Source: Alphaproteobacteria bacterium | Lineage (GTDB): Bacteria; Pseudomonadota; Alphaproteobacteria; UBA9655 | Length of the DNA stretch: 38,644 nt | NCBI GenBank assembly: GCA_013287205.1 | Contig: JABDEE010000007.1 | Span: 1 to 38,644 of the forward strand | Direction: 5' to 3' | Shown: positions 1 to 38,644 of the stretch, piece after piece | Layout: the number at the start of each line of letters is the position of its first letter | Position numbering within the stretch: position 1 is the first letter of the stretch | Made by a program: the position numbers and the translations under genes | The notes under the pieces: generated by a model | Seen by the model: the letters and a program-made list of their open reading frames with translations, nothing else | The model's database searches: none | Told to the model about the DNA's origin: nothing

Positions 1-855
1 AGCTGAGAATCGATCAGCGAGGTAGCCTGCGAGTGGCGTCAAGATAATGTACCCGATCAGGGCAATAAAGGTGGCTTGGAGACCCGTCAGAAGCGGGTAA
101 TCCAAGACTTTTGTGAGGTAAAAATTTGAGTACATCATGGGGATCCATGTGCTCACGCCCACGAGGGCGCCCACGAGGAGAATAATGAGGATGGCTGTTT
201 TATGGGGAAGCGCAAAAAGGAGGGCCTCGGAAGATTCAAGAGGCGTGATTTCACTGCGGAGACGTTTTCGTAAACGATAGGTGATGGAAGTGGCGATCCC
301 TCCCATCAGGAAGGCGATGCGCCAGCTATAGGTGGGGAGATACTCGTAGAGACAGAGGCAAGAGATGAAGAAAGCAATGAGGCTGCCAACGGTCCCTGAA
401 GCACAGAGGAGGCCGCTGAGGAGGCCGCGATGGTTGCCATATTTCTCCATCAAATAGGTGCCTGCTGTTGTATATTCTCCCCCCAGGGAAAGACCCTGCA
501 TCGACCTTAACATGAGGAAAAACCAAGCGCCTGTGATCCCGATGACCTCATAGGAGGGAAGCAGCGCGGTGCCGAAACTCGCAATGCTTGCGAGTTTGAG
601 GGTCTCCCCGAGGGCGTAGGGCCTGCCTTGAAAATCAGCGAGGCGGCCAAAAATATAGCCCCCGATGGGGCGGATGACGAAGGGGAGAGAAAAGAGGAGT
701 AAGCTGAGAAGGTGAGTGCGGGTGGGGTCTAAATTCGGGATGAAGCATCCGGTGACAATACATCCAAGGTGGGCAAAGAGGAGAAAGTCGTAGTAGTCTA
801 ATAGATTTCCGCACATCACAAGACATAAAGTCTTCAAATCTTTTTTCTGTATCAT
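1..855 (-). CDS. MFS transporter, metabolite:H+ symporter (ProP/MHS-like), 3' end cut by window
   Basis: An inner-membrane carrier, probably a proton-coupled symporter for a small osmolyte or organic acid; the substrate cannot be read from sequence. The frame is open from the ATG at 855 to the window edge (285 codons). The early loop has GGYIFGRLADFQGRPYAL, the loop 2-3 motif of the MHS subfamily. It is followed by RSMQGLSLGGEYTTAG, which matches the RxxQGxxxGGE motif of ProP-like carriers. About seven hydrophobic segments are visible, so roughly the N-terminal two thirds is present. GGGAG lies about 6 nt before the ATG. A remnant of another MFS carrier lies at 1383-1639. Family assignment is strong, substrate unknown. 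Confidence 0.85.
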   Translation of the reverse strand, partial: MIQKKDLKTLCLVMCGNLLDYYDFLLFAHLGCIVTGCFIPNLDPTRTHLLSLLLFSLPFVIRPIGGYIFGRLADFQGRPYALGETLKLASIASFGTALLPSYEVIGITGAWFFLMLRSMQGLSLGGEYTTAGTYLMEKYGNHRGLLSGLLCASGTVGSLIAFFISCLCLYEYLPTYSWRIAFLMGGIATSITYRLRKRLRSEITPLESSEALLFALPHKTAILIILLVGALVGVSTWIPMMYSNFYLTKVLDYPLLTGLQATFIALIGYIILTPLAGYLADRFSA

Positions 856-924
856 GGCGTTCTCCCTTTTTCGTATGATCGTTGGTTTCAGGGTAGTGAC
901 CCTACAATCTTGCTACATAACGGT

Positions 925-1108
925 TGTCATCCCAGGCTTAGTACCTCTTAGCTCCGACTCGCCCAGCTACGCCAAAGGCTATGCCGTGGCGAGTCGAGGA
1001 CCCAGAGCAGCCCGAAAATTCTTTCATACCTTGGCTCCTGGGTCCCAGGTCAAGTGCCTCTAGCCCCCGACAAGTCGGGGGAAAAGAGACACTAAGCCTG
1101 GGATGACA
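925..1108. repeat. Long nested palindromic repeat, family P copy 1
   Basis: The ends are tgtcatcccaggctta and taagcctgggatgaca, a near-perfect inverted repeat enclosing about 150 bp. Inside are a GC hairpin (gctacgccaaaggc / gccgtggcgag) and a cccccgac / gtcggggg stem. Related copies lie at 8732-8904 and 33736-33906 and share the internal stretch ctttcataccttgg. No credible reading frame is inside. It looks like a MITE- or REP-type non-coding repeat able to fold into a branched hairpin. Confidence 0.8.
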
Positions 1109-1166
1109 CTCATTCTTTGTCACAAAACATATGGTTATTGTTCCCACCATAACAAACAATATCTCT

Positions 1167-1390
1167 TTACACCATCCTCATTATTCTGGGGCCATGGTCT
1201 CTGAGCCATTTTCGGTGGGTTTTATACCCTGGACACACGCTTTCGACCACTTTCCAAAAGGCGGGGCTGTGGTTCATGTGGAGGATATGGGCGACTTCGT
1301 GGGCGCACACATAGTGGGCCACCTCAGGGGGCGCTAGGATCAAGCGCCAACTCAAGGAGATATTTTTGTTGGTTGAGCAACTCCATTTTT
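1167..1390 (-). pseudogene. YgjP-like (DUF45/M48-type) metallopeptidase remnant, 5' part missing
   Basis: This is the C-terminal third of a YgjP-like zinc metallopeptidase. The frame reads SLSWRLILAPPEVAHYVCAH, then EVAHILHMNHSPAFW, which gives the HExxH zinc motif and the downstream third-ligand region, and it ends at 1167. The family is usually over 200 residues, while only about 70 are present. Upstream of SCSTNKN the match stops in the middle of the family's RWGSC motif, and the DNA turns into a different gene (MFS remnant on the + strand). The only starts available are internal. I read it as a dead fragment left by a deletion. Confidence 0.65.
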
Positions 1391-1639
1391 GGCGCGCCCA
1401 TTCATGTGCTGATGAACAAGCTCCTCCCCGCCCATTGCCGCAGCCGTTATATCAACACCTTCTTCTCCCTAGGCCTTTCCGTGGGCAGCCTCGCCCCGTC
1501 TCTCTCAGGATACCTCAGCACCGCTTACCAGATCCACCACACCCCCATTGTCGTCATTACAGGAGTAAGCTTGCTAACTTTTTTCTTTTTCTATAAGAGC
1601 TTTTTCATCTTTCAACGGCCGAGAGGGATGGCGGTGTAG
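1383..1639 (+). pseudogene. MFS transporter C-terminal remnant
   Basis: An open + strand frame of about 85 codons carries two hydrophobic helices and reads like the end of an MFS carrier. A loop with NKLLPAHCRSRYINTFF resembles the ELFPxxxR region before helix 11, followed by GLSVGSLAPSLSGYLS and a last helix ending in a basic tail. The first ten or so helices are missing and there is no proper start or ribosome binding site. The last residues (GMAV-stop) come from repeat A1. The 5' break abuts the broken 5' end of the YgjP-like remnant on the other strand. It could be a relic of a paralogue of the carrier at 1-855; I cannot test this. Confidence 0.5.
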
Positions 1640-1730
1640 GGGTGGAGCGGAAGGAAACAGGGTATAAAAAAGACCCGTCAACATCATTTTTCCTCTTATT
1701 TCTTACTTTTCCGACTAACTGCTACACCCC
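1631..1730. repeat. Dispersed repeat family A copy 1
   Basis: It starts with gcggtgtagg and ends with ctgctacacccc, an inverted pair. The core, ggtataaaaaagacccgtca through ttatttcttacttttccgac, recurs at 6495-6570 and 13200-13255. It lies between two convergent frames and supplies GMAV-stop to the left one and GV-stop to the Fic gene on the right. This copy lacks the GC hairpin present in copies 2 and 3. Confidence 0.8.
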
Positions 1731-2879
1731 CAAAGGTTCCGTCCCCTCTTCTAACAAGTCCAGATACTTACGGTACACATAGACCTTATCCTTACCCTTC
1801 CCACTCGTCTCTTCCACAATTCTAAGATCGACAAGGTGATTGAGGGCACTTCGAGCTGTGGGCTCGGTCATACCCAACGCTGAACTCACGATTTGAACCG
1901 ACACTTGGGGTAACTTTTTTAAGTAATTTAAGGTCTCTAAGCAGGAAAAGCGGGCGCGGCCCAGGGTCTCCAACTGCGCTTCATCTTCCTGAAACAAGCG
2001 ATTGATCTTGCCCGCCGTCTCCAACGCTTGGGTTGCGGAGGCTGTGACCCCTTCCAAGAAGAACACCAACCACTTCTCCCAATCCCCTTGTTCCCGCACC
2101 TCCTGCAGCAGCTGGTAATAAACGCTGCGGTGTTGCTTAAGATACAGACTTACGTACAGCACCGGCGCCTCCAGCAAGCCACCGTTGCACAACAAAAGGA
2201 TAATCAAAAGCCGCCCCAAGCGCCCATTCCCGTCGAGGAAGGGGTGAATGGTTTCAAATTGCAAGTGGGCAAGGCCTGCCTGAATCAGAACAGGAAACGT
2301 TTCCTCATGGAGGAAAAGCTCGAAATTCCCAAGGCAGTCCATCATCTCTTTGGGAGGAGGCGGCACAAACAAAGCCGTACCTGGACGCGTTCCGCCAATC
2401 CAATTTTGCGAGGTCCGAAATTCCCCGGGCAGCTTGCTGCCCCCCCGACTGCCTGAAAGCAAGATCCCATGAATTTCTCGCAACAAACGCAAAGAAAGGG
2501 GAAACCCTTCTTTAAGACGAGTCAGCCCATAGTCAATCGCCTTCACATAGTTGGAAACTTCCTCCACATCGTCGAGGGCGATCTCTGGTTTTTGGTGATT
2601 CTCAAAGAGAATAAGGTCAGAGAAAGAGCTCTGCGTCCCTTCAATTTGAGAGGATAACAAGGCCTCTTTCCGAACATACATATAGACAAACAGCGCCGTA
2701 TTAGGGATAATCTGGGTCACACTCTTCAGCTCCGCCAAGGCGCGGGTGGCTTTTTCAAGGGCCGGATAAAACGTCTCCAACTCAAGCGACGGGTCAGGAG
2801 GCAAGGGGGCCGGCACATAGGCCTTATAAGGCTCGCCAATAACGGTCTGCGTAATATATGTCCCCAGACGCCTGTTCAT
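1722..2879 (-). CDS. Class II Fic family protein (AMP transferase) with C-terminal winged helix
   Basis: A Fic enzyme expected to transfer AMP (or another nucleotide moiety) to a target hydroxyl. The 385-residue protein has a Fic_N region with SSQIEGT near residue 78, matching the (S/T)xxxE(G/N) inhibitory helix that keeps class II Fic enzymes autoinhibited. The catalytic motif HPFLDGNGRLGR lies near residue 212, with the active His, the GNGR loop and the second Arg all present. The last 70 residues (QIVSSALGMTEPTARSALNH) look like a winged helix, as in SoFic-like proteins. The start has a strong site, AGGAGGgcatcATG. Two palindromes just upstream are likely operators. No antitoxin frame adjoins it, as expected for class II. 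The stop and last two residues come from repeat A1. Targets are unknown. Confidence 0.93.
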   Translation of the reverse strand: MNRRLGTYITQTVIGEPYKAYVPAPLPPDPSLELETFYPALEKATRALAELKSVTQIIPNTALFVYMYVRKEALLSSQIEGTQSSFSDLILFENHQKPEIALDDVEEVSNYVKAIDYGLTRLKEGFPLSLRLLREIHGILLSGSRGGSKLPGEFRTSQNWIGGTRPGTALFVPPPPKEMMDCLGNFELFLHEETFPVLIQAGLAHLQFETIHPFLDGNGRLGRLLIILLLCNGGLLEAPVLYVSLYLKQHRSVYYQLLQEVREQGDWEKWLVFFLEGVTASATQALETAGKINRLFQEDEAQLETLGRARFSCLETLNYLKKLPQVSVQIVSSALGMTEPTARSALNHLVDLRIVEETSGKGKDKVYVYRKYLDLLEEGTEPLGV

Positions 2880-2893
2880 GATGCCCTCCTATC

Positions 2894-2961
2894 TTTTCTT
2901 TTGCAACTCTCAAAAGAAAATTTACACGACTATCTTTTCTTTTGCAAGGAGAAAAAGAAAA
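2894..2961 (-). promoter_or_regulatory. Two tandem palindromic operators upstream of fic
   Basis: ttttcttttg (2894-2903) and caaaagaaaa (2911-2920) form a perfect 10-bp inverted repeat around a 7-nt spacer. A second copy (2935-2944 and 2952-2961) has the same arm and spacer lengths with one mismatch. The copies are 41 bp apart, about four helical turns, within an 18-bp exact direct repeat (ctatcttttcttttgcaa at 2889 and 2930). They sit 15-82 bp upstream of the fic start codon, where binding would block transcription or ribosome entry. Binding by the Fic protein's own winged helix is inference. Confidence 0.7.
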
Positions 2962-2967
2962 GATCTG

Positions 2968-3020
2968 CCACCCCTGCGACCCAGGCTACGCCGGAGGCTT
3001 CGCCTGGGTCGCAGGGATGA
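2968..3020. repeat. Short GC-rich hairpin repeat between fic and gyrB
   Basis: ccctgcgacccaggc (2972-2986) and gcctgggtcgcaggg (3002-3016) are a perfect 15-bp inverted repeat. The loop tacgccggaggcttc resembles the GC hairpin modules at 970-1000 and 5570-5605. The outer bases (gccacccct / agggatgac) recall the ends of family P, so this may be a short relative. It lies between divergent genes. Confidence 0.7.
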
Positions 3021-3060
3021 CACGTAAGTGCAAAACATACCCCCTAGGATTTTCCCATAA

Positions 3061-5534
<2,474 letters not shown>

Positions 5535-5535
5535 A

Positions 5536-5728
5536 GTGGAGCAGTGGAGCGTCCGCCGTCGCGACGACCCGGCTACGCCAAAGGCTTCGCCGTGGCGAGA
5601 GGCGGAGTGGAGCGGAAAGGAACCATTTACAAAATGACTGTCAACACACTTTTATTATATAGGCCCTAACGATGTCCGAAAAAAAAGATATAACTGCTCC
5701 ACTGCTCCACCGCTCCACCGCTACACCC
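5536..5728. repeat. Dispersed repeat family A copy 2, with GC hairpin insert
   Basis: The left end gtggagcagtggagcg and right end gctccaccgctccaccgc are inverted short repeats. Between them is a GC hairpin from tccgccgtcgcgacga to aggcgga, the same module as in copy 3. The core is diverged (aaatgactgtcaacacac). Unlike the other copies it lies between tandem genes, and its right end is translated as the N-terminus of TpiA. Confidence 0.75.
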
Positions 5729-6460
5729 CCCTTCATCATTGGCAACTGGAAAATGAACGGCTCCCTTGCGCACGCGCACCAGTTTGCTGCGGACTTGAAA
5801 GAGCATCTTAACGAATCTACGTCCACCCTGATCCTCTGCCCTTCTTTTCCGTATCTTCTGCCCCTCATCGAGGAATTCAAAGGGACTTCCGTCCAAATCG
5901 GCGCCCAAAATTGTAGCGCAGAATCCAAAGGGGCTTTTACGGGCGATGTGAGTGCCGCCCAACTTGCCGATATTGGATGCACGTATGTGCTCATTGGCCA
6001 TAGTGAACGCCGCCAACATCATCAAGAAACCAGTGAACTCATTCGTCAAAAATGGAAAGCCGCCCGTGAGAAAGGCCTCCACCCCGTTCTCTGTATGGGA
6101 GAAAGCCTTGCACACCGCAAGAGCGGTCATGCTTTATCCGCCATTGCAGAGCAACTTAGCGCTGAAGTGGCCGGAGAAGATCTGCAGGGCCTTCTCATTG
6201 CCTATGAACCCCTATGGGCGATTGGAACAGGCCTCACCCCAACCCTCGATGAAATCGAAGAAGTGCTTGCCTTCATCAGAGCTGAGCTGAAAGATGACAC
6301 CGTTCCCCTCCTTTATGGAGGCTCCGTCACCCCATCCAATGCACCCGACATCCTCGCTCTCCCCTCCGTCAATGGGCTCCTAATTGGAGGGGCGAGCTTG
6401 CAGGCAGAGGACTTCTTACGGTGTAGCGTCCGCCGTCGCGACGAAGTCGCTATGGCGTGA
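5672..6460 (+). CDS. tpiA: Triosephosphate isomerase
   Basis: Interconverts dihydroxyacetone phosphate and glyceraldehyde 3-phosphate in cytosolic glycolysis and gluconeogenesis. All active-site blocks are present: GNWKMNG (catalytic Lys), HSERR (electrophilic His), AYEPLWAIGTG (catalytic Glu) and YGGSV (phosphate loop). At 262 residues it is slightly long. The first 20 residues (MSEKKDITAPLLHRSTATPP) precede the usual start of the fold and are encoded by the right end of repeat A2. The last residues (RRRDEVAMA) come from the left end of repeat A3. The ATG at 5672 is the only in-frame start and has only a weak AGG upstream, so expression may be low or depend on the repeat. Confidence 0.96.
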   Translation: MSEKKDITAPLLHRSTATPPFIIGNWKMNGSLAHAHQFAADLKEHLNESTSTLILCPSFPYLLPLIEEFKGTSVQIGAQNCSAESKGAFTGDVSAAQLADIGCTYVLIGHSERRQHHQETSELIRQKWKAAREKGLHPVLCMGESLAHRKSGHALSAIAEQLSAEVAGEDLQGLLIAYEPLWAIGTGLTPTLDEIEEVLAFIRAELKDDTVPLLYGGSVTPSNAPDILALPSVNGLLIGGASLQAEDFLRCSVRRRDEVAMA

Positions 6461-6577
6461 TCACGCCGAAGCCTTGGCGAAGGCGGAGTGTAGCGGCAGG
6501 AAATAGAGTACAAAAAGATATGTCAATATCTTTTCTCCTCTTATTTCTTACTTTTCCGACTAACTGCTCCACCGCTA
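6421..6577. repeat. Dispersed repeat family A copy 3, with GC hairpin insert
   Basis: The left end is gtgtagcg and the right end is gctccaccgctatac. The insert runs from tccgccgtcgcgacga to aggcgga and contains the perfect palindrome ggcgtgatcacgcc. The core (aaaaagatatgtcaatatct, then ttatttcttacttttccgac) matches copies 1 and 4. It joins tpiA and the prohead protease tail to tail and provides the stop codon of both. Confidence 0.85.
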
Positions 6578-7024
6578 TACTGCGCGTGCGACAGCACGAC
6601 TGTTCGCCCCGAACGTCACCAAAGAAATCTCCAGAAGATCAATATCCAACAACAGACGAGCATGTGTCTTTGGATCGCGGGTAGCCTTAAGGGTGCGAAA
6701 TCCAATGGAAAGATGATCAATCATTCCTTCCTTCAGCAAAATAGAGGCTTCATCTGCCCTGCGAACACCTAAAGCCAATTTACCTTCCCCATAAAGGCCC
6801 GTTTCATCTTCATGGAGATGCGTCCATATCCCAATCGGCGTTTTCGGATCATGTTGCCACAATAAAGGCGGCCATTTCCCAAAGCGTCGCCAGGCGCTCA
6901 AGGTTTTTGAAAAGGCCCCCGGGGCGATGGCATCATTCTGCCGATCCACCACTCTAAAAACGCTCGCATACCCAGAAATCATAGGGTTTCTGGCCGTTAC
7001 TAAGGATGGGTGTTGTGTCATCAT
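6575..7024 (-). CDS. HK97-type phage or GTA prohead protease
   Basis: A head maturation protease of the HK97/U35 family, which trims scaffold or major capsid protein during procapsid assembly. The fold signatures are ISGYASVFRVVDRQNDAIAP, the His block LLWQHDPKTPIG and the Ser block IDHLSIGFRT, then LLEISLVTFGANSRA. About 149 residues is short for phage enzymes but usual for GTA-type ones. I take ATG 7024 as the start because AAAGGA lies 8 nt before it; ATG 7021 is also possible and the upstream TTG is poorer. The expected downstream neighbour, a major capsid gene, is missing; repeat A3 and tpiA follow instead. The last residues and stop lie at the edge of repeat A3. Confidence 0.88.
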   Translation of the reverse strand: MMTQHPSLVTARNPMISGYASVFRVVDRQNDAIAPGAFSKTLSAWRRFGKWPPLLWQHDPKTPIGIWTHLHEDETGLYGEGKLALGVRRADEASILLKEGMIDHLSIGFRTLKATRDPKTHARLLLDIDLLEISLVTFGANSRAVARAV

Positions 7025-7174
7025 TTTAAGATCCTTTCTCAAAAAAAGTTCCGAGAACTCTAAAAAAAAACAAGAAAAATGGCGCTGTTAATAAAATATT
7101 ATGAATTCATGGATATACTGAGATCAACAATAAGAAAAAAAACAAATAACATGTACACACAAAGGAGAACGACA

Positions 7175-7444
7175 ATGAAAAATACACTCGCTTTTGCAGC
7201 TCTTATGGCTGCAGTAACTTTTGGCGCAAATGCACAAGCTGCTGTTGGTCTTGAAAGCCAACAGAATCTTATTCGTTTTGCCCCAATGGCTGGCGTCGCA
7301 TCAACTGGATGCAACTCTTGCGCTTGCCCAATGGAATGCCCTTGCATGCCAACATGCTGCCCAGCAAACCGCGGCATCTTTGACGGCGGCTTGAACAAGT
7401 GCTGCGTTGAACAAGTTGTATGCCCAACACCTTGCGGCATGTAA
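7175..7444 (+). CDS. Small cysteine-rich secreted protein, unknown
   Basis: An 89-residue protein with a clean signal peptide (MKNTLAFAALMAAVTFGANA, cleavage near AQA). The mature part of about 67 residues has 11 cysteines, mostly in CxC, CxxC and CC pairs (CNSCACPMECPCMPTCC and, further on, KCCVEQVVCPTPC). The start has AAGGAG 8 nt before the ATG. The pattern suits a disulfide-rich envelope or secreted protein or a metal binder; I recognise no family. It lies on the opposite strand between portal and prohead protease, where GTA and phage head clusters normally have nothing or a small head gene, and it ends at repeat B1. It looks like an insertion. Confidence 0.75.
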   Translation: MKNTLAFAALMAAVTFGANAQAAVGLESQQNLIRFAPMAGVASTGCNSCACPMECPCMPTCCPANRGIFDGGLNKCCVEQVVCPTPCGM

Positions 7445-7445
7445 T

Positions 7446-7522
7446 GTAACAGGTGACAGGGATCAGGTGACAGGTGTCAGGAAAGTAACCCTGACTCCTC
7501 GATCCTGTCCCCTGACTCCTGC
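7446..7522. repeat. Dispersed repeat family B copy 1 (gtgacagg / cctgactc ends)
   Basis: Short copies of aggtgacaggg and caggtgtcagg on the left face ccctgactcctc and cccctgactcctg on the right as inverted repeats. It lies between convergent genes and encodes the last residues of the portal (ESGDRIEESGLLS), which repeat an E-S-G pattern. The core found in copies 2 and 3 is absent. Confidence 0.6.
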
Positions 7523-8670
7523 CCAAGAGGCGGGTATCCCACAAGGGCCCGCTTTTCATTACAGGTCAGAAAGCTTGCATTTGCAATTTTTCCCCACAAG
7601 GCCTCCCGCTTCGGCGCTAAAGCTGAAATCGACTCTGTATCATAATCCAACCTTAAATGGCTCCCAAAAAAAGGTGTAAGCCAGTGAGTCAGCTCATTCT
7701 TAATCATCTCAAGATGTGGCAGAATTGTATCCTCCCAAAGGTGATACCGCGCTTCCTTGTAATTCGCAAAAGTGGCATCGCCCGGCACTCCCACAAGCAT
7801 GGGTGGCACCCCATAAACTTGTGCAATCTCTCGCGCCGATAAATTTTTCCCCTCGATAAAATCCAAATCCTTTAGGGAAAGACCCATTTCTTTCCAGACG
7901 AAGTCTCCCTCCAAAAGCATCACCCGTCCCGCATTCCGCGCCCCTTCATAGGTATCCTGCAGCTCCTTGCGCAACCGCGCGCGCTGCTCTTCCGTAAGCT
8001 GTGTCCCGTAGGGCAACTTCACCTCCAAAGCGCCTGTGGGCCGTCCCCCATTTTGCAGGAGAGATAAATTATGTCCTGCAACCGCATTATGTTGATCAAT
8101 GGCGTGCGCTGCCGCCTCAATGGGACTCATTCCATACCAATCATGAAGGGGGTGAAAAGTCCGCAAGTGAAGAAGCCGTGACTTTCCATTGAGAGGGTCC
8201 ACAGGGATCCGCACAGACCGTCCATTCAGCGTGTATTCATAAGCCTCCGGAATCCCTGTCCTCCCGGGCACAACCCGCACGCGATCCGGACGCAAGAGGT
8301 ACAACTCGAAAGGCTCCCCCTCCGCCATTACCGCTTCAATATACACATTCCCCGCTAGAAGAAGATAGGAGATGAGTGCTTCCATAAACCGTGGCAATCC
8401 CTGCTGTGGATTCGGATTTTGGAGAAGCTGCAACAAAGGGTGGCGCGTCAGGAGCCGATCCTTCTCATAAAGTTGCCAAGGAACACTCGCAACCCCTCGG
8501 GAAATCAGGGAAACACACCGATAAACAACAATGTTTTTCTGATACCCCTCCTCCGCCAGCGTATCATATTGGCGCGGCGTCCAAATGGGTTGGCTCCCGC
8601 CTGTTGTCATAAACAGGGGAGCCGTTGCACTGGCCTTCGTTTGGCGTAGACGATCCATCCATTTTTTCAT
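7477..8670 (-). CDS. HK97-type phage or GTA portal protein
   Basis: The dodecameric portal at the head vertex through which DNA is packaged. The family pattern is clear: IVVYRCVSLISRGVASVPW near the N-terminus, HPLLQLLQNPNP, LLAGNVYIEAV, LRPDRVRVVPG, the stem region REIAQVYGVPPMLVGVPGD, then NYKEARYHLWEDTILPHLE. At about 397 residues it has the size of GTA portals (ORFg3-like). I start at ATG 8670 because ACGGAG lies 7 nt upstream; the TTG two codons earlier is less likely. It lies 371 bp downstream of cckA on the same strand and upstream of the prohead protease. No terminase is seen upstream. The C-terminal tail is repeat-derived. Confidence 0.92.
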   Translation of the reverse strand: MKKWMDRLRQTKASATAPLFMTTGGSQPIWTPRQYDTLAEEGYQKNIVVYRCVSLISRGVASVPWQLYEKDRLLTRHPLLQLLQNPNPQQGLPRFMEALISYLLLAGNVYIEAVMAEGEPFELYLLRPDRVRVVPGRTGIPEAYEYTLNGRSVRIPVDPLNGKSRLLHLRTFHPLHDWYGMSPIEAAAHAIDQHNAVAGHNLSLLQNGGRPTGALEVKLPYGTQLTEEQRARLRKELQDTYEGARNAGRVMLLEGDFVWKEMGLSLKDLDFIEGKNLSAREIAQVYGVPPMLVGVPGDATFANYKEARYHLWEDTILPHLEMIKNELTHWLTPFFGSHLRLDYDTESISALAPKREALWGKIANASFLTCNEKRALVGYPPLGQESGDRIEESGLLS

Positions 8671-8731
8671 GGGCAAACTCCGTTTGTAGTGATTAGAGCG
8701 TTTTTGAATTAAGTCTAGACATCCACGAGGG

Positions 8732-8904
8732 TGTCATCCCGGGCTTAGTTCCTCTTAGCCCTGACTTGTCGGAGGCTTAGAGGAACTTGACCCGGGACCC
8801 AGGAGCCAAGGTATGAAAGAGTTTTCACGTTGCTCTGGGTCCCCGATCAAGACCTTCTAGATCCCCGCAAGCGGGGATTAAGAAGGTCTAAGTCGGGGAT
8901 GACA
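8732..8904. repeat. Long nested palindromic repeat, family P copy 2
   Basis: The ends tgtcatcccgggctta and taagtcggggatgaca are inverted. Internal stems include agttcctcttag / cttagaggaact, and agaccttctagatccccgc / gcggggattaagaaggtct. It shares ggagccaaggtatgaaag with copy 1. It lies in the 371-bp space between cckA and the portal gene and would fold into a branched structure in either strand's transcript. Confidence 0.8.
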
Positions 8905-8925
8905 CTGAGGGTCCCTCTTCTCCCC

Positions 8926-9040
8926 ACAGCTTACAGAAAATTTTTAAGGGATCAAATGTGTCGAATGGCCGTTTCAGGAGTCAGGAGTCAGGATAATCTT
9001 CCCGTTTCCTGTCTCCTGACTCCTGACTCCTGACTCCTGG
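8926..9040. repeat. Dispersed repeat family B copy 2
   Basis: The core acagcttacagaaaattttt through gtgtcgaatggccgttt matches copy 3 (22508-22560). It is followed by caggagtcaggagtcagga, and then on the right by four tcctgac-type heptamers in the opposite sense. It ends 2 bp before the cckA stop codon. No frame inside. Confidence 0.7.
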
Positions 9041-9041
9041 C

Positions 9042-11462
9042 CTACCCCAGAATCGCCTTCACCTGCACAGCCAAATCACTGAGGCTAAAAGGTTTGGACA
9101 GAAAATGAATTTCTTCCTCATTTTCAAAATGCTCCGAAAAAGCATCCTCTGTGTAGCCCGAAATAAACAGAACCTTAGGCGGATCCCCGAGCTTATTCAT
9201 CTCATTCACAAAAACAGGCCCATCCATGTGGGGCATCACCACATCCGAAATTACGAGATCAATTTTATCCCGTTTCGCTTGCATCACTTCAAGGGCCTCC
9301 ACACCATTAATGGCTTCAATCACCGTGTAGCCCTTACTGCGCAACGCCCGCGCACTAAAGAGTCGTACCGCATCCTCATCTTCCACTAACAAAATCGTGT
9401 GAGATCCTGTGAGATCATGAGGAGGCGCGACTTCTTTGGGACGCGGATCAGCGTGTTTGACATCCTCAAGCTTGCCCCCATAGGTGGGAAAGAAGATACT
9501 AAACACCGTGCCCTGCCCCACCGTTGATTCCACATGAATAAAGCCCCCTGTTTGCTTCACAATTCCGTAAACTGTCGAAAGGCCAAGTCCCGTCCCGGAG
9601 CCCACTTCTTTTGTGGAAAAGAAGGGATCAAAAATGCGGTCAATAATTTCAGGGGAAATCCCCGTTCCCTCATCCTCAACCTCCACCAGGACATATGATC
9701 CCGCCGGAATCACATCATGCCCATATCGTTTGGCTTTCTTAAAGTCACGATTCTGGGTTGTCAGGGTAATCACGCCCCCCGCCCCTTCTAATGCATCCCG
9801 CGCATTCACCACCAGATTCGTAATCACTTGCTCAAATTGGCCCTGATCCACCAGAATCAACCCTAAATCTCGCGCATGCTTTATTTTGAGTTCAACCGTG
9901 GCGCCCAACAATCGACGCAAAAAGGCGGAGAGCTCCGTGATCGTCTCTGTGACATCCATAATCTTAGGCTTTAACTTTTGCTGACGGGAAAACGCCAATA
10001 ACTGGCGCACAAGGTTCGCCGCCCGATTGGCATTCTGCTTAATCTGCATCACATCCGTAAAGGACTGATCCCCCGGCGTATGGCGCAAAAGCAAGAGATC
10101 ACAAAAGCCAATCATGGCCGTCAGCAGATTATTAAAGTCATGGGCAATCCCGCCCGCCAGCTGGCCCACTGCCTGCATTTTCTGCGATTGACTCAGTTGG
10201 TTTTCATAAGGTGTATTTCCCGTCACCTCATGAAATTGAAGGAAGAACCCTTGGCCCCCCTTAAGGGACAGCGGCGCAAGGTAGGCGGACACAACCGACT
10301 CTTTCCCATCGCTCAGCTGGAGATCAAGAGCCACCCCTTTTTCATTTCCTTTTGCAAGGGATTGCAGAAGTCCCTCCACATCCTCCCGCTGAAAATCCGC
10401 AATATAGTCAAGGAAGCAGGCCTCCTCAGGCACCTTTTCTTTCGGCCACAGCCGATCCCGCAAGAGGGGGTTCATATCTTGGATCATGCCGTTGACATCA
10501 AGGTAAGCGGCAGGAAAGGGCAATAAAGCAAAACTCTTCTTCAAGTCCCCCTGACTCACCCCCTCAGAAGCCACCGAATGGGTCAGAAATCCTCCCCCAT
10601 GAGGAAGCACAACTTGATCAAGATAAACCGTCTTCCCTCTTGAGGTGGCCGTCATTAATTCGCACCGCCCTTGAATATCAAAAGGACGCGAGATCTCCTT
10701 AGGCCTCGGGTTTAAAAGAAGTTTTGAAAAGGGGAGACCGACCACCTCTGCAGGCGCATACCCTAACCATTCAGCAAATTTTGTATTACAAAAGACCACA
10801 ATCCCTTTTTCATTCAGAGAGAAAACACCCTCCGGGGATTGCTCAAAAAGGACTGTCATAATCTCTGTTTGAGACGTCTCCTTTGCGGTTTCGGAAACTC
10901 CCTTCTGAGAACAAGACCACACCGCGCCCTCCTCCACAGGCGTCGTGTGAATCTGCCACACCTCCTCCCCTTCCGATGAACGAAGGGAGAGAGACACCGT
11001 CGCAGACGTCTTCTGCTGAACACTCTTGAAAAGGCGCTCAAGGGCCGTTTGACTGCCCTTATCCCTAAGGGCGGCAGGCAAATTCCCAAGCCACCAACAG
11101 GTTTCTCGCGCTTGTTGATTTTTACAAAAGAACTGGAGATCGGGCGTCACCATCACAAGCGCAAGCGGCGCTTTCTCATAAGCTGTCACGGAAAATTGTT
11201 GAGTCGTCGTCGTCGTTTTGAGCTTCTCAAGGGCCATGAGCAGAAAGACGATCATGCTCCCCGCCCCACACAACATGATGACTGTCAGAAGAAGATAGGC
11301 CGTGTTGCCTGAAAGGCCGACCATCACACCACCGAGAAGGAGGATGACCCCCATATTCAGGAAACACAGTACCCACACGCGCCTGAGCTCCTGAAATTGC
11401 AGGGGCACCGCCAAGTATTTCGTAAAATAAGATTTGAGTCGTGCCCACAACATAGGCCGCAT
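9042..11462 (-). CDS. cckA: Hybrid sensor histidine kinase, CckA type
   Basis: The cell-cycle phosphorelay kinase that, in Caulobacter and relatives, feeds CtrA through ChpT. About 806 residues. The N-terminus has two membrane helices, then PAS-like segments ([20 protein letters not shown]). The HisKA box is [20 protein letters not shown] with the phospho-His. The HATPase has [34 protein letters not shown] and [18 protein letters not shown]. The C-terminal receiver has LLVEDED and the acceptor Asp in [13 protein letters not shown]. The domain order and the GGIAHDFNN box are characteristic of CckA. ATG 11462 has AGGA only 2 nt away; ATG 11453 (11 nt) and TTG 11492 are alternatives, so the start is uncertain by about ten residues. 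Nearby GTA genes fit the known CckA-CtrA control of GTA in Rhodobacter. Confidence 0.92.
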
Positions 11463-11503
11463 TTTCCTAAAATAAAGATAAAAAGTCAACAAAAAAGCAC
11501 TTC

Positions 11504-11521
11504 GGGCTCAAGGATGAGCCC
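11504..11521. other. Small hairpin in the cckA / MFS divergent spacer
   Basis: gggctca (11504-11510) and tgagccc (11515-11521) form a perfect 7-bp stem with an agga loop. On the minus strand it is followed by gaagtgcttttttg, giving an attenuator-like shape upstream of cckA. Its role is a guess. Confidence 0.3.
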
Positions 11522-11595
11522 TTTCCCCATACCTACTTTACCTTTGATGGAAAATAAGGCTTAATAACGAAAATTTATGCGAAGAGGTCCCCCTC

Positions 11596-13122
11596 ATGAC
11601 ACAAGAAACAAATTATTTCCACGCGTGGTGCGTGATTGCAGCCATTGGCGTCTTGTTCTTCCTCACAAACATTGACTATACAGCCGTCAACCTCACCCTT
11701 GTGCCAATCTCAGAAGAAATCGGCGGCGACCTGATCGATCTGCAATGGCTAATCAGCAGCTATGTCTTGGTATGGGCCGCCTTCGTCATTCCAGCAGGCC
11801 GCCTTGCCGATATTTATGGAAAACGAAACACGCTTGTACTCGGCTTAATCGGCTTCATGGCAGGCTCTTGCCTCACAGGGTTCGGGGACTCTCTTCCTGC
11901 CCTCATTGGAGGACGTATCCTACAAGGCGTCGGTGCTGCTGTCTTTTCCGCCCCTGCCTGGGCCTGTATTTTCACCTTCGCCCCTCCCAAAAAGCAGGGC
12001 CTTGCCATGGGCATCGTCACCTCCTTCGCAGGCTTTGGCTTAGCCGCAGGCCCAACCCTTGGCGGCTTCATGATTGAAGAATGGAGCTGGCGCGGCATTT
12101 TTTATATCAACGTCCCTTTAAGTCTCCTGGTCATTGGAATTCTTTTGCGTTTCGCTCCCAAAGATGTCATTGCCAAGAACGTTCAAAAATTAGACTTGAA
12201 AGGCACCGCCCTCCTCGCCAGCGGCCTTTGTTCCTTTGTCTATGGTCTCAGTCAAATTGAAACACTGGGGCTCACAGATTCCGTGGTTTTAAGCTTCTTA
12301 GGCGCAGGCGGCCTCTTAATGACTCTCTACTGGCAACAAGACAAAAAACAGACCGTCCGCATGATCCCCCCCTACCTTTTTTGCAACAAACCCTATATGG
12401 CCGCAACTTTCGGCGAATTTTTCATGGCCATGAACTTTTCCATGATTATCGTCCTCATGGCGCTTTATCTCCAAAATACACTCGGTTATTCCAGCTACGA
12501 AACAGGACTCATCTTCGTGGCCATGACCATCACCATGGGACTTCTGTCCCTCATTGGCGGCAAGATGATTGATATTTGGGATATCAAAGCGCCCATGATT
12601 TTTGCAGGCCTCGCAATATTGCTCGCAAACATTCTCATGGTTTTTTTAAAGACGGATTCCTCTTTGACTTATGTATGCACATGCCTCTTTTTCGCAGGTA
12701 TCGGACTCGGAACCTATTTTCCTGCCTGCAACACAGCCATGATGCGTCCCATTCCCTCGGAAGACCTAAATGTGGCCTCGGGCCTCTACACCATGCTGAT
12801 GATGTTGGGCAATACGTTCAGCGTTATCCTCAGCACAACCCTTGTGGTCTTTTTTGGAAAACACGATCTATTGGCGCACACGCAAACCCTGAATCTGTCC
12901 GCCTCCCAACACCAAGATCTTGTCAACATTATCTCACAAGTGGAGCACTCAGCCGCCCAACTGAAAGACTTCCCTGTCGACCAAGTCCCTCAGCTCCTCA
13001 CTTGGGTGAATGAGGCCTTTGTGCATGGCCTCTCCCTGAACATGGTTATTGGGACAGGATTTGCGCTGTGTACGACAGGATTGGCGGTGTGGGGGATCAA
13101 AGGAAAAAGTGTAGCGGTGTAG
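11596..13122 (+). CDS. DHA2-family MFS multidrug exporter (EmrB/QacA-like)
   Basis: A 508-residue inner-membrane proton-driven drug exporter with about 14 helices. DHA2 marks are NIDYTAVNLTLVPISEEIGG in helix 1 and its loop, AGRLADIYGKRN (loop 2-3 motif), ILQGVGAAVFSA, and the antiporter signature GLAAGPTLGGFMIEEWSWRG followed by FYINVPLSL. AGAGG lies 9 nt before the ATG. No EmrA-like partner adjoins it; the next gene is a convergent ABC transporter. The C-terminal residues SVAV-stop are read from the first units of the gtgtagcg array at 13109, so the natural C-terminus was probably replaced or extended by the repeat. The substrate cannot be predicted. Confidence 0.9.
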   Translation: MTQETNYFHAWCVIAAIGVLFFLTNIDYTAVNLTLVPISEEIGGDLIDLQWLISSYVLVWAAFVIPAGRLADIYGKRNTLVLGLIGFMAGSCLTGFGDSLPALIGGRILQGVGAAVFSAPAWACIFTFAPPKKQGLAMGIVTSFAGFGLAAGPTLGGFMIEEWSWRGIFYINVPLSLLVIGILLRFAPKDVIAKNVQKLDLKGTALLASGLCSFVYGLSQIETLGLTDSVVLSFLGAGGLLMTLYWQQDKKQTVRMIPPYLFCNKPYMAATFGEFFMAMNFSMIIVLMALYLQNTLGYSSYETGLIFVAMTITMGLLSLIGGKMIDIWDIKAPMIFAGLAILLANILMVFLKTDSSLTYVCTCLFFAGIGLGTYFPACNTAMMRPIPSEDLNVASGLYTMLMMLGNTFSVILSTTLVVFFGKHDLLAHTQTLNLSASQHQDLVNIISQVEHSAAQLKDFPVDQVPQLLTWVNEAFVHGLSLNMVIGTGFALCTTGLAVWGIKGKSVAV

Positions 13123-13180
13123 CGGTGTAGCGGTGTAGCGGTGTAGCGGTGTAGCGGTGTAGCGGTGTAGCGGTGTAGCG
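13109..13180. repeat. Nine perfect tandem copies of the octamer gtgtagcg
   Basis: Positions 13109-13180 are exactly nine gtgtagcg units. Because the unit is 8 bp, a TAG stop appears in every frame within 24 bp. The MFS gene stops in the second unit (gta gcg gtg tag). Copy number changes would not move that stop, but the uniformity points to recent slippage. It is the left end of repeat A4. Confidence 0.95.
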
Positions 13181-13275
13181 GTGAGAAGAGAACAAGTGAA
13201 AAAAGACCAGTCAATATCTTCTTTTCTCTTGTATTACTTTTCTGACTAACCGCTCCACCGCTATACTGCTACACC
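13109..13275. repeat. Dispersed repeat family A copy 4
   Basis: The left end is the octamer array and the right end, ccgctccaccgctatactgc, is its inverse with decay. The core (gaaaaaagaccagtcaatat, then ttttctgactaac) matches copies 1 and 3. It joins the DHA2 exporter and the ABC transporter tail to tail and gives them SVAV-stop and GVAV-stop. Confidence 0.9.
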
Positions 13276-14976
13276 GAAAACGGCCGCTTTCTCTGCCACC
13301 ACCCCAAGACGCATCTCCTGTACGTGAAGCGTCTTGAGGCTCTCCCGGTGACCAATCGACACCAATGTTGTCTCTGGCAAGGTCTGCTTCAAAAGCCCAT
13401 AGAGATGCGCCTCCGACGCCTCATCCATGGCAGAGGTCGCCTCATCCATCACAAGCCAGTGGGGCTTTGCCAAAAGAGCTCGCAGAATCGCAACCCGCTG
13501 TTGCTCACCCAACGAGAGAACACGCGCCCAATCATTCACTTCCCCAAGCCGTGGCTTGAAAGAACCAAGCCCCACCGCATCCAATCCATCGCAAAGCTCT
13601 TCCAAAGAAGCCTCCGACTTCGGGTACAGGAGAACTTCCTTGAGACTCCCCAAAGGAAGGTAGGGTTTTTGGGGCAAGAACAAAAAGTCACCCGCAGGAA
13701 TCCGAATCTCACCCTTCCCGTAAGGCCACAAGCCTGCAATCGCCCGCGCTAAGGTGCTCTTCCCCGTTCCCGTAGGGCCTGAAATCAAGGTATGATCTCC
13801 AGGCGCCACACTTAAGCGAATATTCTCCTGCAAACGTCCCCCATGAGGTAGGGAAAGATGATCACACATCACTTCAAGTCCATCTTCCCAATGGCGCACA
13901 TGGGCAAGGGTGGCAGGGGGCAATTCACCACTCAAGCTCATGGTGAACTCCAGCAACCGGACGGTTGTGGCCCGCCAAGCCGTGATCCCCACATAGTTCG
14001 TGATAATGAAGGAAAGGGAGTCACTCACTTGTTTAAAGGCAGAGAAAATTTGCATCAAAGATCCAAACGTCACTTCTTTCGCAAAAAACCGAGGCGCTGC
14101 AAGAAGAGCAGGCAAGAGAGCTTGCCACTGTCCATAAAACGACCCCCATGAGTTCATCACGAGCATCTGCTTGATAACCGCATAAGCATTTTGATTAATC
14201 TGCTGAAACCGGTCCTGGAAAATACCCTGTTCCCGCTTCTCTCCTTGATAAAAAGCAATCCCTTCTGAGTTATCGCGAAAACGAATAAGACTATACCGAA
14301 AGTTAGCCTCCCTTTTTTCATGCTCATAACTCAGTTTTGTGAGCCCCCTTCCAAAGTAAAAGCTCAGAAAGGTTCCCGCAACCGCATAAAGAATCGCACC
14401 CCAACACATATATCCTGGAATTGAAATCAGAACACCGCCGAGAGAGAAACGAAGCGTCCCGGAAAGGGACCACAAAATACCAAAGAAGGAGATCAGAGTA
14501 ATCACTTGTTGAAAAAGACCAAGCATCATCGAAAGAGAGATATTAATGAATGAACTGATATCATCCGAGATCCGTTGATCCGGGTTGTCCGATCCATTTC
14601 CCTGCAGTTGCAACGCATAATACCGCCTGTTCTTCATCCATGTTTCAAGAGAATGCCGCGTCATCCATGACCGCCAGCGAACTTCCAATGTTTGGAGGAG
14701 ATAATTCTTGGTGATAAAGACGATAATCGACAGAAACGCCCACCCCAAGAAAATACCGAGCAACTTAAAAAAGGCGTTTATATCTAACTTTTGCAGGGCC
14801 GTATAGAAATCATTGTGCCAGTAGTTAAGCTGAACAGAGACGGCAATAAAAATCCCCATCAAAATCAGGTACCCTCCCAGCAACCCACAAGCGCTCCATT
14901 TTTCATGGGACGTCCAATAGGGACGAATAAGATGGACCCAAATCTGCTTCGGAAAATCTAACCGTGACTTCATCAT
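13261..14976 (-). CDS. SbmA/BacA-type ABC transporter, fused permease and ATPase
   Basis: An inner-membrane importer-like ABC protein of the SbmA/BacA-domain family (YddA, Rv1819c type); such proteins take up peptides or cobalamin-like compounds. The N-terminal 330 residues hold about six helices with the SbmA_BacA pattern (YWHNDFYTALQKLD, RWRSWMTRHSLETWMKNRRY, NPDQRISDDI). The C-terminal ATPase has Walker A GPTGTGKST, the signature LSLGEQQRV, Walker B WLVMDEATSAMD and the H-loop SIGHRESL. I start at ATG 14976, with AAGGA about 10 nt upstream; a TTG ten codons earlier is weaker. About 571 residues, normal for the family. The last residues GVAV are read from repeat A4. BacA-like proteins protect symbionts from host peptides, which would suit a host-associated life, but this is inference. 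Confidence 0.92.
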   Translation of the reverse strand: MMKSRLDFPKQIWVHLIRPYWTSHEKWSACGLLGGYLILMGIFIAVSVQLNYWHNDFYTALQKLDINAFFKLLGIFLGWAFLSIIVFITKNYLLQTLEVRWRSWMTRHSLETWMKNRRYYALQLQGNGSDNPDQRISDDISSFINISLSMMLGLFQQVITLISFFGILWSLSGTLRFSLGGVLISIPGYMCWGAILYAVAGTFLSFYFGRGLTKLSYEHEKREANFRYSLIRFRDNSEGIAFYQGEKREQGIFQDRFQQINQNAYAVIKQMLVMNSWGSFYGQWQALLPALLAAPRFFAKEVTFGSLMQIFSAFKQVSDSLSFIITNYVGITAWRATTVRLLEFTMSLSGELPPATLAHVRHWEDGLEVMCDHLSLPHGGRLQENIRLSVAPGDHTLISGPTGTGKSTLARAIAGLWPYGKGEIRIPAGDFLFLPQKPYLPLGSLKEVLLYPKSEASLEELCDGLDAVGLGSFKPRLGEVNDWARVLSLGEQQRVAILRALLAKPHWLVMDEATSAMDEASEAHLYGLLKQTLPETTLVSIGHRESLKTLHVQEMRLGVVAEKAAVFGVAV

Positions 14977-15212
14977 ATCGCTCTTTTCCTTATGTAATGA
15001 ATACAAATCAATATGTTCTTATATAGAAGCGCACAAACAAAAATGCAAGCATTAACAGAGTAAAGAGAGAAAATATTTAGGATAACGCTCAGAGAAAAGA
15101 GTGAGGACGTCGTTCCCACACAGTCTTGTGTGAAACTCCACGGGCTCAAGCCTGTCGTATCTTGTGCTTCTTCGCCACGCATCATCCCAACTCCAGACCC
15201 AATTCCCCATTT
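14977..15212. other. Spacer without a recognised gene
   Basis: The stretch holds an AT-rich leader (15000-15080) and small stems such as cacacagtcttgtgtg (15116-15131). Short open frames exist on both strands but have no ribosome binding site or recognisable product. I see no tRNA, riboswitch or known small RNA motif. A terminator-like hairpin follows at 15213. Confidence 0.4.
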
Positions 15213-15244
15213 AAAAAAAGCCCCGTTCACTTACAAGAAGGGGC
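15213..15244 (-). terminator. Rho-independent terminator, minus strand
   Basis: On the minus strand gcccc-ttc and gaa-c-ggggc form a stem with a one-base bulge, followed directly by seven Ts. It lies about 155 nt after the stop of the small secreted protein gene at 15399 and points the same way, so it probably ends that transcript. Confidence 0.65.
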
Positions 15245-15398
15245 GATGCCAGGAGTGTAAAAAGATCAAGAGAGAGGAGGGAAAATCTCCTCATAGACTG
15301 GAATTTCTTGGGCGCAAAGCGTTTTAGGACTGATCTAAAAGAGAGAAACAGAGGACGTAAAGAGAAAATTTATCTCAATTATGCTTTTTGCCGTCTTA

Positions 15399-15602
15399 TC
15401 AGCGATCCGATGACTCGCTATCAGACGCCTCTTCGGCTTGAGACAACCGCTCGGCCTCATCATTGAGCTCCTTAACCTCTGCGTGGTTAAGGGGACGATG
15501 CACGACCCGACACCCACCCATATCGCTAAAATCTGCATGGGCAGAAAAAGCCACGAACATAACACTCGCGGACAGAAAGGAAATTGCTAAATATCTTACC
15601 AT
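15399..15602 (-). CDS. Small secreted protein, unknown
   Basis: A 67-residue protein with a signal peptide (MVRYLAISFLSASVMFVAFS, cleavage after AHA). The mature part of about 43 residues is acidic and rich in E, S and D towards the end (SQAEEASDSESSDR). AAGGG lies about 9 nt upstream of the ATG. It is divergent from parC, and a terminator lies downstream at 15213. No family recognised; it may be periplasmic. Confidence 0.6.
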   Translation of the reverse strand: MVRYLAISFLSASVMFVAFSAHADFSDMGGCRVVHRPLNHAEVKELNDEAERLSQAEEASDSESSDR

Positions 15603-15776
15603 TTTCTTATCCCTTTTTAACCATTACAAAATATACAAGTTTCATATAGCACGTCATTAATGAGATAGCAAGATCCAGGCAATAATTTTTTAACCATTGG
15701 TGCCTCACGATCAACTCTAGCCGAAAGATCCAAAATCTGCTATCGCCTAATCATACATAATCATAAAGGGAATCTC

Positions 15777-17972
15777 ATGGCCGTCCGGGATGTAAAATTA
15801 GTGGAAGCGCTCGGGGAACGCTATCTTTCCTATGCGCTCTCGACCATTATACAGCGCTCGCTCCCTGATGTACGCGATGGGTTAAAGCCTGTCCATCGCC
15901 GTATCTTATATGCGATGCAGGAGCTGAATTTAAGCCCAAAAACAGGGTACAAAAAGTGCGCTCGCGTTGTGGGCGATGTAACAGGAAAATTCCATCCTCA
16001 TGGGGAAGATGCAGCCTATGACGCGCTGGTCCGCCTTGCTCAGGATTTTTCGATGCGCCTGCCCCTTGTGGATGGCCAGGGAAATTTTGGGAGCATCGAT
16101 GGGGATCCAGCGGCTGCACGACGCTACACAGAAGCGCGCCTCACCCCCGCAGCAATGGCTCTCATGGAAGGACTCGAGCAAAATGCCGTTGACTTCAGGA
16201 ACACCTACGATGGGGAAAACGCCGAACCTCTTGTCATGCCCGCAAGCTTTCCAAACCTCCTCATCAATGGCGCCTCCGGCATTGCAGTTGGAATGGCCAC
16301 CTCCATCCCCCCCCACAATTTTGAAGAAGTCTGCACAGGCCTCATTGCTCTGATCCGCAAACCCCAGCTGTCCACTGAAGAGCTGGCACACTACATCCCT
16401 GGCCCCGATTTCCCGACAGGCGGCATTTTGGTGGAATCCCGTGAGTCCATCCTCAAGGCTTATGAGACAGGCCGAGGCAGCTTTCGCTTGCGCGCCAAAT
16501 GGGAAGTAGAGAAGAAAACCAATGGACAATATCAAATCGTCATCACCGAAATCCCTTATCAGGTTCCCAAATCAAAACTAATTGAAAAGATAGCTGATCT
16601 CCTCGATGACAAAAAACTTCCCCTGTTAGGGGATCTGCGCGAAGAATCGGCAGATACAATTCGCCTCGTTTTGGAGCCCAAATCTCGCACCATTGACCCC
16701 ACTGTCCTCATGGAATCCCTCTTCCGCCTCACCGATCTCGAAGTGCGCATTCCCCTCAACATGAATGTGATCGATAAGAATAGCATCCCAGGGGTCATGA
16801 CACTCAAACAAGTGCTGGAAGCCTTTTATGAGCATCGTCTCGATATTCTCAGCCGCACCACCCGCTTTCGCTTGGATAAGATCAATCACCGTCTGGAAAT
16901 GCTTGAGGGATTCCTGATTGCCTATCTCAATCTCGACGAAGTGATTCGCCTGATTCGTGAGGAAGACAATCCCAGCCCCCTCATGCAACAGCGGTGGGGC
17001 CTTTCAGAAAACCAAGCGGAAGCGATCCTCAACATGCGTCTACGCTCTTTGCGTAAACTCGAAGAAATCGAAATTCGCACTGAGCACGCGAACCTCACGG
17101 CAGAAAAGGAAGGCCTGCTGGCGCTTCTCGACAATCCCTCTCTCCAGCAAAAAAAGATTATTCAAGAATTAGAAAAACTACAAAAGCAATTCCGGACTGA
17201 AAGCCAGCGCCGTACCCTTCTATCCGACCCTCCCGAAGAGATTGAGATCCCTCTCCAAGCCATGGCAGAACGGGAGCCGGTCACGATTGTCTGTTCCGAG
17301 AAAGGCTGGATCCGGGTGCTTAAAGGACACACTGTGCCCGCAAATGAAATGAAGTACAAGGACGGGGATCAAGAACGTTTTATCTTGCGTGCTGAAACAA
17401 CAGATAAACTACTTGTCTTTACAACCCTAGGCCGCGTCTATTCCCTGGATGTGGATAAACTCCCCGGTGGGCGGGGTCATGGCGATCCTTTGCGCCTCAC
17501 AATCAGCCTAGCCACAGACGAAGATGTGGTCTCTCTTCTGACACACTCTCCCTTTGGCGAAGATAAACAAGTCTTAGTCGCCTCAAGAGAGGGCCGAGGA
17601 TTCTTAACCTCCCGTGCAGGCCTGGTGGCTCAAACACGGGGAGGCAAGCAAATCTTAATGGTGGAAGGTACCTCTGCCGCCCTTTGCCGAGAAGTGACGG
17701 GAGATCACATTGCTCTCATCGGAAAAAACAGAAAACTCCTCATTTTCAAGATAGAGGAGATTCCCGAAATGACCCGCGGCCGGGGCGTGATCCTCCAGCG
17801 CTACAAGGATGGGGGACTGTCAGATGCAACATTTCTCACCCTTGAGGAAGGACTCTCCTGGAAAAGTGGTGAAAGAACCCGCTGTGAGAAAAATCTTCTG
17901 CCCTGGCTTGGTAAGCGGGGGCAAGGAGGGCGTTTGCCGCCCCCTGGATTCCCGCGGACGAATGTGTTTTAG
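15777..17972 (+). CDS. parC: DNA topoisomerase IV subunit A
   Basis: The DNA-cleaving subunit of topoisomerase IV, which decatenates daughter chromosomes. The winged-helix domain has [20 protein letters not shown], the QRDR helix [40 protein letters not shown] with the catalytic Tyr in RYTEARL, and [14 protein letters not shown]. The C-terminal region is a short set of beta-pinwheel blades ([38 protein letters not shown]), as in alphaproteobacterial ParC rather than GyrA. 731 residues. AAAGGGA lies 6 nt before the ATG. The QRDR reads H-G-E-D-A where E. coli ParC has H-G-D-S-A, placing an acidic residue at the main quinolone-contact Ser. Confidence 0.95.
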
Positions 17973-17981
17973 GATAATATC

Positions 17982-18168
17982 TTGTCATGCTCGGGCTCTC
18001 GCCGCGGCTGGCGTAGCCAGGAGAAATGCTTAATTTTCTTCTTAGAAAATTCCAGCATTTCTTGACCCGAGTACCGTCTCAATCACAGTATGAATCAGGT
18101 CCTCGGATCAAGAAAAGTCATTGTTTTTTGAAGAAAAAAACAAGCCTTTTCTAGTCCGAGGATGACAA
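17982..18168. repeat. Composite palindromic repeat between parC and hldD, related to family P
   Basis: The left block tgtcatgctcggg faces cccgagtac, and the right block cctcggatcaagaaaag faces cttttctagtccgaggatga. Inner stems are agaaatgctt / agcatttct and ttgtttttt / aaaaaacaa. The gctggcgtagcc hairpin echoes the GC module of other repeats. It lies between convergent genes and probably ends transcription from both sides. Confidence 0.65.
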
Positions 18169-18176
18169 ATATTCAA

Positions 18177-19145
18177 CTACCGATAAGGATCCGCCTTCAC
18201 AAGATACTGCTGCACATACTGCCGCACCCCTTCCTCAAGAGACGTGAAAGGCGCATCATATCCTGTGCCACGCAGACGCGTCATGACAGCTTCCGTAAAA
18301 TATTGATACTTCGGTTGTAAGGAAAGGGGCATATCCACAAACTCAATCACAGGGTCTTTGCCTAAAGCTTTAAAAACCGCCACCGCTAAATCATAAAAAC
18401 TACGCGCTTTTCCTGTGCCTAAGTTAAAAAGACCACTCACCTGAGGATGATGGTAAAGCCAAATCATGGTATCCACACAATCACCGACCCAGATGAAATC
18501 GCGCAGCTGTCCCCCATCTTCAAAACCTTCCCGATGAGATTTAAACAAACGCGCAGGCTCTCCTTGAGAAATCTGACGAAATGTCTTTGACACAACACTT
18601 TGCATATCCCCCTTATGGTATTCGTTGGGGCCATAAACATTGAAAAATTTGAGACCCGTACATTGAGGGGGCACCCGTGAGCCTGCAGCTTCAACACATC
18701 GGTCAAAGAGATGTTTACTCCATCCATACACGTTTAAAGGCACAAGATTGGCAAGCGGAGACGCATCATCAAAACCCACACTGCCATCCCCATAGGTCGC
18801 TGCTGAAGACGCATAGACCAATCGAATATCTTGTTGCCGACACATCTCGAGCAACATCATCGAGAATTTAAAATTCATCGACATCATCAAGTCAGCATTG
18901 GTTTCCGTGGTCGAACTATTGGCGCCCAAATGATAGATCATCTGAACATCGTGCCCATGCCGCTCAAGAAAAGGCTTTAAATCTTCAGGAGAAATGAGAT
19001 CCACAATGGCACGACGCTTGAGGTTTTGCCACCGTTCGTCAGACCCGAGGGTATCGCAGACAACAAGAGGCCCTAAGCCGTTTTCTTCAAGCTTTGCGAC
19101 CAAATTTGATCCGATAAAGCCTGCCGCCCCCGTTACAACAATCAT
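18177..19145 (-). CDS. hldD: ADP-L-glycero-D-manno-heptose 6-epimerase
   Basis: Last step of ADP-heptose synthesis for the LPS inner core, in the cytosol. This short-chain dehydrogenase-type epimerase has the NAD(P) loop GAAGFIGSNL at the N-terminus, LGANSSTTETNADLM typical of HldD/RfaD, the catalytic Ser/Thr region YASSAATYGDG and the YGWSK Tyr-Lys pair. It ends after EGVRQYVQQYL. 322 residues, normal. The ATG overlaps the stop of the upstream alanine-rich protein gene (TAATG), so the two are translationally coupled. Its presence implies heptose-containing LPS or ADP-heptose signalling in this organism. Confidence 0.95.
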   Translation of the reverse strand: MIVVTGAAGFIGSNLVAKLEENGLGPLVVCDTLGSDERWQNLKRRAIVDLISPEDLKPFLERHGHDVQMIYHLGANSSTTETNADLMMSMNFKFSMMLLEMCRQQDIRLVYASSAATYGDGSVGFDDASPLANLVPLNVYGWSKHLFDRCVEAAGSRVPPQCTGLKFFNVYGPNEYHKGDMQSVVSKTFRQISQGEPARLFKSHREGFEDGGQLRDFIWVGDCVDTMIWLYHHPQVSGLFNLGTGKARSFYDLAVAVFKALGKDPVIEFVDMPLSLQPKYQYFTEAVMTRLRGTGYDAPFTSLEEGVRQYVQQYLVKADPYR

Positions 19146-20029
19146 TATGCGCCTGCAGCCGCAGGAGGAGGAGATTTATCCTTAGATTTGGCAGCAGCTG
19201 AGTTAGATTTGTCAGCGCCCGGCTTGGCGTCAGCAGACGCTCCCTCTGAAGGATGCTTATCCACTGGTTGCTTATCATCTTCTGCAGGCACAACGGGTTC
19301 AAGAGAAGAAACGGACTGATGGGTCAAGTCTTCAAGTTCTTCAGCAGCTATTTTAAGTTTTTCCTCCAGCTTCTCCAGAGATTCTCTCTCGCGACGCAGT
19401 CGATCTCTGACATGCTTTTGAGGTAGTTTAAAGGCTTCTCTTTGTTGAGAAGAAATATCATAAACAGACAATCCATGCTTCTTAAAGATCATCTGGGCCT
19501 TTCTCACTTCCTGTTTGAGAGCTTTATTTTCCTCAGTCGTATCCTCAAGTTTTTTACGCATGAGGTCCACTTTTGATTGCGCCTCATGATACTTTTTCTC
19601 CGCTTTTTCCACAGCTGCCTCATGCTTTGCAGCTTCTTTTGCAGCAGCGGCAGCTTTTGCAGCAGCAGCGGCAGCAGCCTCTGTTGCCTCTGCATCCTTT
19701 TTAGCAACCGCAGCAGCTGTAGCCGCAGCTGTAGCCGCAGCTTCGGCATTTGTCATTGACGTTACAGCCTGAGGTTTTTTTGGCTGTGCAGGTTTTGCCG
19801 CCGTTGATTTCGGGGTAACAGCTGATTTCGGGGCAACAACAGGTAAGGAAACGGCAGGTGCCTTCCCGGACTGAGCTGCGGATGCAGGAGCATCAGCCCT
19901 CGCAGGGGACAAGACGCACAGGCAAGACAGCAAACAGGAAAGTATCATCGGGCTTGCACCTGTGGATGCAAAACCAAGAGTGCGAAGAGGGAAAAAAGAA
20001 ACGCGAGATAGACGTGTGAGAAAGCGCAT
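19145..20029 (-). CDS. Secreted alanine-rich coiled-coil protein, unknown
   Basis: A 294-residue protein with a long N-terminus that contains a hydrophobic export segment (MILSCLLSCLCVLSPARADA) from residue 28. The start at 20029 has AGAGGG upstream; starting at Met28 would give a more usual signal peptide, but no site is visible there. After a Pro/Ala/Lys linker come alanine runs (AAATAAATAAAVAKK), then about 110 residues of charged heptads (EKKYHEAQSKVDLMRKKLED and following) that look like a coiled coil, then an acidic Pro/Ala/Lys tail. It overlaps hldD by one base. TolA-like in composition only; no function assigned. Confidence 0.7.
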   Translation of the reverse strand: MRFLTRLSRVSFFPLRTLGFASTGASPMILSCLLSCLCVLSPARADAPASAAQSGKAPAVSLPVVAPKSAVTPKSTAAKPAQPKKPQAVTSMTNAEAAATAAATAAAVAKKDAEATEAAAAAAAKAAAAAKEAAKHEAAVEKAEKKYHEAQSKVDLMRKKLEDTTEENKALKQEVRKAQMIFKKHGLSVYDISSQQREAFKLPQKHVRDRLRRERESLEKLEEKLKIAAEELEDLTHQSVSSLEPVVPAEDDKQPVDKHPSEGASADAKPGADKSNSAAAKSKDKSPPPAAAGA

Positions 20030-20146
20030 TATAGCCCTCTTATTATTAATTTTTACAAACGAATCCTAACAGGACTCTCAGCTTCTCTCAAGTAAAAATC
20101 TTTTGTGTGTGTGAGCCCAGTATCTATGAGACTCGCATATGCGACT

Positions 20147-20180
20147 CAAGTGAGAACCTTTTTGAAAAGATTCTCACTTG
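20147..20180 (-). terminator. Hairpin after the repeat protein gene
   Basis: caagtgagaa (20147-20156) and ttctcacttg (20171-20180) are perfect 10-bp arms around a 14-nt loop, 30 bp past the stop of the gene at 20210. No long U-tract follows, so it is a likely but weak terminator. Confidence 0.5.
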
Positions 20181-20209
20181 GTCCATCTTTTTGGTCGGCT
20201 TCAATCTTT

Positions 20210-20824
20210 TTAGTGAGGAGTCCGTCCAGCTTTTTTATCAGCCTTGGCAGCAGCCTCTTTAGCAGCCACAAGCTTTTCATCAGCCTTAGTAGCTGCAGTT
20301 TTAGCGCTAGCAAGAGCTTTATCAGCCTTTTGCTTAGCTTTATCAGCCTTTTGCTTAGCCTTTTGATCAGCTTTGTTAGTAGGATTAGCAGTAGCCGCTG
20401 CATCAGCAGAAGTAGCCGTTGCATCAGCAGAAGTAGCAGCCGTTTGAGCAGACGCAAGCTTTGCATGAGCAGCATCAGCAGCCGTTTGAGCTTTCACAAG
20501 ATTTTTATCAGCTTTATCAGCCGTCTTTTCAGCAGCAGTCTCACCCGCCGGTGCTGGAGGAGTAGACGCTGGCGTTCCAGTAGATTCTGGTGTCCCAGCA
20601 GATGCTGGCGTTCCAGTAGATGCTGGCGTCGCATCAGATGCTGGTGTCGCATTAGATGCTGGTGTTCCAGAAGCCTCCTGAGCATGTTCTTTTTTATAAA
20701 GCGCTTCTTCCCTTGCTCTTATATCTGCCTGTGCTTTAACTTGCGTAGTGGTGGTAAGAAGAGCAACCGCAATGAGTGAAGCTCCTCCTAGAATTTTTTG
20801 TAAAGTTGTTATGTTCTTCATCAT
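20210..20824 (-). CDS. Secreted repeat protein with MMKN-type leader, unknown
   Basis: About 204 residues. The signal peptide MMKNITTLQKILGGASLIAV is nearly the same as that of the gene at 28137 (MMKNLTTLQRILGGAMLALL), including GGAGAAA just before the two Mets. The rest is unrelated and low in complexity: six hexapeptides of the form GTPASx/ATPASx, then Ala/Lys/Asp-rich stretches (KADQKAKQKADKAKQKADKA) likely to be helical. I start at ATG 20824; the earlier ATG at 20833 overlaps the ribosome binding site. Probably periplasmic or exported. No function known. Confidence 0.7.
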   Translation of the reverse strand: MMKNITTLQKILGGASLIAVALLTTTTQVKAQADIRAREEALYKKEHAQEASGTPASNATPASDATPASTGTPASAGTPESTGTPASTPPAPAGETAAEKTADKADKNLVKAQTAADAAHAKLASAQTAATSADATATSADAAATANPTNKADQKAKQKADKAKQKADKALASAKTAATKADEKLVAAKEAAAKADKKAGRTPH

Positions 20825-20934
20825 TTTCTCCATGTTTAAGATTTAGTTACATCTTCTTTCTGCTCACGAGTTCTTCCCCAATCGCCCTTTTCATTCCTGG
20901 CTTTCAACAGAAGGCTCATATAGCCTTGTCTCCG

Positions 20935-20980
20935 AGCATACGCGGACAATCTTAATTTTTCGTAAAGAGGAGTGATTTTT
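20935..20980 (-). promoter_or_regulatory. Conserved upstream element of MMKN-leader genes, copy 1
   Basis: On the + strand atcttaatttttcgtaaaga, then ggagtgattttt, matches 28721-28750 at most positions. Read on the minus strand it has TTTACG and, 20 nt later, TATGCT. The other copy has TTTACA and TATAAT at the same 20-nt distance. It lies 110-155 bp before the start codon in both genes. Confidence 0.5.
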
Positions 20981-20981
20981 C

Positions 20982-21503
20982 TCACTTCCCAAAAAAAAAC
21001 CGACTATCCTTTAATTTACTCCCGCGAGAGGACCCAAACTCAAAGGCATAGGCGTCCTTAAGACAGGATCCAAAAATACCAGCCACGGTTGAAATAATCC
21101 CCACGGCTTCTCCGGGAAGACTGCTACGATACAGAGCAATTGTCATCAGGCAAGAAACCAGGCCCATGGCGGCCGCAATTACCATAATATCTGCCCGAAA
21201 ATTACTGCGTCCGGCATTAGCAAGGGCAATGTCACGCAGACGGGCACTTTCTCGATCTTTATATTCCTCCATCACTAACGCTTGATCCAGCTTGAGGATC
21301 TCTTGTTGAAATTGGATAAGGACGCGCGGATCTGATTGAAGCACCTGTAAAATTTTGGACGTCTCTCCCTCCCCTGTCACCGTCTGAGCAATATGAGCAA
21401 CTTTTTGAGCTGTCTTGGCCCCCTCCTCTCCGTTGATCCACCGCCCAATCATCGGTGCAAATTCAGATAACGCAGAGACGAAACCAACCAAGGGAAAAGT
21501 CAT
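20982..21503 (-). CDS. 3-TM holin, GTA release type
   Basis: A membrane protein of 173 residues resembling the family described as holin of 3TMs for gene-transfer release. The N-terminal part has an amphipathic helical stretch (FAPMIGRWINGEEGAKTAQK), then a charged helix (QFQQEILKLDQALVMEEYKD and RESARLRD), NAGRSNFRADIMVIAAAMGL, and two hydrophobic segments near residues 105-125 and 130-155. Its ATG overlaps the stop of the hydrolase gene (ATGA), and AGAGG precedes it. With the hydrolase it would form a lysis pair that lets particles or cell contents out. The family call is from pattern memory and could be tested by a profile search. Confidence 0.75.
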   Translation of the reverse strand: MTFPLVGFVSALSEFAPMIGRWINGEEGAKTAQKVAHIAQTVTGEGETSKILQVLQSDPRVLIQFQQEILKLDQALVMEEYKDRESARLRDIALANAGRSNFRADIMVIAAAMGLVSCLMTIALYRSSLPGEAVGIISTVAGIFGSCLKDAYAFEFGSSRGSKLKDSRFFFGK

Positions 21504-21925
21504 GAGAACCTCTTTTCAAGCTGGTAAAAAAGATGATTTCCAAGATGCACTTGAACATTGCGTCCTTTGGCCCAAGAAGGATGACACGAAGCCGCATGGT
21601 AATGGTCGCACCCACCGGTCAAGTCGGGCCACCTTTGAGAATCCAAATTTTCAACCACCGTGGTGATGAGGCGAAAGAGGGAATTGGTGCCAAGATCCGC
21701 TTTGTCGAGAAGGAATCGATTGGGATCCCCCTCATTCCAACAAGAAAATTGCTGAGGTTTCAAACACACCTCCGCAACCGTGCGGCCATACCACCCTCCC
21801 CGCTGCACCCGGTTCATCACCACGTTTCCAATGGCAATAAAAGCCGCAATCCCACTGCGGGCATATTCCCCGCGCGCTTCCCCATAAAGGGTGCGAGCTA
21901 AAACATCGCGATCTTGTGCATTCAT
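21500..21925 (-). CDS. Cell wall hydrolase, SleB-like (Hydrolase_2), probable endolysin
   Basis: A 141-residue peptidoglycan hydrolase of the SleB/Hydrolase_2 group. It has RDVLARTLYGEARGEYARSG with the catalytic Glu in YGEARGE, AIGNVVMNRV, CLKPQQFSCWNEGDPNR and the terminal CDHYHAASCHPSWAKG block; this order is the family signature. I start at ATG 21925, which has AGGAG 8 nt upstream and overlaps the stop of the preceding gene (ATGA). The longer TTG start has no site. No signal peptide, so it would need the adjacent holin to reach the wall, as a phage or GTA endolysin does. Confidence 0.88.
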   Translation of the reverse strand: MNAQDRDVLARTLYGEARGEYARSGIAAFIAIGNVVMNRVQRGGWYGRTVAEVCLKPQQFSCWNEGDPNRFLLDKADLGTNSLFRLITTVVENLDSQRWPDLTGGCDHYHAASCHPSWAKGRNVQVHLGNHLFYQLEKRFS

Positions 21926-22434
21926 AAGGGGTCTCCTGTGATAAGGCGATGCCAACGTTTTCCTTCAAAAAAGATCAAGGACGCCCCCTTCTCATCCAGA
22001 AAAAGAGCTTGTGTTCCAAGAGGAGCCTGAGGCGGAAGGGTAGCCTTTTCATATAAAAGAAGGGGAGATAAATGTGGGGGCGGCGCTATCATCTCGTGCC
22101 ACCTCTCCCCTTCCCACGTCTGGCTCTGGTGATCGTGCACACAAACATAGAGCCCATAGGCATGCGTCACAAACTCAAGCCTGCGATAAGGAGTCTGAGG
22201 TTGCCAAGCTCCCCGAAAAGCAAGGGTGGGAACGGGCAAAGAAAACGTCCCAAAATCTGTTCCAAATGTCCCAATGAGGGTCATGTGATGACCTTGAACA
22301 CGCACCTTCCCAATCCCTTCTCCCATCCCAGGGTGGTCTTCAAGGGCCTTGAGACGCGCTGCAAGCTCATGGAAATTGCCATCGACTTCTTCAGATGTAA
22401 GGGGTGCGCCTTTTTCATGACGATAGATAATCAT
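21922..22434 (-). CDS. Phage/GTA tail-associated protein, probable
   Basis: 170 residues. The N-terminus MIIYRHEKGAPLTSEEVDGN, then FHELAARLKALE, is a common opening of phage tail or baseplate-associated proteins (the xKGxPLTxxEVDxNF motif). The C-terminal half has repeated aromatic/Gly strands (YGLYVCVHDHQSQTWEGERW, ASLIFFEGKRWHRL) of the kind seen in carbohydrate-binding tail modules. GGAGG lies 7 nt before the ATG. It heads the tail-hydrolase-holin set, coupled by ATGA overlaps. Role in particle attachment is inferred. Confidence 0.65.
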   Translation of the reverse strand: MIIYRHEKGAPLTSEEVDGNFHELAARLKALEDHPGMGEGIGKVRVQGHHMTLIGTFGTDFGTFSLPVPTLAFRGAWQPQTPYRRLEFVTHAYGLYVCVHDHQSQTWEGERWHEMIAPPPHLSPLLLYEKATLPPQAPLGTQALFLDEKGASLIFFEGKRWHRLITGDPL

Positions 22435-22446
22435 AGATAATCCTCC

Positions 22447-22617
22447 GGGTTTCAGGAATCAGAAAGCAGGAATCAGGAAATTTTAGTTTCCTCCTGTTCT
22501 GCCTTCAGTTTACAGAAATTTTTTGAGGGCTCAAATTTTGCGAGTGGCCTTTTGAAGAGGCAGGAATCGGGAAGGGCTTTTTGCCTGATTCCTATTTTCT
22601 GCTTCCTGTTATCGCGG
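22447..22617. repeat. Dispersed repeat family B copy 3
   Basis: The left end tcaggaatcagaaagcagga faces the right end cctgattcctattttctgct in inverted sense. The core gtttacagaaattttttgag through gcgagtggcctttt is close to that of copy 2 (8930-8974). It fills the space between rodA and the tail/lysis cassette and includes the rodA stop. No other promoter-sized space exists upstream of the lysis genes. Confidence 0.7.
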
Positions 22618-23709
22618 CAGCTTTGCCGTCCGGTGCGCACCCACATTGAGCAAGAATCCAAACCCCATGAGAAGCGTCAGCAAGGCCGTCCCCCCATAAG
22701 ACACAAGGGGCAAAGGCACACCTACAACCGGCAAGAGGCCCATCACCATACCAATGTTAATAAAGACATAGAGGAAGAAGGTGATCGTGATGCCAGCGGC
22801 CACAAAACGCCCAAACACATTTTGAGTCGTAAGAATGATACGAAAACAAGCAATCAGAAGGACCACATAAAGGCCAATCAGGAAAAGCCCTCCCATAAAC
22901 CCCCATTCCTCACACAAAAGCGTAAAAATGGAATCCGTCTGCTTTTCCGGTAAAAACCCAAGGGAGGCTTGCGTCCCTTGCATATAACCCTTCCCCCATA
23001 ATCCCCCAGATCCAAGAGCAATCTTTGATTGATTAATATGGTATCCTTTCCCAAGGGCATCTTGCCCTGGGTCAAAGAAAATCAGAATGCGATTTTTTTG
23101 GTAGTCATAGAGGAAATTCCACAAAAGGGGGATACTCGCAGCCGCCCCCATCAAAGCAACGCCGAAAAACCACAAAGAAACACCTGCCAAGAAAAACATC
23201 ATGCCCCCTGTCAGGAGAAGGACCATTGCCGTCCCTAAATCCGGTTGGCGCAACACGAGACACACAGGGAGGAGGACGAGAAGGGTTGGAAACCACACTT
23301 TGGCGAGGGACAGGGGAAGTGATTGACTATGGAAATACCGCGCAAGCGCCATCACAAGGGCAATTTTCATAAGTTCAGAAGGTTGCAGTTGAATCACATA
23401 GAGGTCAATCCACCGCTCTGCCCCCATGCCCATGAAGCCCATACACTCAACACCACACAAAAGCACAAAGGAAATCCAGTAAAAAATATAAGAAAACTGG
23501 AGCCACCACCGTAAATTCGTCAGCGCCACCCCTCCCATAATAAGGATACCAATACTAAATCGCACAATCTGCTTAGACGCCCAAGGGGAGATATCCCCCC
23601 CGGCTGCAGAAATAAGAAGCCCCCACCCCAGGGCTGCAATCACAAAAATGAGACCGACGATGCCCCAATTAAGAGGCTTCATTTTTTGAAAAAAAGATTT
23701 AAGAATCAT
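22609..23709 (-). CDS. rodA: Rod-shape SEDS peptidoglycan glycosyltransferase RodA
   Basis: Polymerises lipid II for side-wall growth with PBP2. 366 residues with about ten helices. SEDS signatures are GMGAERWIDLYVIQLQPSEL, RQPDLGTAMVLLLTGGMMFF with the catalytic Asp in QPDLGT, SKIALGSGGLWGKG, FLPEKQTDSIFTLLCEEWGF and PLPLVSYGGTALLT. Its ATG overlaps the mrdA stop (ATGA). It ends the five-gene elongasome operon; the last residues and stop lie at the right end of repeat B3. Confidence 0.96.
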   Translation of the reverse strand: MILKSFFQKMKPLNWGIVGLIFVIAALGWGLLISAAGGDISPWASKQIVRFSIGILIMGGVALTNLRWWLQFSYIFYWISFVLLCGVECMGFMGMGAERWIDLYVIQLQPSELMKIALVMALARYFHSQSLPLSLAKVWFPTLLVLLPVCLVLRQPDLGTAMVLLLTGGMMFFLAGVSLWFFGVALMGAAASIPLLWNFLYDYQKNRILIFFDPGQDALGKGYHINQSKIALGSGGLWGKGYMQGTQASLGFLPEKQTDSIFTLLCEEWGFMGGLFLIGLYVVLLIACFRIILTTQNVFGRFVAAGITITFFLYVFINIGMVMGLLPVVGVPLPLVSYGGTALLTLLMGFGFLLNVGAHRTAKLPR

Positions 23710-25523
23710 AACTCTGCTTCCTTTTCCATCAATTGCGCCTCAAGCAAAATATCCCGTGCCACTTGAACCGCAGGTCCTGAAGACCCTGCATGCTCAATCA
23801 AAACAGCAACGACATAGCGTGGATCATGAACCGGTGCATAGGCCATAAACAAACCATGTTCACGATATTTCCAAGGCAAATGGTAGGTCCGCGTTTGCCC
23901 CAGCGCCCGCTGTTGGCGCGTAATACGCCGCACCTGACTGGTCCCTGTCTTCCCCCCCATTTCATATCCTGGATCAAGGATACGCCACCTGAAGGCCGTC
24001 CCGCCTAGCATATTGGCAGCATCCCCCATGCCCCCCAACACAAGATCTAAATGCTCTCGTTTATAGTCCATCTGAGGAAAGAGCATCCCATGGATTCCCT
24101 CAAGCCGTGGCATAAGGCGCGTACCTCCCACAAGACGGGCAATGACAATCGCAAGTTCAAGAGGCGTTGCCAACATATATCCCTGGCCAATGCTGGCTTG
24201 AACCGTATCGCTGACGGTCCATTTTTCGCCCTTCTTTTCCTGCTTCCACGCTTTCGTCGGCACCAAACCCCGTTTTTGATAGGGAAAGTCTGGGAGACCT
24301 CCGCTCCCCAGACCAAAATCTTGATAAACTGCGGCAAGACGATCAATCCCTACCTTTTTTCCCACCTCATAAAAAAAGACATCACAAGATCGTGCAAGGG
24401 CTTGCGAAACATTGACAGGACCGTGCCCTTCCTTGCATATGCAATGAAATTTATGGGTCCCCACATACATGTACCCCGGACAATGAACGGTTGTATTGGC
24501 ATTAATCACTCCCGCGTGAAGCGCTGCCAAGGCCACAAGCGGCTTAATCGTGGATCCGGGAGGATACCGACCCGAAAGGGCTTTATTCGTAAGCGGAACA
24601 TAAACGTTATCTCTGAGCTTATTCCATTCCTTATGGCTGATCCCTTGGGGAAAAAGATTCGGATCAAAAGAAGGGGTCGACGCAAGAGCGAGAATATCCC
24701 CATTGCGCAGATCCATCACAACGGCAGCCGCACTGGGATGGGCTTCCAAGGTCTCTTGAACATAAGCCTGAAGATTTCCGTCCAATGTCAATCGGATCGT
24801 CTGACCCGGCGCACTGGGTTTTTGGTCCAACTCTCGCACGACTTTACGGCGCGCATTCACCTCAAAGGCACTATACCCGGGCACCCCCCGCAACCGCTTT
24901 TCAAAATGTTTTTCCAGCCCATTCTTTCCCACCTTCATTCCAGGAATGGCCAGAGCCTCATCCCCCTCCTGCTCTTCTTCAGAAGGAGCCGCAACATATC
25001 CCAGCACATGAGCCCCGACACTTTTCTCTGGATAGGTACGCACTCCCCCAACCTCAACAGAAATGCCAGGCAAATCAGCGCCATGCAGCTCAATGGTCGA
25101 GACCTCCGCCCAGGTAAGGTTTTCTTTAAGAATAACAGCATCAAGGCCCCGTTTTTTACGGGTCGATTTAAGTGCTTCTTCTTTTTCTTCATCTGAAAAA
25201 ACAATTAATTTCGACAAAGCTTCCAGCGTCTTTTCCACCTTGTCTCGCTTATCCATCAAAAAAACAAGGCGGAAGGTCGTCGTGTTCTGAGCGAAAGGAA
25301 CGCCGTGGCGATCACAGAGCTCACCCCTTGAAGGCAACAGAGCCCGGGTAGCCACACGGTTCCCCTCTGCCAAAAGATGATAATAATTTCCTTGGACAAT
25401 CTGGAGATAATACATCCGCCCCACCAAAATGAGGAGGCATATCCCCTGCAAAAGGCCAATAACAAAGATGCGCGATAAAAATTGAGCATTCCTTTTGTCA
25501 GACATAAGCGTCACATCGGACAT
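23706..25523 (-). CDS. mrdA: Penicillin-binding protein 2, rod-complex transpeptidase
   Basis: Cross-links nascent wall peptides at the elongasome. 605 residues: one N-terminal membrane anchor (near 18-40), the dimerisation domain with RGELCDRHGVPFAQN, and the transpeptidase with the active Ser in PPGSTIKP, the SxN-equivalent SCDVFFYEVG and KTGTSQ. ATG 25523 overlaps mreD by 26 nt; ATG 25505 would overlap by 8 nt. Neither has a clear ribosome site, so translation is probably coupled to mreD. Direct target of mecillinam-type beta-lactams in other bacteria. Confidence 0.96.
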   Translation of the reverse strand: MSDVTLMSDKRNAQFLSRIFVIGLLQGICLLILVGRMYYLQIVQGNYYHLLAEGNRVATRALLPSRGELCDRHGVPFAQNTTTFRLVFLMDKRDKVEKTLEALSKLIVFSDEEKEEALKSTRKKRGLDAVILKENLTWAEVSTIELHGADLPGISVEVGGVRTYPEKSVGAHVLGYVAAPSEEEQEGDEALAIPGMKVGKNGLEKHFEKRLRGVPGYSAFEVNARRKVVRELDQKPSAPGQTIRLTLDGNLQAYVQETLEAHPSAAAVVMDLRNGDILALASTPSFDPNLFPQGISHKEWNKLRDNVYVPLTNKALSGRYPPGSTIKPLVALAALHAGVINANTTVHCPGYMYVGTHKFHCICKEGHGPVNVSQALARSCDVFFYEVGKKVGIDRLAAVYQDFGLGSGGLPDFPYQKRGLVPTKAWKQEKKGEKWTVSDTVQASIGQGYMLATPLELAIVIARLVGGTRLMPRLEGIHGMLFPQMDYKREHLDLVLGGMGDAANMLGGTAFRWRILDPGYEMGGKTGTSQVRRITRQQRALGQTRTYHLPWKYREHGLFMAYAPVHDPRYVVAVLIEHAGSSGPAVQVARDILLEAQLMEKEAEL

Positions 25524-25971
25524 GAAAATGACTGAGACACCAGGCGATCAGAGGATACAAGGAAATGCCATAAATCCACGATCGAAAAAGGATCCCCCCT
25601 GACAGTCCATAGAGGCAAAGGACGACGAGACTATACACACAAAACAATCCCCACATCAAATAAAACACATGACGCGTAATGAAAACACGCACATAGGGAA
25701 GACCTAAAGCGCTGAAGAGAAGGATCGCCGACGAAAAGCCCAACTCTCTTCCCATCAAGGCATCATAAAAAAATCCAATTCCCAGCAAACTCACGATCGG
25801 CAGCCAAGTGGGCCGAAAAACAAGCCAATAGTAAACAGGGATCAGATAAAGCACAGGAAGAAGAGGCGCGCCCCCCATCTGCATCGAACATCCACAGAGG
25901 ATCAGAAAAGCAATACACACCGTGGGGAGGCATTTCACGAGAAAGGAGAGAAGACCTTGGGAAACCTTCAC
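25498..25971 (-). CDS. mreD: Rod shape-determining membrane protein MreD
   Basis: A small membrane protein linking MreC to the rest of the elongasome. About 157 residues with five or six hydrophobic segments; FRPTWLPIVSLLGIGFFYDA and GRELGFSSAILLFSALG fit the MreD pattern (P-x(n)-G-x-x-x-D). I start at GTG 25971: it overlaps the mreC stop (GTGA) and has GAGGAG 8 nt upstream. A GTG three codons earlier (25980) is the alternative. Position between mreC and mrdA settles the call. Confidence 0.88.
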   Translation of the reverse strand: MKVSQGLLSFLVKCLPTVCIAFLILCGCSMQMGGAPLLPVLYLIPVYYWLVFRPTWLPIVSLLGIGFFYDALMGRELGFSSAILLFSALGLPYVRVFITRHVFYLMWGLFCVYSLVVLCLYGLSGGILFRSWIYGISLYPLIAWCLSHFHVRCDAYV

Positions 25972-26852
25972 CCCTGACACTCCTCTAAAGCACGCCCGAT
26001 CTCCCCTGTCGCAGGGAGCTGCAGCACATGGACCCAGTCAAGTTTTTGAAAAGGGGCATAGGGCCTCACCCGAATTTTTCCATTCACAACATCTTCAACA
26101 ATCCCCACAGGAAGCCCCACAGGAAACATGCCGCCAAGACCGGAAGTCACCACCTGTTCTCCCCGTTTCACGTTGCGTGTATTGCTTACATACACAAGTA
26201 CAGGAAACCCATCCCCCTCCCCTGCGAGAATCGCTTTTTGCTCCGAGCTCACCGTCATCACAGGAAGTCTTGACCGCCGATCGTTCAGCAGCAACACATG
26301 GGCAACTTCCTGCCCCACCTTCTCTAACCGTCCCACGACCCCCTCAGGCACAATAACGGCCTGATTTTTGATAAGACCTTGTGCACTCCCTTTCCCCACC
26401 AAAAAGAGATGATGGAGTCCGTCATATGGGGTAGCAAGCACGGGAACAACAATCGAGCGATAAGGCGTAATATCCGGAACATGAAGGGCGCGACGCAAGG
26501 CAGCATTCTCAGCGTGAAGTCGGCTCAAAGCTTGCGTTTTCCACTTTAAGGCTTCATTTTCTGAGCGTAAAGAAACCATATCCTGACGAAATGCCGTAGC
26601 CTCCGCAAAAAGAGAGGCAACCGCATGAAAAGGGCGCGCCACAACGCCTTCCAACCAAGACACTTTCTCAAAAAAAACCTGCTCCGCAAATGCATGAAAG
26701 TGGGGAGAAAATTGAAAACTGCCGCCCAAGAGCAGAAGGCATAAAAGGGGCCAAAGCCCCATATGTTGCCGCCACCAAGGCAAGCGAGAGGAATAAGGAT
26801 TAGGCGTGGGCTTAACAGGTTTTAGATCTTTGTGACGAATGAAAAACGGCAC
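25968..26852 (-). CDS. mreC: Rod shape-determining protein MreC
   Basis: A periplasmic, membrane-anchored scaffold that activates PBP2/RodA. 294 residues: a cytosolic tail, one helix near 33-50, a coiled coil around residues 75-105 (LRSENEALKWKTQALSRLHA) and the beta domain with NQAVIVPEGVVGRLEKVG, LLNDRRSRLPV and TSGLGGMFPVGLPVGIV. The start is GTG 26852 with AGGGGGCGGGAA just upstream, 12 nt after mreB. Confidence 0.94.
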   Translation of the reverse strand: MPFFIRHKDLKPVKPTPNPYSSRLPWWRQHMGLWPLLCLLLLGGSFQFSPHFHAFAEQVFFEKVSWLEGVVARPFHAVASLFAEATAFRQDMVSLRSENEALKWKTQALSRLHAENAALRRALHVPDITPYRSIVVPVLATPYDGLHHLFLVGKGSAQGLIKNQAVIVPEGVVGRLEKVGQEVAHVLLLNDRRSRLPVMTVSSEQKAILAGEGDGFPVLVYVSNTRNVKRGEQVVTSGLGGMFPVGLPVGIVEDVVNGKIRVRPYAPFQKLDWVHVLQLPATGEIGRALEECQG

Positions 26853-26864
26853 ACTTCCCGCCCC

Positions 26865-28136
<1,272 letters not shown>

Positions 28137-28619
28137 TTATTTGCCGTCTAGCTGATCTTTTTCAACTTGCTTTGCTTCTGCTATCTCAGCGTTTTCAACT
28201 TGCTTTGCTTCTGCTATCTCAGCTTTTTCCACTTGTTTTGCTTCTTCCACCTTAGCTTTATCATCCGCTTTTTCTTCTGCCTCCTCGGCAGCAACAACAG
28301 CCATAGCAGGTTTTCTGAGCAGTGGCGGCTTCTTATCTTCTGCATCGTCATGCGCAATCGCCATAGCAGGCTTCCTCTCCAACATTGGCTTCTTATCTTC
28401 TGCATCATCATGCGCAATCGCCATAGCAGGTTTCCTCTCCAACATTGGCTTCTTATCTTCTGCATCATCATGCGCAATCGCCATAGCAGGCTTCCTCTCC
28501 AGCGTCGGCTTCGTTTGAGCTTCAGCTGGTGGCGTTTGAGCTTCAACTGCTGTGGTAGAAAGAAGAGCGAGCATCGCTCCTCCTAAAATTCTTTGTAAAG
28601 TTGTTAAGTTTTTCATCAT
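28137..28619 (-). CDS. Secreted tandem-repeat protein with MMKN-type leader, unknown
   Basis: 160 residues. The signal peptide (MMKNLTTLQRILGGAMLALL, cleavage near VEA) and ribosome site match the gene at 20210. The body has three full 20-residue repeats (KKPMLERKPAMAIAHDDAED type), then a hinge of Val/Ala/Glu, then 11-residue repeats of the form AKQVEKAEIAE. The repeats are nearly identical at DNA level, so they expanded recently. Charge pattern suggests helices. Likely periplasmic or exported; no function known. Confidence 0.7.
   Translation of the reverse strand: MMKNLTTLQRILGGAMLALLSTTAVEAQTPPAEAQTKPTLERKPAMAIAHDDAEDKKPMLERKPAMAIAHDDAEDKKPMLERKPAMAIAHDDAEDKKPPLLRKPAMAVVAAEEAEEKADDKAKVEEAKQVEKAEIAEAKQVENAEIAEAKQVEKDQLDGK
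28321..28500. repeat. Three tandem 60-bp repeats inside the coding sequence
   Basis: 28321-28380, 28381-28440 and 28441-28500 differ at only a few bases, and the last two differ at a single base. Partial copies flank them. 60 bp is 20 codons, so unit gain or loss keeps the frame. Confidence 0.95.
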
Positions 28620-28707
28620 CTTTCTCCATATTATAAGTTTGGGTCATATCAGTTCAAGAAACTTTCTCATTCCTAAGTCTTAACGAAAGTTCTATTAAAC
28701 TGCCCCA

Positions 28708-28752
28708 ATTATAAGCCGATCATCTTAATTTTCTGTAAACAGGGGTGATTTA
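28708..28752 (-). promoter_or_regulatory. Conserved upstream element of MMKN-leader genes, copy 2
   Basis: The + strand catcttaattttctgtaaac, then aggggtgattta, matches 20947-20980. On the minus strand TTTACA is followed 20 nt later by TATAAT. A good -10 and -35 with an unusually long gap, or a binding site for another factor next to a -10. Confidence 0.5.
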
Positions 28753-28838
28753 TTAAGAAGAGTCGTTTTCATGTGCAGGCCAAGGCACTCGATATCAGGA
28801 CATAGGAGGCAAGCGACCTTGCGCGGACCATGGTGCAC

Positions 28839-28865
28839 AAAAAAAACCCGCCAAAAGCGGGGTTT
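28839..28865 (-). terminator. Rho-independent terminator
   Basis: On the minus strand aaccccgc-tttt-ggcgggtt is followed by a run of Ts. It starts about 50 nt after the stop of the secreted protein gene at 28916 and fits its 3' end. Confidence 0.8.
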
Positions 28866-28915
28866 GATGAAAAATCACAAGTCTGCGGTGGTTCACCTCC
28901 AGTCTTCTTGCCTTT

Positions 28916-29341
28916 CTATGACAGCCCCTGCGGTATTCCTGCTTTTTTTGGGATCTCAGCATGTTCTCCCATAGCTTGTATGGGAATATGGACATTACGG
29001 TCTTTACCCACTTTTGCTTCCTGACTGGCTTCTTGCTGACGTTGCTTCTCTTCTAAGGCAGCTCTTAAGGCTTTCTCTGCTTGCAAACACTCACTCATAC
29101 GAGCCTCCGCTAGGGACCGCCACCCTTCATCTTCTTGCGGACTGTCTTCGGGCGTCTCTTCTACGTTTATTCTTAGAGGTGCTCTTTTTTGATGCTCTGC
29201 TTGTGTTTTTGCACTTGAGTGAGCTGCTGCCGCTACAGAAACATGTTCTGGATCAAGCAACAAATGAGAAGCCAAGAGAGTAGACGAAGAGCAGATGAGC
29301 ATACTGAGGGCAAGGGCTGAAAAAAGAGTTTTCTGGGTCAT
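28916..29341 (-). CDS. Secreted protein with MTxKTL-type leader, unknown
   Basis: About 141 residues. The signal peptide MTQKTLFSALALSMLICSSS (cleavage near LLA) resembles that of the gene at 29571 (MTKKTLLSTVSVLALSVIVF). The upstream DNA from ttttaaaagg to the start is identical in the two. The body is hydrophilic, with a predicted helix (SECLQAEKALRAALEEKQRQ) in the second half. I start at ATG 29341 with AAGGA 8 nt upstream. No function known. Confidence 0.65.
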   Translation of the reverse strand: MTQKTLFSALALSMLICSSSTLLASHLLLDPEHVSVAAAAHSSAKTQAEHQKRAPLRINVEETPEDSPQEDEGWRSLAEARMSECLQAEKALRAALEEKQRQQEASQEAKVGKDRNVHIPIQAMGEHAEIPKKAGIPQGLS

Positions 29342-29508
29342 CACATAAATCCTTTTAAAAAGCCACCCCAGAGAGGGGTGCGGTTACAAGAAGCCTAAGT
29401 GATTGGTATATCACAAATATTTTCCATTGCCATAAAAATTCCTTCAGATGCATACTTTCTGGTCATAAGACGCACGCATCCTTAAGATGACGTATGGTTA
29501 AAAGAAAA
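29342..29508. other. Spacer before the secreted protein gene
   Basis: Leader of the gene at 28916, sharing aaaaggatttatgtgatgac with the leader of the gene at 29571. Nothing else recognisable apart from the terminator at 29509. Confidence 0.4.
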
Positions 29509-29535
29509 AACCCCACAAAAAGTGGGGTTTTTATA
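29509..29535. terminator. Rho-independent terminator, bidirectional shape
   Basis: aaccccac (29509-29516) and gtggggtt (29522-29529) form a perfect 8-bp stem. A runs lie on one side and T runs on the other, so it can act in both directions. It follows the coiled-coil protein gene at 29571 on the minus strand. Confidence 0.85.
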
Positions 29536-29570
29536 GTGTTTTTTTATGGTATTTCTTCTAGTGCCATTGA

Positions 29571-30815
29571 CTATTGTGCTGCTGCTACTCTTGCTCTTTC
29601 TGCTCTTGCTCTTTCGACTCTTTCCCTTATAGCTGTGAATGCTTCTTCTGTTCTTCTCATTGCTTCTGCTCGTACAAACCATTCGCTGTCGACTCTCGTT
29701 CTTATGACTCTGAGTTCTTCTTGTAGGGCGACGACTCTTTCTTTTGCTGTCCTGTATGCTGCCTTTGCGTTTGCAAATTCAGCATTTTTCGCTGCCAGAT
29801 CTGAGTCTGCAGGAACTGACCCCAAAGAACGAGAGGAAGATGCTTCAGCCGGTAGCATATGCCGCGGCGTTGTGGCCCTTTTGTATGCTTCCAATGTGGC
29901 TCTGTGTGCGACTATTGCTCTCTCGGCTTTGAGTGCATCTTGTTCTGTGTATGATGCATCGAATCGGCTTCTGAGATCTGCCGTTGCTTTGTTTAATGCA
30001 GCTCCTGCTGCGGCGATTGTTGTGGCTCTTGCTGCGTCGTTTAATTCGTCTATTTTTTGACTTATTGCTAGTAGTGCTGCTCTTTCTCTGTCGAGTGCGC
30101 CTTCTTCTGCATCTTTTGCTCTTTCGAGTGCGTCTTGTGCTGTCCTTAGGTCTGCATTGGCTCTATCGTCTGCGGCTTTTGCTCTCTCATGTGCAGCTCT
30201 TGCCGCCTCTAGGTCTGCGTCTTCTCGTGCGACTATCGCGGCTATTGCCGCCTCTCTTTCTTCTCTTTCCCGCGCGGCTTGTGCTGCTGCCCTTTCTCTT
30301 GCCGCTCTCCTTTCTTCTACTTCTCTTTCTCTTGTTTCTTCTCTCTCTTTTTCTCGCATTCTCCTTTCGTATTTTTCTCCACGCAATGCTTTTACGATTG
30401 GATTGCGCAGTGCTCTCTCTTTTGCTTCTTGCTGTCTTCTTCGTTTGAGTTTTTCGTCCTTAAACTCTGCCTCTAACAACCCAGCCCATAAAGCCACGAT
30501 CTCGCCCTGTGATTGCGCTTTTTTGACAGCCTCCTCGAAGGTCCTTAATCTTTCCGCGTTGTCTTTTTTCATGAGCGCGTCTTCTGTAAGGCGCTCTCTA
30601 TCTGCTTCTTTTGCTGTTATCAATTTTTCTTGTGCTGTTTCATACGCCCCTGGCGCTGCTTTCATGCGCGCTTGCATCCCTGGGGTTAAAAATTCCAACT
30701 CGTCCAAGTTTTCTTGTGCACTCCACTGAGAAGCAGCCAGGAGAGAATAAGGAGAAAAAACAATCACACTCAAGGCAAGAACTGAAACTGTAGACAAAAG
30801 CGTTTTTTTGGTCAT
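29571..30815 (-). CDS. Secreted long coiled-coil protein, unknown
   Basis: About 414 residues with a signal peptide (MTKKTLLSTVSVLALSVIVF, cleavage near LLAA). Almost the whole mature part is charged helix rich in Ala, Arg and Glu (REREVEERRAARERAAAQAA, AARAAHERAKAADDRANADL), with long heptad stretches interrupted near residues 300-345 by a Pro/Ser segment. I start at ATG 30815 because AAGGA lies 8 nt away; the longer TTG frame is unsupported. Codon choice is simple and repetitive, unlike neighbouring housekeeping genes. A terminator follows. Looks like a surface, periplasmic or exported rod-like protein; no function assigned. Confidence 0.7.
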   Translation of the reverse strand: MTKKTLLSTVSVLALSVIVFSPYSLLAASQWSAQENLDELEFLTPGMQARMKAAPGAYETAQEKLITAKEADRERLTEDALMKKDNAERLRTFEEAVKKAQSQGEIVALWAGLLEAEFKDEKLKRRRQQEAKERALRNPIVKALRGEKYERRMREKEREETREREVEERRAARERAAAQAAREREEREAAIAAIVAREDADLEAARAAHERAKAADDRANADLRTAQDALERAKDAEEGALDRERAALLAISQKIDELNDAARATTIAAAGAALNKATADLRSRFDASYTEQDALKAERAIVAHRATLEAYKRATTPRHMLPAEASSSRSLGSVPADSDLAAKNAEFANAKAAYRTAKERVVALQEELRVIRTRVDSEWFVRAEAMRRTEEAFTAIRERVERARAERARVAAAQ

Positions 30816-30927
30816 CACATAAATCCTTTTAAAACGGCCCCTCTCATTCAAAGAGAAGCACAACTATCAACGAAAGAAACATAATAACCAAAACATAACA
30901 TTGCAAGTAAAAAATTATTATTTGATC

Positions 30928-32235
30928 TCAAAACGGCACAATCAAACTTGCCTTTAATCCTCCGTGCAAAAAGGAAGGAGAGAGAATAATATCCCCCCCG
31001 TGGGCATGGGCGATATCCCGTGCAATGGAGAGCCCCAGACCAATCCCCCCTGTGGCCACATTGCGCGATCCTTCCAACCGAAAGAAGGGTTGAAACACTT
31101 CCCGGATTTTATCCTCAGGGATTCCCGGCCCATCATCTTCAACCGAAATAATAAGGGCGTCTTGTTCCAGCGATACCTCAATCCAAACCTCATTCCCATA
31201 GCGGGTAGCATTATTGATCAGATTCATCAGACAGCGTTTCAGAGCTTGCGGCCTCACATAAATAACGGGAAGCGTTTGAGGCGTATAATGCACCTGCGTG
31301 TCAAGATCCGCGCGTCCCTTAATGGCCGAAAGACACAAATCACCCATATTGGTCTCAACCGGCTCTTCTAACCCCTCTCCCTTTGCAAAGGTAAGATACC
31401 CTTCAATCATCGCACTCATCTCTTCAACGTCTTGCTTGAGGCCTTCCACAGCCGAGGAAGGTTTCATCATCGCCAGCTGAAGGCGCATCCGCGTCAAAGG
31501 CGTCCGCAGATCATGGGAAACACCTGCCAGCATTTCTGTTTTTTGGGTCAGTTGATGATGGAGACGCTCTTTCATAGTCATCAACGCCCGCGCCACTTTG
31601 CGAATCTCAATTGCCCCTTCCAATTTAAAAGTGGCAAAGGGGCGCCCCTTCCCGAAACGATCCGCAGCAATCGCAAGCCGCCGCAAGGGCTTCACCTGAT
31701 TGTGCATAAAGATGACCGAGATACAGAGGAAAAAAGTGGATGTCCCCGCAACCCACAAAATAAAGAGCATGAAGGATTTACTATACAACCGTTTACACGG
31801 CGTTATAAATTGCAAAACGCCCTTATCAACCCCCACCTCAATAATAATGTCGTGGCGCGTGATCGAAAAAGTATAGGGAATAAAAATTTGTTTTTTGAGG
31901 GCAAGGTCCAAGAAACTATTGCGCCATTTTCGTGCAATGGGCTCACGAATCTCACCTCCCGGAATAAATTCCATCCTCAGTTCAAGGTGCGTCCCACCCA
32001 CGGCTTTATAAATATTTTGATGGTCCGGATTGCGGGTGTAAAGGTCCGTGAGCGTTGCCACATCCCCTGCAATATTATTGGCGAGCTCCTGTGTCACCCG
32101 ATCCCAATGATGATCAAAGAAGACATAGGCCGAGATGGTCTCCATCAAGACAATGGGAACTACTAAAATCAGAAGCGCCCGTCCAAAGAGACTCGCCGGC
32201 AGGTACTGTTTAAGAGCTTTAAAGGGATGAATCAT
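30928..32235 (-). CDS. envZ: EnvZ-like sensor histidine kinase
   Basis: Membrane kinase partner of the adjacent OmpR. 435 residues: helices near 19-40 and 155-178 flank a periplasmic loop of about 115 residues. A HAMP region follows (NQVKPLRRLAIAADRFGKGR), then HisKA with GVSHDLRTPLTRMRLQLAMM (phospho-His), the N box MNLINNATRYG, and VEDDGPGIPEDK and GGIGLGLSIARDIAHAHGG. The ATG overlaps the ompR stop (ATGA). The signal sensed is unknown; EnvZ homologues report osmolarity or acidity. Confidence 0.92.
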   Translation of the reverse strand: MIHPFKALKQYLPASLFGRALLILVVPIVLMETISAYVFFDHHWDRVTQELANNIAGDVATLTDLYTRNPDHQNIYKAVGGTHLELRMEFIPGGEIREPIARKWRNSFLDLALKKQIFIPYTFSITRHDIIIEVGVDKGVLQFITPCKRLYSKSFMLFILWVAGTSTFFLCISVIFMHNQVKPLRRLAIAADRFGKGRPFATFKLEGAIEIRKVARALMTMKERLHHQLTQKTEMLAGVSHDLRTPLTRMRLQLAMMKPSSAVEGLKQDVEEMSAMIEGYLTFAKGEGLEEPVETNMGDLCLSAIKGRADLDTQVHYTPQTLPVIYVRPQALKRCLMNLINNATRYGNEVWIEVSLEQDALIISVEDDGPGIPEDKIREVFQPFFRLEGSRNVATGGIGLGLSIARDIAHAHGGDIILSPSFLHGGLKASLIVPF

Positions 32236-32921
32236 GAATCTGGAATCAGGACATAGCCCTTCCCTCGGATGGTTTGAAGGTACCGCGGGATCTTAGGATC
32301 CCCCTCAATTTTCCGCCTCAGGCGCGTAATCTGCACATCAACGGTGCGCGGATTGAGCTCCCCCTCATAAGCACTCACAAGATCCTCCCGCATAAGCGGC
32401 TTTCCCCGATATTGGCTAAAAATCTTCAGAAGGTTACTTTCAACTGTTGTAAGCGGAATCGGCGTCGTCCCTCGCGTCAACCGATTCGCATGAAGATCAT
32501 AGTGAACCTCTCCCATGGAAAGGACACCTGTATCCCGTGTCGTCTGACGACGCCTAAGAATCGCTTGAATCCGCAAAAGAAGCTCTCGGGGATCAAAAGG
32601 CTTGGCGAGATAATCATCGGCCCCACAACTAAGGCCCGTCACCCGATCTTCCGTCTCCCCCATCGCCGTCAAAAGAAGAATGGGCACATCCCGGTAAGCA
32701 ATCGGACCCGCCCGAATGGAGTTCGTGAGAGAAAAACCATCCTCCCCCGGCATCATCACATCAAGAAGGATCAGATCAAAAAGAAAGATATCCATGAGCT
32801 GACGTGCTTCAGAGGCCTCACTGGCCGCGGAAACAAAAAAATTGTTCTCCATCAAAAACTTACACAAAAGCTCCCGCAGCCGTTCGTCATCATCGACCAA
32901 GAGAATGTGGGGATTTGTCAT
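32232..32921 (-). CDS. ompR: OmpR-family response regulator
   Basis: A transcription factor of about 229 residues. The receiver has LVDDDERLR and the acceptor Asp in LILLDVMMPGEDGFSL, with the conserved Lys in DYLAKPFDPREL. The winged helix has LTTVESNLLKIFSQYRGKPL and DVQITRLRRKIEGDP, then TIRGKGYVL, closest to OmpR. ATG 32921 overlaps the stop of the lipoprotein gene (ATGA), so I prefer it to the GTG four codons earlier. Confidence 0.93.
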   Translation of the reverse strand: MTNPHILLVDDDERLRELLCKFLMENNFFVSAASEASEARQLMDIFLFDLILLDVMMPGEDGFSLTNSIRAGPIAYRDVPILLLTAMGETEDRVTGLSCGADDYLAKPFDPRELLLRIQAILRRRQTTRDTGVLSMGEVHYDLHANRLTRGTTPIPLTTVESNLLKIFSQYRGKPLMREDLVSAYEGELNPRTVDVQITRLRRKIEGDPKIPRYLQTIRGKGYVLIPDS

Positions 32922-33418
32922 GGCCGCGCACACCCGGAGCCACGTTCTTTCTCAAGCGCTCTCAGTTGCTTCTCATCCAAGTCAAATCCCACGTAAACTG
33001 AACAATCTTCAGACGCGAGCATGACTTGCAATTGTTGAAAGGACACCACAGTATCCTCCTCTGGTTCAAACGTAATCTCTGCCTGATGAAGCGTACGTGA
33101 GAGAAGATTTCCCTTCTCATTAAGGATCGCCACCACATAAACGGGCGCAATCGTCAAAGAGGTGTTGTGTTTGGAGGTCTCTCGAAAACTTGTCATACGC
33201 AAACGCATATCCATATAAAGACGATGATCAACCCACTGACACACAGGGCGCACACTATCGATGTCGGTGCGCACGCCTGAGGCATCAACTCTTTTTGAAA
33301 GCTCTCCAACAATGGCTGTGTGAGGGCACGGCACCTCCTGGTGGTTCGTTGATGAACCACACCCAACGAGGATACTTGCAAGAAAAGGAACAAGAAAGCG
33401 CAGATTAACCCTCCACAT
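32918..33418 (-). CDS. Lipoprotein in the ompR-envZ operon, unknown
   Basis: About 166 residues with a lipobox (RFLVPFLASILVGCGSS; lipid-bearing Cys near residue 20). The mature part has four more Cys and a C-terminal segment SVYVGFDLDEKQLRALEKER. I start at ATG 33418, which has GGAAG just upstream and overlaps the end of the CDGSH gene by 14 nt. An ATG three codons earlier is possible. Coupling to OmpR/EnvZ suggests an envelope-stress role or accessory sensor, which is inference. No family recognised. Confidence 0.75.
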   Translation of the reverse strand: MWRVNLRFLVPFLASILVGCGSSTNHQEVPCPHTAIVGELSKRVDASGVRTDIDSVRPVCQWVDHRLYMDMRLRMTSFRETSKHNTSLTIAPVYVVAILNEKGNLLSRTLHQAEITFEPEEDTVVSFQQLQVMLASEDCSVYVGFDLDEKQLRALEKERGSGCARP

Positions 33419-33629
33419 GACTTCCATCACAAAAAGGAGGGGTTTTTGTTTGCTTACAGCCACACAAGATCACCTCCCCTGAAACCGGCACCGTAAAACA
33501 ATGAGACTTAAGTCCCGTGCCTTTATGACTGCCATCGCAAAAGGGTTCCCTTTGACTAAGCCCACATGTACACCAAAAATAAGGCGTTCCCTCTTCAAGA
33601 GAAACTTTAAAAGCTTGAGCACATATCAT
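33405..33629 (-). CDS. CDGSH iron-sulfur domain protein
   Basis: A 74-residue protein with two CDGSH-type [2Fe-2S] sites: WCTCGLSQREPFCDGSH and LCGCKQTKTPPFCDGSH. Each has the C-x-C and the CDGSH Cys/His ligands. The start is ATG 33629 with AAGGAAG 5 nt upstream; a longer frame to 33692 runs into low-quality sequence and is rejected. It is the first gene of the operon CDGSH-lipoprotein-ompR-envZ. The family carries redox-active, pH-sensitive clusters; its role here is unknown. Confidence 0.92.
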   Translation of the reverse strand: MICAQAFKVSLEEGTPYFWCTCGLSQREPFCDGSHKGTGLKSHCFTVPVSGEVILCGCKQTKTPPFCDGSHVEG

Positions 33630-33735
33630 GAGAACTTCCTTTCGTTTCCTGCAATCTACTGAAAAAGGAAGGGCTCGACAAGGATGTTTCATTTATGGCA
33701 TTGATGCCTTATAACTCGGCACGTCTACCCAAACG

Positions 33736-33906
33736 TGTCATCCCCGACTTAGAGCCTCTTAATTTGCATCGCAAATTTTTAGAGGCTCTTGATCGGGACC
33801 TAGAGCCGCCCAAAAATTCTTTCATACCTTGGTTCCTGGGTCCCCGGTCAAGGCTCTCTAAATCCCCGACAAGTCGGGGCTAAGAGAGCCTAAGCCGGGG
33901 ATGACA
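33736..33906. repeat. Long nested palindromic repeat, family P copy 3
   Basis: The ends tgtcatccccgactta and taagccggggatgaca are inverted. Inside are agagcctctta / tagaggctct, aatttgc / gcaaatt and atccccgac / gtcgggg stems, and the ctttcataccttggttcctg stretch shared with copy 1. It lies between the CDGSH operon and rnhA, divergent genes, ending 31 bp before the rnhA start. Confidence 0.8.
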
Positions 33907-33936
33907 AGAGGAGGACAGGAACAACAGAGGTCTCCT

Positions 33937-34407
33937 ATGAAAGAAGTCGAAATTTATACCGATGGCGCCTGTCAAGGAAACCCCGGCCCTGGCGGGTGGG
34001 GCGTGATCCTGCGCTACCAAGGCGTTGAAAAAGAACTGTTTGGCTACGATCCTGCCACAACGAACAACCGCATGGAAATGCAAGCAGCCATTGAAGGATT
34101 GCAAAGCCTCACCCGCCCCATGGATGTCTCCCTCTATACGGACAGCCTCTACCTCAAAGATGGCATCACAAAATGGCTGCCTGGGTGGAAACAAAGAAAC
34201 TGGCGCTCGTCCTCGAATGCGCCTGTCAAAAACAAAGACTTATGGGAAATTCTTGATGCTCTTTCTCAACACCACACCATTACCTGGCTGTGGGTCCGGG
34301 GCCACACAGGGCATCCAGAAAATGAGCGGGCAGATGCTTTAGCGCGCCAGGCCATTGAGCAGAAAGCGGTCAATGGTCAGTCATCAGTGAGCAGATCTCC
34401 TAAATAA
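33937..34407 (+). CDS. rnhA: Ribonuclease HI
   Basis: Degrades RNA in RNA-DNA hybrids. About 156 residues. All catalytic acids are visible: [16 protein letters not shown] (Asp), [12 protein letters not shown] (Glu), [13 protein letters not shown] (Asp) and [13 protein letters not shown] (Asp), plus the loop His in WVRGHTGH. I start at ATG 33937 with AGAGG 6 nt upstream. The C-terminus ([11 protein letters not shown]) is encoded by the left end of repeat C1 and is not part of the usual fold. Confidence 0.96.
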
Positions 34408-34556
34408 CGAAACTCCAAGAACAAAAACCTGTGTTATCCTCCCGTCACCCTTGGCTTTAGATTTATTCCTAGAAAACATGAGAGTTTCTTAAGGTCAGGC
34501 ACCTGCTAACGTTCTTTGTGTTGCGAGAGCAGATCTGATCACTGATGACTGATAAC
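34374..34556. repeat. Dispersed repeat family C copy 1
   Basis: gtcagtcatcagtgagcaga on the left faces agatctgatcactgatgact and gataac on the right as an imperfect inverted repeat around about 120 bp of unexplained sequence. It joins rnhA and the PqiC-like gene tail to tail and encodes both C-terminal ends. Same layout as families A and B but different sequence; only one copy here. Confidence 0.6.
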
Positions 34557-35126
34557 TTTCTCACGCCACACCACAGCCTTCCCCACCAAACAGTTCATCC
34601 CCTTGTTGAAGGCCACCACAATGCCATAAAAATTACAAGGGACAACCGGGACTTTTTCACAAAACAGGTGAGAGGCAATAACCCGCCGGTTGGGGAAATC
34701 CACCACTTTGAAAAGAAGCTTGATCTGCACGTAAGGGGCTGAAGATCCAAGACCATACACTGAAAAATCCTGAATATCCGTTTGAAGTAATTGATCTGTC
34801 TGAAGGCTGCGATTGACCCGTTCTCCGCCCCATCGCTGGGAAAAGCTATCAATCAGAACATCCTGCACCGCCTTTGGCAAACGGTCAGACCACTCCCCCT
34901 CGGCAAGATAGTCCCGCTGATAAAGGGAAGGGGTCACCGCAATGCGCGGTGTATCAAGACTGAGATCACTAAAGGGCAGATCAACAGTCAACGCAGGGAG
35001 GGTGCGTGACTGCGCAGCAACCACAGGATCACTCTTTAAGGTATAGAGGGCGCGCGGCGCCTCCCCCTCCAACAGATAAGCACAACCTGTCAAACAGGCT
35101 AAGGAAAGTACCCAAAGACGTTTCAT
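34539..35126 (-). CDS. PqiC-like ABC-transport auxiliary lipoprotein
   Basis: An outer-membrane lipoprotein of about 195 residues (lipobox in LACLTGCAYL). The pattern ALYTLKSDP, LTVDLPFSDLSLDTPRIAV, YQRDYLAEGEWSDRLPKAVQ matches the ABC_trans_aux/PqiC group, which works with MCE-type lipid transport systems. No MCE, permease or ATPase genes adjoin it here. It begins 14 nt after the TPR-secretin gene with GGGGGA as ribosome site, so the two are one operon. The last residues (KVISHQ) come from repeat C1. Function in lipid transport is by family only. Confidence 0.8.
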   Translation of the reverse strand: MKRLWVLSLACLTGCAYLLEGEAPRALYTLKSDPVVAAQSRTLPALTVDLPFSDLSLDTPRIAVTPSLYQRDYLAEGEWSDRLPKAVQDVLIDSFSQRWGGERVNRSLQTDQLLQTDIQDFSVYGLGSSAPYVQIKLLFKVVDFPNRRVIASHLFCEKVPVVPCNFYGIVVAFNKGMNCLVGKAVVWREKVISHQ

Positions 35127-35140
35127 AATTTACATCCCCC

Positions 35141-37105
35141 CTAAAAATACAAGAAGCCTTCCAATTCAGACAGTTTATCAACAATTGAGGGTTGCCATGC
35201 CCAACTTGGCGGCAAAAGATCCCCAGAACGGTATTCATGATAAATAACAGGAGAGGCCGATATATATTGAAAGAGCGGAACCATGTTCGGAATCGAGTTA
35301 AACCAATCGGGTTTCCGTAGCATGAGCTCATTCAAACAAGGCTGAGGGCCACGCTGCATCGCACGCTCAACAGCTGCGCGCACAATATTCGGCGACCGAG
35401 GCGTAAGCATCACAACAATCGATCGACGCGACGAGATGGTTTTGTCTGTTGAAAAGAAATATTGGACAACAGGGATATCTCGCAATCCAGGAACACCTGA
35501 CTTGAGATCATCTTCGGTACGTTCATACATCCCTCCCAACATAAGGGTATCCCCAAGACGCATTTTGACTTGGGTATCGATACGACTTTTAAGAACTTGT
35601 ATGGTTGACTGATAAAGATTAAGCGTTCCTGCTCCTTGGTCAGACTGTAAGATGATGCTTCCTTCAATCGTAATGGTGAGGGTCACCATGTCATCTTCCA
35701 GTTTCTGGGGCGTCACAACCATCGTTGTGCCTACGGGATATTTCACGAGCGAACCACCATACTGTCCCGACATACCGGTTACAAATTCTCGACCTGAAAA
35801 AAAGACCGATTGTTTTTTAAGGAAGGTCATGAGCGAAGGCCGGCTCACAACTTCTGTTCGCTCATCCGATGCTTGCGCAATATTCATACTGTAGTTCAAA
35901 GCGCTCCATGTCAAACCTGCCGTGAAGATATTACCGCTAAAGTTCCCAACACCTGTACTTGTCTGCGCAAATGCCGCAGTCGGCGCAGGCTGAGCAGGGC
36001 TTTGGGATGACACACCGCCAAGATTAGAAATGGTAGGACCCAACGCCGTCCCCCCGGGCTGCGCCGTCGCCATTGCGTTCCCAAAATACCGGAGATAGGA
36101 CCCTGGGTTAAGACTCATGTACAGGTTTGACATGAGGTTAACACCCTTCGTTGTCGACGCATCTTCCTGAATACGCAGGAGATAACAATCCACAATAATT
36201 TGAGGATCTGCAACGGTAGGTGCCCCCGGGCCACCAAGAGGACTTTCTAAAACCTCTTCCGCCTTACTTTTAACGCCTGCATTGCTCTTGTCTGAACCGA
36301 GCAGAAAATTCGCGATCGCCTTGGGTTCAAGGGCGTTATCACCTCCCTTACCAGGCGCATCCGCAAGGGTCGGTGAGAGACGGCCACTCTGATAAAGAGA
36401 TGTCCAATCCTCAAGGCGTGCGGCAACATGGTCGACCCCCACATCCTCGCCCACTTGCTTTTTAAAAATCTCAAAATGCTTCTTAGCCACTGGAAAGTTT
36501 CCAACAGACGCATGAATCATCGCCGCAGACCGATGTACCAGGGGGTCTTGCGGCTTTAATTTTTCTGCTTGCGCAATGGCAGAGAGCGCCGTCTTAATAT
36601 CATACGCATAGTAGGAAGCCGAGGCGAGTTCATGTAAGAGATCAGGATCCTTGGGTCGCATAAGAAGCGCATTCGCCAAGAGCTCCTGAGCTTCGCCATA
36701 TTCTTTCCGTTGTGCTTTCAGCATCGCCAATTGCTTGATCGCAAATATATTTGAGGGCTCAATATTTAAAGCATTGCGATATCCCACAGCGGCCAATTCC
36801 AATTGAGAGTCGTCCGACGTTACCGCAAGCTTCTCATAAACCATGGCATTCAAGATATGAAAGATCGGGTTTTTAGGTTGGTTTTGAAGGGCAATATTGA
36901 GAAAACGAGAGGCGTCCTTATATTTTTCCTCTTTGATAAGCTGAAAAGCATAGACAATCGGCGGGCTCACGGTCTTCTTCGATCCTAAGGAAGCAAGAGG
37001 CGCTTTTGCCGAAATTGCAGGCGGAGGGGGCGGGGCCGTATCACAACCTGCAACAGCACAAACGCCCGTCAGCATGGCACAAATCAGTCGTTTCCTTAAG
37101 ATCAT
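35141..37105 (-). CDS. TPR-secretin fusion lipoprotein
   Basis: 654 residues. The N-terminus is a lipoprotein signal (ICAMLTGVCAVAGCDT). Residues about 45-235 are TPR-like helical pairs (EKYKDASRFLNIALQNQPKN, YGEAQELLANALLMRPKDPD, KTALSAIAQAEKLKPQDPLV). Residues 290-560 form a secretin core: VVSRPSLMTFLKKQSVFFSG, YPVGTTMVVTPQKLEDDMVT, then MRLGDTLMLGGMYERTEDDL, GVPGLRDIPVVQYFFSTDKT and SRRSIVVMLTPR, the secretin signature. The usual N0/N1 domains of GspD or PilQ are not evident; TPRs stand in their place. About 100 C-terminal residues are extra. The start has GGGGA about 9 nt upstream. It probably forms an outer-membrane ring; the partner system is not in the window. Confidence 0.85.
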   Translation of the reverse strand: MILRKRLICAMLTGVCAVAGCDTAPPPPPAISAKAPLASLGSKKTVSPPIVYAFQLIKEEKYKDASRFLNIALQNQPKNPIFHILNAMVYEKLAVTSDDSQLELAAVGYRNALNIEPSNIFAIKQLAMLKAQRKEYGEAQELLANALLMRPKDPDLLHELASASYYAYDIKTALSAIAQAEKLKPQDPLVHRSAAMIHASVGNFPVAKKHFEIFKKQVGEDVGVDHVAARLEDWTSLYQSGRLSPTLADAPGKGGDNALEPKAIANFLLGSDKSNAGVKSKAEEVLESPLGGPGAPTVADPQIIVDCYLLRIQEDASTTKGVNLMSNLYMSLNPGSYLRYFGNAMATAQPGGTALGPTISNLGGVSSQSPAQPAPTAAFAQTSTGVGNFSGNIFTAGLTWSALNYSMNIAQASDERTEVVSRPSLMTFLKKQSVFFSGREFVTGMSGQYGGSLVKYPVGTTMVVTPQKLEDDMVTLTITIEGSIILQSDQGAGTLNLYQSTIQVLKSRIDTQVKMRLGDTLMLGGMYERTEDDLKSGVPGLRDIPVVQYFFSTDKTISSRRSIVVMLTPRSPNIVRAAVERAMQRGPQPCLNELMLRKPDWFNSIPNMVPLFQYISASPVIYHEYRSGDLLPPSWAWQPSIVDKLSELEGFLYF

Positions 37106-37271
37106 TCTTATTATTCCCCAGGATCTAGGTGTTTAAAGAGAACCTAGAGCGCCTTTCAAAAAAAGTCAAACAAGATAGCGTAAAAAATTTCATTTTTTTT
37201 ACCCATCTTCAATTTTTTCGCATGCTATGCTAGAGTGCTTTCCAAATGAATGGATAAGATTAAAGGACCTC
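37106..37271. promoter_or_regulatory. Divergent promoter region, TPR-secretin / dsbD-like
   Basis: An AT-rich spacer between divergent genes with ttgacttttt on the minus strand (a -35-like box for the secretin gene) and tatgct near 37226 on the plus strand (a -10-like box for the dsbD-like gene). Exact promoters are not certain. Confidence 0.35.
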
Positions 37272-38644
37272 ATGAGAAATTTCCTTATTCACGCTTTCCA
37301 AAGAGCATTCTTGGGCCTTTGCCTCGTCTTTATATCAACCGCTTATGCAGCTTCCCCTGTCCACCTCACCCTCATCAAGGGAGGCTCCTCTGCAGGAAAA
37401 ACACAAGCAGGCTTAAAGATCGATATTCCTGAAAAGTGGCATGTCTATGCACCGGCTCCTGAAGGGGAAGAAAGCGCTGGATTCCCTCCTTCTCTCCAAT
37501 GGGAAAAGTCGGAAAACATCAGACATGTGGAGAGTCAGTGGCCCCCCTCCCATAAAACAAAAGTGCAAGGTCAACCCTCCTATGTCTATAAAGGCACAAC
37601 GCTTATCCCCCTGGCTCTCACGCCAACGGATAAGACAAAGCCCATTGTCCTCAAGATCAACGTGTCCCTTTTGGCCTGTTCCGATGTCTGCGTTCCGTTG
37701 AATCTTCCCCTGTCGCTTGTGATCAACCCCGGAGATGCTGCCGATCCTCTGTTTCAGCTCCCGAAAAATGAGACGCCCCTGATAACGCTTCTGATCATTG
37801 CCCTGCTGGGAGGGCTCATCTTGAACGTAATGCCGTGTGTCCTCCCCGTCCTCTCTCTCAAAGTCATGTCCCTCATCAAACACTCGAAAAAAAACCACCG
37901 TGCTCAAGCGAAAAGAGGATTTTTTCTGACCGGCCTGGGGATTATCACGTCCTTCTTACTGCTCGCGTGTTTAACCATTCTCCTGAAAGAATCAGGAGAA
38001 GCCTTTGGGTGGGGCATCCATTTTCAAAATCCCCATTTCCTTTTATTTGTGTTCCTCGTGCTCGTGGCCTTTACCGCCAGCCTCTGGGGAGTTTTTGAAA
38101 TCGACCTTCCTGCAGGCCTTGGCAATTTCTTTGTCAGCCACGAAGGAAAAGGACATGTCAAAGACTTCCTCTCTGGTGTATTCGCAACCCTCCTGGCCAC
38201 CCCCTGCTCAGCCCCTTTTGTGGGAACGGCCTTAAGCTTCGCCCTCGCCCGAGAGCCAAGCGATATCCTCCTCGTCTTTCTCTGCCTTGGCTTAGGATTT
38301 GCCTCTCCTTATTTTCTGGTAGCATCCCTCCCCGCGCGCTTCATTCTTCTCCCAAAGCCCGGGGCATGGATGGTCTGGATGCAAAAAATTCTGGGGATTT
38401 TCTTGGCCCTCACAGCCCTTTGGATTGGCTGGGTCTTAAGCTTCCATTTACCTCTTTGGACAGTAGGCGTCAGCAGCATCCTCGCTCTTATCGCACTTTC
38501 TCTCTTTTGGATTAAACATCATAAGCGTCCTTCTTTGCATGTATGGCGCCTGGCCCTCCCCCTCTTCCTCATCGCGTGGGGCCTCTCTTGGATCCCCCAA
38601 GCACAACCCACGCCTAAAACGATCGAAAGCACTCAACTCTGGCA
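37272..38644 (+). CDS. DsbD/ScsB-like thiol:disulfide interchange protein, 3' end cut by window
   Basis: Carries electrons across the inner membrane to periplasmic thiol proteins. Signal peptide MRNFLIHAFQRAFLGLCLVF, cleavage near AYA. The periplasmic domain (about 150 residues) has LLACSDVCVPL, a Cys pair like that in the N-terminal domain of ScsB-type proteins. Then come membrane helices with NVMPCVLPVLSLKVMSLIK and FATLLATPCSAPFVGTALSF, the two Cys that form the DsbD transmembrane redox pair. At least seven helices lie within the window; any thioredoxin-like C-terminal domain lies outside. AAAGGA is 5 nt before the ATG. Confidence 0.9.
   Translation, partial: MRNFLIHAFQRAFLGLCLVFISTAYAASPVHLTLIKGGSSAGKTQAGLKIDIPEKWHVYAPAPEGEESAGFPPSLQWEKSENIRHVESQWPPSHKTKVQGQPSYVYKGTTLIPLALTPTDKTKPIVLKINVSLLACSDVCVPLNLPLSLVINPGDAADPLFQLPKNETPLITLLIIALLGGLILNVMPCVLPVLSLKVMSLIKHSKKNHRAQAKRGFFLTGLGIITSFLLLACLTILLKESGEAFGWGIHFQNPHFLLFVFLVLVAFTASLWGVFEIDLPAGLGNFFVSHEGKGHVKDFLSGVFATLLATPCSAPFVGTALSFALAREPSDILLVFLCLGLGFASPYFLVASLPARFILLPKPGAWMVWMQKILGIFLALTALWIGWVLSFHLPLWTVGVSSILALIALSLFWIKHHKRPSLHVWRLALPLFLIAWGLSWIPQAQPTPKTIESTQLW

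Follow-up and report, generated by a model that had tools for sequence, protein, structure and literature searches.

The window, by which we mean the whole stretch of DNA analysed (38,644 nt of contig JABDEE010000007.1, from the 64% complete MAG GCA_013287205.1), carries on its minus strand a cassette of three open reading frames, for a tail-tip-like protein, a SleB-type hydrolase and a holin, in this order, behind rodA (Table 1). The first-pass annotation of this DNA had described three frames chained by two ATGA overlaps about 175 bp after rodA, with a repeat in between, and every element of that layout was confirmed. At the first junction the stop of the tail-like gene (21922) overlaps the start of the hydrolase (21925), and at the second the hydrolase stop (21500) overlaps the holin start (21503). 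The ORF tool had begun the hydrolase at a TTG (21955); homologues put the true ATG at 21925. A strong Shine-Dalgarno sequence, GGAGG, lies at 22442-22446, 7 nt upstream of the ATG of the tail-like gene. Since homologues of the cassette occur in 34 further loci, chance open reading frames are excluded. The inverted repeat in the gap behind rodA has 28-nt arms (22453-22480 and 22581-22608, 86% complementary), and the gap transcript folds at -49.4 kcal/mol, better than shuffled sequences (z -3.0). Neither a canonical terminator nor a sigma-70-like promoter for the cassette strand was found in the gap, and therefore read-through from rodA is possible. Rfam and tRNA scans of the whole window gave no match.

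Table 1. Positions and supporting matches of the features discussed in the text.
Feature	Position	Strand	Evidence and remarks
HK97-type prohead protease	6575..7042	-	TIGR01543, E 4.7e-31
HK97-type portal	7477..8676	-	PF04860, E 1.7e-86; part of dispersed cluster
cckA-like hybrid histidine kinase	9042..11492	-	Closest family CckA (E 6e-178, under the curated cut-off); 365 bp upstream of portal
TeaA-type holin, 173 aa	20982..21503	-	PHROG_1544, E 9e-17; conserved GIFGSCLKDAYAFEFGSSRGSK C-terminal block
SleB/CwlJ-type cell-wall hydrolase, 141 aa	21500..21925	-	Hydrolase_2 (PF07486), E 4e-16; PHROG endolysins
Tail-tip/adhesin-like protein (probable), 170 aa	21922..22434	-	N-terminal helix, ChiA1-type chitin-binding module, C-terminal beta domain
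rodA-cassette gap	22435..22608	-	174 bp; inverted repeat and GGAGG before the tail-like gene
rodA	22609..23709	-	Last gene of mreB-mreC-mreD-pbp2-rodA (27908-22609); NCBIfam TIGR02210 above cut-off

The membrane protein encoded by the last gene has no matching family in Pfam or NCBIfam. Nor does it match PF11351 (GTA_holin_3TM), a family for which no genome of the genus scored above the cut-off. The first-pass annotation had made its naming as a holin conditional on a profile search; Pfam and NCBIfam did miss the protein, but this result is overridden by homology to TeaA. TeaA of phage ICP1 is a tested holin that collapses the proton motive force and lyses V. cholerae, and its authors link it to GTA_holin_3TM by remote homology (PMC7182436). 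The window protein resembles ICP1 TeaA in being homologous over 164 aa, in its similar length and in its C-terminal FGSxxGSKxKD block. It differs in that identity over those 164 aa is 23%, and in that ICP1 is a lytic phage with the antiholin ArrA adjacent, whereas no ArrA-like gene was recognised in the window locus. The relative of the holin in locus L014 is closer to TeaA (30% identity, 92% coverage, E 2e-12), and identity between the window holin and its relatives in other genomes ranges from 36 to 75%. A fold search returned weak matches only, VHML ORF20 among them. Of the three transmembrane helices claimed in the first-pass annotation, two are clear both in hydropathy and in the AlphaFold model (residues 102-125 and 131-156; mean pLDDT 77); the N terminus is hydrophobic but borderline, so that a count of three is not secure.

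We could also ask which gene stands directly upstream of holin relatives in 13 phage loci: it is mostly endolysin-like, though of mutually unrelated types, being GH108-like in 8, M15-like in 3, DUF5675-like in 1 and of no assigned type in 1. The GH108 assignment is backed by tblastn in seven, the query itself included, and the other types were assigned by eye. A membrane protein that stays constant while its endolysin partner is swapped is the pattern expected of a holin. We conclude that the membrane protein is a homologue of the tested holin TeaA, and that the window copy would by its sequence have a role in lysis. No spanin was recognised. Among IMG/VR contigs, L142-L150 encode holins 44-50% identical to that of the window, and several of these contigs look Mu-like, with a GH108-type endolysin directly upstream.

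The profile of the hydrolase aligns with the SleB structure 4f55 through the GEARGE motif, the glutamate of which we take to be the catalytic residue, and the window copy keeps 23 of the 23 columns that are invariant among 27 aligned sequences. The protein consists of the catalytic domain only, from its first residues, with no signal peptide seen, and therefore needs help in crossing the membrane. It is the predicted endolysin of the cassette. The third product, the 170-aa protein, begins with a helix bearing the motif RxxKGxPLTxxExDxNF and shows a profile match to the chitinase A1 binding domain (1ed7, E 5e-5), with no Pfam family above cut-off. Its model (pLDDT 87) gave weak fold matches to phage tail fibres, baseplate receptor-binding parts and phage proteins with chitin-binding modules. 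It is probably a tail tip or a surface adhesin made in the same operon. A search of viral contigs for the start of the cassette found none. Just downstream of the cassette (19145-20833) lie genes for two alanine-rich, coiled-coil, low-complexity proteins, probably secreted; the 207-aa member of this pair has no homologue in the loci fetched.

Each of the 17 genus and family genomes searched has exactly one copy of the holin, which also occurs in three other genera of the class. We further found the holin in 34 GTDB loci, several of them titled Paracaedibacter, Odyssella, Caedibacter or Holosporales; the hydrolase accompanies it in 33 of these 34, at a distance of 75 bp or less in 26. Disruption of the cassette in relatives, which the first-pass annotation had held would count against it, was for the most part not seen: every genus genome examined has both hydrolase and holin as open frames. 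The tail gene was not found in the closely related G003, G006, G010 and G011 and is shortened in G001 and G012, and the nearest relative, G005, has a 500-bp gap between hydrolase and holin. With dS of the window genome near saturation, we took dN/dS from close pairs elsewhere in the genus, along with branch lengths; values for seven such pairs (0.07-0.12 for the holin, 0.02-0.12 for the hydrolase) indicate purifying selection.

In relatives, the pair is part of a larger unit. Seven genomes of the genus (G001, G002, G003, G007, G010, G011, G013), one of the same family (G015) and one of another family (G035) carry on one contig a block that runs from portal to holin in the order portal, protease, capsid, connectors, t190, an EamA transporter on the other strand, t614, t289, the tail gene where present, hydrolase and holin; t289 was not detected in the block of G035. 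The proteins t190, t289 and t614 belong to no informative Pfam or PHROG family that would mark them as tail tube, tape measure or hub, and no terminase was seen by eye within the clusters of four relatives (L084, L085, L087, L089). From this order it follows that the ancestral cassette was the 3' end of a GTA-like cluster. The label of a GTA-like lysis cassette, proposed from the sequence at first pass, therefore holds: a SleB hydrolase and a TeaA-homologous holin together form the 3' end of a head-gene cluster in relatives. The HK97-type set of portal, protease, capsid and connectors that marks an RcGTA-like GTA occurs in relatives as one block, and the window has portal and protease only. 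An earlier survey scored RcGTA-like clusters as zero in single genomes of Caedibacterales and Paracaedibacterales (PMC6821227), which makes the element at least divergent. Some observations concern the clusters of individual relatives. Several families share the EamA-type transporter that sits inside the cluster in opposite orientation (L074-L080, L082-L087, L014, L003). A pair resembling ribbon-helix-helix and RelE proteins by eye lies between t614 and t289 in L084 (11790-12261). In L089 (5854-13112, on a 628-kb contig of G032), a compact cluster consists of portal, a DGNF-motif protein, protease, capsid, connectors, a 515-aa protein and the holin; no SleB hydrolase was detected nearby, and the holin is kept without an endolysin.

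Vertical, single-copy inheritance under purifying selection, which characterizes a GTA, is indicated by the single-copy counts, by dN/dS and by the portal, of which each of 15 genus genomes has one locus (in G010 as two pieces at contig edges). Holin relatives do occur in free phages, the Mu-like contigs at 44-50% identity among them, as would suit an active prophage or a recently acquired phage remnant in place of a vertically kept GTA-like element. We regard such an origin as extremely improbable, given that a single copy, the same order and purifying selection hold throughout genus and family and extend to other families of the class, and that t614 and the tail-like protein have no phage match at all.

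In the window genome itself the block is dispersed. Portal and protease lie at 6.6-8.7 kb, with tpiA following the protease where relatives have the capsid gene; the C-terminal part of t614 is on contig C34, converging on rpoH (a sigma-factor name given by eye from sequence); and the cassette is behind rodA. The suggestion of a split GTA made in the first-pass annotation is thus supported for this genome, and, as the block is undivided in most relatives, the split counts as a derived condition. Capsid, t190 and t289, sought one by one in the MAG, were not found, and at 64% completeness these empty searches mean little. The 14-nt unit AAGCAGGAATCAGG occurs in six copies in the genome at one mismatch or fewer. 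Both broken ends have a copy: one lies between rodA and the cassette, the other at the 3' end of t614 in its displaced position. Judged after the fact, this suggests that the rearrangement is linked to the repeat. A reciprocal exchange between rodA and rpoH was considered and found unsupported, rpoH being absent from the stretch read after rodA in relatives.

Related repeat copies at both novel junctions are also what a repeat-driven misjoin would give, and the rodA-cassette junction is known from a single assembly, one MAG only. An assembly chimera made at the repeat is nevertheless unlikely in our judgement: with only some 28 nt at 89% identity, the shared repeat falls short of usual assembly k-mers, and a simple misjoin leaves unexplained why the gap lacks t289, which should stand ahead of the tail gene. 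Moreover, in the reduced relative G008, which has a small genome, the lysis end (with t289) is likewise parted from t614 and from the portal.

A displaced cassette could also be a dying relic, uncoupled from the head genes, its frames intact but unused for now. The cluster is in at least three pieces, searches of the MAG found no capsid, t190 or t289, and no hydrolase branch in the genus is longer than that of the window genome (G000; 0.65, against 0.22 for rodA), possibly reflecting relaxation after displacement. The holin branch, however, is not unusual in length; the three overlapping frames are intact behind a strong Shine-Dalgarno sequence, the hydrolase retains all its invariant columns, and all comparisons shown for the window genome put pN well under pS, though with dS near saturation. 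Decay of this kind is a real possibility, but we doubt it.

The first-pass annotation had further tied lysis to wall synthesis through the rod operon. Here conservation lends no support, and nothing beyond adjacency was found: within the ~1.0-1.5 kb read behind rodA, the cassette is present in 0 of the 13 other testable genus genomes (G010, with too little sequence, was left out), and the nearest relative, G005, has it upstream of cckA and mreBCD-pbp2-rodA instead. The adjacency is therefore private to the window genome and does not speak for a functional link; the cassette probably landed behind rodA by accident. Recruitment by the rod operon would have rodA read-through supply the hydrolase, perhaps with the holin, for wall remodelling or growth-linked lysis. 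The shared strand, the 174-bp distance and the failure to find a canonical promoter or terminator for that strand in the gap would allow it. Recruitment is nonetheless very unlikely, as the arrangement recurs in none of the testable genomes, the gap contains a long stable inverted repeat, and a hydrolase with no signal peptide seen, partnered with a holin, has a design for lysis, not for remodelling. We would give just as little weight to the idea that, once displaced, the GTA lysis genes came to be driven by the promoter of the elongation machinery and that in this lineage their dosage now tracks wall synthesis.

We therefore favor, as the likely explanation, that the cassette is the release end of a vertically inherited, domesticated-prophage (GTA-like) cluster of a Holosporales-type lineage, the block having been broken here so that the cassette now stands behind rodA. 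In the mechanism we propose, the TeaA-type holin would accumulate in the inner membrane, trigger and open holes; the signal-less hydrolase could pass through these holes and cut peptidoglycan, and the cell would burst, freeing particles. The 170-aa protein with its module binding chitin or GlcNAc would be made in the same operon as a tail tip or surface adhesin. The ancestral block may have been broken by recombination at the dispersed 14-nt repeat, which would have cut the cassette off from the head genes. Reduced genomes in which the cluster has broken up serve as a natural experiment on the survival of the lysis part without head genes, and holin plus hydrolase make a two-gene target amenable to E. 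coli.

Lysis genes that serve a GTA are of a known kind; what is new is a TeaA-type holin with a SleB endolysin inside a Holosporales cluster, and its break-up here. Head clusters of GTAs in Rickettsiales and Holosporaceae endosymbionts have reportedly been described by George et al. (2022), the head genes being present with tail parts missing. As in that account, portal, protease and capsid are kept in reduced, host-associated Alphaproteobacteria, but in our case the head genes are followed by tail-tip-like genes and by a lysis pair that is conserved. That head clusters kept by protist symbionts end in a conserved TeaA-type holin and SleB endolysin under purifying selection argues that release by lysis has been retained. 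Release of GTA-like particles differs between model species, with a holin and endolysin in Rhodobacter and LypABC in Caulobacter. The lysis genes of R. capsulatus, rcc00555 for a putative lysozyme and rcc00556 for a putative holin, lie outside the structural cluster (PMC3423380). As with RcGTA, a holin and an endolysin would here serve a GTA, and the structural cluster of the window genome is now without a lytic enzyme. Unlike in RcGTA, the ancestral lysis pair lay inside the cluster, at its 3' end, with an endolysin of SleB type and a holin of TeaA type that PF11351 does not match. The GTA of Caulobacter crescentus, likewise alphaproteobacterial, is released by host lysis; in C. crescentus no holin-endolysin genes were found, and lysis depends on the immune-like LypABC system (PMC9632790, PMC13236601).

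Between portal and protease of the window, a plus-strand ORF (7079-7444) resembles a small secreted-protein ORF beside the portal in G005. The cckA-like gene found upstream of the portal in the window has counterparts close to the cluster's lysis end in G003, G005, G006, G010, G012 and G014, in G003 about 27 bp after the holin. The title of a study cited in PMC13236601 names CckA as a modulator of lysis and GTA release in R. capsulatus, and for this tie to GTA release the linkage of cckA to the GTA-like cluster deserves attention.
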